A stretch of 64,000 bases of DNA from Clostridia bacterium (GTDB lineage: Bacteria; Bacillota; Clostridia; Lachnospirales; JAOARL01). A model generated the notes under the pieces. That model was given only the letters and a program-made list of their open reading frames with translations. It did no database searches and was not told the DNA's origin. The position numbers and the translations under genes were made by a program. The stretch lies in assembly GCA_025210555.1 (NCBI GenBank), contig JAOARL010000019.1, forward strand, positions 64,338 through 128,337, in the 5' to 3' direction. Positions 1 through 64,000 of the stretch are shown here, one piece after another. The first letter of the stretch is position 1; each line of letters opens with the position of its first letter.

Positions 1-2
1 TT

Positions 3-533
3 GTTTGCATTGGTTTGTTTATGATAAATAAAAAGAAGAAAAAGAGAGTTAAAGAAAAAGAATTGAAAGAAAAAGAATTGAAAGAAAAAGAATTGAAAGA
101 AAAAGAATTGAAAGAAAAAGAATTGAAAGAAAAAGAATTGAAAGAAAAAGAATTGAAGGAGAAAGAATCAGAAAAACAGCCTATAGATGGAGAGTTTAAA
201 AATGAAGATATAGAAAATAACAGTTATGAAGATACTGATTATATCAGTAAAGGACTTATATTAGTAGCTTTAATTATGTCGGTAGCTATGTTTTCTAATA
301 AAATAGGAGAAAACATGGAACCGTTAAGAGGAGAATATGCAATAACTAAGATTGACAATAAGGACTATATACTTTTGGTTAAACAAGGGGATAATAATAT
401 TGTTAAGCAAATCAATTTAAAAGACCAAAAAGTAAGACCAGAGTACAGGATAATTAAGGATGCTGATAACTATGTATGGGTGAGTGCTGTTTTAAATGAA
501 TTAGAATTTGAGACTTATCATATAGAAGATTGA
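3..533 (+). CDS. Lys/Glu-rich membrane protein, 5' end outside window
   Basis: The function is not recognised. The frame is open to the left edge, and the codons before the ATG at 21 encode a hydrophobic run (VCIGLF) that leads straight into a Lys cluster. This looks like the end of a membrane helix with positive residues on the cytoplasmic side. No ribosome binding site precedes 21, so I treat the gene as 5'-partial. Next come seven KEKEL pentapeptides plus one degenerate copy, an acidic linker, a second hydrophobic helix at about residues 78-93 counted from the ATG, and a C-terminal domain of about 75 residues predicted outside. It would therefore be a two-helix protein with a charged cytoplasmic loop, if the upstream hydrophobic stretch is real. 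Confidence 0.55.
   Translation, partial: VCIGLFMINKKKKKRVKEKELKEKELKEKELKEKELKEKELKEKELKEKELKEKESEKQPIDGEFKNEDIENNSYEDTDYISKGLILVALIMSVAMFSNKIGENMEPLRGEYAITKIDNKDYILLVKQGDNNIVKQINLKDQKVRPEYRIIKDADNYVWVSAVLNELEFETYHIED
51..170 (+). repeat. 15-bp tandem repeat encoding KEKEL
   Basis: Seven perfect copies of AAAGAAAAAGAATTG run from 51 to 155, and a degenerate eighth copy follows at 156-170. The unit is a multiple of three, so a change in copy number would alter the length of the charged loop without shifting the frame. Confidence 0.95.
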
Positions 534-591
534 CCTTAATATATGAATATTATATTATTAATATAACATAAATAAATGAAAGGCTTTTTAT

Positions 592-2463
592 ATGGAGCAA
601 AAACTAATAGATGCTATAAAAAATAAATTTATCGAAGATAAGATAAAAGATAATAGTTATAAAATGATATATGCTATAGAGATTAAAAAGTTAGCACTTG
701 AATTTGATCAAGATGAATCTGATATAGCTCTTTTTGTATTTGGTAAAAAGAACTATAAAATAGGTAAAGATATTAAGATGAATAAAGAGTTATATAATCT
801 TAAAGACGCTAGGCTAATTGAACTTAAGGGAAGTATATTGCCAATGATAGTAAGGGATAAGATAAAGCGAAACTCAAGTTTGAAATTTTCTTTAGATGAA
901 ATACAAGTTTATAGTAAAGAACATGAAATTAATTTAGTTGATATGATGGAAAAAGTATTAGGTATTAAAGATGCAGGTAGGACTGTGTTAAATAGATTAG
1001 TTAATGGAAAAGTTAAAGCATGTAAATCAATTTATTACGAAGAGGAAAAAGAAAGATATTTTGTAGAAAACGAAGAAGCTATATTAAATGAAGTTATAAG
1101 TTATAAAATATCAAAAGGAGATATTTGCATAACTAGAAAAGAAGCTAACAAAATTTCACAAAGACTGGAGATAAATCATAAAGACTTATTTGTTAGAGTC
1201 TTAGGAGATAGTGAAAGTAATTTTAATAGGTTTATGAGAATGCCTAACTCACCAAATACACCTTTAAAATATAGAGATAGAAGAACTCAAAAAGTTGAAG
1301 AATTTAAAGAAGATATTATATTTAAGTTTGTTGAATACAAAATGAAGAAAATAGAAGGTGGATACATAGGAATAGATAAACTTAAAAATTTTTGTAAGAG
1401 AAATAATCTGAGTTTATACACATTGATAGTTGAGATATTTGAAAAGAGTCCTACAACATACTATGAATTGAAAAATAAAAAATGTAAAAACATGCAAAAC
1501 GATGCTTTAATAGAAATGTATGAAAATTATTATGATATGGAGATAATAGAGCAAATATATTTTTCTGAAAATAGCTTGTTAACTAACTATTTAACAGTAG
1601 ATGAACTTGTTAAAATAGCAAAAAAAAGTAAAACTTCGGAAAACTATATTTATAAAAAAATTATAAGAAGTCATTCAGAAAATAAACCAAATATAAATTT
1701 AGATAGATTAAGAGCAATTAATTTATATTACAATAGATTTGGTTTTTTAGAAAACACAAAAATTGTTGAAACTATAAAAAATGAAATAGGATCAATTCCA
1801 TATAGACATGTAAAGAATAAAGCTATAGAAATAAACAAAATTAAGGAAATAATTTTAGAAAATAAAGTAGATGCTAGAACTATTATGGTTGGCATATTAG
1901 GAATAAGTGAGAGTACTTTTAGTAATTTTAGGAACGGAGAAAATGAATATATAAGGATAATGGGGAAATATGCTGAATTTAGAAAAGAATATTACAAAAA
2001 ACTTGCAACAGAAAATGTGACAACATTTGATAGAGTTGTAGCTATATTGGAAAATGAAGGAGTAAGAGGTAGCAAAGGTGTTAAGGAATATGTTCAGGTA
2101 AGGTTTTCTAAAGACTATCTTAATGATGAGGATATAAAATATTTTGAAACAGAATTTAATATAAAAGAGGCTTATGTTAAATGTGTTTCAGATGATATAG
2201 AGGAAGAGTTAGAAAGAGAAGAAATGGTAGAAAGAATCGATAAAAAATTTTTGTTTTTAGGAAGTAAATTAAGAGAAACAAGGAGGGTTTTAGGACTGAG
2301 CAGAGAAGAAGTTGGAAAAGAGCTGAAAATGGAAGAACCAGAAAAAAGTATTAGAAATTTAGAAGATCAGTTTTCAAGAGCTACAAATAAGGATGTTGTT
2401 AAACTAATGGAAAGATATGGTATCGAAAATCAAGAAGAATATTATATAGATTATGGAATTTAA
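592..2463 (+). CDS. Large repeat protein with helix-turn-helix-like units and a C-terminal Xre-like domain
   Basis: A 623-residue soluble, mostly helical protein of unknown role, with no signal peptide or membrane segment. Units of roughly 80 residues recur, each with a helix, a turn and a short recognition-like helix. Compare VLGIKDAGRTVLNRL, VLGDSESNFNRF and ILGISESTFSNFRNG. The last part, about residues 550-612 (LRETRRVLGLSREEVGKEL), resembles an Xre/HTH_3 DNA-binding domain. The ATG follows a weak GAAAGG site. The gene is monocistronic and ends in a strong hairpin terminator. Tandem DNA-binding units suggest a repetitive or extended DNA target, or a scaffold; that is inference. The protein at 7166 has similar units. 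Confidence 0.7.
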   Translation: MEQKLIDAIKNKFIEDKIKDNSYKMIYAIEIKKLALEFDQDESDIALFVFGKKNYKIGKDIKMNKELYNLKDARLIELKGSILPMIVRDKIKRNSSLKFSLDEIQVYSKEHEINLVDMMEKVLGIKDAGRTVLNRLVNGKVKACKSIYYEEEKERYFVENEEAILNEVISYKISKGDICITRKEANKISQRLEINHKDLFVRVLGDSESNFNRFMRMPNSPNTPLKYRDRRTQKVEEFKEDIIFKFVEYKMKKIEGGYIGIDKLKNFCKRNNLSLYTLIVEIFEKSPTTYYELKNKKCKNMQNDALIEMYENYYDMEIIEQIYFSENSLLTNYLTVDELVKIAKKSKTSENYIYKKIIRSHSENKPNINLDRLRAINLYYNRFGFLENTKIVETIKNEIGSIPYRHVKNKAIEINKIKEIILENKVDARTIMVGILGISESTFSNFRNGENEYIRIMGKYAEFRKEYYKKLATENVTTFDRVVAILENEGVRGSKGVKEYVQVRFSKDYLNDEDIKYFETEFNIKEAYVKCVSDDIEEELEREEMVERIDKKFLFLGSKLRETRRVLGLSREEVGKELKMEEPEKSIRNLEDQFSRATNKDVVKLMERYGIENQEEYYIDYGI

Positions 2464-2486
2464 AAGGGGCAGATTGTTCAAGTATA

Positions 2487-2517
2487 AAAGATAGATAATA
2501 ATCTATCTTTTTATTTA
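2487..2517 (+). terminator. Rho-independent terminator
   Basis: A perfect 10-bp stem (AAAGATAGAT with ATCTATCTTT, loop AATA) followed by a T-rich stretch. It closes the 592-2463 gene. Confidence 0.85.
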
Positions 2518-2541
2518 TACCGAAAATTAAAAATCTCTTGG

Positions 2542-2576
2542 ATTAACTATAATTATAAGATATTATTATAGTTAAT
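2542..2576 (+). promoter_or_regulatory. 12-bp perfect inverted repeat upstream of a family A gene
   Basis: ATTAACTATAAT and its exact complement ATTATAGTTAAT are separated by 11 bases. They end just before the AGGTGA ribosome binding site at about 2578. This could be a repressor operator or an RNA hairpin in the leader. There is no T-run after it, so it is not a terminator. Confidence 0.6.
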
Positions 2577-2588
2577 GAGGTGAGAAGA

Positions 2589-3200
2589 ATGTTTGTAAAT
2601 TATACAATAAATGAATATAAGAGTATAAAGTTTTATAAGACTAATAGTTTAGTTTATAAAAAGTATTTAGAGTTTAATGAAATTAGTCAGCAATATGAAG
2701 ATAAATTAAACTCTATATGGGGAAAGGTTCCAGTAGTTAGTACTATATTAAGAATAAAAGGAAATAAAGCTAATAATGATACTAAAGTATGGGAAAAATT
2801 AAATGATGCTATAGGTGGTTCATATTTAGAAGCTGTTAAGCTATATGATGAATTAACTATTATGAAGGAAGAGGGAGCAAGTAGATTAGCATTTATGGCT
2901 AAAGATGAGCATGCAGATGAAATTAAATCAAAGAAAATAGAGGCAAGAAGATATATAGGACAAACGATAAGTGAGTGTTTTTCAGCAGAAGAAAGTGCCC
3001 CAGGGGAATTAATAGCTTATAGGTTTAATGAGATGAGAAATATATTAGAGGCAGATAGAAAGCTAATGTTTGATGAGGCCATACATACTATATTAGTTGA
3101 GTGTGATAAAATAGTAGGTTTCAATGACAGTGCAAGTGGAGACAGTCTTGAAATTGGTACAATACAAACAACAGAAGAAGAAAACGAAATATATATGTAA
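2589..3200 (+). CDS. Hypothetical protein, paralogous family A, copy 1
   Basis: A 203-residue cytoplasmic, mainly helical protein of unknown function. The ATG at 2589 is chosen because AGGTGA lies just upstream; the in-frame GTG at 2580 overlaps that site. The N-terminal 90 residues align with the proteins at 8206 and 8864. Shared features are an FYxxNSxVY-like opening (FYKTNSLVY here), a Trp followed by a K-x-P-hydrophobic-hydrophobic motif (WGKVPVV), and a second Trp about 25-30 residues later. The C-terminal thirds differ but keep a short D-S-A-S-G-D-like stretch. It sits 17 bases before a Nudix hydrolase gene and is probably cotranscribed with it. Confidence 0.75.
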   Translation: MFVNYTINEYKSIKFYKTNSLVYKKYLEFNEISQQYEDKLNSIWGKVPVVSTILRIKGNKANNDTKVWEKLNDAIGGSYLEAVKLYDELTIMKEEGASRLAFMAKDEHADEIKSKKIEARRYIGQTISECFSAEESAPGELIAYRFNEMRNILEADRKLMFDEAIHTILVECDKIVGFNDSASGDSLEIGTIQTTEEENEIYM

Positions 3201-3217
3201 TACTTAAGGAGATTATT

Positions 3218-3757
3218 ATGGAATATGTAGATATACTAGATGAATTAGGTAATTTAACAGGAGAAAAGATAAGTAAAAAAGAAGCTCATAAAATAGGGTT
3301 ATGGCATAGATCAGTATGGATATATATATTAAATAGTAATAATGAGATATTACTTCAAAAAAGAGCAGACTCTAAGGATGCATTTCCAGGTGTATGGGAT
3401 TTATCTGTTGCAGGGCATGTATCAGCAGGAGAAACATATGAAGAGGCAGCTGTAAGAGAAATATCGGAGGAAATAGGTATTGAAGTTAATCCATCAAAGC
3501 TTAAGTTAATTGACACTATAAAAGATGTATGGCAAATGGATGGAATTGATAATAAAGAATATACAAATATCTATTTTGTAGAGTTAGATATTAGAGTGGG
3601 TGATTTAATTCTTCAAGTAGAAGAAGTATCAGAAGCTAAGTTTATATCTATTGATGAATTTGATAAGCTAGTAAAAAATAGAGACGAAAGTTTAATCCCT
3701 AGTTATGAAGAATTTGAAAAATTTATAGCATATTGTAATAAAGTAGGATTATCTTAA
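3218..3757 (+). CDS. Nudix hydrolase (isopentenyl-diphosphate isomerase-like subgroup)
   Basis: A 179-residue Nudix-fold enzyme that would hydrolyse a nucleoside diphosphate linked to another group. The complete Nudix box lies at about residues 66-88: G, five residues, E, seven residues, then REISEEIG. The opening (EYVDILDELGNLTG, then HKIGLWHRSVWIYI) matches the subgroup often annotated as IDI-like, found in many Bacillota as general Nudix hydrolases. The specific substrate cannot be read from sequence. A clear TAAGGAG site precedes the ATG. It is likely an operon partner of the family A gene just upstream, and a terminator overlaps its stop codon. Confidence 0.88.
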   Translation: MEYVDILDELGNLTGEKISKKEAHKIGLWHRSVWIYILNSNNEILLQKRADSKDAFPGVWDLSVAGHVSAGETYEEAAVREISEEIGIEVNPSKLKLIDTIKDVWQMDGIDNKEYTNIYFVELDIRVGDLILQVEEVSEAKFISIDEFDKLVKNRDESLIPSYEEFEKFIAYCNKVGLS

Positions 3758-3774
3758 GATAAGCCTATTTTATT
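3744..3774 (+). terminator. Rho-independent terminator
   Basis: TAGG-TTATC pairs with GATAA-CCTA around a TTAA loop, with one internal mismatch, and TTTTATT follows. It overlaps the Nudix stop codon. Confidence 0.75.
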
Positions 3775-3824
3775 ATCTAAAAAAAGGATATAATAATATA
3801 AATGCTTAAAATAGGAGAAAATAT

Positions 3825-4421
3825 ATAGAAATTGATTTAAATAAATATGTAGAAGAATATTTACCAGAAGAAATGGACATTAAAAGTTTTGCAAGCAATG
3901 CTAATGCGCTTATCCATATAAAGGATAAGGGATTATTATTAAAGCATTCTGGAGATGCATGGAATATGTTAATGCCTATATATGCTACAACAATAGAAAA
4001 ATATAACTTTATATCTAAAAGAAAAGAAGAGTTACTTAGTGAATATGAAGAAGTAGCATTAAGTTTTAGTTTAACGACTGAAGCTAAAAAGGATAAACTT
4101 ATAGCCGAATTGGCTGGAAGATATGGAATTAGAGAAATAGAAGTATTAGCTAATGTATCAACAGAAAGAAGAATTAAATACTCTAAAACTGCTAATGAAT
4201 ATAGATTATATATGATGGATTTCTATATCATTAAGCATATTTCTACTATGGATCAGGGTATAATTGAAAGTGAAAACATTCACTTTATACCATTAGAAGA
4301 AAGTATACTTGAAAATGTTATATCAAGTGGAATGTACAAGGGATATAAAATAGTAAATAATGTAATTGACTTATTAAAAGATAAAAGTATTTTGGAAAAA
4401 ATAAGAAGGAATTACATATAA
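3825..4421 (+). CDS. Hypothetical protein with apparent ATA start codon
   Basis: A protein of about 198 residues of unknown function, predicted soluble and helical. An AGGAG site at 3813-3817 is ideally spaced (7 bases) from an in-frame ATA at 3825. No ATG, GTG or TTG occurs in frame between the stop at 3807 and the ATG at 3873. The ATG at 3873 has only a poor site before it, and the intervening 16 codons (EIDLNKYVEEYLPEE) read like natural protein. I therefore place the start at ATA. The alternatives are a mutated start codon or initiation at 3873, giving 182 residues. It is followed 18 bases later by the APH-like gene. Confidence 0.55.
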   Translation: MEIDLNKYVEEYLPEEMDIKSFASNANALIHIKDKGLLLKHSGDAWNMLMPIYATTIEKYNFISKRKEELLSEYEEVALSFSLTTEAKKDKLIAELAGRYGIREIEVLANVSTERRIKYSKTANEYRLYMMDFYIIKHISTMDQGIIESENIHFIPLEESILENVISSGMYKGYKIVNNVIDLLKDKSILEKIRRNYI

Positions 4422-4439
4422 ATAAATGGAGGAAATAGG

Positions 4440-5300
4440 ATGTTTGAAATAGTATCAGAAAATAAATTTTTCAAAGGAAAAGATATAGCATTTGAGAACA
4501 TAAAACAACATGCTCATTTAGTTAGAACTATTAAAGTAATTGATAAAGAAACAGGAGAAAAATATGTAGCAAGATTTAATACAGAGGGGTACGAAGATAC
4601 AGTTGAGAAAGAATATGGAAGTTTAAAGCATATAAATGAATATATTGATGACTTTTACTTAAACATAATATATTCTGATAAGGATATATTAGTAACTAAG
4701 TACTTTGAAAGCAAAAATCTTATAGATATCAATGAAGAAGAATTTAATGACAAAGAAGGATTTGTAGCAAAATTAAAAGGAAGATTAGATGAACTTCATA
4801 GATTACCAGCTTATAGACCAGATGGGGAGATGAGTTGGTATGAAACGTATTTAGATTTATATAATAAAATAGTATTAGCAGACCCTGAAAATATATTTAC
4901 ACTAGAAGAAAAAGAAATGTTAAATAAAACCTTAGAAAAGTATACGGATTATTTGAAAAATGTTGATGAGGTGTTTTTACAAGGAGACGTCAACTGGCCT
5001 AATATAATATATACAGAAGGTGGAGAAGAAGCTTATATAATAGACTATGAATTATCATGTTCAGGAGATAAATTATATGACTATGTATGGCTTGTAGATA
5101 GAGATGACTCTTTTATAACAAAAGAATTTTTAAAGTATGAAGAACTAAAGAACTTTAAAAACTCAGGTCTATATTTACTATATTCACTTATACCAAAAGG
5201 AAGATGGATTGTAAGTCAATATTATAAGCATGGAATGTACCAAGATGAAGATATAAAAATAATGAAAGATATGATAGCAAAATTAGGAGAGAGAGTTTAG
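4440..5300 (+). CDS. APH/choline-kinase family phosphotransferase
   Basis: A 286-residue protein of the aminoglycoside phosphotransferase/choline kinase fold. The catalytic loop near residue 181 reads QGDVNWPNIIY: the catalytic Asp and metal-binding Asn are present, but the usual leading His of HGD is Gln. The second metal site is IIDYELS about 20 residues later. An N-terminal lobe contains KYVARF and a glutamate-rich helix as in kinases. GGAGG lies 7 bases before the ATG. The likely substrate is a small alcohol or sugar-like metabolite, and antibiotic resistance cannot be claimed. It is 12 bases upstream of the ABC exporter and probably in the same operon. Confidence 0.8.
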   Translation: MFEIVSENKFFKGKDIAFENIKQHAHLVRTIKVIDKETGEKYVARFNTEGYEDTVEKEYGSLKHINEYIDDFYLNIIYSDKDILVTKYFESKNLIDINEEEFNDKEGFVAKLKGRLDELHRLPAYRPDGEMSWYETYLDLYNKIVLADPENIFTLEEKEMLNKTLEKYTDYLKNVDEVFLQGDVNWPNIIYTEGGEEAYIIDYELSCSGDKLYDYVWLVDRDDSFITKEFLKYEELKNFKNSGLYLLYSLIPKGRWIVSQYYKHGMYQDEDIKIMKDMIAKLGERV

Positions 5301-5312
5301 AAAGGAAATATT

Positions 5313-7043
5313 ATGGGAAAAAGAAGCTTTTTAAAATTTTTATTAGAACTTTATAAGCCAGTAAAGTTTGCTACCATAATTATGGTAGCTGCTAGGATAG
5401 CAACAGAATTTATATTACTTTATAAAGATAGAGTATTTAAAGATGTAATAGACTTAATGACTAGTGAAACGTTTGTCAGTGGAGAACTTGAAAGTTACGT
5501 AATATATATATGCGCGATAATGCTTGTGTCTATAATTGCAAAAAATATATCAAATTATTATAGGATGGTGGTTTTGCTAAAAAAACAACCACCATACATA
5601 ATAAACAAAGTATTTAATGATATGAGAGTAAGATCACATGAATTCTTTGTTGATAATTATAGTGGAAAAATATCAGCTTCAATAAACCAAGTAACAGAAC
5701 TAACAACAGGGCTAACAGAAAAGTTCATTAAGATGTTTACTATGAATATGTCAAAAATTTTAGCTATTAACATATTTATGTTTGGAGTAAGTAAGAAGGT
5801 GTTTTATATTACAGCAGCTTATTCACTTGTAATGATAATTATAAGATTAGCATACTTTATGAAATTTTGGCTTTTAAAAGCTAAGACAGCGGAAATATTA
5901 AGTAGAGAACATAGTGGAATACTTAATGATGCTATAGCAAATATTGTTCCACTAAAAATATATAATGCTATAAAAAATTATGCAGTTAAGATAAGAGATA
6001 GCAAGTTAAGTGCAACTAGTGAGAGCTCTGCTGCAAACAAGGTGGAGATTATATATTCTACATTTATTGCAAGTATATTTGATTTTATCTTTGTTATATT
6101 TGTCATGAAATATGCAATTGATTTATATTTAGTGAAAGAATTAAGTGTAGGTAGTTTAGTATTCATATTTTCGACTGTAACAGCACTTAGAAAAGTAATT
6201 GGAGATTTCTGTTGGGGTTATATTGTAGTAGCAGAAACACTAGTTAAACTTAAAAGTTCATACGAACTATTATATAATCCAAATAATATAATAGAAGATA
6301 CTGATGAAAACTTAAAAGTAAGCGATGGGATTATAGAATTTAAAAATATTAGCTTTGCCTATGATGATAAAAAAGTACTTGATAACTTTAACATTAAAAT
6401 AAATAAAGGAGAAAGCGTTGGAATAATAGGTGAGAGTGGTAGTGGTAAAACTACTATTAACAATCTATTATTTAGGTTCTATGAAGCTAATGAAGGTGAG
6501 CTCTTAATAGATGGTCAGAACATATTAGAGTTTTCAAGAGAGTCACTTTATAACAATGCTACATATGTACCACAAGAGACTATTTTGCTTCATACAACAA
6601 TATATGAAAATATGAAAATTGCAAAGCCTAGTGCAAGCAAAGAAGAAATAATAGCAGCTGCAAAAAAGGCTCAGATACATGAATACATAGAAAGACTTCC
6701 TGAAGGATATAACACTATAGTTGGAGAAAGAGGAGTTAAGTTATCTGGTGGGCAAAGACAAAGAATAGCTCTAACTAGGATATTCTTAAGGGATGCTAAG
6801 ATTATTGTATTTGATGAAGCGACTAGTGCACTTGATAATACAACTGAATATAGAGTTCAAGAAAGTATTAATGAGTTTTTTACAGACAAAACAATTATAT
6901 GTATAGCACATAGGTTATCTACCTTGAAGGAAATGGATAGAATTATTGTTCTAGGAGAAAATGGAATAATAGAGGAAGGTAAGCCAGAAGATATAATAAA
7001 TAAATATAGTATAGTTAGAGAAACGAAGGAATTGTTAGTATAA
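5313..7043 (+). CDS. ABC exporter, fused membrane and ATPase domains
   Basis: A 576-residue half-transporter that would act as a homo- or heterodimer in the membrane. The N-terminal 310 residues hold about six hydrophobic helices. The nucleotide-binding domain follows: Walker A GESGSGKTT at about 373-381, Q-loop VPQET, signature LSGGQRQRIALTR near 476, Walker B IIVFDEATSALD near 497-508 and the H-loop in CIAHRLST. All catalytic residues are intact. The substrate is unknown. The membrane domain looks like the lipid/peptide exporter type. It follows the APH-like gene by 12 bases. Confidence 0.9.
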   Translation: MGKRSFLKFLLELYKPVKFATIIMVAARIATEFILLYKDRVFKDVIDLMTSETFVSGELESYVIYICAIMLVSIIAKNISNYYRMVVLLKKQPPYIINKVFNDMRVRSHEFFVDNYSGKISASINQVTELTTGLTEKFIKMFTMNMSKILAINIFMFGVSKKVFYITAAYSLVMIIIRLAYFMKFWLLKAKTAEILSREHSGILNDAIANIVPLKIYNAIKNYAVKIRDSKLSATSESSAANKVEIIYSTFIASIFDFIFVIFVMKYAIDLYLVKELSVGSLVFIFSTVTALRKVIGDFCWGYIVVAETLVKLKSSYELLYNPNNIIEDTDENLKVSDGIIEFKNISFAYDDKKVLDNFNIKINKGESVGIIGESGSGKTTINNLLFRFYEANEGELLIDGQNILEFSRESLYNNATYVPQETILLHTTIYENMKIAKPSASKEEIIAAAKKAQIHEYIERLPEGYNTIVGERGVKLSGGQRQRIALTRIFLRDAKIIVFDEATSALDNTTEYRVQESINEFFTDKTIICIAHRLSTLKEMDRIIVLGENGIIEEGKPEDIINKYSIVRETKELLV

Positions 7044-7061
7044 TAAACAATTATCAGAATA

Positions 7062-7090
7062 TTGCAAAATGTATAAAACTGTGTTAAAAT
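7062..7090 (+). promoter_or_regulatory. Promoter with upstream ATTATCAGAA box
   Basis: TTGCAA at 7062-7067, a 17-base spacer, and TAAAAT at 7085-7090. It is preceded by ATTATCAGAATA, which recurs before the promoter at 12140. Confidence 0.65.
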
Positions 7091-7108
7091 ACTATAAGAG
7101 TGGAAATG

Positions 7109-7139
7109 AGATAAGGCGACTTATCTTATTTTGTTTTTG
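7109..7139 (+). promoter_or_regulatory. Leader hairpin with GCGA tetraloop and U-rich tail
   Basis: AGATAAG pairs perfectly with CTTATCT around a GNRA-type GCGA loop. TATTTTGTTTTT follows, then 17 bases later the ribosome binding site of the 7166 gene. It has the form of an intrinsic terminator inside a leader, which suggests attenuation. Confidence 0.5.
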
Positions 7140-7165
7140 CAAAAAAGCTAGATAGGGAGGATATG

Positions 7166-8188
7166 ATGGAAGCATATACACCACAAAGAGTTTATAATGA
7201 GGTAAAAGATATAATAAATGAAGTAGGACTAGAAGAAGCTTCTAAAATACTTGGAATTGATGTGAATCTTTTAGAAACAGACTTTGAAAATCTTAATACA
7301 CGTCAAATACTTGTGTATTTTAGAGGATATTATAAATACACTAATGTTAGTCGAAAGAAAAAAGATTTGAAAATAAATGAAAATGGCAAAAATAAAGAAA
7401 CTAATATAGAAAAGAGAATACAGTATACAAAAGATTTTGTTGCAAACTTTGGAACAAAAGAAATGCTTAGGGTAGTTGCTGAAAACTCTGGATTTAGAGC
7501 TAACACATCTGCTGCATATAGAGGGATGTATTATGAAATTCTAAAGGGCTATATTAAAGATCAAGGAACTAGATTATATGAGCCAAAAGAAGTATATGAC
7601 TCTATGCAAAAATTAGTAGAAGAAGTTGGAGTTAGAAAAGCATCAAAGATATTAGGAATTAAAAAACCAAGTTTAGAAATAAGCTATGAAGATATGCTTG
7701 ATAAAACATTAAATATGAATATAAAGAAGTTTAGAGATGCAGGAATAGAGCTACCTGTTAATAGGTATAATTTATTTGATAATGATGGAAATATAATATG
7801 TGATGCTTCAAAAGAATCAAAAGACATGGTTAAGATGAAACTTGATAAATATGAAAATAAAAGATATATAGCCCCATCTAAAGAATCAGTGGTCTCAGCA
7901 CTAGATATTGTAGAAATGCATGAGGGGTTCGTAGAAGTAATGAATGAAGAAGTTGAGGGAAGTAAAGATGTTCATGCTAAATACAGCAATAACTTGCTAT
8001 CTGGATTTAAGCAAGTTATACTTAGAACTTCTGAAACAAAAGATAAAAGAGCAATACTTAAAAATGAAGAAGAAGCATCAGCATTTGAGACATTTATTAA
8101 AGAGAAAAATTACTCTCTAGATATAAAGAGTGTAGTTATAGAAAAAGAAGATGTTAATAGAGATATGCTAGAAGAATATATATATTAA
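7166..8188 (+). CDS. Hypothetical protein with two SKILGI-type helical repeats
   Basis: A 340-residue soluble protein of unknown function. Two related units, EVGLEEASKILGID and EVGVRKASKILGIK, each follow a Y-x-P-x-x-V-Y helix (residues about 3-40 and 140-180). They look like small helix-turn-helix modules, as in the 592-2463 protein. A third unit between them is more diverged. The ATG at 7166 is preferred over 7163 because it leaves 5 rather than 2 bases after GGGAGG. It starts an operon with the two family A proteins that follow, 17 and about 37 bases downstream. A DNA- or RNA-binding regulator is possible but unproven. Confidence 0.65.
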   Translation: MEAYTPQRVYNEVKDIINEVGLEEASKILGIDVNLLETDFENLNTRQILVYFRGYYKYTNVSRKKKDLKINENGKNKETNIEKRIQYTKDFVANFGTKEMLRVVAENSGFRANTSAAYRGMYYEILKGYIKDQGTRLYEPKEVYDSMQKLVEEVGVRKASKILGIKKPSLEISYEDMLDKTLNMNIKKFRDAGIELPVNRYNLFDNDGNIICDASKESKDMVKMKLDKYENKRYIAPSKESVVSALDIVEMHEGFVEVMNEEVEGSKDVHAKYSNNLLSGFKQVILRTSETKDKRAILKNEEEASAFETFIKEKNYSLDIKSVVIEKEDVNRDMLEEYIY

Positions 8189-8205
8189 AATTAGGAGGAA
8201 TAATT

Positions 8206-8826
8206 ATGTGGAAAGAACTTGAAGTAGAGAATTTTAAAACAGTAGAATTTTATAATTCAAACAGTGCAGTACATGCAGGTCATGAAGCAGCAGTTAACAG
8301 ATTGGAAAATCATAAAAAGAGAGTGAATGATACATGGTATTTGAAACTACCAATTATTAAAGGAAGAATGAGAAAAGAAGAGGAAATATTAGCAAGCGAA
8401 ATGAAAGAATGGGAAAGTTTGGATGAAAACTATAAAATGGCATATAGTAATATCTTAGAAGAATATGAAAAGGTTAGAAGTTTAGCTGCAAAAGGAAAAG
8501 CAGAATTAACAAAGTCTCAGATTATGGCTATGAGAACTTTAACTAATGGAGCATTATTCATTTTTGAAGAAACAAATGAAAATATGTCAAATGAAGTTTT
8601 TGAAAATGGAATGGCATCTACTAGAGTACAAGATACTAGAGTATCTGAATTACATCAAAACATATCAGCTGCAGTTGAAGTAGATCAAAAAGGTGTAATT
8701 GGTCAGAGCATGAAGAAAATAGTTAATGAATGCGAAGTTATGGTAGATATTTATGAGGATAGTGGAGATGGAAATCCAGATTTTGAATTAATAGGGAATG
8801 ACGTGTTCAGTTGTGATAGACACTAA
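8206..8826 (+). CDS. Hypothetical protein, paralogous family A, copy 2
   Basis: A 206-residue soluble helical protein of unknown function. The first 90 residues share the family A pattern: FKTVEFYNSNSAVH, then WYLKLPIIKG, then a basic helix and a second Trp. Residues KLPIIKG are identical in copy 3 (8864). The middle is coiled-coil-like and the C-terminal tail is acidic (DIYEDSGDGNPDF). AGGAGG precedes the ATG. It is the second gene of the operon starting at 7166. Confidence 0.75.
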   Translation: MWKELEVENFKTVEFYNSNSAVHAGHEAAVNRLENHKKRVNDTWYLKLPIIKGRMRKEEEILASEMKEWESLDENYKMAYSNILEEYEKVRSLAAKGKAELTKSQIMAMRTLTNGALFIFEETNENMSNEVFENGMASTRVQDTRVSELHQNISAAVEVDQKGVIGQSMKKIVNECEVMVDIYEDSGDGNPDFELIGNDVFSCDRH

Positions 8827-8863
8827 GAATAAAGCTAAATAGTAAATAAAAGGAGTGGTAGTT

Positions 8864-9481
8864 GTGGCAGCAATTTTTTCGTTAGAAGAATATAAGAGAC
8901 CTGGTTTTTTTCGAAGACATAGTGAATCTTATGCTAATTATGTTGAGGCAAAAGAAAGATTTTATGAACATGATGAAAATAGAAAAACAAAGCTTTTATG
9001 GAAGTTACCAATCATAAAAGGTATAAAGGCAAAAGAAGCAAAGAAACTTGAAATTGAATGTACAAGGTGGACTACCTATAATAATGCTTTTGCTAACTTA
9101 TATTATTCAACACTTTCACTGAATGATGGAGCAGAAGATCTTTTGAGAAATTCGGATGAAGTATTATATCCAGATTTAAATCAATTGCTTATGGATAGAG
9201 ATGATTTAAAATCAAGTATTAAATCTGAAGGTGAGAAAATAAATAACGATATAGTTGGATATGAAACACTTATGAATCAAAAAGAAGGCGTAGATCCTGA
9301 TGTTAAGTATAATAAAATAGTAGATGCTATAAAAAAAGATAAAGAATTGTTTATTGATGATGTAATTCCAACGATTATGGGAGTAACGGACATTATGTTA
9401 AATAGTCAGGCTTCTGGTACCGGAGATGGATTAGTATTAGAGCAAGGAAAAGATAATGACTTAGGAATGGGATATAACTAA
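8864..9481 (+). CDS. Hypothetical protein, paralogous family A, copy 3
   Basis: A 205-residue soluble protein of unknown function, third member of family A (EYKRPGFFRRHSESY, WKLPIIKGIKAKE, conserved second Trp). GTG at 8864 is chosen because it lies 8 bases after AGGAG; an earlier GTG at 8855 overlaps that site. The C-terminal part ends with an SQASGTGDG stretch that resembles the SASGD of copy 1. An IS3-type element is inserted 19 bases after the stop codon, so the original operon may once have continued further. Confidence 0.75.
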   Translation: MAAIFSLEEYKRPGFFRRHSESYANYVEAKERFYEHDENRKTKLLWKLPIIKGIKAKEAKKLEIECTRWTTYNNAFANLYYSTLSLNDGAEDLLRNSDEVLYPDLNQLLMDRDDLKSSIKSEGEKINNDIVGYETLMNQKEGVDPDVKYNKIVDAIKKDKELFIDDVIPTIMGVTDIMLNSQASGTGDGLVLEQGKDNDLGMGYN

Positions 9482-9567
9482 TATATGATAAGGCTGCATT
9501 TGAATAGAACCTTCTAAAGTAGACACAGTAAAAAAAGACTGTGATAAAATTACTTTAGGAGGTTTTT

Positions 9568-9891
9568 TTGATGAAAAGAAAAAATATGAAATATACACCA
9601 GAGTTTAAAATTGAAGTTGCTAAGGCTTATTTAAGCGGTGAATATGGTGGAAAACCTAGCGTTGCTAAAAAGTTTGGAGTAGGAAATACTAGGGTTTGGG
9701 AGTGGAAAAAGCAATTAAGTGAAAAAGGAGAAGAATCTTTTTATTATGAAACTAGAGGTAGATACAAAAAAGATAAAACAAAAAAAGAATATAATAAATT
9801 AAGCGTTGAAGATAAATTAAAATATAAGGAAATGGAGTGTGATATTTTAAAAAAGCTATCAGCTCTCCTAAAAAAATTAGGAGAGCATTAA
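9568..9891 (+). CDS. IS3-type transposase OrfA (helix-turn-helix subunit)
   Basis: A 107-residue DNA-binding subunit. A helix-turn-helix lies near residues 10-45 (KYTPEFKIEVAKAYL, then SVAKKFGVGNTRVWEWKK) and a basic linker follows. It would recognise the terminal repeats and limit transposition unless the frameshift fuses it to OrfB. AGGAGG lies just upstream of the ATG. The -1 slip site is 37 to 43 bases before its stop codon. Confidence 0.92.
   Translation: MMKRKNMKYTPEFKIEVAKAYLSGEYGGKPSVAKKFGVGNTRVWEWKKQLSEKGEESFYYETRGRYKKDKTKKEYNKLSVEDKLKYKEMECDILKKLSALLKKLGEH
9849..9887 (+). other. Programmed -1 ribosomal frameshift signal
   Basis: The heptamer A AAA AAG at 9849-9855 is in exact phase with the OrfA codons (TTA AAA AAG). 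It is followed 7 bases later by a perfect 10-bp stem (GCTCTCCTAA with TTAGGAGAGC, 5-base loop). This is the classic IS3-family arrangement, and the -1 frame continues without a stop into orfB. Confidence 0.85.
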
Positions 9892-10751
9892 GATTCAAAA
9901 TAATTCATGAACTTAAGTATACACATACGCTATGTGATTTATGTGCTTATTTTGAAGTTTCGCGTTCAGGATATTATAACTGGTTAAAGCAAGGATGTAA
10001 GTTGCATTATAAATTTTGTTATATAACAGCTGATATGATAAAAGAAGTTTTTGAGGAAAAACCAAAGGGTTACAGATATATAAATATGATGTTAAAAAGA
10101 AAATGGGGATTGATTCAAAATCCAAAAACTACATTAAGGTATATGCGTATATTAGGTTTAAAGTCTCCAATACGAAAAAGAAGGTATCGATATTCGACAC
10201 CTTCAAAGGTTGTACAGCAGTCTAGAATCGTTTCGCCAAACATTCTTAATAGAGACTTTAAAGCTGACAAACCATTACAAAAATTAGTAACTGATGTAAG
10301 TTACATATATCATAAAAGTGGCAGATTATACTTAAGTGTAATCAAAGACCTTTACGATAACTCTATTTTATCATATAATATATCAAAATTTAATGATTAT
10401 AACTTAGTTTATAAAAACGTATTAGATATCATAAAAAGATATAAAAAAGATTTGAACAATACTATATTGCATTCTGATCAAGGTTATCAGTATACGATAA
10501 AAAAATTCAAAAACCTATTAAATGAATATAAGATTATTCCAAGTAACTCTAGAAAAGGAAATTGTTTAGATAATTCACCTTGTGAAAACTTTTTTTCACA
10601 TCTTAAAGCTGAAGAACTAACATTAAATGTACCCAATAATGAAAAAGAGTTAATGGAATCGGTAAAAAAATACATAAAATTTTATAATTACGATAGACCA
10701 CAATTAAAATTAAAAAGCATGACTCCTATTGAATTCAGGAGTCATGCCTAA
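9855..10751 (+). CDS. IS3-type transposase OrfB (DDE integrase domain)
   Basis: The catalytic part of the transposase, made as an OrfAB fusion by the -1 slip at 9849-9855. The frame reads on from 9855 through VSRSGYYNWLKQG, typical of OrfB N-termini, and an internal ATG lies only at 10035. The catalytic triad is complete: TDVSY, HSDQGYQYT and the Glu in NSPCENFFSHLKAEE. The C-terminal YNYDRPQLKLKSMTPIEFR matches the family. Near its 3' end the coding sequence forms an 11-bp hairpin. Confidence 0.9.
   Translation, partial: AISSPKKIRRALRFKIIHELKYTHTLCDLCAYFEVSRSGYYNWLKQGCKLHYKFCYITADMIKEVFEEKPKGYRYINMMLKRKWGLIQNPKTTLRYMRILGLKSPIRKRRYRYSTPSKVVQQSRIVSPNILNRDFKADKPLQKLVTDVSYIYHKSGRLYLSVIKDLYDNSILSYNISKFNDYNLVYKNVLDIIKRYKKDLNNTILHSDQGYQYTIKKFKNLLNEYKIIPSNSRKGNCLDNSPCENFFSHLKAEELTLNVPNNEKELMESVKKYIKFYNYDRPQLKLKSMTPIEFRSHA
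10717..10747 (+). other. 11-bp hairpin at the 3' end of IS orfB
   Basis: GCATGACTCCT pairs perfectly with AGGAGTCATGC around a 9-base loop, within the last orfB codons. Only AAAAGTCTTTT follows, so it is at best a weak terminator. Confidence 0.6.
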
Positions 10752-10819
10752 AAGTCTTTTATATTGTGTCCATTTTTAAAGGAGCTGTTCAATTAGCAGT
10801 CTTATTTTATTGGATAAAT

Positions 10820-10849
10820 TTGCAATAGGATATTTGAAAACTATATAAT
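10820..10849 (+). promoter_or_regulatory. Promoter of the 10886 gene
   Basis: TTGCAA at 10820-10825, an 18-base spacer and TATAAT at 10844-10849. The -35 hexamer TTGCAA is the same as in the promoters at 7062 and 12140. Confidence 0.6.
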
Positions 10850-10885
10850 GTATATAGACACTTGTTTTTTAGGGGAGGGGTTATT

Positions 10886-11515
10886 ATGTTTTCTTTTGAT
10901 GGTAGAAGCAAACTACTAAAAAAGGGGAAAAAGGAAACTAAAAAACTTGCTAAGGAATGTCTTGAATGTGCAGAAAAAGAAACAAAGATAACACTTAATG
11001 TAAAACAGAAATTTATAAAAAACTTTATATTTTATCCCTATTATAGGCATAAGATTAAAGTAGGAGTAATGGAAAAAATAAAAGATGGTATAAATACTAA
11101 TAAGATAGTTAATGAAGAAGATCTTTTGAGCCAAATTGTTAAGAGTAAATCTAAAGTGATGGAAAGAACTAATTATTTTAATGTGTTTTTTGCAGTAGAT
11201 ATTGTTGAAGATGCAATAACTAATAAGCTTGAAGAAGAATATACAGCATTTACTAACAAAGATAAAGTGCGTATAAGAACTGAAGCGATGACTTTAGTAA
11301 ATGCATATAACACAAGCGAAGAAATAAATGATAATTATATAGGAAGAGTTGTAGAAGAGATAGGTAATGGAAAGCACTTAGATAATATTGCTAAGAAGAG
11401 GTTTGATAGAAGCAAAATTTGTAAGGTAGACTACAGGCCACTTGATATTGATGATATAAAGCTTAGGGCAAAAAATATTCAAACAGATGAAAAAAGAGAA
11501 ATTGAGCATGACTAA
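10886..11515 (+). CDS. Hypothetical protein, paralogous family B, copy 1
   Basis: A 209-residue soluble, lysine-rich, helical protein of unknown function. The ATG at 10886 follows AGGGGAGGGG; an upstream in-frame TTG at 10862 lies before that site and is rejected. The N-terminal block CAEKETKITLNVKQKFIKNFIFYP matches copy 2 (EEEKIKFDLNIKEKLYKNLVFKP) and, less closely, copy 3 at 12822. The middle holds an alternating charged and hydrophobic helix region. It has its own promoter and a terminator overlapping the stop codon, so it is a single-gene unit just right of the IS element. Confidence 0.7.
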   Translation: MFSFDGRSKLLKKGKKETKKLAKECLECAEKETKITLNVKQKFIKNFIFYPYYRHKIKVGVMEKIKDGINTNKIVNEEDLLSQIVKSKSKVMERTNYFNVFFAVDIVEDAITNKLEEEYTAFTNKDKVRIRTEAMTLVNAYNTSEEINDNYIGRVVEEIGNGKHLDNIAKKRFDRSKICKVDYRPLDIDDIKLRAKNIQTDEKREIEHD

Positions 11516-11530
11516 TCATGTTCTTTTTCA
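11504..11530 (+). terminator. Rho-independent terminator
   Basis: GAGCATGA pairs with TCATGTTC (one G-T pair) around a CTAA loop that includes the stop codon, followed by TTTTTC. Confidence 0.7.
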
Positions 11531-11613
11531 TTTTGTATAGCAAAATTTAAAAAAATATTATATAATTAAAAGGGATACAAAAAATCACCCTCTAACTAAT
11601 AGGAGGAGATATT

Positions 11614-12090
11614 ATGATTTTGAAGTATGCAAGAGAAGAGCTTGACAGAAAGGCTGGAACAAATGCTATATTTTTAGCAGGACCAACACCTAGAAAACAA
11701 GAAGTTGAATCTTGGAGACCGAAAGCATTAGAAATTCTTAAAGAGTTAGGCTATGAAGGTACAGTATATATTCCTGAGGATAGAGATGGAACTGTGAAAG
11801 GTGATTATTTAGATCAAGTTGAGTGGGAAAAAGAGGGATTAACAGATGCTGATGTAATAGTATTTTGGGTTCCAAGAGAACTTAAAGGTATGCCAGCATT
11901 TACGACTAATGTAGAGTTTGGATATTGGGCTAATTCTGGAAAAATTGTTTATGGTAGACCATTAGGAGCTCCAAAAACAAAGTATCTAGATTGGATGTAT
12001 AAAACAGAGTATGATAATAAAGAGCCATATAGTGATCTTAAAGAGACACTTAAGGAAGCTGTAAATATATTAGAAAAGAGTTTATTATAG
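11614..12090 (+). CDS. Nucleoside 2-deoxyribosyltransferase-like protein
   Basis: A 158-residue protein of the nucleoside deoxyribosyltransferase-like fold, which cleaves or transfers the N-glycosidic bond of (deoxy)nucleotides. The family hallmarks are present: IFLAGPTPR at about residues 19-27, WRPKALEIL, DADVIVFWVPRE near 84-95 and VEFGYWANSGKIVYGRP near 108-124. The Glu in VEFG sits where the catalytic Glu of the family lies. The size fits the small stand-alone subgroup. AGGAGG precedes the ATG. It is transcribed alone and ends in a perfect terminator. A link to nucleotide salvage, or to phage-defence relatives of the fold, is inference. Confidence 0.82.
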   Translation: MILKYAREELDRKAGTNAIFLAGPTPRKQEVESWRPKALEILKELGYEGTVYIPEDRDGTVKGDYLDQVEWEKEGLTDADVIVFWVPRELKGMPAFTTNVEFGYWANSGKIVYGRPLGAPKTKYLDWMYKTEYDNKEPYSDLKETLKEAVNILEKSLL

Positions 12091-12112
12091 ACACTTAACA
12101 GTGTCTATTTTA
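12088..12112 (+). terminator. Rho-independent terminator
   Basis: TAGACACT pairs perfectly with AGTGTCTA around TAAC, followed by TTTTATT. The stop codon TAG is part of the stem. Confidence 0.85.
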
Positions 12113-12139
12113 TTATCAAAAATAAATTATCAGAAAATT

Positions 12140-12168
12140 TTGCAAAAACAATATATTTTTGATATAAT
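12140..12168 (+). promoter_or_regulatory. Promoter with upstream ATTATCAGAA box
   Basis: TTGCAA at 12140-12145, a 17-base spacer and TATAAT at 12163-12168. ATTATCAGAAAATT lies directly upstream, as at 7062. Confidence 0.7.
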
Positions 12169-12228
12169 AGAGAAGACTTTTGAATTATATACAGTATAGA
12201 TGAATTAAATTTAAAGAGGAGGCGCATT

Positions 12229-12747
12229 ATGAGTGCTGAGAACAATTCAAGCTATAGTAAGTACAAAAGAATTCTTAAGGCAGAAGAAGAGAAGATAAAA
12301 TTTGACCTAAATATAAAAGAAAAATTGTACAAAAATTTAGTGTTTAAACCAAAAACATTATTTAAATCAATGTTTGATAACAAAGAAACTCAAGTGTTAG
12401 AACAGTTTGAAAGAAATAATGAATTAGCAGTAAAATTTGCATCAAATAGAATATACAGAGGTGCAGTAAGCAAAACAAGTCTAAGAAGTGATAGAGATTA
12501 CAAAGCTAAACTTAGAAAATCAATTAATTATGCAACATATGCAGATGTATCAGCTGGTGTAGTTGATATAGATGATAAGTACATTACAGCTGGTATTAGC
12601 CGCGTAGATGCTATGAATGGAACAATGCATTGTGTTAATGATATACCAGTAGTAGTAGAAGATATGAAGGCTAATGAAAATACTCAAACAGTAGCTAGTA
12701 CAATTAATTTTAACCAATCATTAAAGAGTGAGATACAAGTACAATAA
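12229..12747 (+). CDS. Hypothetical protein, paralogous family B, copy 2
   Basis: A 172-residue soluble protein of unknown function. Residues about 17-40 carry the family B block EEEKIKFDLNIKEKLYKNLVF, and about residues 65-78 read LAVKFASNRIYRG, matching LSEVYASNKIYKM in copy 3. A C-terminal region with NGTMHCVNDIPVVVED corresponds to the tail of copy 3 once its frameshift is repaired. AGAGGAGG precedes the ATG. It is expressed from its own TTGCAA/TATAAT promoter and stops at a strong terminator. Confidence 0.72.
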   Translation: MSAENNSSYSKYKRILKAEEEKIKFDLNIKEKLYKNLVFKPKTLFKSMFDNKETQVLEQFERNNELAVKFASNRIYRGAVSKTSLRSDRDYKAKLRKSINYATYADVSAGVVDIDDKYITAGISRVDAMNGTMHCVNDIPVVVEDMKANENTQTVASTINFNQSLKSEIQVQ

Positions 12748-12775
12748 AAAAGCTTTTGTATAAAGCTTTTTTATT
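12746..12775 (+). terminator. Rho-independent terminator
   Basis: An 11-bp stem AAAAAAGCTTT with AAAGCTTTTTT around a TGTAT loop, just after the stop codon. Confidence 0.85.
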
Positions 12776-12821
12776 TGTTATATAAGATAAGATTTATAAA
12801 TATTATATATAAGGTGATAAT

Positions 12822-13274
12822 ATGTTTTATAATAATAAAATAAAAGAAGTTGAAGATAATATAAAGTTTGAATTAACTAGTGGTGACAAAGTCTATAATA
12901 GTCTGTTTACTAGAAACTTTTTAAGAGGTGTTTTTTTATGTGCTCATTTGTTTGGTAAAGATATAGATACAGTTAAGTTAGGTGAAGATTTATCAGAAGT
13001 ATATGCATCAAATAAGATATATAAAATGTATGGAATGAAGCTAAAGGCTGAAAATGAAAGATATACTTCAAAAGATAAACTGTATACAAAAAAACGCATA
13101 GGAGAATTAGTTAAACCTGGAATATCAGATACTAAGACTATAAATGAAGAGTTTATTGAAGAAAATATAAATGAATTATTAAGTCAAGATAAAAAGCTAC
13201 AGAATTATGGGAAATTAATATTAAAAATTATACAGATGAGAATGGAAAGCTTGTTATGCCAGTGCCAGAAGTGA
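12822..13274 (+). CDS. Hypothetical protein, paralogous family B, copy 3, probably frameshifted near its 3' end
   Basis: A 150-residue reading frame of unknown function related to copy 2 (EVEDNIKFELTSGDKVYNSLF and LSEVYASNKIYKM). The last 15 residues (IIQMRMESLLCQCQK) look unnatural. Adding one base to the A5 run at 13223-13227 gives KNYTDENGKLVMPVPEV and a hydrophilic end stopping at 13315. That tail resembles the NGTMHCVNDIPVVVED part of copy 2. I therefore think the gene has lost one A, by true mutation, phase variation or sequencing error, and that its full length is about 12822-13315. Confidence 0.6.
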   Translation: MFYNNKIKEVEDNIKFELTSGDKVYNSLFTRNFLRGVFLCAHLFGKDIDTVKLGEDLSEVYASNKIYKMYGMKLKAENERYTSKDKLYTKKRIGELVKPGISDTKTINEEFIEENINELLSQDKKLQNYGKLILKIIQMRMESLLCQCQK

Positions 13275-13340
13275 GTAAAGGTAAAGAAAGAGAAGATTTT
13301 TATACAAGAGATTAAGATGTAGTAAGGAGTGGGTTAAGTA

Positions 13341-14048
13341 GTGATAAAAGGATATATAAACTCTTTAGATGGAGAGATTGAAGATTTTTATAAATTCAGA
13401 AATCTGGTTAAAAGTAATAAAATGTATCCAGGAATAAAGGATATGAGTGAAGATGAGATTAAAGAATTAGCAGAAATAGAATATAAAAATCATAGAGAAG
13501 ATTTAGTTGCCAAGTGGAACGAGTTTAATTTACTTGAAGATAAAGTTTTAAAAGGTATTTCTATATTAGAAGAGATAATGGATATTAAGATCGAAGAAGA
13601 TATAAGTTTTTTTGTAACGCTTCAAGCCATAAGTCCTGTATGGGCTGCAGGAAAATGTTTTTGGCCAAGCTATACAATAAGTGGCGAAGAGTATTTAGAA
13701 ACTTCTATGCATGAAATATCTCATTTTATGTGGGTCGATAAATGGAAAAAAATTGATGAAAGTTTGAAAAATGATGATTTTGAAAGACCTAGTAAATATT
13801 GGCTTGGGCAAGAATTATCAGTAATAGCACTACTTAATGATGAAAGAATGATGGAAATATTTGATAAAGAACAAATGGCATATCCAGGTTTTTATATTAA
13901 AGAAGTAGAAGGAAAGACTGTATCAGATCATGTTAAGGATATATATATAGGTAGAGATGATATGGAAGATTTTATGAAAAAGACAATAGAATTTATTAGT
14001 GAAAATGAAGAAACCGTATTGGAAGCAGCTAATAGTATATGGGAGTGA
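13341..14048 (+). CDS. Putative zinc metallopeptidase-like protein (HEISH)
   Basis: A 235-residue soluble protein. A canonical zinc-binding HExxH motif lies at about residues 124-128 (MHEISHFMWVDKW). A Glu-containing helix (WLGQELSVIALLNDERMM) about 30 residues later could supply the third ligand, as in gluzincins. No signal peptide is seen, so any protease would act in the cytoplasm. The family is not recognised beyond this motif. It starts with GTG and AGGAG lies about 11 bases upstream, a rather long spacing. It is followed after 4 bases by the family C genes, suggesting one transcript. Confidence 0.55.
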   Translation: MIKGYINSLDGEIEDFYKFRNLVKSNKMYPGIKDMSEDEIKELAEIEYKNHREDLVAKWNEFNLLEDKVLKGISILEEIMDIKIEEDISFFVTLQAISPVWAAGKCFWPSYTISGEEYLETSMHEISHFMWVDKWKKIDESLKNDDFERPSKYWLGQELSVIALLNDERMMEIFDKEQMAYPGFYIKEVEGKTVSDHVKDIYIGRDDMEDFMKKTIEFISENEETVLEAANSIWE

Positions 14049-14052
14049 GCTG

Positions 14053-14532
14053 ATGAAAGAATTAAATGAAATAGACTTTGTAGAACTTATAGATGATTTA
14101 GCTGGTGAAAATATAGACCATATGGGATCCTGTGCAACAGTAGAAGTCAAAGTTATTAATGAAAATGATATACCTATTACGACTAAATATGATGTAGTAA
14201 ATAGTTTCGTTAGGATGAAAACTATAAGTTATGCATCCAAAGATGACAATATTTTTTGTAAGGAAATAGTAGAGGCTTCAGGAAACTATACGTTTAATGT
14301 TAATTTTACTGACATATATGAGGAATTTGAATTAAAGAATAAGTTAATGCATTTACCGGAAAAAGTTAGAGAAAGCTTTATGCTTAAGAAAAAAGCGTTT
14401 GCTTTAGGAATAAAAAGCTCAGTATTATCAGGGGAAAAAATGAGCGAAAGGTATGTAGCCGAAAAGTTTTATGATCTAAGGAAAGAAGAGAAGGATTTAG
14501 TTGAGAGCGAGAGCCAAATAGCAATAGAGTAG
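14053..14532 (+). CDS. Hypothetical protein, paralogous family C, copy 1
   Basis: A 159-residue soluble alpha/beta protein of unknown function. The ATG at 14053 lies 4 bases after the metallopeptidase-like stop, with GGGAGTGAG before it, implying coupling. It aligns along its length with the next gene: NEIDFVELIDDLAGENIDHMG against NEIDFIGITNELIGMDIDRFG, then a beta-rich middle (PITTKYDVVN against SVVTKYYIEH), and a shared C-terminal helix with a short SGEK or NGGN turn. Confidence 0.7.
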   Translation: MKELNEIDFVELIDDLAGENIDHMGSCATVEVKVINENDIPITTKYDVVNSFVRMKTISYASKDDNIFCKEIVEASGNYTFNVNFTDIYEEFELKNKLMHLPEKVRESFMLKKKAFALGIKSSVLSGEKMSERYVAEKFYDLRKEEKDLVESESQIAIE

Positions 14533-14555
14533 AATAATTAGTAGGAGTGTTAAAT

Positions 14556-15071
14556 ATGGAAGAAGAAATGAAAGAAGTAAGAGCGGTAAATGAAATAGAT
14601 TTTATAGGTATTACAAATGAATTAATTGGTATGGATATAGACAGGTTCGGGAGTTTTGTCAATTTTGAGATTTGTGAATTTAAGGATAATGGTATATCAG
14701 TAGTAACAAAATATTATATAGAACATGGGATGTGTAGCAAAAAGGTTATCAGTTTTAGTAATCTAGATAGAGAGAACTTAGTAAAGATTGAGGAAACAAT
14801 AGATTGCCAGGCAAGAGGTTATTCCATATCAGCAAATGGTTTAGATATGTATGCATACAATGAAAGGTTAAATGGAATTAGGGGATTGAATAATTCTAAA
14901 GTAAGAGAAGCAACAGAGGATAGCAAAAAAATTGCTGTAGGCGTTAAAGAGGAAATATTAAATGGAGGCAATCCAGGTAAAGCATATATAATAGATAGTG
15001 CAAGAGTATTTAGAGATATAATGACTAAGATAGAAGAAGATGAAATCAAAAAAGAAGAATGCGAATTATAA
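14556..15071 (+). CDS. Hypothetical protein, paralogous family C, copy 2
   Basis: A 171-residue protein of unknown function, paralogous to the preceding gene. ATG at 14556 lies 8 bases after AGGAG; an earlier in-frame GTG at 14547 overlaps that site. It has an N-terminal helix with the shared NEIDF motif, a beta-rich middle and a C-terminal helical segment (AVGVKEEILNGGNPGKAYI) that corresponds to ALGIKSSVLSGEKMSERYV in copy 1. It lies 23 bases after copy 1 and probably shares its transcript. Confidence 0.7.
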   Translation: MEEEMKEVRAVNEIDFIGITNELIGMDIDRFGSFVNFEICEFKDNGISVVTKYYIEHGMCSKKVISFSNLDRENLVKIEETIDCQARGYSISANGLDMYAYNERLNGIRGLNNSKVREATEDSKKIAVGVKEEILNGGNPGKAYIIDSARVFRDIMTKIEEDEIKKEECEL

Positions 15072-15079
15072 AAAAACAC

Positions 15080-15108
15080 TTGAAATATGAGTATAAATTT
15101 GTTATTAT
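15080..15108 (+). promoter_or_regulatory. Promoter of tRNA-Gly
   Basis: TTGAAA at 15080-15085, a 17-base spacer, and TATTAT at 15103-15108, ending 16 bases before the tRNA. Confidence 0.6.
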
Positions 15109-15124
15109 GAATTACGTACTAATT

Positions 15125-15195
15125 GCGGGTGTAGTTCAATGGTAGAACGTCAGCCTTCCAAGCTGATCACGTGGGTTCGATTCCCATCACCCGCT
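15125..15195 (+). tRNA. tRNA-Gly (anticodon TCC)
   Basis: A 71-base cloverleaf. The acceptor stem GCGGGTG pairs with CACCCGC, with discriminator T as usual for glycine. The anticodon stem is TCAGC/GCTGA with loop CTTCCAA, so the anticodon is TCC. The T-arm is GTGGG TTCGATT CCCAT. The CCA end is not encoded, and a T-run follows directly, which may stop transcription. It is the only RNA gene I see in the window, and it sits inside the paralogue block. Confidence 0.97.
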
Positions 15196-15234
15196 TTTTT
15201 TTATGTAAAAACTAAAATTTAAGGAGTGAATAAA

Positions 15235-15843
15235 ATGATTAATGATATTTTTGTAGACTTAGGATTACTAGACAGAGTAGAAGACAAGGATATGTTAGGT
15301 TCAAAAACTGGAGGTTATGGTAAGAATGCAACTATGACACTTGAAACAGAAAATGAAGCTGGAACTAAAATTATAGAGAGAGCCAGTTTTGAAGATAGTA
15401 AGCCAGTTAGTGTAGCAACTGAGATTACAAACAAACATGGAGATAAGTTTACTACAATTGAGCATTCAAATGGAACAAACGATTTAAAAGCAGAGTTTAA
15501 TGGTATTTTACTATTTGATCAAAGAGCTTGTGCTGAACTAAACCTTTCGTATGATGAAGATCAAAAAATGTTTAACACTTATTTCGAATTTATGTACTTC
15601 ATAAGAAGACTAGTTGTTGAAGGAGAAAAAATAAGTGAAGGGCAAATAGGGGCAATTAAAGCAAAATTAGATAAAGAATTTTTTAAAAAAGAAGAAAATG
15701 AAAGTGTTTTCGGAAACGTATTACAAGGTTTATCTCATGAAGATAATCTTGTAAATAATGAAACTGAAACAAGTAATAGCATAGTAGAAGGTACAAATGA
15801 AAAAGAGACAGATGAAATAGAAAAAGATGAAAAGGAAAAATAA
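15235..15843 (+). CDS. Hypothetical protein, possibly distant family C member
   Basis: A 202-residue soluble protein of unknown function. ATG at 15235 follows AGGAG; the GTG at 15226 overlaps that site. The opening (INDIFVDLGLLDRVEDKDMLGS), beta-rich middle and a C-terminal helix with VEGEKISEGQIGAI resemble the layout of the two family C proteins, but similarity is weak. The last 40 residues are highly acidic and low in complexity, rich in Glu, Asn and Lys (ETDEIEKDEKEK), probably disordered. It is followed 5 bases later by an exported protein. Confidence 0.6.
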   Translation: MINDIFVDLGLLDRVEDKDMLGSKTGGYGKNATMTLETENEAGTKIIERASFEDSKPVSVATEITNKHGDKFTTIEHSNGTNDLKAEFNGILLFDQRACAELNLSYDEDQKMFNTYFEFMYFIRRLVVEGEKISEGQIGAIKAKLDKEFFKKEENESVFGNVLQGLSHEDNLVNNETETSNSIVEGTNEKETDEIEKDEKEK

Positions 15844-15848
15844 TAACT

Positions 15849-16244
15849 ATGAGAAAAAAATTAGCAGCATTACTAGCAATTGGAATATTTTGTTCAAATA
15901 TGAACGTAATATTACCTGAGCCTAAAGAGAATAAAGGATTAGAAGATGTAACTAGAAAAGAAGCAGCGGAAATAATGAAGAGAATGTTTCCAGATATGGA
16001 TTTCGATTTTGAAGAAAACATTACTAAAGAAGATAGGATAGAAGAAACTATTAATCAAGAATTTTTAAATGGTGTTAAGCAAGGACTTAATAATGATATA
16101 TTAAATGAAACAGAATCAAAAGATATTAAAACAGTAATGCTAGGTGCTGAAAAAGATATGCAAACAGAAGATTTAACAGACAATATTATAAGAGTATTAA
16201 TACCTAACGGAGCAGATGAAACTAAAGCAATGTTGTTTTATTAA
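15849..16244 (+). CDS. Small exported protein
   Basis: A 131-residue protein with an N-terminal signal-like segment (MRKKLAALLAIGIFCSNM) followed by an acidic, helical body. A DVTRKEAAEIMKRMFPD stretch is reminiscent of S-layer-homology type segments, but it is too short and isolated to call. Function unknown. The start is 5 bases after the previous stop, with a weak AAGGA site, so it depends on the upstream transcript. Confidence 0.55.
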   Translation: MRKKLAALLAIGIFCSNMNVILPEPKENKGLEDVTRKEAAEIMKRMFPDMDFDFEENITKEDRIEETINQEFLNGVKQGLNNDILNETESKDIKTVMLGAEKDMQTEDLTDNIIRVLIPNGADETKAMLFY

Positions 16245-16360
16245 TACATTTCATTATGAAAAAAGAGCATTTGATTATAACTATGTTTACAATGGTATAT
16301 AAATATTATATTATTACTTTGGAAACAGACATGTTTCTATACTTAATATAATTCAACGAG

Positions 16361-16388
16361 AAAAAAGACTATAGCCGGTCTTTTTTTT
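16361..16388 (+). terminator. Rho-independent terminator
   Basis: AAAAAAGAC pairs with GTCTTTTTT across an 8-base loop, with eight Ts. It separates the paralogue block from the membrane protein pair. Bases 16245-16360 hold no gene that I can support. Confidence 0.75.
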
Positions 16389-16402
16389 CATGGGAAAATT
16401 TA

Positions 16403-16431
16403 TTGAAAAAAGGCATTAATAAGAATATAAT
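16403..16431 (+). promoter_or_regulatory. Promoter of the 16479 pair
   Basis: TTGAAA at 16403-16408, a 17-base spacer, and TATAAT at 16426-16431. Confidence 0.65.
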
Positions 16432-16478
16432 GAATGAAGTGAACAAATATTTATGAAAATATAAAAAGGAGATGGAGT

Positions 16479-16886
16479 ATGAATAAGGAAACAAAAAAGT
16501 TTTTCCTAATAGTTCTAATAGCAATGGCTCTTATGTTTATATATACATATATTACATATAATAATGTTTATATACTTAATAATAAGGCTGCATATGTAGA
16601 TACTATATTGGAAGATATGAACATGGCATTAGATAAAATGGAAACAAAAGAGTATACATTGAATGCTTATAGAGTGTCTGATGATAAAGTTATATTAGAT
16701 GTTAAATATTCTAAGAAGGAATCAGAGTTAAAATTAGGAAAGTTTACAGATAGTAAACTTGAAGAAATGCATAAAAAATATGAAAGTCTTATTGAACGTA
16801 AGAGATGCAAATTAAGTTTTATAATAATATATAAAGATGTAAACGACGTTGCGTTTGCAAGAACGGAGAACTTATGGAAGAAGTAG
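16479..16886 (+). CDS. Bitopic membrane protein, first gene of a membrane pair
   Basis: A 135-residue protein with one N-terminal hydrophobic helix (FFLIVLIAMALMFIYTYI) and an extracytoplasmic domain of about 105 residues. Function unknown. The gene overlaps the next one by 13 bases, so translation is probably coupled. The same order, a bitopic protein overlapping a four-helix protein, recurs at 29668-30553. Confidence 0.65.
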   Translation: MNKETKKFFLIVLIAMALMFIYTYITYNNVYILNNKAAYVDTILEDMNMALDKMETKEYTLNAYRVSDDKVILDVKYSKKESELKLGKFTDSKLEEMHKKYESLIERKRCKLSFIIIYKDVNDVAFARTENLWKK

Positions 16887-17332
16887 TTAAGAAAAAAGAA
16901 GCTAAATTTGGAATAATTGCTTTAAGTATATTCTATATATTTATTTCAGCACTTATGATTATAGCTAGTGGGTATAAGATTGCATCAAATAGTTATATGA
17001 TAGATAATGTTATAGCATTAATATTAAACCTTGCTATGTTTATATCTGCAATAGGTATGATAGTTAAAAATAAAACAGGATTCAAAGTTTTTACAGCTAC
17101 CATAGCTATGTTAGCCGGAGAGGCAATGGCTATAAGTATAAGTGAATTAGTAAATAATTATCATGGCTTCTCAAGTATTAGAGTCATTATTAGTTTAGCT
17201 CTTATAAGTTACTTAATATCAGAAGGTGTTTTTAATAGATTTGAAATGGAGCTTGATGATAATATAAGAAAAGATATATATTCTATATTTGGAGTAATAT
17301 CAGTAATTATGCTTATAGTACAATTTAGTTAA
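16874..17332 (+). CDS. Tetraspan membrane protein, second gene of a membrane pair
   Basis: A 152-residue protein with about four to five hydrophobic helices. Function unknown. GGAG lies 6 bases before the ATG inside the upstream gene. Its last 45 residues (ISYLISEGVFNRFEMELDDNI, then a final helix) align with the end of the tetraspan protein at 30074 (ISNVLIAEKVLSVFDIELEGNI), which makes the two gene pairs paralogous. Confidence 0.65.
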   Translation: MEEVVKKKEAKFGIIALSIFYIFISALMIIASGYKIASNSYMIDNVIALILNLAMFISAIGMIVKNKTGFKVFTATIAMLAGEAMAISISELVNNYHGFSSIRVIISLALISYLISEGVFNRFEMELDDNIRKDIYSIFGVISVIMLIVQFS

Positions 17333-17359
17333 AATAGTCTGTATATAGACTATTTTTTT
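17333..17359 (+). terminator. Rho-independent terminator
   Basis: AATAGTCT pairs with AGACTATT around GTATAT, followed by TTTTT. Confidence 0.85.
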
Positions 17360-17396
17360 GTTATAATAAAACAAATAAAAATAAAGGGGACTAAAT

Positions 17397-19079
17397 ATGA
17401 ATAGACACGCAGCTCATCATAAGACAAAAAGCAATTATGCATTTGCATATGATAATGAAAAAATGTATATAAGACTTAGATTAGATAAACATGATGATGT
17501 AAAAGTATATTTAGAGTATACAGATAGATATCATTTAAGTGATTTTGACTTTGATACTAGTAAGTTAAATGACTTACATAAAGTTTTAATGGAAGTTGAA
17601 GCAGAAGATGAATTATTTAAATATTATGTGGCAGAGGTTAATCCAGAAGATTGTAATAATAGGGTTGGTTATATATTTAAGATAATAGAAGATGAAGAAA
17701 CTTATTATTATGGATCAAGAGGATTAAATCACATTTCAGAAATTTCACTTGAAGAAATGAGAAAAGAAATATTTAACTTCCCATATGTTAATAATGTAGA
17801 TATACATAGAGTTCCAAAGTGGGTTAAAAATGCAACATTTTATCAAATTTTTGTAGAAAGATTCTCAAATGGAGATCCTTCTATAAATCCAGACAATATA
17901 GTAAGCTGGGATGCAGAGCCAAAGTGGGATAATTTCTTTGGTGGTGACATTAGAGGTATAATAAATAATCTAAGTCACATAGAGGATTTAGGAATAACAG
18001 CATTGTATTTAACTCCTGTATTTAAGGCAACAACTAATCATAAATATGATACGGTTGACTATATGGAAATAGATCCACATTTTGGAACTAAAGAAGATTT
18101 TAAAGAACTTGTTGATAAATGCCATGCTAGAGGTATCAAAGTAATGCTAGATGCAGTATTTAATCATTCTTCATATATGTTTGATAAGTTTCAAGATATA
18201 ATGAAAAATGGTGAGAATTCTAAATATGTAGATTGGTACCATATTAAAGAGTTTCCAGTAGACATTAATAAAGTTAACTATGAAACTTTTGAATATGTAC
18301 ATAATTTACCTAAATTAAATACAGAAAATAAAGAAGTTAAGGAATATCTTTTAAATGTAGCAAAGTACTGGACTGAGGAATTTAAAATAGATGGTTGGAG
18401 GCTAGATGTAGCTAATGAAGTTGACCATGTATTTTGGAGAGAATTTAGAGAGTTAGTTAAGTCTATTAATGAAGATATTTATATATGCGGTGAGATATGG
18501 CATAATGCATTTGAATGGAATAGAGGAGATCAGTTTGACTCTACTATGAATTATCCTTTATCAAATGCAATGGTAGACTATTTTGCACATAATAAGATGA
18601 GTACAGATGAATTTATAAAACTTACTTCTAGACTTAAGATAAATAATACTAAACAAGTTAATGAGATAATGTTTAATTTACTTGGATCTCATGATACTCC
18701 AAGAATCTTAACAACGTGTAAAGGGGATAAATTTAAGCTAATGGCAGCTGCAACTTTCCAGCTTTTATATACAGGAACTCCATGTATATATTATGGAACA
18801 GAAATAGGCATGCTAGGAGAAGGGGATCCTGATTGTAGAAGAGGTATGATATGGGATCAAAGTGATTGGGAGAAAGATATATATAATTTCTATAAGAAGA
18901 TTATCAGTATAAGAAATAATATATTAGTTAATGCAAAAGAAGAATATATATTAATTAATGATGAAGAAGTTTTAGTTATGAAAAATGATGTACTAAGTAT
19001 TAGTATAGACAATAAACAAAAAGAAATAATTATAAATGACGAAATAATTATTAGTATGAAAGAGGCGTTGAGCATTTAA
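17397..19079 (+). CDS. Neopullulanase/cyclomaltodextrinase-type alpha-amylase (GH13)
   Basis: A 560-residue cytoplasmic glycoside hydrolase that would cleave alpha-1,4 (and perhaps alpha-1,6) links in maltodextrins, cyclodextrins or pullulan fragments. An N-terminal beta domain (about 1-125, CBM34-like) precedes the GH13 barrel starting at WVKNATFYQIFVERFSNGD. The catalytic residues are visible: nucleophile Asp337 in DGWRLDVANE, acid/base Glu366 in CGEIW, and the transition-state Asp in HDTPR (432-436). There is no signal peptide, which fits the intracellular maltodextrin-degrading subgroup. AAAGGGG precedes the ATG. No sugar transporter is adjacent. Confidence 0.92.
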   Translation: MNRHAAHHKTKSNYAFAYDNEKMYIRLRLDKHDDVKVYLEYTDRYHLSDFDFDTSKLNDLHKVLMEVEAEDELFKYYVAEVNPEDCNNRVGYIFKIIEDEETYYYGSRGLNHISEISLEEMRKEIFNFPYVNNVDIHRVPKWVKNATFYQIFVERFSNGDPSINPDNIVSWDAEPKWDNFFGGDIRGIINNLSHIEDLGITALYLTPVFKATTNHKYDTVDYMEIDPHFGTKEDFKELVDKCHARGIKVMLDAVFNHSSYMFDKFQDIMKNGENSKYVDWYHIKEFPVDINKVNYETFEYVHNLPKLNTENKEVKEYLLNVAKYWTEEFKIDGWRLDVANEVDHVFWREFRELVKSINEDIYICGEIWHNAFEWNRGDQFDSTMNYPLSNAMVDYFAHNKMSTDEFIKLTSRLKINNTKQVNEIMFNLLGSHDTPRILTTCKGDKFKLMAAATFQLLYTGTPCIYYGTEIGMLGEGDPDCRRGMIWDQSDWEKDIYNFYKKIISIRNNILVNAKEEYILINDEEVLVMKNDVLSISIDNKQKEIIINDEIIISMKEALSI

Positions 19080-19091
19080 TACTTGATGTCT

Positions 19092-19121
19092 TTTACATTA
19101 TAGCTTTAAATAGTGTATAAT
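19092..19121 (+). promoter_or_regulatory. Promoter of the 19160 gene
   Basis: TTTACA at 19092-19097, an 18-base spacer, and TATAAT at 19116-19121. Confidence 0.55.
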
Positions 19122-19159
19122 TTTAATAGGCATTCATTTTTTGCTAAGGGGTGGTAATT

Positions 19160-19993
19160 ATGTTTAATGGAAGAGACTTAGATTACACCGAAAATACATC
19201 AGAGAGTAATTATCTAGTTACAAAGGTGTTTATGAATAATAATTATAGGGAAATTATCTATCAATTATATGAAGCAAGTAATAAAGATGAATTAATAGGA
19301 ACTATTAGTTTTTTTCAAAATCCAGATGGAGTATTTTCGCATGGAGAATTTTGGAAAGATATTGACTTAAATAACAGTATAGTTAAAAGGTTAATAAAAG
19401 ATAAAGCTTCATATGAACTTTTAAAAGAAAAAGGATTTATAAAGATAGATGATGAAGATGTAAGAAAGAGCTATTATTTAGATGTAGCTAGAAATCTTAA
19501 AAGACTTGAACTATCAAGTAGCATAATAAATGATATAGATAATGTTATTGAAGAGAACCAATATCTAAATGCTGAGAAAAGACTTATAGATATCTGTAAG
19601 GAATTAAATCAAAGGGGTATAAGTTGTAGTTCTACTAATATAAAATCTATGTTAGACAAAGAGATAAATAAAGTAAAGTTTGAAGATTATAATGAAAACA
19701 CTGTAATTAGAAATATAGTAAATGAAAATTTAAAAGAATCAAATGTAGATGACAGAAATGCTATTGTAACTAATGTTTTGCATGAAGTTCATTCGGAATT
19801 ATGTATAAACAAAGAATTACTTAATATAAAAGATAGCATTAACAATACACTTATAGATATATATGATTATTCTCATTTGGCAGAAAGCTTAGAAGAGATA
19901 GAAAGAACTGAAGAGTTTGTTGTTTTAGCTTTAGAGTCAAATAGGGAGTATGTTAATGACCTTATGGGTAAAGAAAAAGACCAAAATGTATAA
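19160..19993 (+). CDS. Hypothetical protein
   Basis: A 277-residue soluble, acidic protein that I do not recognise. ATG at 19160 follows AAGGGGTGG; a GTG at 19151 overlaps that site. The first 90 residues have an alpha/beta pattern (LIGTISFFQNPDGVFSHGEFW) and the rest is helical, with many Asn and Ile. It has its own promoter and lies between the amylase and the RHS locus, with no operon partner. No membrane segment or signal peptide. Confidence 0.6.
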   Translation: MFNGRDLDYTENTSESNYLVTKVFMNNNYREIIYQLYEASNKDELIGTISFFQNPDGVFSHGEFWKDIDLNNSIVKRLIKDKASYELLKEKGFIKIDDEDVRKSYYLDVARNLKRLELSSSIINDIDNVIEENQYLNAEKRLIDICKELNQRGISCSSTNIKSMLDKEINKVKFEDYNENTVIRNIVNENLKESNVDDRNAIVTNVLHEVHSELCINKELLNIKDSINNTLIDIYDYSHLAESLEEIERTEEFVVLALESNREYVNDLMGKEKDQNV

Positions 19994-19999
19994 TATTTA

Positions 20000-20028
20000 T
20001 TTACAATATGAATAATAACTATTATAAT
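20000..20028 (+). promoter_or_regulatory. Promoter of the RHS locus
   Basis: TTTACA at 20000-20005, a 17-base spacer, and TATAAT at 20023-20028. The 29534 promoter has the same hexamers and spacing. Confidence 0.7.
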
Positions 20029-20053
20029 CAAATAGGTTGATGGTAAATACGAA

Positions 20054-20095
20054 GGCGCAGCAAGGAGACATTCTTGTTTGTGTCTTTTTTTGTTG
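20054..20095 (+). promoter_or_regulatory. Leader hairpin with T-run (possible attenuator)
   Basis: AGACA at 20066-20070 pairs with TGTCT at 20081-20085, followed by six more Ts. An outer pairing CAGCAA with TTGTTG would compete with the T-run. A 16-base core, TTTGTGTCTTTTTTTG at 20077-20092, is identical at 29607-29622 in another leader. The structure lies between the promoter and the GGGGAGG site. Confidence 0.5.
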
Positions 20096-20123
20096 CAAAA
20101 AAACTATATGGGGAGGAAACAAA

Positions 20124-23100
20124 ATGAAAAAAAGTTTAAGTTTATTTATGTGTTTTTTAATAAGCTTTAACGCTAGCTATGCTAGCAGTAATTATGGGGA
20201 GGTGAAATACCCTATGGATGATCTTCTTGAGTTTGTAGAGCTTAATGAAGATAAGATACTTAATGATGCATTAGAAGCAGATATATCAAAAGATTGTGTT
20301 GAAGGATCAGGTTCTCTTGAGATAACTGCGCTTGATGAAGCTGGAAAGGTAGGAGTTGAGTTTGAATTATTAAAAAAGGATTTTAATGTAAATAATACAA
20401 AAGGGATTAATTTACAAATAAAACCTTATAGAAACGCTAGATGGATTGAATTCTATGCGAAATTTAAAGGTGGAGAAAAAAGATTAATACTAATTGATAA
20501 TGATTTAGATGGTAGATGTGAATTAGAGAATGATTTTAAATCAGGTGTATGGAATAAAATTAATTTAGATATGCTTAGAGTAGAAGATTTAGCATCAGAG
20601 GAGAATAACGATGTTGAAAGTTTAATTATTAGAGTAAATGAAGATTCAATATGGAAATTTGATGATATAAAAATGAATGAGGCTGGTAACTACAGTGTTG
20701 ATTTAGATAAATATGAGTCAGAAGATATTGTATTAAATAATGGAGAATTAAAGCTAAAGGAAAAAGATGGCAAATATGAAAAAGGTAATGTTATTACAAC
20801 TAAAGCTAAAAAGAATCAATTCATAAAAGAGTTTGATTTCTCAAATAATCCACAGACAATGAGCATGACTAATGGGATAGTGGTAGGAGAAAGTGAAGTG
20901 GAAATGATATATAGTCCAGGAGTTAGCTATCCACATACAGTTTTTGATAAAGATCCAAGTACAAATATGTCTTATTATCGTCCCTATATGAAAGGATGGA
21001 TAGGAATTAGTTCAAGCGAGCCAATATCTATATCTAGTCTAACATTACTTGAAAAAAATTCGAGGAATGTATTAAGGGGAATATTACAATGTTCTAATGA
21101 TGGAGAAAATTGGGAAAATGTAATGTATTTAAATAATATGTATGAAAATGGAAGAAATAAGACATATAAAGTTTACGATGTAAAAATTGCTAAAAAGTGG
21201 AGGATAATAGCTAACGATTCAGGTGGGAAATATTCGACATGGGAATTAAATAGTTTATCATTTCATAAGAGAAAAAAAGGTGAGTTTTTAAGACAAGGCA
21301 TAGAAATTAATAATGTAAGTAAAATAGAAAAGGCAAAATTAACAATAAGTGGAAGTGAAATCTATAATTTAGATACTTATTATAGGTATTCAGAGGATGA
21401 TGGAGAAACTTGGAGTGAATTTTCAAAAACTGATAAATATAATAATATGACTGAAATTATTGGTAAGAGCATTGCAAAATCAAAATTTGAAGTTAAATTA
21501 CTTACTAAAGATGGAGTTTTTGTATCGCCAGTTATTGAAAAAATTAATATAGAAATTTCAGGAGCAGAGGAAAAATCAACTGATAGTACATATAATAAAA
21601 ATATATCAAGAATATATATTGATTCAAATTATGAAGAAAAAGGAAATAGAATAGATGAATTAAAAACTAGTAAGTTTTTTGAAAATGATTATGCAAAGTA
21701 TAATGATAAATTTAATGTAAGTAGAAGCGGAAGATATATATTCAACTTAAATGAGTCAAATAAGTCTATGTATGTTCAAGATACAACAACTGGAAAAGTA
21801 GAGACTTATAGAAATTATGGGGATGATAGAGCCCAAAAGATATATACTTCATATGATGATAAGGCATACTATGAGGATAGATATAGAAATTTAGTTAATA
21901 AAACAGGATCAAAAACTGATATGGAATCTGTTTTTTATATTTCTAATAGTGGGTCGATAATACAATATGATAGCTATAGTGATGAATTAAAGCGTGCTGG
22001 AGCAAAATTTGTTACAGCAGCTCAAAATGGTACAAGAAGGTTTTTTACAGCATATAATAGTGAGACTAAGAGAACAAAATTATACATGGGAGATAAGATG
22101 ATTCTTGAAACAGTAAGAATATCTCATCTTAAGGCTAACTTAGATGGTAGCATGATAGCATATGAGAATAATAAAAACATATACCTATACAATGTAGATG
22201 AGGGTTACACGAGAAAATTAAATTTAAATAAGATGCAAGAATTTAAACCGATTAAATTTTTACTAAACAATAAAATATTGTTAGAAAATAAAAATACAAA
22301 GTTTAATATATATAATTTAGCAACGGATGAAATTACAGAGTTAGATACTCCGGGAATATCAGGAGCTGAAAAATATCTTTCAGATGATGGTTCGAAATTA
22401 ACCTATAGAATAAAACAAGGTAGTAACTATGGATACAAAGTTAAATATCTGGATGGAACAGATATTGTAAAATATCTTATGATATTTAATAACTCAGGTA
22501 GTTGGTATAGCTATAAAAACAATAGATGGGTAGAAGTAACGGATAAAGTAAAACCATCTAAAGAAGATTTTGATAAGTATGGAATGACAAAAGATGAAAT
22601 AAATAGCATGAGTGAAGATGATTTAGATTTATACAATAAGATTGGTAAAGATGTATATCAAGTAGACTTTGCAATACATATTAATTCACCTGATGTATAT
22701 ACAACGCCAGTAATAAAAGAAATAAAAGTGTTTACTAAAGATAGAGATGGTGAAGCAGAAGTTAAAAGTATGTATGCTAAGAAGAGTTTAACTTATGATG
22801 CATCTAATTGGAGAACTATAAGTAGAATATATCCAGTAGAAATAACTAAGAAAAATGCTGATATCTACTACTTCATTAAGTTAGATGGAGAATATGTATA
22901 TTATGAAAATGGAACTTGGAAAACAGCTGATGATATGAACACATGGCTTAGTGATATGAAAGGTAACTGGAATGATATTAAAAAAGTTGGAATGAGTGCA
23001 TATGATCTAAAGTTTATACCAGCTAGCAAATTAAGTAGTAAATTAGTAGGCAAAGAATTTAAGCTTGAATACGTAATGAATATTGAAGATACGAGTACAA

Positions 23101-23423
23101 ATGGATATAGCAGTAAAATAACTATAGATTTTACCAATAAGATGTTCGGTTCAAATAGTTTAACTTTAAATATTACTTATAGTGATGGAACACTTAAGAA
23201 GTTTACTGAGTTAAGTAACTCAGATATTGAAGATTTTATGACATGGCTTAATAGAAGAGAGTATGGAATAGGAGAAACATTTAAGAAAATTAAGGTTGGG
23301 AATATATATAAATTTATTAATTACAATATGATTCGTGAAATCGAAGTTGAAGAAGCAGTAGCAGCAGAGAGTAGTATGGATTCTGAAGCAATTCCAGTAA
23401 GTGAAAGTGAAGTTGTTCAGTAA
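20124..23423 (+). CDS. Large secreted protein upstream of RHS toxin (discoidin-like and beta-propeller-like)
   Basis: A 1099-residue exported protein. ATG at 20124 follows GGGGAGG and gives a classic signal peptide (MKKSLSLFMCFLISFNASYA). About residues 240-380 look like an F5/8 type C (discoidin) domain: PHTVFDKDPSTNMSYY, then ILQCSNDGENWENVMYL, then KKWRIIANDSGG. About residues 530-780 repeat short beta strands with SxxGRYIFNL and LDGSMIAYENNKNIYLYN, as in a TolB-like propeller. The C-terminal third holds two related segments (WYSYKNNRWVEV and YVYYENGTWKTA, each followed by a GM-x-x-x-(D/E) helix). Its TAATG overlap with the RHS gene implies translational coupling and a joint role, such as carrier, chaperone or surface anchor. 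No LPxTG motif is seen. Confidence 0.7.
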   Translation: MKKSLSLFMCFLISFNASYASSNYGEVKYPMDDLLEFVELNEDKILNDALEADISKDCVEGSGSLEITALDEAGKVGVEFELLKKDFNVNNTKGINLQIKPYRNARWIEFYAKFKGGEKRLILIDNDLDGRCELENDFKSGVWNKINLDMLRVEDLASEENNDVESLIIRVNEDSIWKFDDIKMNEAGNYSVDLDKYESEDIVLNNGELKLKEKDGKYEKGNVITTKAKKNQFIKEFDFSNNPQTMSMTNGIVVGESEVEMIYSPGVSYPHTVFDKDPSTNMSYYRPYMKGWIGISSSEPISISSLTLLEKNSRNVLRGILQCSNDGENWENVMYLNNMYENGRNKTYKVYDVKIAKKWRIIANDSGGKYSTWELNSLSFHKRKKGEFLRQGIEINNVSKIEKAKLTISGSEIYNLDTYYRYSEDDGETWSEFSKTDKYNNMTEIIGKSIAKSKFEVKLLTKDGVFVSPVIEKINIEISGAEEKSTDSTYNKNISRIYIDSNYEEKGNRIDELKTSKFFENDYAKYNDKFNVSRSGRYIFNLNESNKSMYVQDTTTGKVETYRNYGDDRAQKIYTSYDDKAYYEDRYRNLVNKTGSKTDMESVFYISNSGSIIQYDSYSDELKRAGAKFVTAAQNGTRRFFTAYNSETKRTKLYMGDKMILETVRISHLKANLDGSMIAYENNKNIYLYNVDEGYTRKLNLNKMQEFKPIKFLLNNKILLENKNTKFNIYNLATDEITELDTPGISGAEKYLSDDGSKLTYRIKQGSNYGYKVKYLDGTDIVKYLMIFNNSGSWYSYKNNRWVEVTDKVKPSKEDFDKYGMTKDEINSMSEDDLDLYNKIGKDVYQVDFAIHINSPDVYTTPVIKEIKVFTKDRDGEAEVKSMYAKKSLTYDASNWRTISRIYPVEITKKNADIYYFIKLDGEYVYYENGTWKTADDMNTWLSDMKGNWNDIKKVGMSAYDLKFIPASKLSSKLVGKEFKLEYVMNIEDTSTNGYSSKITIDFTNKMFGSNSLTLNITYSDGTLKKFTELSNSDIEDFMTWLNRREYGIGETFKKIKVGNIYKFINYNMIREIEVEEAVAAESSMDSEAIPVSESEVVQ

Positions 23424-26400
23424 TGAAAAAAATATTATTTTCACTCTTTATATATCTAACAGTTTTTAGTAACTGCTTAGCAGCAGAGCCTACAAAACTA
23501 TCAGAACTTATGGAGAGTTTTAAAACTTCGCAGAAAGAATCAATATACAATACAGAACTTAATGCGCCATTTTCAAAAAGTTCAAGTGGTGTTAAAGAAT
23601 CAGTAGATAATGAAACAGGAGCAGTAACAGTAACAAGAGAAATATATAATATTCCAGGAGTAAATGGATTAAATTTATCATTAGCTATTAACTATAATAG
23701 CAATGATGCAAGAGTATATGTAGAGTCAACATCATCAGAAAGAATACCTAATAATTATGGAGATGTTGTTGCATATTATGAAGTGTATGATAAAAAAGGT
23801 AACTGGTTAAATACTCAAGGATTAAGATATTTAGCTGGGCATGAGTACATTGAAAAAGAGCAAGAGTTAGACGGAAAAGATTGGAAGTTTAATGGAAAGT
23901 TATATAAAGACGACAAACTTTTAACTAGTGAGTTGATTCAAAATTATAGTAGAGATAAAAATGAGCTTGAGCAAAACAGAAGTATACTAGGAGAAGGATG
24001 GACATTTGATATACCATATGTAGATGTATCAGATGAGAATACCCCATTTGTAAAATTAGTAGGGGGATCAGTGTACTCATATGATTCTAAATCCGCATGT
24101 GGACTTAAAGATTATGAACTAAATGATATTGTTTTTAGAAAAGAAACTAATGGAGGATTTTTACTTAGTTATTCTGATGGTATGAAGTATTATTTCTCAA
24201 AAGATGGTAATTTAACAATTGTATCAGATAAACATGGTAATAAGTTAAATTATGTATGGGAAGATAAGAAGCTAATAAAAGTATCAGATGATATAGGAAG
24301 AATTATAAGTATATCTTATAGTGGATCAGGAATTAGCTTTAGATATGGTAATCAAGAAATAAAATTAGTTAAGGAAAAAGTATTAGGCACAAATAGTTAT
24401 TACTTAACTAAGATAATAGACCAAAAAGATAGAGTAGTAGACTATACATATAAGACAGAAGTATCAGAGTATGATATAGCAGGTAAAGGACTTGGGCATA
24501 ATAAGTATATTAATCTGATTAATATCAGATATCCTACAGGATTAAATACAGCATATGAGTACTCAAGCAGTTATAAAAGATTAGGAGAAAAAGGTTACAC
24601 TAAATATTATAGAGTATCTAAAAGATATGAATTAATTGACGGTGAAAAATATAACTATATGAGATATTCATATGGTGGACAGCCAGATGGTTATCCTAAT
24701 AATGAAAATGATAAGAGTTATATATATAATACAAACATTAATAAATCTAATGGTATAAGAGAAGAATATATATATAATGCAGAGCATCAAGAGATAGAAA
24801 TTAATGTATATCTAGATGGTAAACGTAAAGAAAAGATAGTAAAAAACTATCATAAAACTCAAAATACTCCTATAAGGGTAGTTACTACTAATTACGATAG
24901 AGGTAAAAGAACATTAGTAAATGAGTATAAGTATGATAGGTACGGGAATACTATTGAGGAAAATACGCCTCTAGATGAAAAAGATATCAAACAAGATAGT
25001 TATAAAACTTTTTATAGATATGATTATACATATAATATGCCAGTTTATAAAAAGTATAAGCAAGATGAAGATACTGTAGTTGAGTTTATAAATATTTTAA
25101 CAGATGATAATAAAAATATAAAAGAAGAAAAAGTGCTTGATAATGGAACTGTTAAAAAACATGTAAGGTATGAATATGATAGTCATGGTAACTGTATAAA
25201 AGAGTATGAGTTAGTTGATGGCAGCGAATGGATAGAAAAAGTTTATACATATACTAATAATTTATATCCATCAACTGCTAGTATTAAAGGTATTAAAGAT
25301 GCAGATGGAAATACCAAAGTATCTAGAGTTGAAACTAAATATGACTTACATACAGGATATGTATTAGAGGAAATTGATGCTAATGGAAATAGCACAAAGT
25401 ATGAATATGATATTCTAGGAAGAAAAGTAAAAGAAATACTTCCAGATAAAGCAACAAGAGTAGTTAAGTATGATGATGAAAATAACATTATTACAACGAC
25501 TGATGCTAATTTTAATAGGCTTATATACTATTTTGACAAGTTAGGTAAGCTTAAGGAGGTAATAGAGCCTAAAAGCACTATAAGGCTTATAAAATACAAA
25601 TATGATAATGATGAAAGATTATTATCAGAAACAGATGCAAATAATAATGTTAAATATTATTCATATGATGACTTTGATAGGATAGAAGAAATTAAATGGG
25701 TTGATAGTAAGAAAAAAATCCTTAAACAAAGAGAAGTAGAGTATGGTATTAATAAGAAAAATATTAACTACGTTGAAATAACAGACTTAGGCGATAATGA
25801 TGATTATATTAAGACTTATTACTTTGACGACTTTGATAGGATAACAAACATAGTAATAGAAAATGGAAATAATGATTTGGAAACTAAATATTTCTATGAC
25901 TTTGTTGGGAATAAGATTGAAGTGGAAGATTTTGATAAAGAAGAAATAAAACTTGAATATGATATATTTGCAAATGTTATATCAAAAACTGATAAAAAAG
26001 GTAATGTAGAGAAGATTAAATATGATAGGCAAGGAAAAGTAGTAGAGAATGAAGATGCTTTAGGTAGAAAAAGATATACTAGTTATGATTATTTAGGAAG
26101 AGAAATAGTTAGTAGAGTTCCTTATAAAGGAAATGAGTATGCCGAAAGTAAAAAGTACTATGATCTAAATGGTAATCTTCTGAAAGTTATAGATGCAGAA
26201 GGGGGAATTTTTAAGAGATATTATAATAACCGTAATGCATTAACTGCAACAGAACTTGTAATAAACAGTAAAAAGTCATATATAAATAAATATATTTATG
26301 ACAAAGAACTTAAGTTAGTGAAGATGCAAAAAGGACTTAATTCTTTTAGAGATAATAATTATACAGAATTAGAGTATGTATATGATAGTTTAGGAAGAGT

Positions 26401-28561
26401 GGTTACATCTAAAGATGAGAGTGGTAATGAAACTAAGTATAAGTATGATAACAATGGTAATTTATTAGAACTTATAGATAGAAATGGAATAAGTAAGTTT
26501 AGTACTTATGATGGTCTTAATAGAGAAGTAGTTAAATATAATACTAAAGACAATGATAAACTTAGAACGCATTATAATTTATTAGGTCAGATAGAAAAGC
26601 TAGAAAGTGATAGTGATCTAATAGAATATACTTATAATAAGCAAGGGAAAGTAAAAACTATTAAGAATAATGGACAAATAAATTCTAATTATAACTATGA
26701 TGAGTTAGGTAGAATAACTAACTACAGTGTTAAAAGAAACAAAGAATCATTAATAGATATAGATTACGATTATGACTTAAATAACAATGTGGTATCTGTT
26801 ATAGATGATAAGACAAAAGTTATATATGAATATGATAAGTTAAATAGACCTGTTAGAGATGTGAATAAAACGACAGGTATAGAAACAACTTATTCATATT
26901 ATAACTTTGGTGGAGTTAAAAGTTTAATTCATAAAAATGGTGAGAAAATAGAAAATGCATTAGCTTTTGAATATGACAGGGTAGGTAATAAGATAAAAGA
27001 AATGGGTAATGGTAATGTGAAAACATATTATTATGATACATTATCTAGACTTCAAGCTATGGAAGATATAAAAGGTAATATTCAAAGTTATAAATATGAT
27101 GACTTTAATAATATTTCATTTATGGTGGATATATCAAATGGGAAGATAGAAGAGAGTAAATATTCATATGATATAAATAATAGACTTATTCTAAAGGAAA
27201 GTGATATTAAAGAGCTTAATACACAGCATAGAATGGAATATGATAGAGAAGGGAATCTTATAAAGAAAGAAGAAGCTTTAAGAGAAGGAAATGAATTTAT
27301 AGGTTCAAAAACATTTGAGTATAACTATGATGGTTATAATAGATTAAGTATAGTTAAAGATCCTATGAAAAGATTTACAGAGTATAGCTATAATAATCTA
27401 GGATTAAGAAGTAATAAAAAGATAGGTAATGAGGAGATTAATTATCTATATAATGGGGATCAAATAGTACTTGAAACGTATAAAGATGGACTTATTAAAG
27501 CTAAAAATATAAGAGGTAGAAACCTAATATATAGACAAGTAAATGAAAAAGAATTATACTATCTACATAATGAAAGAGGCGATGTAATAAAGCTTCTAGA
27601 TGATAAAGGTAGTTTAGTTAAAAACTATGAGTATGATCCATATGGTAATGAAGACATTACTAATAAACATCAAGATAGAAATATAGATAATCCATTTAGA
27701 TATGCAGGAGAGTATTTAGATGAAGAAACTGGTAACTATTATCTTAGAGCTAGATATTACAATCCTGAGATACAAAGATTTATAAGTGAAGATCAGGTAA
27801 AAGGTAATAATACTAATCCTTTAACATATAACTTGTATGGATACTGTGAAGGTAATCCTATAAGATATGTTGATACAAGTGGGAATTATCCAATATATTC
27901 ACTTTATCCTCAAGTGGGGGCTAGAGGTTCAAAAATTCAGGAAATAGTTGATAGAAAAGTAAGAAAAGAAGAGGTTGGCATTGAATATAGTGTTAAGAAA
28001 ACAGCAGTAGGAATGTATTATATATCTAGCGAAACAACATCTATAGGATTAAGTTTTTCGCCAGTAGGAGATATAAAAGATATACAAGAAGCTGTTACAG
28101 GAGTTGATTTGGTAACGGGTGAAAAATTAGAAGCTGATGAAAGAGCCATAACAATTGTTGCAGCTGCACTACCATGGATTAATGCTAAGGCTGCAAGAAT
28201 GGCACTCAAATTAAATAAAGGAATAAAACGTGTAACTAAAATTGGAAAGAAAACAAGAAATTTTGTCAATATAAAGAATAAGGTTTTAGGAAATATAAGA
28301 ACAGGAAGTGCATTAAAGTTAGATGCTCAGCACGCATTTGATGATATAGTTGATAATTATGCTACATATGCTGATAAGTTTGAATTAATTGGTGGAGATG
28401 GAGTGAAGAGGGAATTATATCAAATAGAAGGTTCATTTAACGGTAAAAAAGGAATTTTTGAGTGGGTTGTTGATTCAGACAAGAAGAAAGGTGTAACACA
28501 TAGAAGGTTTATAGATGGAGTAGGAATAACAGGAAAACCAAATGCACGTTCAAAAAAATGA
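23423..28561 (+). CDS. Exported RHS/YD-repeat polymorphic toxin
   Basis: A 1712-residue protein with a Sec signal peptide (MKKILFSLFIYLTVFSNCLA). From about residue 380 to 1400 it is built of YD repeats (for example YEYDILGRKVKE and YDDFDRIEEI) that form the RHS cocoon. The RHS-associated core DPYGNED...NPFRYAGEYLDEETGNYYLRARYY is at about 1405-1470. A pretoxin-TG-like segment (SPVGDIKDIQEAVTGVDLVTG) follows near 1545-1580. The last 80 residues (HAFDDIVDNYATYADKF, LYQIEGSFNGKKGIFEWVVD, THRRFIDGVGITGKPN) resemble nuclease-type C-terminal domains of Firmicute polymorphic toxins; I infer an RNase or DNase. The start overlaps the previous stop as TAATG. The immunity gene follows. Confidence 0.88.
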   Translation: MKKILFSLFIYLTVFSNCLAAEPTKLSELMESFKTSQKESIYNTELNAPFSKSSSGVKESVDNETGAVTVTREIYNIPGVNGLNLSLAINYNSNDARVYVESTSSERIPNNYGDVVAYYEVYDKKGNWLNTQGLRYLAGHEYIEKEQELDGKDWKFNGKLYKDDKLLTSELIQNYSRDKNELEQNRSILGEGWTFDIPYVDVSDENTPFVKLVGGSVYSYDSKSACGLKDYELNDIVFRKETNGGFLLSYSDGMKYYFSKDGNLTIVSDKHGNKLNYVWEDKKLIKVSDDIGRIISISYSGSGISFRYGNQEIKLVKEKVLGTNSYYLTKIIDQKDRVVDYTYKTEVSEYDIAGKGLGHNKYINLINIRYPTGLNTAYEYSSSYKRLGEKGYTKYYRVSKRYELIDGEKYNYMRYSYGGQPDGYPNNENDKSYIYNTNINKSNGIREEYIYNAEHQEIEINVYLDGKRKEKIVKNYHKTQNTPIRVVTTNYDRGKRTLVNEYKYDRYGNTIEENTPLDEKDIKQDSYKTFYRYDYTYNMPVYKKYKQDEDTVVEFINILTDDNKNIKEEKVLDNGTVKKHVRYEYDSHGNCIKEYELVDGSEWIEKVYTYTNNLYPSTASIKGIKDADGNTKVSRVETKYDLHTGYVLEEIDANGNSTKYEYDILGRKVKEILPDKATRVVKYDDENNIITTTDANFNRLIYYFDKLGKLKEVIEPKSTIRLIKYKYDNDERLLSETDANNNVKYYSYDDFDRIEEIKWVDSKKKILKQREVEYGINKKNINYVEITDLGDNDDYIKTYYFDDFDRITNIVIENGNNDLETKYFYDFVGNKIEVEDFDKEEIKLEYDIFANVISKTDKKGNVEKIKYDRQGKVVENEDALGRKRYTSYDYLGREIVSRVPYKGNEYAESKKYYDLNGNLLKVIDAEGGIFKRYYNNRNALTATELVINSKKSYINKYIYDKELKLVKMQKGLNSFRDNNYTELEYVYDSLGRVVTSKDESGNETKYKYDNNGNLLELIDRNGISKFSTYDGLNREVVKYNTKDNDKLRTHYNLLGQIEKLESDSDLIEYTYNKQGKVKTIKNNGQINSNYNYDELGRITNYSVKRNKESLIDIDYDYDLNNNVVSVIDDKTKVIYEYDKLNRPVRDVNKTTGIETTYSYYNFGGVKSLIHKNGEKIENALAFEYDRVGNKIKEMGNGNVKTYYYDTLSRLQAMEDIKGNIQSYKYDDFNNISFMVDISNGKIEESKYSYDINNRLILKESDIKELNTQHRMEYDREGNLIKKEEALREGNEFIGSKTFEYNYDGYNRLSIVKDPMKRFTEYSYNNLGLRSNKKIGNEEINYLYNGDQIVLETYKDGLIKAKNIRGRNLIYRQVNEKELYYLHNERGDVIKLLDDKGSLVKNYEYDPYGNEDITNKHQDRNIDNPFRYAGEYLDEETGNYYLRARYYNPEIQRFISEDQVKGNNTNPLTYNLYGYCEGNPIRYVDTSGNYPIYSLYPQVGARGSKIQEIVDRKVRKEEVGIEYSVKKTAVGMYYISSETTSIGLSFSPVGDIKDIQEAVTGVDLVTGEKLEADERAITIVAAALPWINAKAARMALKLNKGIKRVTKIGKKTRNFVNIKNKVLGNIRTGSALKLDAQHAFDDIVDNYATYADKFELIGGDGVKRELYQIEGSFNGKKGIFEWVVDSDKKKGVTHRRFIDGVGITGKPNARSKK

Positions 28562-28571
28562 GGTGATTTTT

Positions 28572-29102
28572 ATGTATGATATTAGTATATTAGAACTAGT
28601 TGAAGTAGAAAAAGAATGGAATTATATCCTTTGGGGAATAGAAAATAAAATAGTGAATATGGATTCGTTTATCAAATATGTACAAATATATATAGCTTCA
28701 TCTTCTAATTTAGATATTCCAGAATTAATAGAACTTGCGTGGGGAAGACATAGTATAGATGAAACAGTAGAACTATTAAAAATAGCCAGCAAATCAAGAG
28801 TTAGTAGTTTGAGCTTAGATTATAATGGCTATGAAGCAAGAGTTTGGTTATATTCAATACTAAGTTATGAGATGGGAAAATTAAAGTCGATAAGTAAGTT
28901 TTTGGATAGAGTTGAAGAGATATATGCAGATTTTGATTATCCCATTGAAATTGAAGGTTTTGTAAGATATATGCCTCCAGTAGAATCTGAATATATAAAA
29001 AACAATTCAAAAGAAGAGAGCGAAGAAAAAATGTATGAATATTCAAAAAAATTTTTGGAAAATGAAAAAGAAAATTTAAGAAAAATCATAGGTAGATTAT
29101 AA
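28572..29102 (+). CDS. DUF2247-type immunity protein for the RHS toxin
   Basis: A 176-residue cytoplasmic helical protein. ATG at 28572 is chosen because AGGTGA at 28561-28566 precedes it; an earlier in-frame ATG at 28542 overlaps the toxin gene. Family hallmarks are WNYILWGIENKIV near the start, a central ELAWGR helix, and EEIYADFDYPIEIEGFVRYMPP near 110-135, typical of DUF2247. Proteins of that family sit directly after polymorphic toxin genes and are taken as their antidotes. Position 10 bases after the RHS stop supports that role here. Confidence 0.8.
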   Translation: MYDISILELVEVEKEWNYILWGIENKIVNMDSFIKYVQIYIASSSNLDIPELIELAWGRHSIDETVELLKIASKSRVSSLSLDYNGYEARVWLYSILSYEMGKLKSISKFLDRVEEIYADFDYPIEIEGFVRYMPPVESEYIKNNSKEESEEKMYEYSKKFLENEKENLRKIIGRL

Positions 29103-29206
29103 TAATACTTATTGTTTAATGTGGGTAGTATTTAAAAATTAGTAAATTTGAAAAACTGGAGATGGAATTTAAATAAGTTCAATTAAAGATAATGGAGGAG
29201 TGAAAA

Positions 29207-29527
29207 ATGAAAGTAAAACGAAGTAGAATGCAATATTTAATTGCATTTTATATAATGGGATATATAATTTCATTGGTAGAGTTTAGTGGTGAAATTCCTG
29301 GAATTTATTATTTTATTCCAGTACGAATTATCGCACTTTGTCTTGCTCTATTGTTAGGAAATGCAGTATATTATACCGCTGAAGAAAAATATGAGCCACT
29401 CATGGCTACAATAAGGATGTTAAAATATATACCAGTTATGTTTATAATACTTGCACTATCAGGATGTGCTAGAATGTATTTATACAATACATATAATATT
29501 AATATTGACTGGATAATTGGAATGTAA
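29207..29527 (+). CDS. Three-helix membrane protein, copy 1
   Basis: A 106-residue membrane protein with three hydrophobic helices and a basic N-terminus (MKVKRSRMQYLIAFYI). It is a close paralogue of the protein at 31536: shared stretches include GEIPGIYYFIPVRI, the EEKYEPLMATIR loop and a final YLYNTYNINIDWI. Function unknown. GGAGGAG precedes the ATG. The two copies bracket a set of four other small membrane proteins downstream of the RHS immunity gene, which suggests duplication or an accessory tail of the toxin locus. Confidence 0.7.
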   Translation: MKVKRSRMQYLIAFYIMGYIISLVEFSGEIPGIYYFIPVRIIALCLALLLGNAVYYTAEEKYEPLMATIRMLKYIPVMFIILALSGCARMYLYNTYNINIDWIIGM

Positions 29528-29533
29528 TATTCA

Positions 29534-29562
29534 TTTACAAATAGTTTAATAAGTATTATAAT
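29534..29562 (+). promoter_or_regulatory. Promoter of the 29668 membrane genes
   Basis: TTTACA at 29534-29539, a 17-base spacer, and TATAAT at 29557-29562. Confidence 0.7.
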
Positions 29563-29583
29563 TTAGTAGGCGGATGATTGAAT

Positions 29584-29625
29584 AAGGCATAAAGAAAGAA
29601 GTTTTCTTTGTGTCTTTTTTTGCCC
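29584..29625 (+). promoter_or_regulatory. Leader hairpin with T-run, related to 20054-20095
   Basis: AAAGAAA at 29591-29597 pairs with TTTCTTT at 29603-29609. The core TTTGTGTCTTTTTTTG (29607-29622) is identical to that in the RHS leader. An outer GGCA/TGCC pairing (29586-29589 with 29621-29624) encloses it. Confidence 0.5.
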
Positions 29626-29667
29626 TAAAACAGATAAAATTAATAATAAAGAGAGGGAATAAACTTT

Positions 29668-30081
29668 ATGAGTACAGGATATAAAATAACATTAATAATA
29701 GTTATAATTGTAGGCTTCATATCTGGCGCTATAGTCAAAACAAATCCAGAATTAATATTAACAAAAGAAAACATAGCAAATGAGGTTATTGAAAGGTTCA
29801 GTGAAAATAGAGAATTAGCAGGTTATGATGATATGGAATTTGTTGGAATTAAAAATATAGATAATGAAATATTAGAATTTGAATACAAAATTGACCTTAA
29901 AAAAGAAGAAATAGATATTGAAGCATTAAAAGGGTATATTATGACAGAAGAAGAATATATAAGTTATTTAAATCTGAGCAGTGAAATGGAAAATGCAAGA
30001 AAGTCAGGATTTGGAATAAGAGATTGTTTTAAAGATATAGATGAAAATATTATATATGAAGTAGGTGCTAATAATGATTAA
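29668..30081 (+). CDS. Bitopic membrane protein, first gene of second membrane pair
   Basis: A 137-residue protein with one N-terminal helix (ITLIIVIIVGFISGAIV) and an acidic external domain. Function unknown. It overlaps the following tetraspan gene by 8 bases, the same arrangement as 16479/16874. AGAGAGGG precedes the ATG after a 100-base leader. Confidence 0.65.
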   Translation: MSTGYKITLIIVIIVGFISGAIVKTNPELILTKENIANEVIERFSENRELAGYDDMEFVGIKNIDNEILEFEYKIDLKKEEIDIEALKGYIMTEEEYISYLNLSSEMENARKSGFGIRDCFKDIDENIIYEVGANND

Positions 30082-30553
30082 GAATATAAAAATGGAAATT
30101 CTTGCTATTATAGCAACAGGTATATTTTTACTAGTAACTAGTTCATTTGTAATGGTTGAAGGAATAAGAAATCTTAATAAAGAAATAATAAGCCCTCAAT
30201 ACTTTACTATTATGGGCGTAGTTGCAGCATTATTTATTTTAACAAGTGTAAGACTTGTATTTTTAAAGAAAGATAGTATTAAAATGTTATTTATATTAGT
30301 TGGATTAGTTATATCATATAATTTAGGCATATTTATTGTTGGTGCATTAGAAGCTCAAAACGAAATATTGTCTGAACATACTACTCAAGCAGCAGGTTTT
30401 ATGGTTCCAATGCTTATAATAAGTAATGTGCTAATAGCTGAAAAAGTTCTTAGTGTATTTGATATAGAACTAGAGGGAAATATTAAAGAAGCTATTTCAT
30501 GGATCATATGGGGAATGCTCGTTATAGTAACAAAGTTGTCTTGGGTTATGTAG
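30074..30553 (+). CDS. Tetraspan membrane protein, second gene of second membrane pair
   Basis: A 159-residue protein with about four to five hydrophobic helices. ATG at 30074 follows AGGTG inside the previous gene. The C-terminal 45 residues (ISNVLIAEKVLSVFDIELEGNIKEAISWI) align with those of the protein at 16874. Function unknown; by context the pair may form a membrane complex. Confidence 0.65.
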   Translation: MIKNIKMEILAIIATGIFLLVTSSFVMVEGIRNLNKEIISPQYFTIMGVVAALFILTSVRLVFLKKDSIKMLFILVGLVISYNLGIFIVGALEAQNEILSEHTTQAAGFMVPMLIISNVLIAEKVLSVFDIELEGNIKEAISWIIWGMLVIVTKLSWVM

Positions 30554-30597
30554 TTATGTATAACTTGGATTAAAATAAAGTAAAAGGGAGAATAGTT

Positions 30598-31095
30598 ATG
30601 GAAATTAGTGAACGTGAGAAAAACATAAGAATAATTATAATGATAATATTATTTTTATTAGTTATGGCTTTAAGAGTTTCTCAAAAATATAATTTATTTT
30701 CTAGCATAGAAGATAATCAAGAATATAGCAACCAAAGTATAGTTACATTGGATACTATATTGAAAACAGAATGGACAGATGTTGAAGGCGATAATAACAT
30801 ATTGTTTTTTGATACAGATAATAAATTGATGTTAGTTGGTAAGAAAGAAAGTGATATTTCAACAACTTATAGTTACGATAAATTTTATTATGATAAAACA
30901 AATAATAAGTTTATTCTTCATTGTTATGAAATAAACGACAATATAATTTCAGAAGAAATTGATCCAGGAGATTTTTCAAGAGAGGTTGATGAAAATTATA
31001 GAATGATATTTAAAAATAATAATCTTATTATTAGTGTGAAAGATGAGGATGGTAATCTAAACGTAAGTAAATGGAAGAAAAACAATGACAAATAA
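30598..31095 (+). CDS. Bitopic membrane protein
   Basis: A 165-residue protein with a short charged N-terminus, one helix (IIIMIILFLLVMALRV) and a beta-rich external domain of about 125 residues (ILFFDTDNKLMLVGKKE, FILHCYEIND). This resembles small lipocalin- or NTF2-like extracytoplasmic domains, but I do not recognise the family. AAAGGGAG precedes the ATG. It is third in the run of membrane genes from 29668. Confidence 0.6.
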   Translation: MEISEREKNIRIIIMIILFLLVMALRVSQKYNLFSSIEDNQEYSNQSIVTLDTILKTEWTDVEGDNNILFFDTDNKLMLVGKKESDISTTYSYDKFYYDKTNNKFILHCYEINDNIISEEIDPGDFSREVDENYRMIFKNNNLIISVKDEDGNLNVSKWKKNNDK

Positions 31096-31124
31096 GAAAT
31101 ATATTTAGAGGAAAGTGAATTAAT

Positions 31125-31484
31125 ATGAAAACTATATTGAAATGGACTATAATCGCTATAGTAATAGCATTAATAAGCATTAAAATTTATATGGTAGGAT
31201 TTAAGGATGGAATGAAGACATTAGGAGAATTAGATCAAGTATATGTAGGTAAAAATATATATTTGGAATTTATGGAAGATGAAGAAGCTGATTATAAGTA
31301 TATAGTTGATTCACTTAACACTTCAAGAAAAAGTGATTTGAGTTTCTGGAGAAATGATCAATTAATAAAGTTAATTGTATATATGAGAGATAATAAATAT
31401 TTAATTAAAGAAGGTAAATATACAATAAATCAAGCATGGGATTTTGAAAGAGTTAAAAAGACACTTGAATTTGTAAGTAAATAG
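31125..31484 (+). CDS. Small bitopic membrane protein
   Basis: A 119-residue protein with an N-terminal helix (LKWTIIAIVIALISIKIYMVG) and a charged external part. Function unknown. AGAGGAAAG precedes the ATG, 29 bases after the previous stop, so it is probably on the same transcript. Confidence 0.58.
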   Translation: MKTILKWTIIAIVIALISIKIYMVGFKDGMKTLGELDQVYVGKNIYLEFMEDEEADYKYIVDSLNTSRKSDLSFWRNDQLIKLIVYMRDNKYLIKEGKYTINQAWDFERVKKTLEFVSK

Positions 31485-31535
31485 CAAAATACTAATAAGT
31501 TTGTTAATTAACTTCAAAAAGAAAAAGGTGAAGAA

Positions 31536-31859
31536 ATGAGAATGAGAGTGAAAAGAAGCAGGGCACAATACTTAATATTTTTTTATATAATAGGATATAT
31601 AATATCATTGTTGAATTTTACAGGTGAGATTCCAGGAATTTATTATTATATTCCAGTACGAATTAGTGCACTTAATATTGCTTTAATAGCAGGGAATGGA
31701 ATATATTACACGATTGAAGAAAAATATGAACCTCTAATGGCTACTATAAGAAGTCTGAAATATGCATTGCTTATGCCTATATTATATTTATTATCAGTAG
31801 GTGCTCAAATATATCTATACAATGCATATAATATTGATATTGAGTGGCTAATATTATAA
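31536..31859 (+). CDS. Three-helix membrane protein, copy 2
   Basis: A 107-residue paralogue of the protein at 29207 (basic RSRAQYLIFFYIIGYIISL, GEIPGIYYYIPVRI, EEKYEPLMATIR, and a YLYNAYNIDIEWL end). ATG at 31536 follows AAAGGTGA; a second ATG two codons later aligns better with copy 1 but is too far from the site. Function unknown. It is the last gene before a terminator. Confidence 0.7.
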   Translation: MRMRVKRSRAQYLIFFYIIGYIISLLNFTGEIPGIYYYIPVRISALNIALIAGNGIYYTIEEKYEPLMATIRSLKYALLMPILYLLSVGAQIYLYNAYNIDIEWLIL

Positions 31860-31907
31860 ATTTAATAAGAAGAAGCAGTTTAAATTATAATGATAAAATA
31901 TGATTTT

Positions 31908-31936
31908 AGAAAGCACAGTTTTGTGCTTTCTTTTTT
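31908..31936 (+). terminator. Rho-independent terminator
   Basis: A perfect 10-bp stem AGAAAGCACA with TGTGCTTTCT around GTTT, then TTTTT. It closes the membrane gene run. Confidence 0.88.
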
Positions 31937-32201
31937 CTATGTCAGGCGCTGCATTTAACTCGGTGGTGGATATTGCGAGGTTAATACATGAATTAAGTAG
32001 TAATAGTTAGTCGTGTCTTAGTAAAAAAGATATGATATCGATGATTAATAGGAATTTTAAAATATTTTTTTGAAATTTGACAATATTAAATAAAGATGGC
32101 ACAATATAAGTATCAAAAACGCAAGAAATATTGCAATATTAGCATTTAAAATGCAATATATACTGCAAATATAACACTTAATTGAGGGGAGATGATCTAA
32201 T
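31937..32201. other. Gene-free stretch with a possible gene remnant and TGCAAnAT repeats
   Basis: Together with the terminator just upstream, this makes a stretch of more than 300 bases with no supported gene. Bases 31939-32010 form a 23-codon open frame (MSGAAFNSVVDIARLIHELS) without a ribosome binding site. It is richer in GC than its surroundings, perhaps a leftover of a lost gene. At 32121-32172 the motif TGCAATAT or a close variant occurs three to four times just before the ATPase gene and may be an operator. Confidence 0.4.
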
Positions 32202-33509
32202 ATGGAAAGATTACTGAATGAAAAATTGGTTGAATGGAAAATGTCAAAAACTAGAAAACCGCTTATATTAAAAGGTGTAAGGCAGGTGGGAAAGACATAT
32301 TTATTAAAAGAATTTGGTAATAAGTATTATGAAGATGTAGCTTATTTTAACTTTGAGGGAAATGAAGCTTTACAATCTAGGTTTGAGCAAGACTTAGATC
32401 CAAAAAGAATAATAGAAGAATTAGGTGTAATTAATAAAAGAGTTATAAAGCCAGGAAGAACATTAATAATTTTTGATGAAATACAGTTTTGTAGCAAAGC
32501 ACTTACATCTTTAAAGTATTTTTATGAAAATTTACCAGAGTATCACGTAGCTTGTGCTGGTTCACTTTTAGGAATAGCTCTTTCTAAACCATTATCATTT
32601 CCAGTAGGTAAAGTTGACATGATGACGTTATATCCACTGAATTTTGAGGAATTCTTATTAGCAAATGATGAATCAATGCTTGTAGAAGCTTTGAAAAAGT
32701 TAAAGAGCGAAGAAAAAATTTCAGCATTATATGAAGAGAAGCTAATGTCATATTTAAATAATTATTATATAACAGGGGGAATGCCAGAAGTATTAAATTC
32801 ATGGATTAATAACAAGGATGTTGAAGAGGTATCAGTTATACAACAGAAAATATTGGATGCATATGAATTGGACTTTGCAAAACATGCACCGGTTAATGAT
32901 TATCCCAAATTATCGATGATATGGAAATCTATACCAGAGCAGCTTGCAAGAGAAAATTCAAAGTTTGTATATGGTCATGTTAAGAGTGGAGCGAGAGCTA
33001 AGGATTTAGAAGATGCCTTAGAATGGCTTATAAGTGCAGGTATGGTGTATAAGATAACTAAAATTGAAAAACCATATATGCCACTTTCTGCCTATGCTGA
33101 TAGTAGAAGTTTTAAATTATATATTCATGATGTAGGACTTTTGAGAAAGAAAGCAAACTTAGATGCTGCAATAATATATGACGACAAAAAAGATATATAT
33201 AAGGAGTTTAAAGGAGCGTTGGCAGAAAATTTTGTTTTAACAGAACTTATAGCAAAAACAAATGAAACGGCGCATTATTGGACATCAGGAAATAAAGCAG
33301 AAGTTGACTTTGTTAAACAATTTAAATCGAAGATAATACCGATAGAAGTTAAGGCGGGTAAGAATGTTACAGCAAGGAGCCTTAGAGTGTATAGAGATAA
33401 GTATGAACCAGAAATATCATTTAAAGTATCAAGACTTAATATTCAAAAGCAAGATGGTACATTAAATATACCTCTATATATGGTATGGAATATTGAAAAG
33501 TATGTGTAA
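32202..33509 (+). CDS. AAA-family ATPase with DUF4143 C-terminus
   Basis: A 435-residue cytoplasmic protein. The AAA_14 ATPase part has Walker A GVRQVGKTYL (about 25-34), Walker B LIIFDEIQ (about 89-96) and sensor motif CAGSLLG. The C-terminal DUF4143 region ends with EVDFVKQFKSKIIPIEVKAG near 366-387, which looks like a PD-(D/E)xK nuclease core. This large family is common in Bacteria and Archaea, often mobile, and its role is unsettled. GAGGGGAG precedes the ATG. It stands alone between terminators. Confidence 0.88.
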   Translation: MERLLNEKLVEWKMSKTRKPLILKGVRQVGKTYLLKEFGNKYYEDVAYFNFEGNEALQSRFEQDLDPKRIIEELGVINKRVIKPGRTLIIFDEIQFCSKALTSLKYFYENLPEYHVACAGSLLGIALSKPLSFPVGKVDMMTLYPLNFEEFLLANDESMLVEALKKLKSEEKISALYEEKLMSYLNNYYITGGMPEVLNSWINNKDVEEVSVIQQKILDAYELDFAKHAPVNDYPKLSMIWKSIPEQLARENSKFVYGHVKSGARAKDLEDALEWLISAGMVYKITKIEKPYMPLSAYADSRSFKLYIHDVGLLRKKANLDAAIIYDDKKDIYKEFKGALAENFVLTELIAKTNETAHYWTSGNKAEVDFVKQFKSKIIPIEVKAGKNVTARSLRVYRDKYEPEISFKVSRLNIQKQDGTLNIPLYMVWNIEKYV

Positions 33510-33514
33510 ATGAC

Positions 33515-33548
33515 AAAAAGTAAGTTTAATTTAAGCTTGCTTTTTTTA
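33515..33548 (+). terminator. Rho-independent terminator
   Basis: AAAAAGTAAG pairs with CTTGCTTTTT (one G-T pair), followed by further Ts. Confidence 0.7.
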
Positions 33549-33584
33549 TATTCAATTCTTTAGAAAAACTTAATAATTAAGCTG

Positions 33585-33640
33585 TTGACTTTAAATGAAT
33601 GGGGGTATATAATAATTAATGAAAAAAAATTCATTCATTT
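33585..33640 (+). promoter_or_regulatory. Promoter and probable TetR operator of the efflux operon
   Basis: TTGACT at 33585-33590, a 17-base spacer, TATAAT at 33608-33613. A perfect 9-bp inverted repeat, AAATGAATG at 33593-33601 and CATTCATTT at 33632-33640, has one arm in the spacer and the other next to the ribosome binding site. This suits self-repression by the regulator encoded just downstream. Confidence 0.7.
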
Positions 33641-33652
33641 ATGGAGGTGAAT

Positions 33653-34240
33653 ATGGCTAGATTAGTAGATCCAAATAAAATAGAGGATATAAAGGTAGCG
33701 CTGATGGAACTTGTAGGAGATTTCGGTATAAATGCGGTATCTATTAAAATGCTTGCAGAAAAGGCTAGTGTATCAACTGGTTATTTATATAGACATTATA
33801 GTGGTAAAGATGAAATGGTAATGGAGATTGGTAATGAGTGGTTAGATGAGTTTAATACTAAGGTAGCGCTTGCAACTGAAAAAGGTGATACTATTGAATC
33901 TTTTGTAGTAGAACTTACTAAATGGATGTTAACTATGGCCAAAGGAGATTATGTAAGTGCCAAATTTATGGTTAGATTATTCGTTGAAACTTTGTTTGAT
34001 CATGAAGATCGGAAGTATTTTTGTAACAAGCGAGAAAAAGAACTTGCAATGATAAGATTCTTTGAAAGATCTAATAATGAAATATTACATCCGGATTTAG
34101 ATTTTGAAGAGTGTTTCCATATTATGGTATTAATAATGATGAATTTCCTTTTAACAAAGTTTGATAATAATAAAAAAATAGACATCGAGAAAGAAACAGA
34201 AATTATCTCTAATATCTGTTTGAATGCGATAAGAAAGTAG
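33653..34240 (+). CDS. TetR/AcrR-family transcriptional regulator
   Basis: A 195-residue repressor. The N-terminal helix-turn-helix is VSIKMLAEKASVSTGYLYRHYSGKDEMV at about residues 24-51, typical of TetR. The rest is a helical ligand-binding and dimer domain. ATG at 33653 follows GGAGGTG; the ATG at 33641 overlaps that site. It is the first gene of an operon with an adaptor and an RND pump, so it probably senses a pump substrate and represses its own promoter through the AAATGAATG repeat. Confidence 0.9.
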   Translation: MARLVDPNKIEDIKVALMELVGDFGINAVSIKMLAEKASVSTGYLYRHYSGKDEMVMEIGNEWLDEFNTKVALATEKGDTIESFVVELTKWMLTMAKGDYVSAKFMVRLFVETLFDHEDRKYFCNKREKELAMIRFFERSNNEILHPDLDFEECFHIMVLIMMNFLLTKFDNNKKIDIEKETEIISNICLNAIRK

Positions 34241-34250
34241 GGTGATTACA

Positions 34251-35477
34251 ATGAAAAAGTTAGTATGTATGTTAGCTATTATGTTTATGCTTACAGGATG
34301 TGGTAAAACAGAAGTAGTAGTACAAGAAAAGATAAGAGCTGTTAAGACAGAAACTATAGTTTCACAGCTTAGTGATGTAACTGTAGATTATATAGGAACA
34401 GTAGAATCAGAAGATTTAACTAAATATAGTTTTAAAAGTTCAGGAAAGTTAGCGAGTATTTATGTTAAAAAAGGTGAGGTAGTAGACAAGGGAGATAAGT
34501 TAGTTGAACTTGATAAGTCAGATCTTAAACTTCAATTAGCTACAGCAGAGAACCAAATGAAAGCTGCTAAGTCACAATACACTAAAGCTCTTAATGGAGC
34601 TACAAGTGAAGAAAAAACACAAGTAGAAAAAGATGTTGAAACAGCTAAAAAAGCATTTGAAGTTGCAGAAAAGTCATATGAAGATATGAAAAAACTTCAT
34701 GCTAAAGGAGCAGTATCAGATTCTCAACTTGATTCAGTAGAATTACAATATACTCAAGCTAAGAATAATTACGCAAAAGCTAGAGAAGGATTAAAAAGAA
34801 TTAATGATGGAGCTAGAGATGAAGATATAGATGCAGCTAAGTCAAATTATGAAGCTGCAAAAGCAGGATATGAACTTAGAAAGTCTCTATATGATGATGG
34901 AGCAATTTATGCTAAAGCTAAAGGGGCAGTTGTAGAGATACCTTTTGAAAAGAATGAATTAGTTCCTCAAGGACATCCAGCAGTAATTGTTAGAAGTAAA
35001 ACACAAGTAGTAAATGTTGGAATAGCTCAAAAAGATTTAGATAAAGTGAAACTTGGAACAAAAGCAGACATTATATTAGATGGTGAAGTAGCAAAAGGTG
35101 TTATTACTAACATTGCAGAAGCACCAGATACATATACTAGAACATATAATGCAGAGGTTTTAGTTGAAGACAAGGAATATAGATTAGGATCTATTGTAAA
35201 AGTTTCATTTTATGTTGGAGAAGAAGATGGTATATGGGTACCATCAAGTTCAGTAGCATCAAATGGAATTGATTATGTATATGTAGTAAAAGATGGAAGA
35301 GCAGTTAAAAATGAAATAGTAATTGAAAAAATGTACAATGACAAAGTAAAAGTTTCAGGATTAAATGACGGCGACAAACTAGTAACAGAAGGTGTTAAAA
35401 ATATTTCAGATGGTATTAAAGTAAATATTGTTGGAATAGAGGTAGCAGATGAGAAGCCTAATAAAGAACTTAATTAA
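34251..35477 (+). CDS. RND efflux adaptor lipoprotein (HlyD/AcrA family)
   Basis: A 408-residue membrane-anchored adaptor. ATG at 34251 gives a lipoprotein signal with lipobox LTGC (cysteine near residue 17), placing it on the outer face of the membrane. A lipoyl-type half (LASIYVKKGEVVDKGDKLVEL), a long coiled-coil hairpin (about 100-190, ETAKKAFEVAEKSYEDM) and the second half with the beta-barrel follow in the usual order. It pairs with the RND pump, whose start lies 29 bases inside this gene. No outer-membrane channel gene is nearby, as expected for single-membrane hosts. Confidence 0.9.
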   Translation: MKKLVCMLAIMFMLTGCGKTEVVVQEKIRAVKTETIVSQLSDVTVDYIGTVESEDLTKYSFKSSGKLASIYVKKGEVVDKGDKLVELDKSDLKLQLATAENQMKAAKSQYTKALNGATSEEKTQVEKDVETAKKAFEVAEKSYEDMKKLHAKGAVSDSQLDSVELQYTQAKNNYAKAREGLKRINDGARDEDIDAAKSNYEAAKAGYELRKSLYDDGAIYAKAKGAVVEIPFEKNELVPQGHPAVIVRSKTQVVNVGIAQKDLDKVKLGTKADIILDGEVAKGVITNIAEAPDTYTRTYNAEVLVEDKEYRLGSIVKVSFYVGEEDGIWVPSSSVASNGIDYVYVVKDGRAVKNEIVIEKMYNDKVKVSGLNDGDKLVTEGVKNISDGIKVNIVGIEVADEKPNKELN

Positions 35478-38400
35478 AGAAAGTAGAATTACAATATTTT
35501 TAACACTAGTTATAGCCATATGGGGAATGTATAGTTATAGATACTTACCTAGACAAGAAAATCCAGATGTATCAGCACCGTTTGCGATGATAGTAACTCC
35601 TTATCCAGGAGCATCACCAGTAGATGTTGATAATCTGGTAAGTAAGAAAATAGAAGAAGAATTATTAGAACTTGATAAAGTAGATGAAACAAAAACAATA
35701 TCTAAAGATAGTATATCTATAGTAACAATAATGTTTGAAAACACAGTAGATGTAGATAAATCAATGCAAGATGTTAGAAATGCAGTAGCAGATGTTAAAT
35801 CAGAATTACCAGCTGGAGTATATGCTAGTAATGTTAATACAGATCTACTTGAAACAGCTGGTATTCTTATCAGTTTATCAGGAGAAAATTACAGTTATGA
35901 AAGACTAGCATCTTTTGGAGAACAATTTAAATCAGAACTTCAAGTAGTTAATGGTATATCAAAGTTCAACATTGAAGGAGAACTTGATAAAGAAGTTAAG
36001 ATTGATGTTGATATAAGAAGACTTAACCAGCTAGGACTATCTTTTGAAGACTTAAACAAGGTACTTCAAGCACAAAATATAGAAATTCCGTCAGGAAGTA
36101 TAGATCTTGGAGAAAATAAAATACCAGTTAAGGTTCCAGGTATATATACAAATGTAAAAGATATAGCAAATGTAATTATTGGTATATCACCAGAAACAGG
36201 AGTAGTAACAAGGCTTTCTGACATAGCTGATGTATATATGGATACAGAAGATGGAGCAGAAAAGTTTAAGCAAGATGGAAAAAATGCAGTACTCCTTACA
36301 GGATTCTTTAAAGACAGTGAGAATGTTGTATTAGTAGGAGAAGAAGTAAGAGCTAAGATCGATAAAGTTAAATCAAGATTACCAGAAGATTTAATCGTAA
36401 ATGAAGTTATATACCAACCATCAGATGTTGCTAAATCAACAAATGATTTTATGATTAATCTAATGGAAGGTATACTTCTAGTAGTAATAGTAGTGTTTAT
36501 TGGTATGGGACTTAGAAATGCATTAGCAGTTTCAACAGCAATCCCACTATCAATACTTATGACGTTTATAGCAATGTCATTATTTAAAATTAAGATACAT
36601 CAAATGTCACTTACAGCACTTATTATTTCACTAGGTATACTAGTAGATAATGCGATTGTTATAAGTGATGCAATACAAGTAAAAGTTGATGAAGGTATGG
36701 AAAGAGCAAAGGCAGCGCTTGAAGCTACTATGGAATCAAGTGTTCCTATATTTGTAGCAACGCTTACTACTATAGCAGCATTCTCACCACTTCTTGGATT
36801 ACCAGGACCAGCAGGAGATTTTATAGGAACTATACCAGTAGTTTTAATAATAGCTATAATTGCAGCTTATATAGTAGCAATGCTAGCAATACCAGCATAT
36901 GCATCATTATTATTTAAGAAAAATGAAAACAAAGGTAAAAAAGAAAATAGATTTAGAAAGTTTTTTGAGGATTTACTTAAGAAGGCACTTAGAGTAAGAA
37001 GGCTAACAATAATAGGGGTATTTTTAACATTATACCTGACTATTAGGTTTGTAATGCCACAGTTACCTTCAGAGTTTTTCCCATACGTAGATAAGAATTT
37101 ATTCTATGTAGAAATTAAAAATGAGAAATCAGGAGATATAGATTCAACTGAAGCACTAATAGATGAAGTTGGAGCCGTATTAACAGAGGAACCAGAAATA
37201 ACAGAATATACTAGTGCTATTGGTAACGGTATGCCTAAGTTTTATATAACTGTTCCGCCAGCAACACCAGCAATGGATTATGGTCAAATAGTATGTAAAT
37301 TTGACTTTGAAAAGGGTGATAATAGATTTGACGATAGGTTGAAATTTATTGCATACTTACAAGAAAAAATTGATAAAAACGTAGCATCAGGAGAAGCAAT
37401 TATTAAGCCACTTGCTAATGCTGAACCAGGAGAGAAAATAAAAATCATGGTATCTGGTGAAGATATTGAGCAGATTGGTGAAGTTGCAAAGCATATCAAA
37501 GAAGAGATAGCTAAATTAGATGGAGTTACAAATTTAGGAATTGACCTAAAAGATAAATCACTAGAACTTAAAGTTGATGTAGATACAGATAAAGCAGCAA
37601 ATTTAGGTGTTTCTAAATATGATATCCAAAGACAAATTAATATAGCTTTATATGGATCAGTTCCATCAATATATAGAAGAAATGGTAGCGAATACAATAT
37701 AAAACTTAAGTCGAATATTGATGATTCAAAATTACTTGAAAATATGATGATTAAATCATCAATGACAGGTAAAAAAGTTCCACTTAAGCAATTTGCTACA
37801 ATTACTTATAATAGAAAAGTAGATACAATTAAAAGATACAAAGGTGATAAGACTGTTATGATAACAGCAGATGCATTACCAGGTTATAGTCCAGTAGAAA
37901 TAGAAAATATTGTTGAAAATGAGATTATACCTAACACAGAATTAAACGGATTAACTATTAGTTATGACGGAGAAAGAGAAAGTATTAAAGATAACTTCGG
38001 GGTACTTTTAATACTTGCTGGAGCAGCAGTATTCCTAATATATGTTATACTTACAGTTCAGTTTAATTCATTTATGCAACCAGTTGTTATACTTATGACA
38101 ATACCATTATCATTAATAGGATCAGTAACAGGATTGTTCTTATTTAACAAACCATTATCGCTTACAGCATTCTTAGGAATTATAGCGTTAATAGGATTAG
38201 TTGTTAAAAATGGAATACTTCTAATAGAATATATAAATATGGCAAGAGAAGCTGGAATGAATGTAGAGGATGCTTGTGTAGATGCAGTAGATAAAAGATT
38301 TAATGCAATTATACTTAGTGCGGTAACTACAATACTTGGACTTTTACCACTTGCAATAGCTGGAAGTAGTTTATTCTCACCAATGGCTATTTCACTTATG

Positions 38401-38511
38401 GCAGGTCTTGCAGTATCAACATTCCTGACTATGGTTATAATACCAGTATTTTATGTATCAGCTGATGCTGTTACAGTGAAAGCTGTAAATAAGGTTAAAC
38501 ATAAGAAGTAG
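35449..38511 (+). CDS. RND-family efflux pump (AcrB-like)
   Basis: A 1020-residue proton-driven exporter with the duplicated AcrB layout: N-terminal helix, large extracytoplasmic loop, six helices, then the same again. The proton relay shows LGILVDNAIVISDAI in helix 4 (near residues 396-410), keeping the first Asp of the AcrB DD pair but with Asn in place of the second, and the helix-10 Lys in GLVVKNGILLIEY. PYPGASPVDVDNLVSKKIE near residue 50 is a family signature. The substrate is unknown. The coding region overlaps the adaptor gene and ends at a terminator. Confidence 0.92.
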   Translation: MRSLIKNLIKESRITIFLTLVIAIWGMYSYRYLPRQENPDVSAPFAMIVTPYPGASPVDVDNLVSKKIEEELLELDKVDETKTISKDSISIVTIMFENTVDVDKSMQDVRNAVADVKSELPAGVYASNVNTDLLETAGILISLSGENYSYERLASFGEQFKSELQVVNGISKFNIEGELDKEVKIDVDIRRLNQLGLSFEDLNKVLQAQNIEIPSGSIDLGENKIPVKVPGIYTNVKDIANVIIGISPETGVVTRLSDIADVYMDTEDGAEKFKQDGKNAVLLTGFFKDSENVVLVGEEVRAKIDKVKSRLPEDLIVNEVIYQPSDVAKSTNDFMINLMEGILLVVIVVFIGMGLRNALAVSTAIPLSILMTFIAMSLFKIKIHQMSLTALIISLGILVDNAIVISDAIQVKVDEGMERAKAALEATMESSVPIFVATLTTIAAFSPLLGLPGPAGDFIGTIPVVLIIAIIAAYIVAMLAIPAYASLLFKKNENKGKKENRFRKFFEDLLKKALRVRRLTIIGVFLTLYLTIRFVMPQLPSEFFPYVDKNLFYVEIKNEKSGDIDSTEALIDEVGAVLTEEPEITEYTSAIGNGMPKFYITVPPATPAMDYGQIVCKFDFEKGDNRFDDRLKFIAYLQEKIDKNVASGEAIIKPLANAEPGEKIKIMVSGEDIEQIGEVAKHIKEEIAKLDGVTNLGIDLKDKSLELKVDVDTDKAANLGVSKYDIQRQINIALYGSVPSIYRRNGSEYNIKLKSNIDDSKLLENMMIKSSMTGKKVPLKQFATITYNRKVDTIKRYKGDKTVMITADALPGYSPVEIENIVENEIIPNTELNGLTISYDGERESIKDNFGVLLILAGAAVFLIYVILTVQFNSFMQPVVILMTIPLSLIGSVTGLFLFNKPLSLTAFLGIIALIGLVVKNGILLIEYINMAREAGMNVEDACVDAVDKRFNAIILSAVTTILGLLPLAIAGSSLFSPMAISLMAGLAVSTFLTMVIIPVFYVSADAVTVKAVNKVKHKK

Positions 38512-38534
38512 ATTAATTTCTACTTCTTTTTTTT
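38505..38534 (+). terminator. Rho-independent terminator
   Basis: GAAGTAGA pairs with TCTACTTC around TTAATT, then eight Ts. The stem overlaps the RND stop codon. Confidence 0.88.
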
Positions 38535-38570
38535 ACTTGTATAGAAGACAAAAATACAAAAAAATGATAT

Positions 38571-38634
38571 TTATGTCCAGTATACTGGACATAAAGGTTG
38601 AAAAAACACATTATGTCTATCATAATAGACATAA
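38571..38634 (+). promoter_or_regulatory. Two matched 24-bp palindromes (operator pair)
   Basis: Box 1 (38571-38594) is a perfect palindrome with outer arms TTATGTC and GACATAA and inner CAGTATACTG. Box 2 (38611-38634) has the same outer arms and a slightly imperfect centre. The centres are 40 bp apart. Box 2 ends 21 bases before the ATG of the next gene. This is the layout of a dimeric repressor binding at two sites; the regulator is not evident. Confidence 0.8.
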
Positions 38635-38655
38635 TAGATGAAAAGAGGTAGAAAT

Positions 38656-39216
38656 ATGAATATAATTGAATTTATAGATCAATTGGATGATTATATTGGG
38701 ATAGAAGTATTTGATGAAAATAAAGAAAATATTAGGGTTATAGTTGATGCATATAATTATGACGATGAGTTAATCGGAAAATATGAGATAAAGTTTAATA
38801 GCTTAGCATATTACGGTGAGTATGAAGGTCTAGGTGCGGGTGTGGATTATAAGTATATAACTGAGTCAAATGGAATATTGGATGATTTTAATGAGCCGAT
38901 AGGAGAAATTTGGTGGGATGGTAAATGTACTGATATAAATGCTTTAACAGGAGAACTGTATCATTTATATTATGATTATTATAAAGGTGAAAAGACTATT
39001 AATATAGATTTTAGGGAGAAGTTTGATAAAGAAAGTGGCTTTTTGCCAAAAGAAAATTTTAAACTTTTAGAAAAGATATTACCGACATTAAAAAAATATG
39101 GAATTGATGGAAGAATTTATTTAGATAGCGAAGAAAGAAAAAGCTTTAAAATGTTATCATTGTTAGATTTATATTTTATAGCAGAAGATTTTATTATTAC
39201 TGAAAAGGGTGAGTAA
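38656..39216 (+). CDS. Hypothetical protein
   Basis: A 186-residue acidic soluble protein that I do not recognise. ATG at 38656 follows AGAGG; an earlier in-frame ATG at 38638 precedes that site. The first half is beta-rich with many aromatic residues (YEIKFNSLAYYGEYEGLGAG, EIWWDGK). The second half is helical. It leads a four-gene operon with two peptidase-like enzymes and an HD protein, under the twin palindromes. Confidence 0.6.
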   Translation: MNIIEFIDQLDDYIGIEVFDENKENIRVIVDAYNYDDELIGKYEIKFNSLAYYGEYEGLGAGVDYKYITESNGILDDFNEPIGEIWWDGKCTDINALTGELYHLYYDYYKGEKTINIDFREKFDKESGFLPKENFKLLEKILPTLKKYGIDGRIYLDSEERKSFKMLSLLDLYFIAEDFIITEKGE

Positions 39217-39219
39217 ATT

Positions 39220-39924
39220 ATGGCAATATATTATTTAGTAAGTGGTATTGATTATAATGATATGGGAAAAGAGATTTTTGATAGAATAGGAAAAGATCTA
39301 GAAGATATAAAAAAGGTAGTGTTTATTCCAGGTAAGCCACATGAAATGGAAAAAAGTTTCTTTGAAAAAGAACTTAGTGCAGAAAAATTTAAGTATTATG
39401 GAATTGATTTTTCAGAGTATGTATTTCTAGATGATAAAACTATGACTAGTAGTGAAATGAAAGCTCATATAGACACTGCTGATATGCTAGTTCTTTTAGG
39501 AGGACATCCTGAAAAACAAATGAAATTTATAAGAGGCAATAATATAACAAAAGAAGTAATTTTGTTTGATAAAGTTGTACTTGCTATGAGTGCAGGAGCT
39601 ATGAATTTATCAAGAATTTGCGTAAACATACCTTTAACTGAATATTATAATGATTATAATCCTTATAATGGACTTTGGTGTTTTGAATTTAGCATAATGC
39701 CACATTTTAATGTAGTAAGTAATGAAAATGGTGGTATCAAGCTTCATCATTATGATAAGTTCAATATGGATAACTTTAAAAGAGCAGCAGGTAATGAATT
39801 AGTATATTGCCTATCTGATAATGATTTTGTTAGAGTTAGTGATAGAGGAACGGAGCTATGTGGAGATAATATATATGTCTACGAGAATGGAGAAATATAT
39901 AAAGAGGGTGATTCGCATGAATGA
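39220..39924 (+). CDS. Peptidase S51-like (peptidase E / class I glutamine amidotransferase-like fold)
   Basis: A 234-residue cytoplasmic protein. The nucleophile elbow is AMSAGAMN with Ser near residue 124, and the later MPHFNVV supplies a candidate histidine, as in dipeptidase E and cyanophycinase relatives. LVLLGGHPEKQMKFI near 85-100 is the expected glycine-rich turn. It would hydrolyse a small Asp-containing or isopeptide substrate, if active. It follows the first gene by 3 bases and overlaps the HD gene by 8. Confidence 0.78.
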   Translation: MAIYYLVSGIDYNDMGKEIFDRIGKDLEDIKKVVFIPGKPHEMEKSFFEKELSAEKFKYYGIDFSEYVFLDDKTMTSSEMKAHIDTADMLVLLGGHPEKQMKFIRGNNITKEVILFDKVVLAMSAGAMNLSRICVNIPLTEYYNDYNPYNGLWCFEFSIMPHFNVVSNENGGIKLHHYDKFNMDNFKRAAGNELVYCLSDNDFVRVSDRGTELCGDNIYVYENGEIYKEGDSHE

Positions 39925-40540
39925 TTTTTACTTTGTAGATAAATTAAGTGATACTATAAGAAGTGGACACTTGCATTGGGCAATTAAAAGACATAGGCTT
40001 GAAAGTGTTGCTGAGCACATATATGAATGTCAAAGACTAGCTATAAAATTATATGGAGATAGTGAATTAGATGTAAATATAAATAAAGTAATTCTTATGT
40101 TATCAATACACGAAGAGGAAGAAAATTATATTGGAGATGTAACAGCATTTGAAGAAAGAACAAAAGATGGTGGACATCAAGCAGCAGTGAAGAGCTTTAA
40201 TTCTTTGAAAAGAGGAAGGTTGTTTTCTGATTTATTAAATGAATTTGAAGATAATAAAACTTCCGAAGCAGTATTTACTAAGTATGTAGATAAACTTCAA
40301 AGTGTTCTTAAAATATTTGAATATGATATAGAATCTAAAATAGATATAGATAGTGAAGATGTAAAAGACTTTTTAAGTACTAATGATACAATAATAAAAA
40401 TGAGAGAAGAAGGTGCAAGAAGTCTTGGTGATATTTTTTATCTGTGGTATAAAGATCTGTTTAGAGGAGAAATTGGAAAAGTTTGCTTAGACTATCTAGA
40501 AGATAAATATAAAGAATATAAAAAAGAAATGAGATATTGA
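39917..40540 (+). CDS. HD-domain phosphohydrolase (YfbR/YfeZ-like)
   Basis: A 207-residue protein of the HD metal-dependent phosphohydrolase superfamily. SGHLHWAIKRHRLESVAEHIYECQRLA near 15-42 has the first histidine region, and IHEEEENYIGDVTAFEER near 70-85 matches the second metal motif but with HE rather than HD, a known variant. A 5'-nucleotidase or related role is likely. ATG at 39917 lies inside the end of the previous gene with GAGGGTG before it. Confidence 0.7.
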   Translation: MNDFYFVDKLSDTIRSGHLHWAIKRHRLESVAEHIYECQRLAIKLYGDSELDVNINKVILMLSIHEEEENYIGDVTAFEERTKDGGHQAAVKSFNSLKRGRLFSDLLNEFEDNKTSEAVFTKYVDKLQSVLKIFEYDIESKIDIDSEDVKDFLSTNDTIIKMREEGARSLGDIFYLWYKDLFRGEIGKVCLDYLEDKYKEYKKEMRY

Positions 40541-40561
40541 TTATAGTTAGAAGGTGAATTT

Positions 40562-41821
40562 ATGAACAAAAAAGATCAAAGGGAAGACTTTAAATTTTTA
40601 GTAAATAAATTTAGGGATGCTCATATAGCTTGCATGGGTAAGCTAAAAGACGAACAACTGAATATTGTTAAGTACATTGAAGAGAAGATTAAAGAAGGAA
40701 CTGAAGAATTAGATTTTGCGCTGCTTCTAAATGAGTTTGTTTGTTCTTTTAAAGATGCACATTCTAGTATTAATATAAGTGGATATTCTAAAAGGATGAT
40801 TGATTTGAATCTTATTTGGCTAGATAGCGGTATATATGTACTTAAATCACTAGGACCGGTAAAACAAGGTGATAAACTTTTGAGCATTGGTAGAATGAAT
40901 AATAATGAACTGTTAGAAGAATTATGGAAAATAATTCCATCAGAAAATGAATATTGGATAAAATCATCAATATACCTAATTAAGTATGAAATTTACTTAA
41001 GAAAATTAGGGTTAATTAATAAAGACGAAAAAGTAGAATTAGAATTATTAAGGGATGGGAAAAAAGTTTCAGTAGAAATGAAAATATATGATATTAAGAG
41101 AAGAAATCAATACAATGTTAAAAATAATTTTATCAGTTATAAAATTGATAAGGATAAAAACATAGGCATATTAAAACTAAAAAAATGTATATATAACGAA
41201 GAATATAAGGATACCCTAAAGAAATTCTTTTATGAAGTTAAAGAGAATAAATTAAAGAGTATATTATTAGATTTAAGAGATAATACAGGTGGAAATTCAT
41301 CTGTATGCGATGAGTTTATAAGATACATAGACATAGATGCATATAATCATTATGGAATAAATGGTTATATATCTGAAGAACTTAAAAGTGTTTATCCAAA
41401 ATATATGGATGAAGAAAATGGATTTTATATACATAAAGGTAAAGAGAATATAATAAACGAGAAAGTTGATAAAAGTTTATTATTTGATGGGGATGTAAAT
41501 GTTATCATAAACAATAGAACATTTAGCAGTGGTATGATGTTCGCAGTATTGTTAAGTGATAATAATATGGCAAAAGTTTTAGGGGAACCCTTAGGAAATA
41601 AACCAAGTAATTATGGAGATATAATAACATTTAAGTTGCCTAACTCTGAACTTGAATTTAGTGTTTCTTGGAAACAATTTACTAGACCAAAAGAAGAGTC
41701 AGAAAACGAAGATACATTAGTGCCAGATATTCAAATATATAGAACATTTGATGAAATAGTTAACAATAACAACAAACAATTGAATAGAGCAATTGAATAC
41801 ATAACAGAAAGATGTGAGTAG
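40562..41821 (+). CDS. S41-family (tail-specific) peptidase-like protein
   Basis: A 419-residue protein with no signal peptide. The C-terminal half has the S41 core: ILLDLRDNTGGNSSV near 240, the nucleophile region NRTFSSGMMFAVLL near 318-330, then a GEPLGNKPSNYGD loop. A PDZ-like segment would lie around 85-125. Without an export signal it should act in the cytoplasm, unusual for processing proteases but seen in other S41 proteins. Last gene of the operon, followed by a terminator. Confidence 0.78.
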   Translation: MNKKDQREDFKFLVNKFRDAHIACMGKLKDEQLNIVKYIEEKIKEGTEELDFALLLNEFVCSFKDAHSSINISGYSKRMIDLNLIWLDSGIYVLKSLGPVKQGDKLLSIGRMNNNELLEELWKIIPSENEYWIKSSIYLIKYEIYLRKLGLINKDEKVELELLRDGKKVSVEMKIYDIKRRNQYNVKNNFISYKIDKDKNIGILKLKKCIYNEEYKDTLKKFFYEVKENKLKSILLDLRDNTGGNSSVCDEFIRYIDIDAYNHYGINGYISEELKSVYPKYMDEENGFYIHKGKENIINEKVDKSLLFDGDVNVIINNRTFSSGMMFAVLLSDNNMAKVLGEPLGNKPSNYGDIITFKLPNSELEFSVSWKQFTRPKEESENEDTLVPDIQIYRTFDEIVNNNNKQLNRAIEYITERCE

Positions 41822-41842
41822 TAGTTACCCACATCTTTTTTA
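41811..41842 (+). terminator. Rho-independent terminator
   Basis: GATGTG pairs with CACATC, with an inner GTA/TAC, followed by TTTTTTT. The stem overlaps the stop codon. Confidence 0.75.
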
Positions 41843-41941
41843 TATAGGTAAAAAAGCGAAAAAAATACCTATATAAATTTGACGTAGGTAATGATTACCT
41901 ATATAATTGAAATATAAGTAAAAAAAGCTAAAAATTACCTG
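41841..41941 (+). promoter_or_regulatory. Fic gene promoter with operator filling the spacer and flanking AGGTA/TACCT repeats
   Basis: TTGACG at 41879-41884 and TATAAT at 41902-41907 are separated by exactly 17 bases, and those 17 bases are the palindrome TAGGTAATGATTACCTA. Upstream, TATATAGGTA (41841-41850) and TACCTATATA (41866-41875) form a perfect 10-bp inverted repeat. Downstream, a third, weaker AAGTA...TTACCT copy lies near 41916-41941 just before the ribosome binding site. The three sites suggest tight repression, most simply by the Fic protein itself, which ends in a winged-helix-like segment. Confidence 0.8.
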
Positions 41942-41954
41942 TAAGGAGGCAGAG

Positions 41955-43004
41955 ATGAAAAAAATAAGCGAGTTGAAATATACTGAAAGCATTAAAATGT
42001 TAAAGAAACTTATAGAAACAAACAGAGCTTTGGCTGAGCTTAAAGGATATTCTGAAATAGTACCAAATAAAAATATCTTAATTAGTGCGATTGCACTTAA
42101 TGAGGCAAAAGATAGCTCTGCTATAGAGAATATAATAACTACACATGATGAATTATTTGAAGGAATGACTAAAGAAAATAAGTTAAAAGGTAATCCTAAG
42201 GAAGTCTTGAACTATAAAGCTGCACTTTGGAAAGGTTATGAATTGATAAAGAAAAAAGGATTTATTAGCACTAATATAATTGTGGAGATACAATCCATAA
42301 TAGAGTCAAATCATGCTGGAATAAGAAAACAATCGGGAACAAAGCTAATTAATGAATCAACAGGTAAAGTTGTTTATACTCCACCTGAAACAGAGGCTGA
42401 AATTAGGGAATATCTGGCAGATTTAGAGAGGTATATAAATATTAATGATGATATAGATTCTCTTATCAAGCTGGCTATAATACATTATCAGTTTGAAAAA
42501 ATACATCCGTTTTATGATGGTAATGGAAGAACAGGAAGAATTATTAATGTATTGTATTTAGTTCTAGAAGGTTTAATTGATTTGCCAATATTATATTTAA
42601 GTAAATTTATAATAGAAAATAGAGAGGATTACTATAAGTTAATGAGAGAAGCCGATGAAACAGGTGATTTGGATGAATGGATTCTATATATTTTAAGTGC
42701 AGTTGAAAAGACATCTGTAGATTCACTCAAAATTTTAAAAAATATAAATAAGTTAGTTGAAACAACGACTATTGAGATTAATGATAAACTACCTAAGGTA
42801 TACTCTAAGAAGTTAGTAGATATTTTATTTTTTGAGTTTTATACTAAAATAGATAATGTCGCTTCGATATTAGGTGTTACTAGAAAGACAGCGTCTAATT
42901 ATTTAAATGCTTTAGTAGATAATAAAATATTAGATGTTGAAGTTAGAGGGAAAGACAAGTTGTTTATAAATAGAAAATTAGTGGATTTAATAAAAAGTAT
43001 ATAA
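41955..43004 (+). CDS. Fic-family protein with N-terminal inhibitory motif and C-terminal winged helix
   Basis: A 349-residue cytoplasmic Fic protein that would transfer AMP or a related group to a target. The catalytic loop IHPFYDGNGRTGR (His near 184) is complete. The N-terminal inhibitory helix SSAIEN near 54-59 fits the [S/T]xxxE[G/N] motif of class II Fic proteins, so activity is probably self-restrained. The last 70 residues (IDNVASILGVTRKTASNYLNALVD) are helix-turn-helix-like. This and the palindromic promoter suggest it controls its own gene. AAGGAGG precedes the ATG. Confidence 0.92.
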   Translation: MKKISELKYTESIKMLKKLIETNRALAELKGYSEIVPNKNILISAIALNEAKDSSAIENIITTHDELFEGMTKENKLKGNPKEVLNYKAALWKGYELIKKKGFISTNIIVEIQSIIESNHAGIRKQSGTKLINESTGKVVYTPPETEAEIREYLADLERYININDDIDSLIKLAIIHYQFEKIHPFYDGNGRTGRIINVLYLVLEGLIDLPILYLSKFIIENREDYYKLMREADETGDLDEWILYILSAVEKTSVDSLKILKNINKLVETTTIEINDKLPKVYSKKLVDILFFEFYTKIDNVASILGVTRKTASNYLNALVDNKILDVEVRGKDKLFINRKLVDLIKSI

Positions 43005-43005
43005 T

Positions 43006-43044
43006 AAAAAAGTATAAGGACTATAACAGTCTTTATACTTTTTT
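43006..43044. terminator. Bidirectional terminator
   Basis: A stem of about 16 bp (AAAAAGTATAAGGACT against AGTCTTTATACTTTTT, one G-T pair) with A-runs and T-runs on both sides, between the convergent Fic and formate/nitrite transporter genes. Confidence 0.88.
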
Positions 43045-43056
43045 ACTTCATTTATA

Positions 43057-43866
43057 TTAATTGCTTTCTTTTAAATATATAAGGTAATATATACCACCAA
43101 TAATAATACCTCCACCTATAATGTTACCAAGAGTAACAGGTATAAGGTTACTTATTATGTGAGTTAAATCAATCTTTTCCATTTTTTCAATTGCTGAATG
43201 AGCATTTAAATAGCTATCCATTTTTGAAATGTACCCTGCAGTCAAGTAGTACATATTTGCAATACTATGCTCGAATCCTGCAATAACGAATGCCATAATA
43301 GGGAAGAATCCAATAAAGATTTTTCCAGTAACATCTTTTGCAGCATATGATCCCCATACAGCTAAACATACAACAATATTACAAAGTATTCCACTGAAAA
43401 GTGCAGTAGTGAAATCTAATCCGCATTTGTAACTAGCAACTTTTATTGCATAAGTTCCAAGTGATGGTTTAAGAGCACCACCAAGATAAAGCATTGTTGT
43501 TAAAGATACAGCTCCTACCATGTTTCCAAAGAATACGATAGTCCAGTTTTTCATCATTTGTTTAAAAGTAATTTTCTTTTTGAAAAATGCAACTGTAAGT
43601 AAGTTATTTCCAGTGAAAAGTTCAGCTCCACAGATAAGAACTAATATAAGTCCTACTGGGAAAACAATTCCTGCAATTACTTTACTAACACCCATATTTT
43701 CAATAGTGTGAGATGCCATACCAGCAGCAAATCCACCAAGCGCGATAAAAATACCCGCTAAAACTGCTAATAAAAACGTTTTGTAAGCTTTATTAGTAGC
43801 TTTTTTTACTCCAACTTCTTCTACGTATGAAGAAATCTCAGCTGGAGATAAAATCATTTTGTCCAT
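43057..43866 (-). CDS. Formate/nitrite transporter family (FNT) protein
   Basis: A 269-residue inner-membrane channel of the FocA/NirC type, with six hydrophobic helices. Features are LAGIFIALGGFAAGMA in helix 1, the FNT motif region GAELFTGNNLLTVAFF, GILCNIVVCLAVWGS around helix 4 and GFEHSIANMYYL, which holds the conserved pore histidine. It would carry formate, nitrite, lactate or hydrosulphide. A strong -strand promoter and CCTCCT (AGGAGG on the coding strand) 8 bases upstream support the start. Confidence 0.93.
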   Translation of the reverse strand: MDKMILSPAEISSYVEEVGVKKATNKAYKTFLLAVLAGIFIALGGFAAGMASHTIENMGVSKVIAGIVFPVGLILVLICGAELFTGNNLLTVAFFKKKITFKQMMKNWTIVFFGNMVGAVSLTTMLYLGGALKPSLGTYAIKVASYKCGLDFTTALFSGILCNIVVCLAVWGSYAAKDVTGKIFIGFFPIMAFVIAGFEHSIANMYYLTAGYISKMDSYLNAHSAIEKMEKIDLTHIISNLIPVTLGNIIGGGIIIGGIYYLIYLKESN

Positions 43867-43905
43867 TATTTAAGCCTCCTAAGAATATTTTTTTTAGACT
43901 TTTTA

Positions 43906-43934
43906 ATAATACAAAGATATAAAAGCCTTGTCAA
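43906..43934 (-). promoter_or_regulatory. Promoter of the FNT gene
   Basis: On the - strand, a perfect TTGACA (43929-43934), a 17-base spacer and TATTAT (43906-43911). Confidence 0.75.
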
Positions 43935-44004
43935 TAATATTGTTTATAAAAATTTAATAATATGCTATAATTATTATTGGAAAAAATATTAAAGGGGTAT
44001 TGAT

Positions 44005-44664
44005 ATGAAAAATTTATTCAGAGGTATGTTTAAAGGTGAGTTTGAGCAAAAAGATTTAGAAATCTTAGCGTTAAAAGATAAACATGCAGCAATGCAAGAA
44101 TCTTTAATAGAATCGAATGATAAGGTAGAAAGCTTAATGAAAGAAGTCGTTGTTCTTAAAGGTAAAATAGATAGCCTAAAAAATAATAAAAATGAGAAAT
44201 ATGAATTTAAAATAGTAAGAACAGAGTATATAAGAGAAGAAAATGAGTATACTAAAGGTATAGTTATGTATAAGAAACATAAAGAAGGGCTTTTGATGCT
44301 TGAAAGCTTCGAGAAAGTATTTGAACTTGAAAAAGAATGTTTAAGTAACCTGAAATCAGAACTTAATGCAGAAAAAGAAGAACTTGAAAAGTCACTTGAG
44401 GAAGCAGGAGCTAAAACTGATGAACTTAAATCACCAACACGTCAAAATGTCACAGGTGAAGAGATATATGACTCAGTAGCATATGAAGTTGATATAGAGC
44501 ATAAGATTGAAGAAATAAACAATAAATTTGATAAACTTAATGTAAGATGTGAACTTATTAAGTTGATTGAAGGAAATGAAAATTATAAAGAAGATTTATA
44601 TGAAATGTATATAAAAGGTAACTTTGAAGAAATAAAGTTATCAACGAATGCAAGTGTAATATAG
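44005..44664 (+). CDS. Coiled-coil protein
   Basis: A 219-residue soluble protein, mostly charged helix with heptad-like patterns (LIESNDKVESLMKEVVVLKGKIDSL, then ECLSNLKSELNAEKEELEKSLEEAG). A TM segment is absent. Function unknown. AAAGGGG precedes the ATG and it lies 15 bases upstream of the ABC-F gene, so both are probably cotranscribed, from a TATAAT at about 43966. Confidence 0.6.
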   Translation: MKNLFRGMFKGEFEQKDLEILALKDKHAAMQESLIESNDKVESLMKEVVVLKGKIDSLKNNKNEKYEFKIVRTEYIREENEYTKGIVMYKKHKEGLLMLESFEKVFELEKECLSNLKSELNAEKEELEKSLEEAGAKTDELKSPTRQNVTGEEIYDSVAYEVDIEHKIEEINNKFDKLNVRCELIKLIEGNENYKEDLYEMYIKGNFEEIKLSTNASVI

Positions 44665-44679
44665 AATAAGGAGAAAATA

Positions 44680-46236
44680 ATGAGTATTTTAACAGTAGAA
44701 AAGTTGACGCATGGATTTGGTGGAAGAGAAATTTTTGATAATGTGTCATTTAGATTATTAAAGGGAGAACATATAGGATTTATCGGAGCCAATGGTGAAG
44801 GTAAGTCCACTTTTATGAACATAATAACTGGGAAACTAATGCCTGATGCAGGTAAAGTTATGTGGTCAAAAAGAGTTAGGGTTGGATATTTAGACCAACA
44901 TACAGCACTAGAAAAAGGAATGACAATAAAAGATGTACTTGAAGGAGCATTTAAATATCTATTTGATCTTGAAGCTGAGATAAATGATATATATATGAAA
45001 CTTGCTGAAGTATCAGAAGATGAAATGACAAAGATGCTTGAAGAAGCAGGAACTCTTCAAGAGATATTGGATCAGAATGACTTTTATAATATAGAATCTA
45101 AAATAAATGAAGTTGCAAAAGGATTAGGTGTACTTGATATAGGACTTGATAAAGATGTATCAGACTTAAGTGGTGGACAAAGAACTAAAATACTACTTAC
45201 TAAGCTTTTACTTGAAAAACCAGATATATTATTATTAGATGAGCCTACTAACTATTTAGATGAGGTGCATATAGACTGGCTTAAAAGGTATTTGCAAGAG
45301 TATGAGAATGCATTTATATTAATATCACATGATATACCATTTTTAAATGATGTAATAAATATTGTATACCACATAGATAATCAGGCTCTTAATAGATATG
45401 TTGGAAGTTATGATGAATTTATGCAAGTTTATGAAATGAAAAAATCACAGCTTGAATCAGCATATAAAAAGCAACAACAAGAGATTGCAGAGCTTAAGGA
45501 CTTTGTTGCTAGAAATAAAGCTAGAGTATCAACTAGAAATATGGCTATGTCTAGACAAAAGAAGCTAGATAAAATGGATAAAATAGAATTAGCTGCTGAG
45601 AAGCCAAAACCAGAATTTAATTTCAAATATTCAAAGACACCAGGTAAAACGTTATTTGAAGCTAGAGATTTAGTTATAGGATATGATGAGCCGCTTTCTA
45701 AACCACTTAACTTAGTTATAGAAAGAGGTCAAAAGATTGCTATAACAGGAGCTAACGGTATAGGAAAAACAACATTGCTTAGAAGCTTGATGGGTGATTT
45801 AAATCCTTTATCAGGTGAAGTAGAACTAGGCAGCAATATGGATATAGGTTACTTTAAACAAGAAATAAAAGAGAAAAATAATAATACGTGTATTGATGAA
45901 ATATGGAATGAATTCCAGTCATTTACACAGTATGAAGTTAGAGCAGCTCTTGCTAAGTGTGGACTTACTACAGACCATATAGAGAGTAAAGTATATGTGC
46001 TAAGTGGAGGAGAACAAGCTAAAGTAAGGCTTTGTAAAATCATCAATAGGGAAAGTAATATATTAATGCTAGATGAGCCTACTAACCATTTAGACCAAGA
46101 AGCAAAAAATGAACTTAAAAGAGCACTTAAAGAATATAAGGGAACTGTTATACTTATATGCCATGAACCTGAATTTTATAAAGATATAGTTACTGAAATT
46201 TGGGATGCAGAAACATTTACTACAAAATTAGTATAG
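44680..46236 (+). CDS. ABC-F family ATPase (YbiT/YkpA-like)
   Basis: A 518-residue soluble protein with two ABC domains and no membrane part, the ABC-F type that binds the ribosome exit site and affects translation or antibiotic protection. First domain: GANGEGKST near 36, LSGGQRTK near 164, LLLDEPTNYLD. Second: GANGIGKTT near 357, LSGGEQAKV, LMLDEPTNHLD. Between them is the helical linker with AMSRQKKLDKMDKIE that reaches the ribosomal P-site tRNA. The linker and overall length fit the YbiT/YkpA group rather than the resistance-type ARE proteins; that is an inference. Confidence 0.9.
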   Translation: MSILTVEKLTHGFGGREIFDNVSFRLLKGEHIGFIGANGEGKSTFMNIITGKLMPDAGKVMWSKRVRVGYLDQHTALEKGMTIKDVLEGAFKYLFDLEAEINDIYMKLAEVSEDEMTKMLEEAGTLQEILDQNDFYNIESKINEVAKGLGVLDIGLDKDVSDLSGGQRTKILLTKLLLEKPDILLLDEPTNYLDEVHIDWLKRYLQEYENAFILISHDIPFLNDVINIVYHIDNQALNRYVGSYDEFMQVYEMKKSQLESAYKKQQQEIAELKDFVARNKARVSTRNMAMSRQKKLDKMDKIELAAEKPKPEFNFKYSKTPGKTLFEARDLVIGYDEPLSKPLNLVIERGQKIAITGANGIGKTTLLRSLMGDLNPLSGEVELGSNMDIGYFKQEIKEKNNNTCIDEIWNEFQSFTQYEVRAALAKCGLTTDHIESKVYVLSGGEQAKVRLCKIINRESNILMLDEPTNHLDQEAKNELKRALKEYKGTVILICHEPEFYKDIVTEIWDAETFTTKLV

Positions 46237-46262
46237 CTTATAGTATAATTATGATACTAGAT

Positions 46263-46295
46263 GAGAAGACATAAAATTTGTCTTCTCTTTTTTTA
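46263..46295 (+). terminator. Rho-independent terminator
   Basis: A perfect 9-bp stem GAGAAGACA with TGTCTTCTC, then seven Ts, just before the zwf ribosome binding site. Confidence 0.85.
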
Positions 46296-46317
46296 TATTT
46301 ATTGGGATGGTGATAGT

Positions 46318-47667
46318 ATGAAAGAAAGTGTTATTGTTTTATTTGGTGCAACAGGAGATTTAGCTACAAAAAAAGTTTTCCCAGCACTTTATAAATTACA
46401 TGAGAAAGAAGAGCTTACTAAATGTAGGAAAATAATAGCAATAGGGAGAAAAAATAAAACAAGCGAAGAGTTTGTAAAGGATCTTAAAGAAAAAGTTGTT
46501 AATTATACAGAAATTGAAGATGAAGTATATAAAGCTTTTTCAGAAAGAATAAAGTATGTAGAATTTGATTTTAATGATAAAAATAAGTATAGAGATCTAA
46601 CAAGCATTATAAGTAAATATGAAGGCGAGAAAATTCTTTATATGGCAACCTCACCAACATACTTTAAGATGATTACAGAAAACCTAGCAAAAGCTAAATT
46701 TTTTAAATATGAAAATGTAAAGTTAGCTATTGAAAAGCCTTTTGGAAATAGCTACAAAAGTGCTAAAGATATAAATAAGACATTAAAGAAATATATTAAA
46801 GAAAAAAACATATATAGACTAGATCATTACTTAGGCAAAAGCATGCTCCAAAACATACTAGCACTTAGGTTTACAAATGTAGTATTTGAAAATGTCTGGA
46901 ATAAGGATTATATAGAAAGTGTATTAATTGACATACCAGAAGAAGCAGGAATAGAAGAACGTGGAAGATATTATGACAAGGCTGGAGCTATAAGAGATAT
47001 GGTTCAGAGTCATGTGCTTCAGATTGTTGCACTGTTAACTATGGAGAGAAGTAAAAATATAAATAAAAGTAAGATGAAAATACTTAAGAGTCTTAAGAAA
47101 ATGAAAAAGAAAGAGATAAGAGAAAATATGATAACAGGGCAATACGAATCATATAGGTCTGAAAAAGATGTATTGGATGAATCAATTGTTGAAACATATG
47201 TTGAAATGAAAATAAATATAAAGAATAAAAAGTGGAAAAATGTACCTTTTTATATAAGAACAGGTAAGAAAATGGATAAAAAGAAGTTCAATATAAGTAT
47301 AAACTTTAAAGAATCAAAAGGAATAAGACAATTTAAAGAAGAAGAATTAATGCCAAATAAACTTATTATAGAAATATATCCAAAAGAAGGAATAAAATTT
47401 AATATGAACGTTAAAAAACCAGGGGTGTTAAATGAACTTGATCAAGCAGATATGGAGTACTGTGAATCTTGTAAGTACTTAGGAAAATCACCAGAAGCTT
47501 ATGAGAATATAATATTAAATATAATCAATGGAGATAAAACTATGTTTACTAGTTTTGAAGAATTGAAGCATTCATGGAAGTATATTGATAGAATAATTAA
47601 ATATAGGAACAAAGATGTAGGAATATATATAGATAATAGCAATGGCCCTATATGGAAAAAATCATAA
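46318..47667 (+). CDS. zwf: Glucose-6-phosphate 1-dehydrogenase
   Basis: A 449-residue enzyme that oxidises glucose 6-phosphate to 6-phosphogluconolactone and reduces NADP or NAD, opening the oxidative pentose phosphate pathway. The N-terminal dinucleotide-binding motif is LFGATGDLATKK (residues 8-19) and the active-site signature reads YRLDHYLGK near 166-174, with the catalytic His region intact. ATG at 46318 follows the GATGGTGAT region; an upstream in-frame ATG at 46261 lies inside the previous terminator and is rejected. It is slightly shorter than the usual 480-500 residues. No gnd or pgl gene is adjacent. Confidence 0.95.
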   Translation: MKESVIVLFGATGDLATKKVFPALYKLHEKEELTKCRKIIAIGRKNKTSEEFVKDLKEKVVNYTEIEDEVYKAFSERIKYVEFDFNDKNKYRDLTSIISKYEGEKILYMATSPTYFKMITENLAKAKFFKYENVKLAIEKPFGNSYKSAKDINKTLKKYIKEKNIYRLDHYLGKSMLQNILALRFTNVVFENVWNKDYIESVLIDIPEEAGIEERGRYYDKAGAIRDMVQSHVLQIVALLTMERSKNINKSKMKILKSLKKMKKKEIRENMITGQYESYRSEKDVLDESIVETYVEMKINIKNKKWKNVPFYIRTGKKMDKKKFNISINFKESKGIRQFKEEELMPNKLIIEIYPKEGIKFNMNVKKPGVLNELDQADMEYCESCKYLGKSPEAYENIILNIINGDKTMFTSFEELKHSWKYIDRIIKYRNKDVGIYIDNSNGPIWKKS

Positions 47668-47673
47668 ATTTTT

Positions 47674-47704
47674 AAAAGACTCATATTGAGTCTTTTATTT
47701 TTTG
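47674..47704 (+). terminator. Rho-independent terminator
   Basis: AAAAGACTCA pairs perfectly with TGAGTCTTTT around TAT, followed by ATTTTTTG. Confidence 0.85.
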
Positions 47705-47764
47705 AACAAAATTTAAGTAAAAGTAGTCTAAGTAATATATAATAAATTTAGGAGTGTGATAAAT

Positions 47765-48769
47765 ATGAGAAAGCTAATAGTAACAATGATAGCCACACTA
47801 GTTTTTGTAGGCTGTAAAAATGTAGAAGTTAAAGAAAATCACGTAGATAAAATGCAAGGATACGAAGTTTTAGCTACTATGAATCAAAAGGTAGAGGGAA
47901 ATAGTATGTATTGCTCTACAATGCAGTTAGCATGGAATGAGATAGGTGAAAGGTTTGATAAAGTAGAAGTTCTTACTAAAAATGATTTAACCAATAATTT
48001 AGAGAAAAAAGAATTTACTAAGGATATGTTAAGTGAAGATGATTATATAGCTACGAGCATAATTCCAGTTAGAGAAAGTTTAGAAAAGCTTAAAAATGAT
48101 GTTAAAAATAAATTTAAAGAGCCATCAGATATATTAGATATGATTGAGCCATCAGCAGATGGATATTTGTTTTATTCAATATTACTTAAAAACTTTGAAT
48201 ATAAATATGCATTTAAAGATTTAGGTGAAAAGGAAGGAAAAAGATATTTTGGGTTTTATAGACATAGTGATGATGAAGATGTATTAGACCAAGTAGATGT
48301 ACTTTTTTATAATAATAAAGATGATTTTGCATTAAGAATAAATACTAAAGATAATGAAGAGTTATATTTTTATAAGAGCGATGACATACAAGATTTTAGT
48401 AGTGAATATGATGAAATGATAGAAAAGAGTAAGACATATAAAGGTATGTATCATATGACAGAGAATGATTATATGAAGATTCCTTATATGAAATTTGATG
48501 AATTTAAAGCATATGAAAAGCTTAAAGGAGTTGAGCTTAGGTTAGATGAAATGGACTATGTAGTTACTAAAGCTATTCAAACTATAAAATTTGAACTTAC
48601 TAATAAGGGTGGAAAACTAAAAAGTGAAGCCGCAATAATGGTTGAAAAATGCGCTCCAGTTGAACTTGATGATTTGGAAAGAGATTTTATATGTGATAAG
48701 CAGTTTACTATGTTTATAAAAGAAGAGAATAAAGAAAGACCATATTTTGCTTTAAGAATGGAGAAATAA
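47765..48769 (+). CDS. Exported lipoprotein, serpin-like, copy 1
   Basis: A 334-residue lipoprotein with lipobox FVGC near residue 16. ATG at 47765 is chosen over an in-frame GTG at 47756, which overlaps the GGAGTG site. The fold looks serpin-related. NSMYCSTMQLAWNEIG resembles the NxFFSPLSIS helix. MKIPYMKFDEF resembles the VPKFxxE strand. The end, DFICDKQFTMFIKEE followed by RPYFALRM, resembles the serpin signature FxxDRPFxFxI and its last strand. The hinge residues (GGKLKSEAA) lack the small-residue pattern of inhibitory serpins. It is paralogous to the next gene. The assignment is inference from remote similarity. Confidence 0.55.
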   Translation: MRKLIVTMIATLVFVGCKNVEVKENHVDKMQGYEVLATMNQKVEGNSMYCSTMQLAWNEIGERFDKVEVLTKNDLTNNLEKKEFTKDMLSEDDYIATSIIPVRESLEKLKNDVKNKFKEPSDILDMIEPSADGYLFYSILLKNFEYKYAFKDLGEKEGKRYFGFYRHSDDEDVLDQVDVLFYNNKDDFALRINTKDNEELYFYKSDDIQDFSSEYDEMIEKSKTYKGMYHMTENDYMKIPYMKFDEFKAYEKLKGVELRLDEMDYVVTKAIQTIKFELTNKGGKLKSEAAIMVEKCAPVELDDLERDFICDKQFTMFIKEENKERPYFALRMEK

Positions 48770-48770
48770 A

Positions 48771-49727
48771 ATGAATAAAGATAGATTTATATTATGGTTT
48801 ACATTATGTATAATAATAACTAGTGTATCTTTTGGTAGACATATAATGATAGAAAAAAGAAAAGATATTGAGCTTAGAGATGCATCAAAACATGCAGTAA
48901 CTCTCAACTCTACGGCTAAAGATGATGCAATTTATTGCGCAACTATGGATTTAGTATGGAATCACATGAATGATACTATTGATATAAAGAAGTGGGGAGA
49001 TGATTATAAGATAGTAAAGGCATTAAATAGAAGAGAGTTTGATAAAAGTATGCTTGATGAAGATTCATATACATTAACTTCAGAGGTAAGTGCTAATACA
49101 ATTGAAATTATTTCAAAATTAGAAAAAAATTTTAAATTTCACAAACCATTTGAAATGTTCAAAAAGGGTAAATTCGCAGGAAGATATGATGTTCAATACT
49201 TTGGAAAGAGCGCGGACACTGAAAGAGATGATATTAGCATGATATTTTATGAAGATAAGAATAATCATGGAATCAAGATAGATACAAGAGATAATGAGGA
49301 AATATATTTATATAAAACAAGTAAAAGGGATACATTTAAAAATTTATGGAAAGAAATAAAAGTTAAAGAAAGTAGAAATATATTTTTTAAGAAACTAAAT
49401 AAAGATGATATATTTAAAATGCCTTTGATTAAATTAAATGTGTATAGGAATATAGAAGAACTTAGAGAATTAAAATTTAAGTCGTATAATAATGGAAATT
49501 ATTTAATTTTAAAGGCTGGACAAAAAATTGACTTTAAATTAGATAATGAAGGTGGGGAATTAAGAAGTTTGGCTTATATTGGAATACTGAGTGCCGCTGA
49601 ATCAAATAAATATCACCCTAAAAAGTTTTATTATGACAAAGATTTTATTATGTTTATTAAGCAGAAAAACTCAAATAAACCATATTTTGCGATTAGAATA
49701 AATAGTGATAAGTACCTAGACAATTGA
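48771..49727 (+). CDS. Exported or membrane-anchored serpin-like protein, copy 2
   Basis: A 318-residue protein with an N-terminal helix (FILWFTLCIIITSVSFG) and no lipobox. It follows copy 1 by one base and aligns with it throughout: AIYCATMDLVWNHM, MPLIKLNVYRNI, KIDFKLDNEGGELRS and KFYYDKDFIMFIKQK, PYFAIRI. The KFYYDKDFIMF stretch differs from the serpin signature pattern at only one key position, Asp in place of Pro/Ser/Thr. GGAG in the end of copy 1 serves as its ribosome binding site. Function is unproven; a surface protease-binding role would be the family expectation. Confidence 0.55.
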   Translation: MNKDRFILWFTLCIIITSVSFGRHIMIEKRKDIELRDASKHAVTLNSTAKDDAIYCATMDLVWNHMNDTIDIKKWGDDYKIVKALNRREFDKSMLDEDSYTLTSEVSANTIEIISKLEKNFKFHKPFEMFKKGKFAGRYDVQYFGKSADTERDDISMIFYEDKNNHGIKIDTRDNEEIYLYKTSKRDTFKNLWKEIKVKESRNIFFKKLNKDDIFKMPLIKLNVYRNIEELRELKFKSYNNGNYLILKAGQKIDFKLDNEGGELRSLAYIGILSAAESNKYHPKKFYYDKDFIMFIKQKNSNKPYFAIRINSDKYLDN

Positions 49728-49778
49728 AAAAAGTAAATAAGCTTGATATAATATAAAAAAATCAAGGGTGATGATAAT

Positions 49779-50087
49779 ATGAGTGCTAGAACGCTTATGA
49801 AAGTTTTTTTAATTGCAGGAGTTTCAGCTGGTGCAGGACTTACTGCGATGATTTTAACTAAAGACTATGGAAACACAGTTAAAATGATAAGTACATTTGT
49901 TAGTAGTGGGTTAGGTGCAAAAGTTACTAGTGTATTATTAGATATGATACCTGAAAAAGAGGTTGATTATAAAATGACATTAGAAGCACCGATAGAGCCA
50001 TTTACTAGTGAGAAAGATAGTACACTTATTACAGAACTTGATTTAAATTGTAAAGAAAAGGGAGACGATGAACTTGGTAAACAATAA
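49779..50087 (+). CDS. Small membrane-anchored protein
   Basis: A 102-residue protein with an N-terminal hydrophobic helix (VFLIAGVSAGAGLTAMIL) and a second mildly hydrophobic stretch (MISTFVSSGLGAKVTSVLL). The tail is acidic and charged. Function unknown. Its last 20 bases overlap the next gene, so the two are likely coupled. Confidence 0.55.
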   Translation: MSARTLMKVFLIAGVSAGAGLTAMILTKDYGNTVKMISTFVSSGLGAKVTSVLLDMIPEKEVDYKMTLEAPIEPFTSEKDSTLITELDLNCKEKGDDELGKQ

Positions 50088-50583
50088 GATTAGAAATATA
50101 TTTTTATATTCAATGCAAATGGAAAAAATGGGACAAAGATTTTATGGATATTATGCAGATCTTTTTGAAGGAGAAGTACATGATTTTTTAGCAGAGATGT
50201 CAGTTCTTGAAGAAGGACATTTTAAGTTATTAGATGAGAAGTACGAAACTTTTATGGGAGAAAAACTATTAAAAGATTCTTCATGGGTTATGGATGATAC
50301 TTCAAAAGTTAATCATACAGATATATTTGAAAATGCTGATAAAATATTAGAAATGAACGAAAATGTTGATGCAGAAGAAGTGCTTAAAATGGCTTATTTA
50401 TTTGAATCAGATTTTGCTGGTTTCTATACAAGAGCATCTGAATTAGCAGATGATGAAGAGGTTAAAAACTTCTTAAAAGAACTTGCTGAGTGGGAAATAG
50501 AACATGCTCATGAAGTTATGAAAAGATACGTTAAACTTAAGCAAAAAGATTGGGATAATATTATAAATAAAATAATTGACTAA
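50068..50583 (+). CDS. Rubrerythrin/ferritin-like diiron protein
   Basis: A 171-residue four-helix protein. Metal-ligand pattern: QMEKMGQRFYGYY, then EEGHFKLLDEKY (ExxH), then FESDFAGFYTRASELAD, then AEWEIEHAHEVMKRY (ExxH), the arrangement of the ferritin-like domain of rubrerythrins. No C-terminal rubredoxin-type CxxC motif is present. A role in iron handling or peroxide defence is likely in an anaerobe. GGGAG lies upstream within the previous gene. Confidence 0.82.
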   Translation: MNLVNNKIRNIFLYSMQMEKMGQRFYGYYADLFEGEVHDFLAEMSVLEEGHFKLLDEKYETFMGEKLLKDSSWVMDDTSKVNHTDIFENADKILEMNENVDAEEVLKMAYLFESDFAGFYTRASELADDEEVKNFLKELAEWEIEHAHEVMKRYVKLKQKDWDNIINKIID

Positions 50584-50606
50584 AAGCAGCCTAGGCTGCT
50601 TTTTTA
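50582..50606 (+). terminator. Rho-independent terminator
   Basis: AAAAGCAGCC pairs with GGCTGCTTTT around TA, then Ts, next to the stop codon. Confidence 0.88.
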
Positions 50607-50706
50607 ATTAAATATTAACTAATAATTAACTATTATTAAATAACTCTTTTAAATATTCACAAAAATAAAAATATTATTTATACTTTCTTTGAGTGGAGGA
50701 ATTAGT

Positions 50707-51339
50707 ATGAATATAAGAGAATATGTAGAAATTAATAATGTGTATTTTTCTTTTGCTAATGAATGCATAATTAATGAACTAGAACGTATTAGCAAAAATA
50801 ATGATAGTTTTAACATGGAAGAAGAATTTAAAAAATTAGAAAATGAAATAGGTAATAAGATAGGTATTCTTGAAGATGCATCTTGTATTTTATATGGAGA
50901 AGTACTTAAAGAAGTTTTGAATAGTCAAGATTTAACTTGTTTATTAAATGATATGCAAGAAGCTTTTAGAGAAAAACTTAACAGAGATAGTCTTAATTTT
51001 GGTAAGCAAAAAAAAGAGAAAAAAGAAGATATAACTAAACAAAATGATATAATTAGTAAGCAAAGAGGAAAAATACCTTCTGTTGCTAGAGTTTTAATAA
51101 GAAATGAAAAAATTTTAGGTGTATTTAATATAATGACAGCTGAGAGTTTAGGTGAAACTATTGATAAGAGGAATGAACTGGAGAGAGATCTTGCAAATGT
51201 TCAGTTTAATATGAAAGATACGATATCAATCTACTGTAGTTTAGATAAAAATTTAGAGGCTAATAATTATAGACCAGAAGAGGGTAAGGAAACAATTAAA
51301 ATTACAATGGGGAATGAAAAGAAATTATTAGAAGCATAA
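50707..51339 (+). CDS. Hypothetical protein
   Basis: A 210-residue soluble protein that I do not recognise. ATG at 50707 follows GTGGAGG; the in-frame ATG at 50689 lies before that site. The first part is helical (EEFKKLENEIGNKIGILEDA), followed by a Lys/Glu-rich linker (KQKKEKKEDITKQND), then a segment PSVARVLIRNEKILGVFNIM and a basic C-terminal region. No signal peptide. It has its own terminator. Confidence 0.55.
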   Translation: MNIREYVEINNVYFSFANECIINELERISKNNDSFNMEEEFKKLENEIGNKIGILEDASCILYGEVLKEVLNSQDLTCLLNDMQEAFREKLNRDSLNFGKQKKEKKEDITKQNDIISKQRGKIPSVARVLIRNEKILGVFNIMTAESLGETIDKRNELERDLANVQFNMKDTISIYCSLDKNLEANNYRPEEGKETIKITMGNEKKLLEA

Positions 51340-51358
51340 ATTAAATGCTTCTTTTTTT
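51331..51358 (+). terminator. Rho-independent terminator
   Basis: GAAGCAT pairs with ATGCTTC around AAATTAA, then seven Ts. The stem contains the stop codon. Confidence 0.85.
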
Positions 51359-51417
51359 ATTTAGATAAGTTTGTTATAATTTTAAGGTAACTTATTAATA
51401 TTATAAAGGAGCTTAGT

Positions 51418-52827
51418 ATGGAAGAAAACATAATAGAGATGTTAAAAGAAAAATATGAAAGAAAAGTTTCAGAGTTTAACTTACTTGTAGAGACATCAAA
51501 TAATTTAATAGTTATGAATAACAAACACGAAATGTATGAGAGTATACTTTCAAATATTATATATTTTTTAGGTGTTGAATATTCAGCGCTTATGATAAAA
51601 GGTCCAAACGAAGAAATGGATTTTTATTATAAGAGTAAATACAAGGATGAAATTAATAAAAAAATAGAAAAGGTTTTACCTAAGACAGAACCGCTTGAAT
51701 GGATGGAAGAAAAAACTTCATTTGCAAATGATAATGTAGATGCTAAAGATTATAAATTTATATTCTTTAGAGAAGTGGGATCATTTCTATTTGTTCCGTT
51801 AATTGTTAATTATGAATGTATTGGCGGTATGTATTTTGAAAGTAAAAAGAAAGACTTCTTTATAGATGATGATATAAAGATTATAGATGTTTTGGTAAAT
51901 CAAATATCACTATTTATAGGGAATGAAAATTTAAGAGAATATTATATTTGCAACGCTGAAACAGATAGCCTTACAGGTTTTAAAAATAGGGTCGTATTTG
52001 ATGAACTTATAGGAAAAGATGAAATAGTTGAAAAATATCAAATGGCATATATAACAATAGATAATCTTAAGAATTTAATATCGGATGAGGAAATAGTTAT
52101 AGGTGAATTAGTTAGGATGTTAAAAGTTAGTTTTCCAAAGAGTATAGAAACTATGTATAGATATAATAGAAGAACTTTTGTAGTATTAGATAACAATTTA
52201 AGTATTAAGAATTTTTATATAATGCTAGAAGATATTAAGAAAAAATTTAAACAAAAAGGATTTATGGTAAATGATGCCATTAAGCATTATTCACTTAGTA
52301 TAGGGATTGCAGATTTTGATGAGTGTATTGTTAAATCAAATTTATTATATTTACTGAACAAGTCAAAAGAAGCAAGAAATTATTCAGCTATGATGGGCGG
52401 GAATAATATAAATATATATACAAGTAAATTAGAACTTCTGGTTAAGTCAGAAGAAATAATAAGAAGAGAACTTGTTAAAGCTAGAAAGTATGGATGGAAA
52501 GTTCAAATAGGATATATTAACTTCAAACTAGATGCTATATTAGGAGAAAATTATGAGCCAGAGATGGTAAATATTGTTGATGAGATGGTTGAGACAACAG
52601 TTAAAGATTCAGACATGATATTTAAAACATTTGATATTAAATACTTATTTATATCTCATGAAAAGTTTGATATGGATGCTCTTAAAAAAGATTTAGAAGA
52701 AAAAGTTAAAAAGAGTAAGCTAGGGAAGATGCAATGTGAAATAGAAGTTTTAGAGTATAATTATCCAGAAGATAGTGGAGATTTCTTAAGTGTATTAGGA
52801 ATTATGCCAAAAAGATTTTACTCATAA
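51418..52827 (+). CDS. GAF-domain protein with degenerate GGDEF domain
   Basis: A 469-residue soluble signalling protein. A coiled N-terminus (about 1-40) is followed by a GAF domain (about 40-170, SNIIYFLGVEYSALMI to VNQISLFIGN). The GGDEF-like domain begins with the standard AETDSLTGFKNRVVFDEL near 180, but where the active GG(D/E)EF loop should be it reads MYRYNRRTFVVLD, so it cannot make cyclic di-GMP. The last 130 residues are an alpha/beta domain of unknown type, perhaps a second degenerate copy. Such proteins act as sensors. AAGGAG precedes the ATG. Confidence 0.75.
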   Translation: MEENIIEMLKEKYERKVSEFNLLVETSNNLIVMNNKHEMYESILSNIIYFLGVEYSALMIKGPNEEMDFYYKSKYKDEINKKIEKVLPKTEPLEWMEEKTSFANDNVDAKDYKFIFFREVGSFLFVPLIVNYECIGGMYFESKKKDFFIDDDIKIIDVLVNQISLFIGNENLREYYICNAETDSLTGFKNRVVFDELIGKDEIVEKYQMAYITIDNLKNLISDEEIVIGELVRMLKVSFPKSIETMYRYNRRTFVVLDNNLSIKNFYIMLEDIKKKFKQKGFMVNDAIKHYSLSIGIADFDECIVKSNLLYLLNKSKEARNYSAMMGGNNINIYTSKLELLVKSEEIIRRELVKARKYGWKVQIGYINFKLDAILGENYEPEMVNIVDEMVETTVKDSDMIFKTFDIKYLFISHEKFDMDALKKDLEEKVKKSKLGKMQCEIEVLEYNYPEDSGDFLSVLGIMPKRFYS

Positions 52828-52830
52828 TAA

Positions 52831-52858
52831 AATAAGAGTACTATGTACTCTTATTTTT
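52831..52858. terminator. Bidirectional terminator
   Basis: AATAAGAGTAC pairs perfectly with GTACTCTTATT around TAT. T-rich tails on both sides serve the convergent genes at 51418 and 52851. Confidence 0.88.
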
Positions 52859-53585
52859 GTGGTTTGTTTTGCATTAATTTAGTTGGAATGTTATAAATAA
52901 CATCTTTTCTTTCAACTATCATATCAATCTTATTTTTTAATTCATCATTTTTATTTAAATAATTTATTAGATTTGCATTTGGATTAAATGCAATAGGGTT
53001 ACCAACTAGTTCAAACATTGTTATATCTCCAGTTGTATCACCATAAGCATAAGAATTACTTAAATCTAAATCATACTTTTCTTTGAAATAATTAATTGAT
53101 TTTTGTTTGTTATCTCTGTCCCACATAGGTTCAATTTCTCCATTGAAATGATCATCAGAATCATAGTGGTATTTAGTGCCAATATAGTCATCAAATTCTA
53201 GGTGTCTAGCAAACTTCTCAACTAATATATGTGGACTTCCTGATATAGCTATAACAAGGTGTCCTTGATCTTTATGCCATTTAATTCTATCTCTAGTGTA
53301 ACGATAAACTCTATCAGCTTTTTCTTTAATAATTTGATTTGATATATAATCAATTATGTGTTTATCTGTTCCTTTAATGTTTTCTTGATACATTTCTGCT
53401 AAATCATTTAAGTAAGTTTCATATGATCCTTTTCTGTTATCCCATCTATCAAAAGCAGGCTTAACTTTAGTAACCCACATTTCTTCAGAAAGAATACCGT
53501 ATTTAGTAAACTTCTTAAATATTTCTATTAGTAGACTATCTCTATAAATAGTCCCATCTACATCAAAAAATGCTACTTGTTTCAT
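52851..53585 (-). CDS. HAD-IB family phosphatase (SerB-like)
   Basis: A 244-residue cytoplasmic phosphatase. Motif I is FFDVDGTIYRD at residues 6-16 with the nucleophile and acid/base Asp. Motif II is VIAISGSP near 111-118. Motif IV reads YAYGDTTGDITMF near 178-190, with the metal-binding Asp residues. This is the IB subgroup that includes phosphoserine phosphatases and phosphoglycerate-type phosphatases; the substrate cannot be fixed. AAGGAG lies upstream on the - strand. Confidence 0.88.
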   Translation of the reverse strand: MKQVAFFDVDGTIYRDSLLIEIFKKFTKYGILSEEMWVTKVKPAFDRWDNRKGSYETYLNDLAEMYQENIKGTDKHIIDYISNQIIKEKADRVYRYTRDRIKWHKDQGHLVIAISGSPHILVEKFARHLEFDDYIGTKYHYDSDDHFNGEIEPMWDRDNKQKSINYFKEKYDLDLSNSYAYGDTTGDITMFELVGNPIAFNPNANLINYLNKNDELKNKIDMIVERKDVIYNIPTKLMQNKPQK

Positions 53586-53610
53586 TTACCTAATCACTCC
53601 TTAAAGTAAA

Positions 53611-53637
53611 ATAAAGTAGCTATAAAAGCTACTTTAT
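53611..53637 (-). terminator. Terminator of the 53629 gene
   Basis: ATAAAGTAGCT pairs perfectly with AGCTACTTTAT around ATAAA. Read on the - strand, TTTATTTTAC follows. It may also partly stop transcription that would otherwise enter the HAD gene. Confidence 0.65.
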
Positions 53638-53841
53638 ATCTATTATTGTCGTTTCCGCAAAATTATCAAAATGAGGGTCGTTAAGATGCATGTGATGAAG
53701 TCTGTTTGAAAGTAACATCACTTCATTTTGTGTCTTACAGTGAATTTCTTTTCCGTTGTTTATAAGTGTATAACCGTGGTTGTCAAAATGAACAGAAACA
53801 CCCATTTTAGATAATTTAATACAAATATCTTTGAAATTCAT
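53629..53841 (-). CDS. Small conserved-looking hypothetical protein
   Basis: A 70-residue soluble protein with several histidines and an Asn-Asp-Pro-His cluster (LHHMHLNDPHFDNF). A first alpha/beta half (VSVHFDNHGYTLINNGKEIHC) is well formed. The AGGAGG site just upstream and a matching -strand promoter support expression. Function unknown; metal binding is possible from the histidines. Confidence 0.65.
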   Translation of the reverse strand: MNFKDICIKLSKMGVSVHFDNHGYTLINNGKEIHCKTQNEVMLLSNRLHHMHLNDPHFDNFAETTIIDIK

Positions 53842-53875
53842 AAAAGTCCCTCCTTTTCATTTGAGTACTACTATA

Positions 53876-53904
53876 ATTATACTCCCAAAATACTAAAAAA
53901 TCAA
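53876..53904 (-). promoter_or_regulatory. Promoter of the 53629 gene
   Basis: On the - strand, TTGATT (53899-53904), a 17-base spacer and TATAAT (53876-53881). Confidence 0.65.
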
Positions 53905-53916
53905 GGAATTTCACCT

Positions 53917-53945
53917 TTGACTATGGGGTATATTTATAGTAAAAT
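53917..53945 (+). promoter_or_regulatory. Promoter of the 53979 ATPase and downstream genes
   Basis: TTGACT at 53917-53922, a 17-base spacer, TAAAAT at 53940-53945. It is divergent from the promoter at 53876. Confidence 0.6.
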
Positions 53946-53978
53946 TAAAAGGAAAATAGGGAGAAATGAGGGATTATA

Positions 53979-55406
53979 TTGAAGCTTATATATGCTAAGG
54001 AAGAAAGAATAGGAAATCCGAATCTGTTTTGGGGTAGAAAAAAGGAACTAGAATACCTTATGAACTGGGTTGAAGAGATACCTAAAAAAATTAATGGACC
54101 AGTAGCTATTCTTTCAAGAAGTAAAAAAGGAAAGACGGCTATGGTAGAAAGACTTTACAATATTGTTTATTCAAAAGGATCACATGTAATACCTTTTTAC
54201 TATGAAGTTAGAGAATATCCATATTGGGTAATAGATTTTGCAAAAGAATTCTATTTAAGTTTTGTGCAACAGTATTTAAGTTTTAAATTAAGAAATCCTG
54301 AGATTGCTAGAAGTAGATTTGACATAAACTTACTTAGAGCATTAGCAGATGAAAATGATTGTGATGAGTTAGTTGCAGATATATATCAAATGGAAGAATT
54401 GTTTAATAACACTGAAAATGAATCTGAAATAGTATTTTATGCTTTATCAGCACCTGATAGAGTTGCAAGTATTACAGGGGATTTTGTTATGCAGATTATA
54501 GATGAGTTCCATTTATTAACATCACAAATATATTTAGATAAAGAAAGAAAGGTTCCATTTGAAGATTTAATTAGTTCATATACGACATTAACTAAATCTA
54601 AAAATGCACCAATAATAGCAACAGGAAGTAAAATGGGATGGTTAAAAGAGCTTATTCATGAAAAACTACCAGCAAGATTTAAAGAAATTAACATTGGTAA
54701 TTTTTCTCTTGAAGAGTCAATGGGAGCAGTAATGAATTATGCAAAAGTATTAGGAAAGACAGTTACTACTGAGCAAGCATTTTATATTTCAGAAGTAGCG
54801 GAAAATGATCCTTTTTATATTTATTGTATAATGCTTAGCGACTATGAAAATAAAAAGTTTGATACAGTAGAAGATATATATGAAATATTAGAATATGAAT
54901 ATACTGAAGGTAAAGTACATGTAACATGGAAAGAGTATTTTGAAAAAACACTTGAAGGTAAGCACAATCAAGAACTTAAAAAGTTACTAATGCTTCTTAC
55001 AGATAATCAAGGTAAAGAATATGAAATAGATGAGATTATTAAAGAAACTGGTCTTGATATAAGTGAAGAAGAGTGTAGACATTATTTACATAAATTAATA
55101 AAGGGAGACCTTATATTAAGAGGTAATACTAAGTATATTTATAAAGGGATACATGATGATGTGTTAACAAAAGTTCTAAAGTTTGTATATGATTCAAACT
55201 TTGATTTTGAAGATTTTAGAGCTAAGGATAAATATAATAGAGATAAAATGATATCTAATATTAAGAAGATAGATATAGAAAAGCAATTAGAGTTTTATAA
55301 TGATATTAAAGATGGACTTAATTACGAGACTCCATCAGTAGTTGGGAAAATATTTAAGAGTATTGCTCAAATGTTTTCAGGAAGTAAAGAAACAGCAAAA
55401 AAGTAA
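53979..55406 (+). CDS. AAA/STAND-type ATPase
   Basis: A 475-residue soluble protein. LFWGRKKELEYLMNWVEE near 15-30 is the typical entry helix, followed by a P-loop in the form SRSKKGKTAM near 47-56 and a Walker B-like MQIIDEFHLL near 168-177. A C-terminal winged-helix-like part (EIDEIIKETGLDISEEECRHYLHKLI) is at about 345-380. The P-loop is unusual (RSKKGKT rather than GxxxxGKT) but keeps GKT. TTG is the only start in frame after GAGGGA. The role is unknown. It lies 15 bases before the pyrimidine phosphorylase gene. Confidence 0.7.
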   Translation: MKLIYAKEERIGNPNLFWGRKKELEYLMNWVEEIPKKINGPVAILSRSKKGKTAMVERLYNIVYSKGSHVIPFYYEVREYPYWVIDFAKEFYLSFVQQYLSFKLRNPEIARSRFDINLLRALADENDCDELVADIYQMEELFNNTENESEIVFYALSAPDRVASITGDFVMQIIDEFHLLTSQIYLDKERKVPFEDLISSYTTLTKSKNAPIIATGSKMGWLKELIHEKLPARFKEINIGNFSLEESMGAVMNYAKVLGKTVTTEQAFYISEVAENDPFYIYCIMLSDYENKKFDTVEDIYEILEYEYTEGKVHVTWKEYFEKTLEGKHNQELKKLLMLLTDNQGKEYEIDEIIKETGLDISEEECRHYLHKLIKGDLILRGNTKYIYKGIHDDVLTKVLKFVYDSNFDFEDFRAKDKYNRDKMISNIKKIDIEKQLEFYNDIKDGLNYETPSVVGKIFKSIAQMFSGSKETAKK

Positions 55407-55421
55407 AAGGTGGATTATAAA

Positions 55422-56747
55422 ATGAGAATGTACGACATTATTGAGAAAAAAAGAGACGGATATAAATTAAGCAAAGAAGAGATAGAGTTTTTCGTTAATG
55501 GATTTACAAACGGAACTATTCCAGATTATCAAGCATCAGCATTTTTAATGGCAGTATTTTTTAATCAAATGGATAAAGAAGAAACTATAGACTTAACTAT
55601 GGCCATGCTTGAAAGTGGAGATAAATTGGATTTATCTAAAATTGAAGGAATAAAAGTAGATAAGCATAGTACTGGTGGAGTTGGAGACAAAACAACTATA
55701 ATACTTGCACCATTGGTAGCAGCTGCGGGAGTTCCAGTTGCAAAAATGTCAGGAAGAGGATTAGGACATACTGGTGGAACAATAGATAAGTTCGAGTCAT
55801 TTGATGATTTCAAACTTAATATACCAGAAGAAAAATTTATAGCAGATGTTAATGAAATTGGTGTAGCGATAGCTTCTCAAACTGGAGATTTAGCTCCAGC
55901 AGATAAGAAGATTTATGCACTTAGAGATGTTACAGCTACAGTTAATAATTTATCATTAATTGCTAGTAGTATAATGAGTAAAAAGTTAGCTTCTGGAGCA
56001 GATGCAATAGTGCTTGATGTTAAGACAGGTAGTGGAGCATTTATGAAAGAAGAAGATGATGCATTTGATTTAGCTAAAATAATGGTTGAAATTGGATGTG
56101 GGGTAGGAAGAAATACAATAGGTGTTATTACTGATATGGATGAACCACTTGGTTTTGCAGTTGGTAATGTGCTTGAAGTTATAGAAGCAATAGATACATT
56201 AAAAGGTGAGGGACCAAAAGATCTAACTGATTTATGTCTTGAACTTGGAGCTCACATGTTAGTTTTAGGTGGAAAAGCTAGTGATATTGAAGATGCTAAA
56301 AGAACTCTTGAAGATTTAATTGATTCAGGAAAAGCACTTGAAAAACTTAAAGAATTAATAGCGGCTCAAGGTGGAAACCCAGAGTTTATAGAAAACTATG
56401 AAATGTTTAAAAAAGCATCTATAGTTAAAGATATTTATTTAGAAGATGAAGGCTTTATCCAAAAAATAGAATCAGAAGAAGTAGGAAAAGCTGCACTTGT
56501 TTTAGGTGCTGGAAGAGAAACTAAGGAAAGTGAAATCGATTTAGCAGTAGGAATTGTTCTAAGTAAAAAAGTAGGAGATTATGTAGGACAAGCTGAGAGA
56601 GTTGCAACTATATATGCAAACGATTTGGATAAGTTTGAAGAAGCTAAAGAGATTTTAACTAAAGCTTATATTGTTGAGAATAAAGAAGTAGAAGAAAAGA
56701 AATTAATTAAAGGAATTGTTTACGAGAACAATATCGTAAAATATTAA
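55422..56747 (+). CDS. pdp: Pyrimidine-nucleoside phosphorylase
   Basis: A 441-residue salvage enzyme that splits uridine, thymidine or deoxyuridine with phosphate to the base and (deoxy)ribose 1-phosphate. RMYDIIEKKRDGYKLSKEE at the start, DKHSTGGVGDKTT near 83-95 and KMSGRGLGHTGGTIDK near 110-125 are the family signatures, the last two forming the phosphate and nucleoside sites. Length is normal. ATG at 55422 is used; an earlier GTG at 55410 overlaps the AAAGGTGG site. It leads into the M50 and scp genes. Confidence 0.96.
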   Translation: MRMYDIIEKKRDGYKLSKEEIEFFVNGFTNGTIPDYQASAFLMAVFFNQMDKEETIDLTMAMLESGDKLDLSKIEGIKVDKHSTGGVGDKTTIILAPLVAAAGVPVAKMSGRGLGHTGGTIDKFESFDDFKLNIPEEKFIADVNEIGVAIASQTGDLAPADKKIYALRDVTATVNNLSLIASSIMSKKLASGADAIVLDVKTGSGAFMKEEDDAFDLAKIMVEIGCGVGRNTIGVITDMDEPLGFAVGNVLEVIEAIDTLKGEGPKDLTDLCLELGAHMLVLGGKASDIEDAKRTLEDLIDSGKALEKLKELIAAQGGNPEFIENYEMFKKASIVKDIYLEDEGFIQKIESEEVGKAALVLGAGRETKESEIDLAVGIVLSKKVGDYVGQAERVATIYANDLDKFEEAKEILTKAYIVENKEVEEKKLIKGIVYENNIVKY

Positions 56748-56757
56748 GGAGTAAATT

Positions 56758-57387
56758 ATGTTAATTAGTATGTTGTTTAGCAACCCAATGTTATTTTTTT
56801 CAATAATACCTGTACTTATATTTTCATTTGTAGTGCATGAATATGCACATGCATATGCAGCATATAAGCTTGGGGATGGGTCACAAAGGTATAAGGGGAG
56901 AATGTCACTTGATCCTAGAAGACACTTGGATCCAGTAGGTTTTTTAATGCTTATTACAGTGGGATTTGGATGGGCTAAGCCTGTTGAAGTTAATCCGTAT
57001 GCATTTAAAAAGCCTGAAAGAGATAATAAGATAGTTGCTTTTGCAGGTCCATTATCAAATTTTGTAATGGCATTTATATTAACGGGAATATATGTATATC
57101 TTGCAGGTAATCAATATTTATCAGCGCTTATGTTAACTGTTTTAGTATGGGGGATTAGAGTTAATTTAATGCTTATGAGCTTTAACTTGATTCCACTTCC
57201 ACCACTTGATGGTTCAAAGATATTTTTACCAAGACGAGTATTATATCAATTAGAGGCAAATTATGAAATTCTTAGAATAGTATTTTTAATACTTATATTT
57301 AGTAATACATTAGGTCAATTTATTATATTACCAGCTTCAAACTTTGTATCGTCTATGTTTTTAACATTTTTTGAAATGGTGATGTAA
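56758..57387 (+). CDS. Site-2 protease family (M50) membrane metalloprotease
   Basis: A 209-residue integral membrane protein with about five to six helices. The zinc motif HEYAHA is in the first helices at residues 27-32, and NLIPLPPLDGSKI near 143-155 supplies the third ligand Asp, as in the compact FtsH-independent M50 group (rip3/YwhC-like). The substrates are unknown. It begins 10 bases after the phosphorylase gene and is directly followed by scpA, a gene order common in Bacillota. Confidence 0.92.
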   Translation: MLISMLFSNPMLFFSIIPVLIFSFVVHEYAHAYAAYKLGDGSQRYKGRMSLDPRRHLDPVGFLMLITVGFGWAKPVEVNPYAFKKPERDNKIVAFAGPLSNFVMAFILTGIYVYLAGNQYLSALMLTVLVWGIRVNLMLMSFNLIPLPPLDGSKIFLPRRVLYQLEANYEILRIVFLILIFSNTLGQFIILPASNFVSSMFLTFFEMVM

Positions 57388-58107
57388 ATGGAATTCAAAC
57401 TAGAAAACTTTGAAGGTCCGCTTGACCTTCTTTTCCATTTAATGGAGAAACATGAAGTTGATATATATGATATTCCAATAGCTATGATTACTCAGCAGTA
57501 TCTTGACTATATGGAAAAGTTTGATGAAGATATGGAAAACATGAGTGAGTTTTTAGTAATGGCAGCCACTCTTATCAAAATTAAGTCTAAAATGCTTATA
57601 CCGCTTCTTAAAGAAGAGGAACCAGAAGAAGATCCAAGAGAAGATTTAATACAAAAACTTTTAGAATATAAAAAGATAAAGATGACAGTTGAATATCTTA
57701 AAGAGAGAGAAGAGAAATACAATAGAAGAGCTTTTAAAGAACCTATTGAAGTTGCTTTTGAGCAAGAGACTGAAAGTCTTGAAGAGGTTTTAGAAGGAGT
57801 AGATCTTAGAAAGCTATTTGAATTATTTAAGAATGCTGTTAACTCTAACGAAAATAAGAAAGATAAGATGAGATTAGAGTTTAAGTCAGTTAAGAGGGAT
57901 GTATTTAAAATATCTGATAAGATGGAATATGTGGAAAAACTTATATTAAAGAATAGAGAAGCTAAATTTAGTTCATTATTTAATGAAGAATTTGAGAAGA
58001 TGGAAGCAGTAGTTACTTTTTTAGCAATACTTGAACTTATTAAAGTTAAGAAAGTTAAAGTAAAGCAAAAAGAAAATTTTGAAGATATATTTATAGAAGC
58101 TTGTTAG
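57388..58107 (+). CDS. scpA: Segregation and condensation protein A (ScpA kleisin)
   Basis: A 239-residue kleisin that joins the two SMC heads and ScpB to make the bacterial condensin complex, which organises and segregates the chromosome. The N-terminal part FEGPLDLLFHLMEKHEVDIYDI and MAATLIKIKSKMLIP match family hallmarks; the C-terminal winged helix (VTFLAILELIKVKKVKVKQ) binds SMC. It starts right after the M50 stop codon with a weak site, consistent with coupling. scpB follows by 10 bases. Confidence 0.96.
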   Translation: MEFKLENFEGPLDLLFHLMEKHEVDIYDIPIAMITQQYLDYMEKFDEDMENMSEFLVMAATLIKIKSKMLIPLLKEEEPEEDPREDLIQKLLEYKKIKMTVEYLKEREEKYNRRAFKEPIEVAFEQETESLEEVLEGVDLRKLFELFKNAVNSNENKKDKMRLEFKSVKRDVFKISDKMEYVEKLILKNREAKFSSLFNEEFEKMEAVVTFLAILELIKVKKVKVKQKENFEDIFIEAC

Positions 58108-58117
58108 GAGTAAATTT

Positions 58118-58666
58118 ATGAAGTCAAATATAGGTAGAGATATAGAAGCTATACTTTTTATATCAGGTAAAAAAATTGAAGAAAAAGTTATTCTAAGCTC
58201 TTTGGATATGAAGAAAATAGAATTAGCTTATGAAATAAACAAACTTAATGAAACATACAAAGAGAGCAATAGTGGAATTGAGATTATAAAAGTTGGAAAT
58301 GGTTATCAAATGGTAACAACACCTGAAAGCCATGAGAATTTAAAAAAAGTTTATGAAAAGGTTAATAAAACAAAATTAACACAAGCTGTTCTTGAGACTC
58401 TAGCTATAATAGCATATAGGCAACCTGTTACTAAATCAGAAGTTGAAGATGTCAGGGGAGTTAGCTGTGAACATAGTTTTAATAAACTTTTGAAACTTGG
58501 AATAATTGAAGAAGTTGGAAGATTAGAGAAAATAGGTAGACCTATTATATTTGGAACAACTGATGAATTTTTAAGAATATTTGGATTTGAATCAGTTGAT
58601 GAAATAAAAGAATTTGAAGAAAATCTTATAATTGAAGATGAAGTTAATGAAGAAGAGAAGGTATAG
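58118..58666 (+). CDS. scpB: Segregation and condensation protein B (ScpB)
   Basis: A 182-residue partner of ScpA in the SMC condensin complex. It is a dimer of two winged helices. Family features: IEAILFISGKKIEEKVI at the start, then QAVLETLAIIAYRQPVTKSEVEDVRGV near 92-118, and LGIIEEVGRLEKIGRPIIFGTTDEFLRIFG near 128-157. The C-terminal tail is acidic and probably flexible. AGGAG precedes the ATG. Confidence 0.96.
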   Translation: MKSNIGRDIEAILFISGKKIEEKVILSSLDMKKIELAYEINKLNETYKESNSGIEIIKVGNGYQMVTTPESHENLKKVYEKVNKTKLTQAVLETLAIIAYRQPVTKSEVEDVRGVSCEHSFNKLLKLGIIEEVGRLEKIGRPIIFGTTDEFLRIFGFESVDEIKEFEENLIIEDEVNEEEKV

Positions 58667-58686
58667 AGTAATCTATATCTTTTTTT
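58660..58686 (+). terminator. Rho-independent terminator
   Basis: GGTATAGA pairs with TCTATATC (one G-T pair) around GTAA, followed by seven Ts, at the end of scpB. Confidence 0.8.
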
Positions 58687-58808
58687 ATTATTTTACTCCA
58701 AAAATATGGTTAAAAAGTTCAGCTTTTGTATAGACTATATGATTTATAAGGAGTAAAATATAAGTAACGTATTTAAATGAAATTTATAATATTTGTATGG
58801 AGGATAAT

Positions 58809-61800
58809 ATGAAGAAAATATGGGCAATTTTATTAATGAATATTTTAATTATTAATTTTAATAGTTTTATGGTTGAAGCAGCTGTAGGAAATGCACAGGT
58901 AACATCTGGATATGGATCAGCAGCAGTGGTCACAGAAGATGGAACCTTATATTTTATAGGAAAAAACATAACTGGAAGTACGTGGGGTGGTGGAGCACCA
59001 GTTTGCTATGAAACACCGGTAGCCGTATCAGGAGGTACTAACGTTAAGCGAGTTGACTTAGGATATGAACATGGAGTTGTGCTTAAAACGGATGGTAGAG
59101 TTTATTCATGGGGAAGAAATAGAAATTATCAACTTGGAACAGGCGGGGGAACAACTTCGTATTCTCCTGGATTAACTAGTGTAAGAGGTGGCGAAACAGG
59201 AGCTACATATTTGACAGGAATTAAAGATGTTGCAGCAGGTAGTAATTTTTCAGTGGCATTAAAAGAAGATGGAACCGTTTTTGCTTGGGGAAATAATGAT
59301 TCAGGACAATTAGGAGACGGGACAAAAATTTCAAGATCAACGCCAGTAAAAGTAAGAGGTGGTGAAACAGGAGATACTTATTTAACAGGAGTTAAAGAGA
59401 TATCTGCTGATGGATCTCGTGTTATTGTGTTAAAAGAAGATGGAAGTGTCTATTCATGGGGATATAATACATGGAAGGGCGTAGGAGATGGAACAAATAC
59501 AGATAGAACTACACCAGTAAGAGTAAAAGGTGGAGATGCAGGAGGAACCTACTTATCTAATGTAAAGCGTGTTATAGTATCTGGAGAAAGATCAGTAGCA
59601 CTTTTAAATAATGGCACTACATATTGGTGGGGAATGGGTAAGTATCAAAGTGTTGGTGGAGGTGGTGGAGGTTCTGCAGGGCCTTCAGTACCTACTAAAA
59701 TAAGAGCGACTAACACAGGAAATACACATTTTACCAATGTTGAAAAAATAGAGGCTCAAGGTTATCAAGTAATATTTAGAAAAACAGATGGAACTATATA
59801 TGGAATGGGGCTTAATGGATACGGACAATTAGGTATAGGAGCAACAAGTGCGGTGACAGAACCTATAAGATTAGAAGCTGGTGAATCAGGAGTAGGATAT
59901 TTAGATTCTTTTGTATCTATGGGAGCAAGTGAATCTGATATGTATTTATTGTTAAATGATGGCTATGTATATGCTGCAGGTAGAAATCAATATGGGTCTC
60001 ACGGTACAGGCGGAAGAGTTGCTACAGCGTCATTAGTGAAAGTTCATGGTGGAGCAGCGGGGGGAACATATTTAAGATTATTTAATCCTAATGCAGCGCC
60101 AACAGCACCAACTGTAACAGCGCCAACTAATGGGATTAAAACTAGTGATAACACAGTAACAGTTAACTGGAACTTTAATGACCCAGATAGTGGAGATACG
60201 CAGAGTAAATATAGAGTTCAAGGTAGTACAAATAATTTTTCAACTATTCATTATGAGTCAGGTACTATAAGTAGCTCAGCTAAAACTATAACAACAACTG
60301 CACTAGCAGATGGAAATTGGAAGTTTAGAATAATGACATGGGATAGTAAAAATGTGGCTTCACCATGGTCATCTCATAGAAGTTTTATGGTTGATACGAC
60401 AGCACCTACATTAACATATGGATATACAAGTGGAGCAAGATATGTTAACGGTAAAGATTATTGGGTTAGAACAAATGACACTATAAATTTCTGGGTGCAA
60501 GGAGTAGATACGTTAGCAGGAACTAGAAGAGTATTTTTATTAGCTAGAGAAGGAAGTAGTAATTCATATAGATTGCATTATAATAACAATACAGGACAGA
60601 ATTATAATAATCATGATAAATTTAGTTTCCAAAATTCAATACAGAATATTAGTAATGCAACAACGCTTAAAGCAACATTTCCAATTAATATAAAAGCTGG
60701 GAATGGAGTTGTTGCGGAAATAGAAGCAATATCAGATGATTTAGCTAGTCCACACAATAGGACTGGTGGAACATGGGTAGATAATGGACTAAGATTAAAA
60801 GTAGATGGAGAAATTCCAACGGGTCCAACTATAAATGTAGATTCTAGTTGGCAAAATACCAATGTCAACTTTACTGTTACAGGAGGAAGTGACACTGGAT
60901 CAGGAGTAGCTAGAAGAGAATATAAGATAGGAAGTGGAGCATGGACTACATATAGTTCTGCAGTAACAGTAAGTACTGAAGGAATAACTACAGTATATGC
61001 AAGAACAGTAGATAATGTAGGACATGTAAGTGCTCAGGTAAGTAGAGAAGTTAAGATAGATAAGACAAAGCCAACAGCTACATTTACACCTAATAATAAG
61101 GCTGATTGGACAAAAGAAATTATAGGAGTTACGTATACTCCAAGTGATAATCTATCAGGAGTTAAGGTATATAAAGAGGCATACTCTTATAATGGCGGAA
61201 GCACTTATAGTGGATGGTATCCGGAAGAAACAGGAGTATCATCATCAACTTTAAGCGCTGAAGGGCATAGAAAGATAAAAATATATATAGAAGATAATGC
61301 AGGAAATTCTAATATAGTTTATTCAGGAGATTATTATGTAGATACTACAGTACCAACATATGTATCTAGTTCAATAGTTGGAGCAAGATATACAAATGGA
61401 AATGATTATTGGGTAAGACCTGGAGATAGTGCACAGTTTAAATTAAGAGCTAACGATAACTTATCAGGGCCTAAAAATATGTATGTTGTTATAGATTCTC
61501 TTGATGCAAACGCAGCGGTGCATGATCTTTATGGAGCAGTAGGTAATAATAATGAGTGGTATACTAGTGCATTAACAAGTTTAACTAATCCAGTTAGAAG
61601 TTACTCAAGTGGAAATATAAAGGAAGTTACTTGGACACTTACAGGTAAGGCTGAGATGCCACTTCAAAATATGAAATATTATTTTAGTGATAGAGCAGAC
61701 AACGGTATTTCAAAAACTACATTACCATTAAGATTTGGAGTAGATAATACCAAGCCAACAGTACCAACTATAAATGTAGATTCTAGCTGGCAAAATACTA

Positions 61801-64000
61801 ATGTTAACTTCACTATAACAGGTGGAACTGACAGTGGATCAGGTCTAGCAAGAAGAGAATATAAAATAGGAAGTGGAGCGTGGCAAGCGTATTCATCAGC
61901 TGTAACAGTATCAGCAGAGGGAATAACTACTGTATATGCAAGAACAGTAGACAACGTAGGAAACATAAGTGCTCAGGTAAGTAGAGAAGTAAAGATAGAT
62001 AAAACAAAGCCAACAGATCCTGTTATAAGCGTTAATCAAAACTGGTCTAATACAGACGAAAACTTTACAGTAACATCAGGGATAGATGCTTTGTCAGGAG
62101 TTTTAAATACAGAGTATAGAATAGAAGGACAAGATGATTGGACATTATATTCAGCACCAGTAACTATATCAAAACAAAATGTAACAAAAATATTTTTAAG
62201 AACAACAGATAATGCTAGAAACGTAAGTGAAACTAGTATGTTTATGAAAAATGATGATGGATTTGAAAGTGATTTAGATCCAAGCTTTTGGAAATGGGCA
62301 AGTGTTGATGAAAACTTAACTACTATGGTAAGAGATAATGTGGTTAAGAAAAATGGAGCTTATTCACTTAAGATGACTAACACACATTCAATAGCACAAG
62401 ATGTGTGCGTTACTAACAACATAAAGCCTGATAATGGTGTATTAGTTAGTTCTGGAGATATATATAAAGTAAGTTATTGGGTTAAAGGGCAAAGTGGAAA
62501 GAGGAGTTATTTTAGAATATGGTGGTATGATGGAAGTTATACGGCTATAAATAAGATATCAGAAGTAGTTAAAGATTTATCATCTAATGAATGGACAAGA
62601 GTAGAAGCTTTAATTACAGTTCCAGCTGGAGCAAGAAAGATGGGGTTTGATTTATTCCAGCTAGCTACAGAACCAGGAGCAAGTTTTTATATAGATGATC
62701 TTAATGTATCTAAAGTAATGGCAGAAACAAAAATAGATAAAGGAATGCCGACAAGTATAAGTGTAGATACTATAGCAGTAGATATGAACGGATATGAGGT
62801 GGAATTAAAAGGTGCTCTAGATTCTATGTCAGGAATAAATAGAGTACAATTTCCTAGCTGGACTTCTGCAAATGGACAAGATGATTTATTAGTTGATTGG
62901 AACACTAATCCATTAGTTAGAGGAACGGATATGGGATCTGGAACATATAGATTTAGAGTAGATATAGCAGATCATGGAAATGAGAGAGGTCAGTATTATA
63001 CACATATTTACATATACGATAATGCAGGTAATAAATATTTTGCAGGAGGAGCAACTCCATATGTAAACTCAGAGCCAGTAGTTACTATGTCAACAGATAA
63101 GGCAGCTTACCTTAAAGGTGAAACTGGAAAACTAAATATAAGTATAAGCGATGTTGACGTAGCTGATACTATAGATTACAGCTTATCAGCTGGAGTATAT
63201 GCGGTAATGCTGGGTAGAACATCTGGAGTAGGAAAAGGAAGCGTAGAAATAGATATAGATACATCTAAGTTTGATATAAATGAGTTTGTATGGAATGGAA
63301 CTAGATATGAAAAAGATGTGCAGATAGATTTAAGTGTTACAGACCATAAAGGTGGTCTAGTAAATAAGGCAGTAACTATAAAGATATATAATAATAAGCC
63401 AGTAGTTACTCAAGATACGCCACTTAGTAAACTTAAGCCATTTACACATATGGATATAAGTGGAAAGGTTCTAGATGATAGTGGAGAAACACTTATAGGA
63501 AAGTACTTCTTCTACTCACCACTAGATTCAAGTAAGAAAACAGCAGAAAGATTTATAAAAGGATTTGTAAGTACAGGTCAGGAAGGTTACTTTGATGCTA
63601 GAATCGATTATGATAAGGCATATCTTGATACTATAAAAGATTATCTTGGTGGAAGAGATAGCGAGGAACTTACAGATGTTAACCTAAGACTTATTGTAAG
63701 AGATTCAAATGGTGGAGAAGGATATTCTGATAAGCTTATGAAGGTAAAGTATAATATAGTTCCAGATATAACGGTAACAGATAACTTAGTATATAAAAAG
63801 GAAGGTGAAGTGCTAAGTTTAAGCGGAACTATAATAGATGCAGATATGGATAACATGATAATAAAAGGAACTATTGGTGGAGTAGAAAAAACTAATACAA
63901 GAGTAGGAGCAGGAGCTTATACTCTTAGCTGGAACACAAGTGAGCTACTTGAAGGAACATATACAGGATTTAAGATATCTGTAGATGACCAGATGGGAGG
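58809..64000 (+). CDS. Giant secreted RCC1/Ig-like repeat protein, 3' end outside window
   Basis: At least 1730 residues, still open at the right edge. ATG at 58809 follows GGAGG by 5 bases, with a signal peptide (MKKIWAILLMNILIINF, cleavage near VEA). Residues about 25-415 are RCC1-type propeller repeats (VYSWGRNRNYQLGTG, VFAWGNNDSGQLGDG), usually protein-interaction platforms. From about 430 come Ig-like and FN3-like modules, two copies of a TINVDSSWQNTNVNFT unit and a third diverged one. A carbohydrate-binding-like domain (GFESDLDPSFWKWAS) lies near 1146-1300, followed by further beta modules. No anchoring motif is visible before the edge. A surface adhesin or scaffold is likely. Confidence 0.85.
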   Translation, partial: MKKIWAILLMNILIINFNSFMVEAAVGNAQVTSGYGSAAVVTEDGTLYFIGKNITGSTWGGGAPVCYETPVAVSGGTNVKRVDLGYEHGVVLKTDGRVYSWGRNRNYQLGTGGGTTSYSPGLTSVRGGETGATYLTGIKDVAAGSNFSVALKEDGTVFAWGNNDSGQLGDGTKISRSTPVKVRGGETGDTYLTGVKEISADGSRVIVLKEDGSVYSWGYNTWKGVGDGTNTDRTTPVRVKGGDAGGTYLSNVKRVIVSGERSVALLNNGTTYWWGMGKYQSVGGGGGGSAGPSVPTKIRATNTGNTHFTNVEKIEAQGYQVIFRKTDGTIYGMGLNGYGQLGIGATSAVTEPIRLEAGESGVGYLDSFVSMGASESDMYLLLNDGYVYAAGRNQYGSHGTGGRVATASLVKVHGGAAGGTYLRLFNPNAAPTAPTVTAPTNGIKTSDNTVTVNWNFNDPDSGDTQSKYRVQGSTNNFSTIHYESGTISSSAKTITTTALADGNWKFRIMTWDSKNVASPWSSHRSFMVDTTAPTLTYGYTSGARYVNGKDYWVRTNDTINFWVQGVDTLAGTRRVFLLAREGSSNSYRLHYNNNTGQNYNNHDKFSFQNSIQNISNATTLKATFPINIKAGNGVVAEIEAISDDLASPHNRTGGTWVDNGLRLKVDGEIPTGPTINVDSSWQNTNVNFTVTGGSDTGSGVARREYKIGSGAWTTYSSAVTVSTEGITTVYARTVDNVGHVSAQVSREVKIDKTKPTATFTPNNKADWTKEIIGVTYTPSDNLSGVKVYKEAYSYNGGSTYSGWYPEETGVSSSTLSAEGHRKIKIYIEDNAGNSNIVYSGDYYVDTTVPTYVSSSIVGARYTNGNDYWVRPGDSAQFKLRANDNLSGPKNMYVVIDSLDANAAVHDLYGAVGNNNEWYTSALTSLTNPVRSYSSGNIKEVTWTLTGKAEMPLQNMKYYFSDRADNGISKTTLPLRFGVDNTKPTVPTINVDSSWQNTNVNFTITGGTDSGSGLARREYKIGSGAWQAYSSAVTVSAEGITTVYARTVDNVGNISAQVSREVKIDKTKPTDPVISVNQNWSNTDENFTVTSGIDALSGVLNTEYRIEGQDDWTLYSAPVTISKQNVTKIFLRTTDNARNVSETSMFMKNDDGFESDLDPSFWKWASVDENLTTMVRDNVVKKNGAYSLKMTNTHSIAQDVCVTNNIKPDNGVLVSSGDIYKVSYWVKGQSGKRSYFRIWWYDGSYTAINKISEVVKDLSSNEWTRVEALITVPAGARKMGFDLFQLATEPGASFYIDDLNVSKVMAETKIDKGMPTSISVDTIAVDMNGYEVELKGALDSMSGINRVQFPSWTSANGQDDLLVDWNTNPLVRGTDMGSGTYRFRVDIADHGNERGQYYTHIYIYDNAGNKYFAGGATPYVNSEPVVTMSTDKAAYLKGETGKLNISISDVDVADTIDYSLSAGVYAVMLGRTSGVGKGSVEIDIDTSKFDINEFVWNGTRYEKDVQIDLSVTDHKGGLVNKAVTIKIYNNKPVVTQDTPLSKLKPFTHMDISGKVLDDSGETLIGKYFFYSPLDSSKKTAERFIKGFVSTGQEGYFDARIDYDKAYLDTIKDYLGGRDSEELTDVNLRLIVRDSNGGEGYSDKLMKVKYNIVPDITVTDNLVYKKEGEVLSLSGTIIDADMDNMIIKGTIGGVEKTNTRVGAGAYTLSWNTSELLEGTYTGFKISVDDQMG
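60406..62015 (+). repeat. Tandem duplication of a module of about 945 bp within the RCC1/Ig protein
   Basis: The segment around 60406-61075 (SGARYVNGKDYWVR, then TINVDSSWQNTN, then ISREVKIDKTKPT-like end) recurs at about 61354-62015 (VGARYTNGNDYWVR, TINVDSSWQNTN, VSREVKIDKTKPT). The DNA is closely similar in the second half of the unit, which points to a recent internal duplication. Confidence 0.8.

What the first reader, a model, noticed from the sequence alone, without database searches (positions are those of the whole stretch)
20124..29102. Sec-exported RHS toxin with translationally coupled secreted partner and DUF2247 immunity
Unlike many RHS proteins delivered by type VI machines, this one has its own Sec signal. 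A 1099-residue exported discoidin/propeller protein overlaps its start as TAATG, so the two are made together. The partner has no name and may be the surface receptor, carrier or protease guard of the RHS shell. The nuclease-like C-terminal domain and DUF2247 protein complete a contact-dependent style system.
Basis: partly seen in the sequence, partly recalled or inferred. Interest (0 to 1): 0.6.

Follow-up and report, generated by a model that had tools for sequence, protein, structure and literature searches.

The report
Two-part secreted RHS toxin operon
A Clostridia bacterium carries an operon for a large secreted toxin cage with its matching antidote and, made together with it, a second secreted multi-domain protein; comparison shows that such a second protein goes with most secreted cage toxins of this bacterial class, which points to a two-part weapon whose second half appears unstudied.

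Summary
Window 20124-23423 encodes a 1099-aa Sec-exported protein whose stop overlaps (TAATG) the start of a 1712-aa Sec-exported RHS protein; a DUF2247 gene follows, probably starting at 28572. The toxin-immunity part is known: the RHS tail carries the Ntox19 motif set, and its relatives in CdiA-like and other carriers are followed by DUF2247 (=Imm38). The coupled partner is the new part. Its full-length family is rare: in 84,980 species one other member was found, also directly upstream of a Sec-RHS gene. Two surveys chosen by RHS similarity alone show that this layout is general in Clostridia: 18 of 23 and 20 of 22 Sec-type RHS genes have a co-oriented exported protein directly upstream, often overlapping; RHS proteins without a Sec signal have none. 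Most large partners end in a cohesin-like domain that is almost RHS-specific (32 of 34 genome-wide matches). The window's partner lacks that domain and ends in another extracellular module. Best reading: a split Sec-Rhs (WapA-like) system whose wall/receptor-binding half is a separate protein. Function is inferred; the partner's structure prediction failed. New variant of a known kind.

The parts
20124..23423 (+). Partner: 1099-aa Sec-exported multidomain protein (signal peptide 20124-20183)
   Evidence: ORF and signal peptide read directly; relative L062 4593-7664, E 9e-39, 31% identity over residues 783-1075
20349..20681 (+). Partner N-terminal beta-rich domain (about residues 76-186), conserved in L062 relative
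   Evidence: tblastn residues 92-205 E 1.3e-9
20937..21239 (+). Weak F5/8 type C (discoidin-like) domain, residues 272-372; mostly absent from the L062 relative
   Evidence: Pfam E 0.0054, under cut-off; gap in alignment A1
21591..22463 (+). Region of WD40/TolB-like repeats, probable beta-propeller (about residues 490-780)
   Evidence: Repeats read by eye; only weak Pfam propeller match E 0.055; structure prediction failed
22470..23093 (+). Two W-containing repeats, residues 783-990, best conserved part of the family
   Evidence: Alignment A3 with L062, 32% identity
23145..23363 (+). C-terminal module 'DFxxWxxxRxxGxG', shared with secreted FN3, kelch and discoidin-type proteins of the order
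   Evidence: Alignments A2/A5; genome search E down to 5e-17 in other genomes
23421..23425 (+). TAATG stop-start overlap of partner and RHS genes
   Evidence: Sequence
23423..28561 (+). RHS protein, 1712 aa, Sec signal peptide 23423-23482
   Evidence: Pfam RHS_repeat E 9e-38, NCBIfam YD_repeat_2x E 2e-40; PDB Rhs cages E 2e-36
27632..27883 (+). Rhs_assc_core domain (end of the cage), residues 1404-1487
   Evidence: TIGR03696 E 9e-21
28040..28228 (+). Pre-toxin domain PT-TG, residues 1540-1602
   Evidence: PF14449 E 5e-12
28268..28558 (+). Ntox19-type C-terminal toxin domain (residues 1616-1712): motifs KxDxxH, DGxxR, E, HRRF
   Evidence: tblastn 38-51% identity to tails of other polymorphic toxins; alignment; motif list in PMC3482391
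28572..29102 (+). DUF2247 (Imm38) immunity gene, probable start 28572
   Evidence: PF10004 E 3e-21; Shine-Dalgarno at 28560-28566

Best explanation
The locus is a two-component, Sec-exported Rhs polymorphic toxin operon. Shown: both large proteins have signal peptides, their genes overlap as TAATG, and the RHS tail is an Ntox19-type toxin with its Imm38 (DUF2247) immunity gene. Inferred: both chains leave through Sec and fold outside the membrane; the RHS part forms a closed cage around the tail; the partner holds the cage at the producer's surface and/or binds the target surface, doing in trans what the N-terminal wall/receptor-binding part of WapA does in cis. On contact the tail, a predicted BECR-fold RNase, enters a neighbour and cuts RNA; kin are protected by the DUF2247 protein. 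Translational coupling would keep the two proteins in fixed ratio, as expected for parts of one complex.
For: Signal peptides and overlap. Toxin motif set and cassette: six relatives (L069, L070, L072-L075), in CdiA-like, LXG-like and other carriers, are each followed by a DUF2247-like gene; Ntox19-Imm38 pairing and BECR prediction in PMC3482391. The only other partner-family member is also directly upstream (21 bp) of a Sec-RHS gene. Survey 1: 18 of 23 Sec-RHS have a co-oriented exported protein ending -20 to +38 bp from the RHS start (L078 interrupted), against 0 of 8 non-Sec RHS (Fisher p 1.6e-4) and 5 of 88 other ORFs (p 4e-12). Survey 2: 20 of 22. Most large partners end in a cohesin-like domain; 32 of 34 genome-wide matches in 28 genomes lie 1-4 genes upstream of Sec-RHS. 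Modules shuffle between the chains: CBM96/DNRLRE is fused to RHS in L043 but sits in the separate partner in L049; subtilisin is on the RHS in L039/L044 and on the partner in L141; single-chain peptidase-cohesin-GalOx-Rhs proteins are reported (PMC6780208).
Against: No experiment. The window's partner and its one relative lack the cohesin-like domain, so they are analogues of the other partners in place and size, not proven homologues. The partner model failed (pLDDT 30), so fold and contact with the RHS are untested. Its C-terminal module occurs in many secreted proteins with no RHS nearby, so it may be a plain surface protein. 7 of 45 surveyed Sec-RHS genes have no partner directly upstream, so it is not always needed. 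The signal-peptide call in the surveys is a home-made rule.
Confidence: 0.6

Rival explanations
1. The partner is an export or processing helper of the RHS chain (extracellular chaperone, or scaffold for a protease) and not part of the delivered or displayed complex; it helps the large RHS chain fold or cross the wall, comparable in role to the SecF-like and SrtB helpers of S. suis WapA.
For: Helpers encoded directly upstream are known for Sec-type WapA (PMC12704120). Many related operons have a second, small N-anchored helical protein directly before the RHS. Subtilisin domains occur in related operons.
Against: The window's partner has no protease, sortase or SecF domain; it is a large secreted chain with binding-type modules; partner modules appear fused to RHS in cis elsewhere.
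Confidence: 0.25
2. The partner is an independent surface adhesin or sugar-binding protein merely co-transcribed with the toxin (same ecological use, no physical link).
For: Its C-terminal module is common in secreted FN3, kelch and galactose-binding proteins without RHS neighbours; discoidin-like and propeller modules are generic.
Against: Stop-start overlap; strong association across two surveys and many families; near RHS-specificity of the cohesin-like domain in the analogous partners; fused versions.
Confidence: 0.13
3. The operon is not an interbacterial weapon; the RHS and its partner act in adhesion or matrix building, and the tail and DUF2247 gene are a swapped-in cassette without current use.
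For: Related RHS-cohesin proteins were described as unconventional cellulosome scaffoldins (PMC6780208, PMC3413522); an RHS cage without a toxin would still be a large surface protein.
Against: Intact tail with the Ntox19 residues (D, H, DxxxR, E, HxxF) and an intact immunity gene as in other polymorphic toxins; both frames open.
Confidence: 0.08

Closest known systems
Rhs/WapA Sec-exported polymorphic toxins of Gram-positives (B. subtilis, S. suis)
   Same: Sec signal, YD/RHS cage, pre-toxin and variable C-terminal toxin with downstream immunity gene; helper genes upstream in S. suis (PMC12704120)
   Different: The window RHS has no DNRLRE/CBM96, DUF6531 or LysM-like N-terminal part found by Pfam; upstream there is no SecF-like or SrtB gene but a 1099-aa exported partner overlapping the RHS start
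Ntox19-Imm38 (DUF2247) toxin-immunity cassette (Zhang et al. 2012)
   Same: All listed Ntox19 motif elements in order; DUF2247 gene directly downstream; same pairing in relatives
   Different: Nothing notable apart from the Sec-RHS carrier with a coupled partner
TcB-TcC pairs of Tc toxins (named only)
   Same: A beta-propeller-bearing protein paired with an Rhs cage holding a C-terminal toxin
   Different: No SpvB domain, no TcA; here the whole RHS cage is in one chain and the partner's repeats are not of the integrin-like type by any search
Unconventional scaffoldins ScaO/ScaP of Clostridium alkalicellulosi and Acetivibrio cellulolyticus
   Same: Cohesin, peptidase, GalOx (kelch-type) and Rhs modules brought together, as in the related clostridial operons
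   Different: One chain and no toxin described; the window partner has no cohesin-like domain
CdiA/CdiB/CdiI contact-dependent inhibition
   Same: The same toxin tail and DUF2247 immunity occur on a CdiA-like carrier (Duffyella, L072)
   Different: No two-partner (FhaC/CdiB) secretion, no filamentous haemagglutinin repeats

Membership tests
Sec-dependent RHS polymorphic toxin | Signal peptide followed by RHS/YD repeats, Rhs core domain and variable C-terminal toxin | tested here: met
   Sequence
Sec-dependent RHS polymorphic toxin | Downstream cognate immunity gene | tested here: met
   DUF2247 E 3e-21; same pairing in L069, L070, L072-L075
Rhs/WapA sensu S. suis and B. subtilis | N-terminal wall-binding part (DNRLRE/CBM96, LysM or similar) in the RHS chain | tested here: not met
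   No such Pfam match in the window RHS, while L043 and L051 show CBM96+DUF6531
Rhs/WapA sensu S. suis | Upstream SecF-like and SrtB genes | tested here: not met
   Upstream are the partner, a 280-aa unknown and an alpha-amylase
Ntox19 | Conserved D, H, DxxxR, E, HxxF in a small alpha+beta domain | tested here: met
   Alignment with five relatives; motif list in PMC3482391
Ntox19 | BECR fold and RNase activity | tested here: inconclusive
   Single-sequence model pLDDT 53 with two helices and four strands, no significant fold match; activity not testable here
Imm38/DUF2247 | Match to the family model next to the cognate toxin | tested here: met
   76 bits against cut-off 25
Clostridial cohesin-terminated RHS partner (pattern described here) | Exported large protein directly upstream of Sec-RHS | tested here: met
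Clostridial cohesin-terminated RHS partner (pattern described here) | C-terminal cohesin-like domain | tested here: not met
   hhalign of A4 against A3 probability 0.5%; no A4 match in G000 or G495
CDI (CdiA/CdiB) | CdiB transporter and haemagglutinin repeats | tested here: not met
   No such domains in the operon proteins
T7SS-delivered Rhs | LXG/WXG leader and WXG100 partners | tested here: not met
   Sec signal instead; no WXG100 match in the genome
Tc toxin (TcB-TcC) | SpvB and integrin-like propeller in the partner | tested here: not met
   No match in Pfam or the PDB

The most novel reading that the evidence does not exclude
Sec-exported Rhs toxins of Clostridia are as a rule multi-protein systems: the Rhs cage is made together with a separate secreted propeller/FN3/cohesin-type carrier (and often a small membrane-anchored protein) that anchors it, aims it or gates it. 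The window holds a streamlined version with a partner family of its own.
Probability: 0.45. Interest if true: 0.75.

Novelty: new variant of a known kind. Interest (0 to 1): 0.6.

Why it matters
How large Sec-exported Rhs toxins of Gram-positive bacteria are held at the surface, cross the wall and reach a target is open (stated so for WapA in PMC12704120). The standard survey of polymorphic toxins lists no signature neighbour gene for the Sec-dependent type (PMC3482391, Table 1). A conserved, often translationally coupled exported partner, found here in most Clostridia Sec-RHS operons, would supply a missing component that can be deleted, purified and modelled, and would give a role to cohesin-like domains outside cellulosomes.

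Tried and rejected
AlphaFold2 of the partner from a two-row alignment failed (pLDDT 30), so no fold search was made with it. The toxin tail alone gave pLDDT 53 and no significant PDB fold match. Plasmid, viral and single-sequence genome-contig scans found no partner relative; the alignment-based genome scan found one locus, the same contig as L062. Toxin search in viral contigs and phages: none. Rfam near the operon: only a tRNA. The idea that the window partner ends in a hidden cohesin domain was tested and rejected. A dockerin in the RHS proteins as receptor of the cohesin-like domain was looked for and not found in five RHS proteins. Papers on RHS plus cohesin gave only single-chain scaffoldins.

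Full report
WHAT IS THERE. Three genes run head to tail at 20124-29102. The first encodes a 1099-aa protein with a signal peptide and a strong ribosome-binding site. Its stop overlaps the start of the second gene as TAATG, and the second gene has no clear ribosome-binding site of its own, so translational coupling is likely. The second gene encodes a 1712-aa RHS protein with its own signal peptide, RHS repeats, the Rhs core domain, a PT-TG pre-toxin domain and a C-terminal tail of about 100 residues. The third is a DUF2247 gene; its better start is 28572, 10 bases after the RHS stop. The genome (1.56 Mb, 38 contigs, 99.6% complete) has no other RHS or DUF2247 gene and no WXG100 protein.

THE TOXIN-IMMUNITY CASSETTE IS KNOWN. 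The tail matches other toxin tails at 38-51% identity: a CdiA-like protein of Duffyella, and tails in Photobacterium, Deinococcus, Niallia, Nocardia and Neisseria, plus genomes of the same order. In all six relatives whose surroundings were read (L069, L070, L072-L075) a DUF2247-like gene follows. The alignment shows KxDxxH, GxDGxxR, E and HxRF, which is the set given for Ntox19 (D, H, DxxxR, E, HxxF; predicted BECR RNase), whose listed partner is Imm38 = DUF2247 (PMC3482391). The fold itself could not be confirmed here.

THE PARTNER FAMILY. The 1099-aa protein has a beta-rich N-terminal domain, a weak F5/8 type C match, WD40/TolB-like repeats (propeller by eye only), two W-containing repeats and a C-terminal module with the motif DFxxWxxxRxxGxG. 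By BLAST it has almost no relatives: none full-length in 116 relatives, plasmids or viral contigs. In the class one genome (G495) has a clear relative of 1023 aa, and a scan of 84,980 species found only that same locus (MAG RGIG8748, water deer colon). There the gene ends 21 bp before a Sec-exported RHS gene. The relative lacks most of the discoidin-like region, so the propeller and C-terminal parts are the conserved core. The C-terminal module alone is common at the end of secreted FN3, kelch and galactose-binding proteins of the order without RHS neighbours.

THE LAYOUT IS GENERAL. To ask whether Sec-type RHS genes have exported partners in general, RHS loci were collected by similarity to the window RHS N-terminal 426 residues only, blind to the partner. 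Survey 1 (order, 392 genomes): of 23 Sec-type RHS genes with upstream sequence, 18 have a co-oriented exported protein of 325-1649 aa directly upstream at -20 to +38 bp (one, L078, looks interrupted; two RHS signal peptides and one partner signal peptide were judged by eye after the script missed them). None of 8 RHS genes without a Sec signal has one, and 5 of 88 other ORFs do (Fisher p 1.6e-4 and 4e-12). Related genomes are not independent, so these p-values are indicative. Survey 2 (class, 391 genomes): 20 of 22 Sec-type RHS genes have a directly upstream exported or N-anchored protein at -46 to +57 bp: 5 times a large protein, 15 times a small helical protein of about 290-380 aa, with the large one often 2-4 genes further up. 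RHS proteins with T7-type leaders have none.

THE COHESIN-LIKE DOMAIN. Fourteen partners of survey 1 end in a shared domain (alignment A4). Its profile matches solved cellulosomal cohesins (best E 2.5e-4), and Pfam Cohesin matches 7 of 14 members. In survey 2 that profile hits 17 of 289 ORFs, and all 17 lie 1-4 genes upstream of an RHS gene, the domain at the very C-terminus in nearly all. Genome-wide in 28 genomes it has 34 matches, of which 32 lie upstream of Sec-RHS genes; one more (L172) precedes a subtilisin-DUF4474 protein and the weakest (G416) has no link. In front of the domain the partners vary: RCC1 propeller with FN3, FN3 only, subtilisin with RCC1; partners without a confident cohesin call include kelch types. 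The window's partner and its relative do not have this domain. They share position, export, size and propeller-type build with the others, not proven descent.

MECHANISM. Modules move between the two chains: CBM96/DNRLRE sits in the RHS chain of partnerless L043 (the WapA layout) but in the separate partner in L049; subtilisin sits on the RHS in L039 and L044 and on the partner in L141; cellulosome work describes single chains with peptidase, cohesin, GalOx and Rhs (PMC6780208, PMC3413522). Domains that are fused in some species and split in neighbouring genes in others usually belong to one complex. I therefore read the partner as the wall/receptor-binding half of a split WapA-like toxin, made in fixed ratio with the cage. 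Shown: gene structure, export signals, cassette identity, association. Inferred: complex formation, surface display, delivery, RNase action.

RELATION TO KNOWN SYSTEMS. Sec-type RHS toxins are known (WapA; PMC3482391; PMC12704120). S. suis WapA has SecF-like and sortase helpers upstream and a wall-binding N-terminal part; both are absent here. The 2012 survey lists no signature neighbour for the Sec-dependent type. I found no paper describing the exported partner as a general feature, but only open-access papers were searchable. Verdict: new variant of a known kind.

Noticed in passing
L135-L137, L139, L147, L153-L156, L158-L160, L163, L164, L167; L052:8405-9382: A family or group of small (about 290-380 aa) N-terminally anchored helical proteins sits directly before many Sec-RHS genes, often overlapping by 1-46 bp; no Pfam match for the one tested. 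Possibly a second conserved component.
   Followed up: partly
L039, L044, L041 (RHS N-termini); L141:8601-13151: Subtilisin (S8) domains are fused to the RHS chain in some operons and to the upstream RCC1-cohesin partner in another.
   Followed up: partly
L172:3565-10275: Cohesin-terminated partner followed by a subtilisin-PPC-PG_binding-DUF4474 protein without detected RHS repeats: perhaps a related toxin type using the same partner.
   Followed up: partly
G183, G162, G169, G146: A C-terminal module (DFxxWYxxRxxGxGxxxY) ends many short secreted FN3/galactose-binding proteins, up to 12 matches per genome; possibly an unnamed surface-association module.
   Followed up: partly
window 29207-31859: Run of small genes after the immunity gene; the first three (29207-30553) look like membrane or exported proteins and have no confident Pfam match.
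   Followed up: no
window 35449-38511: RND-type efflux permease (NCBIfam RND_permease_2, E 4e-162, under the curated cut-off).
   Followed up: no
G000: The genome has 23 SLH-domain matches in about ten proteins, so an SLH-type surface is likely; the domain search of the RHS and its partner gave no SLH match.
   Followed up: no
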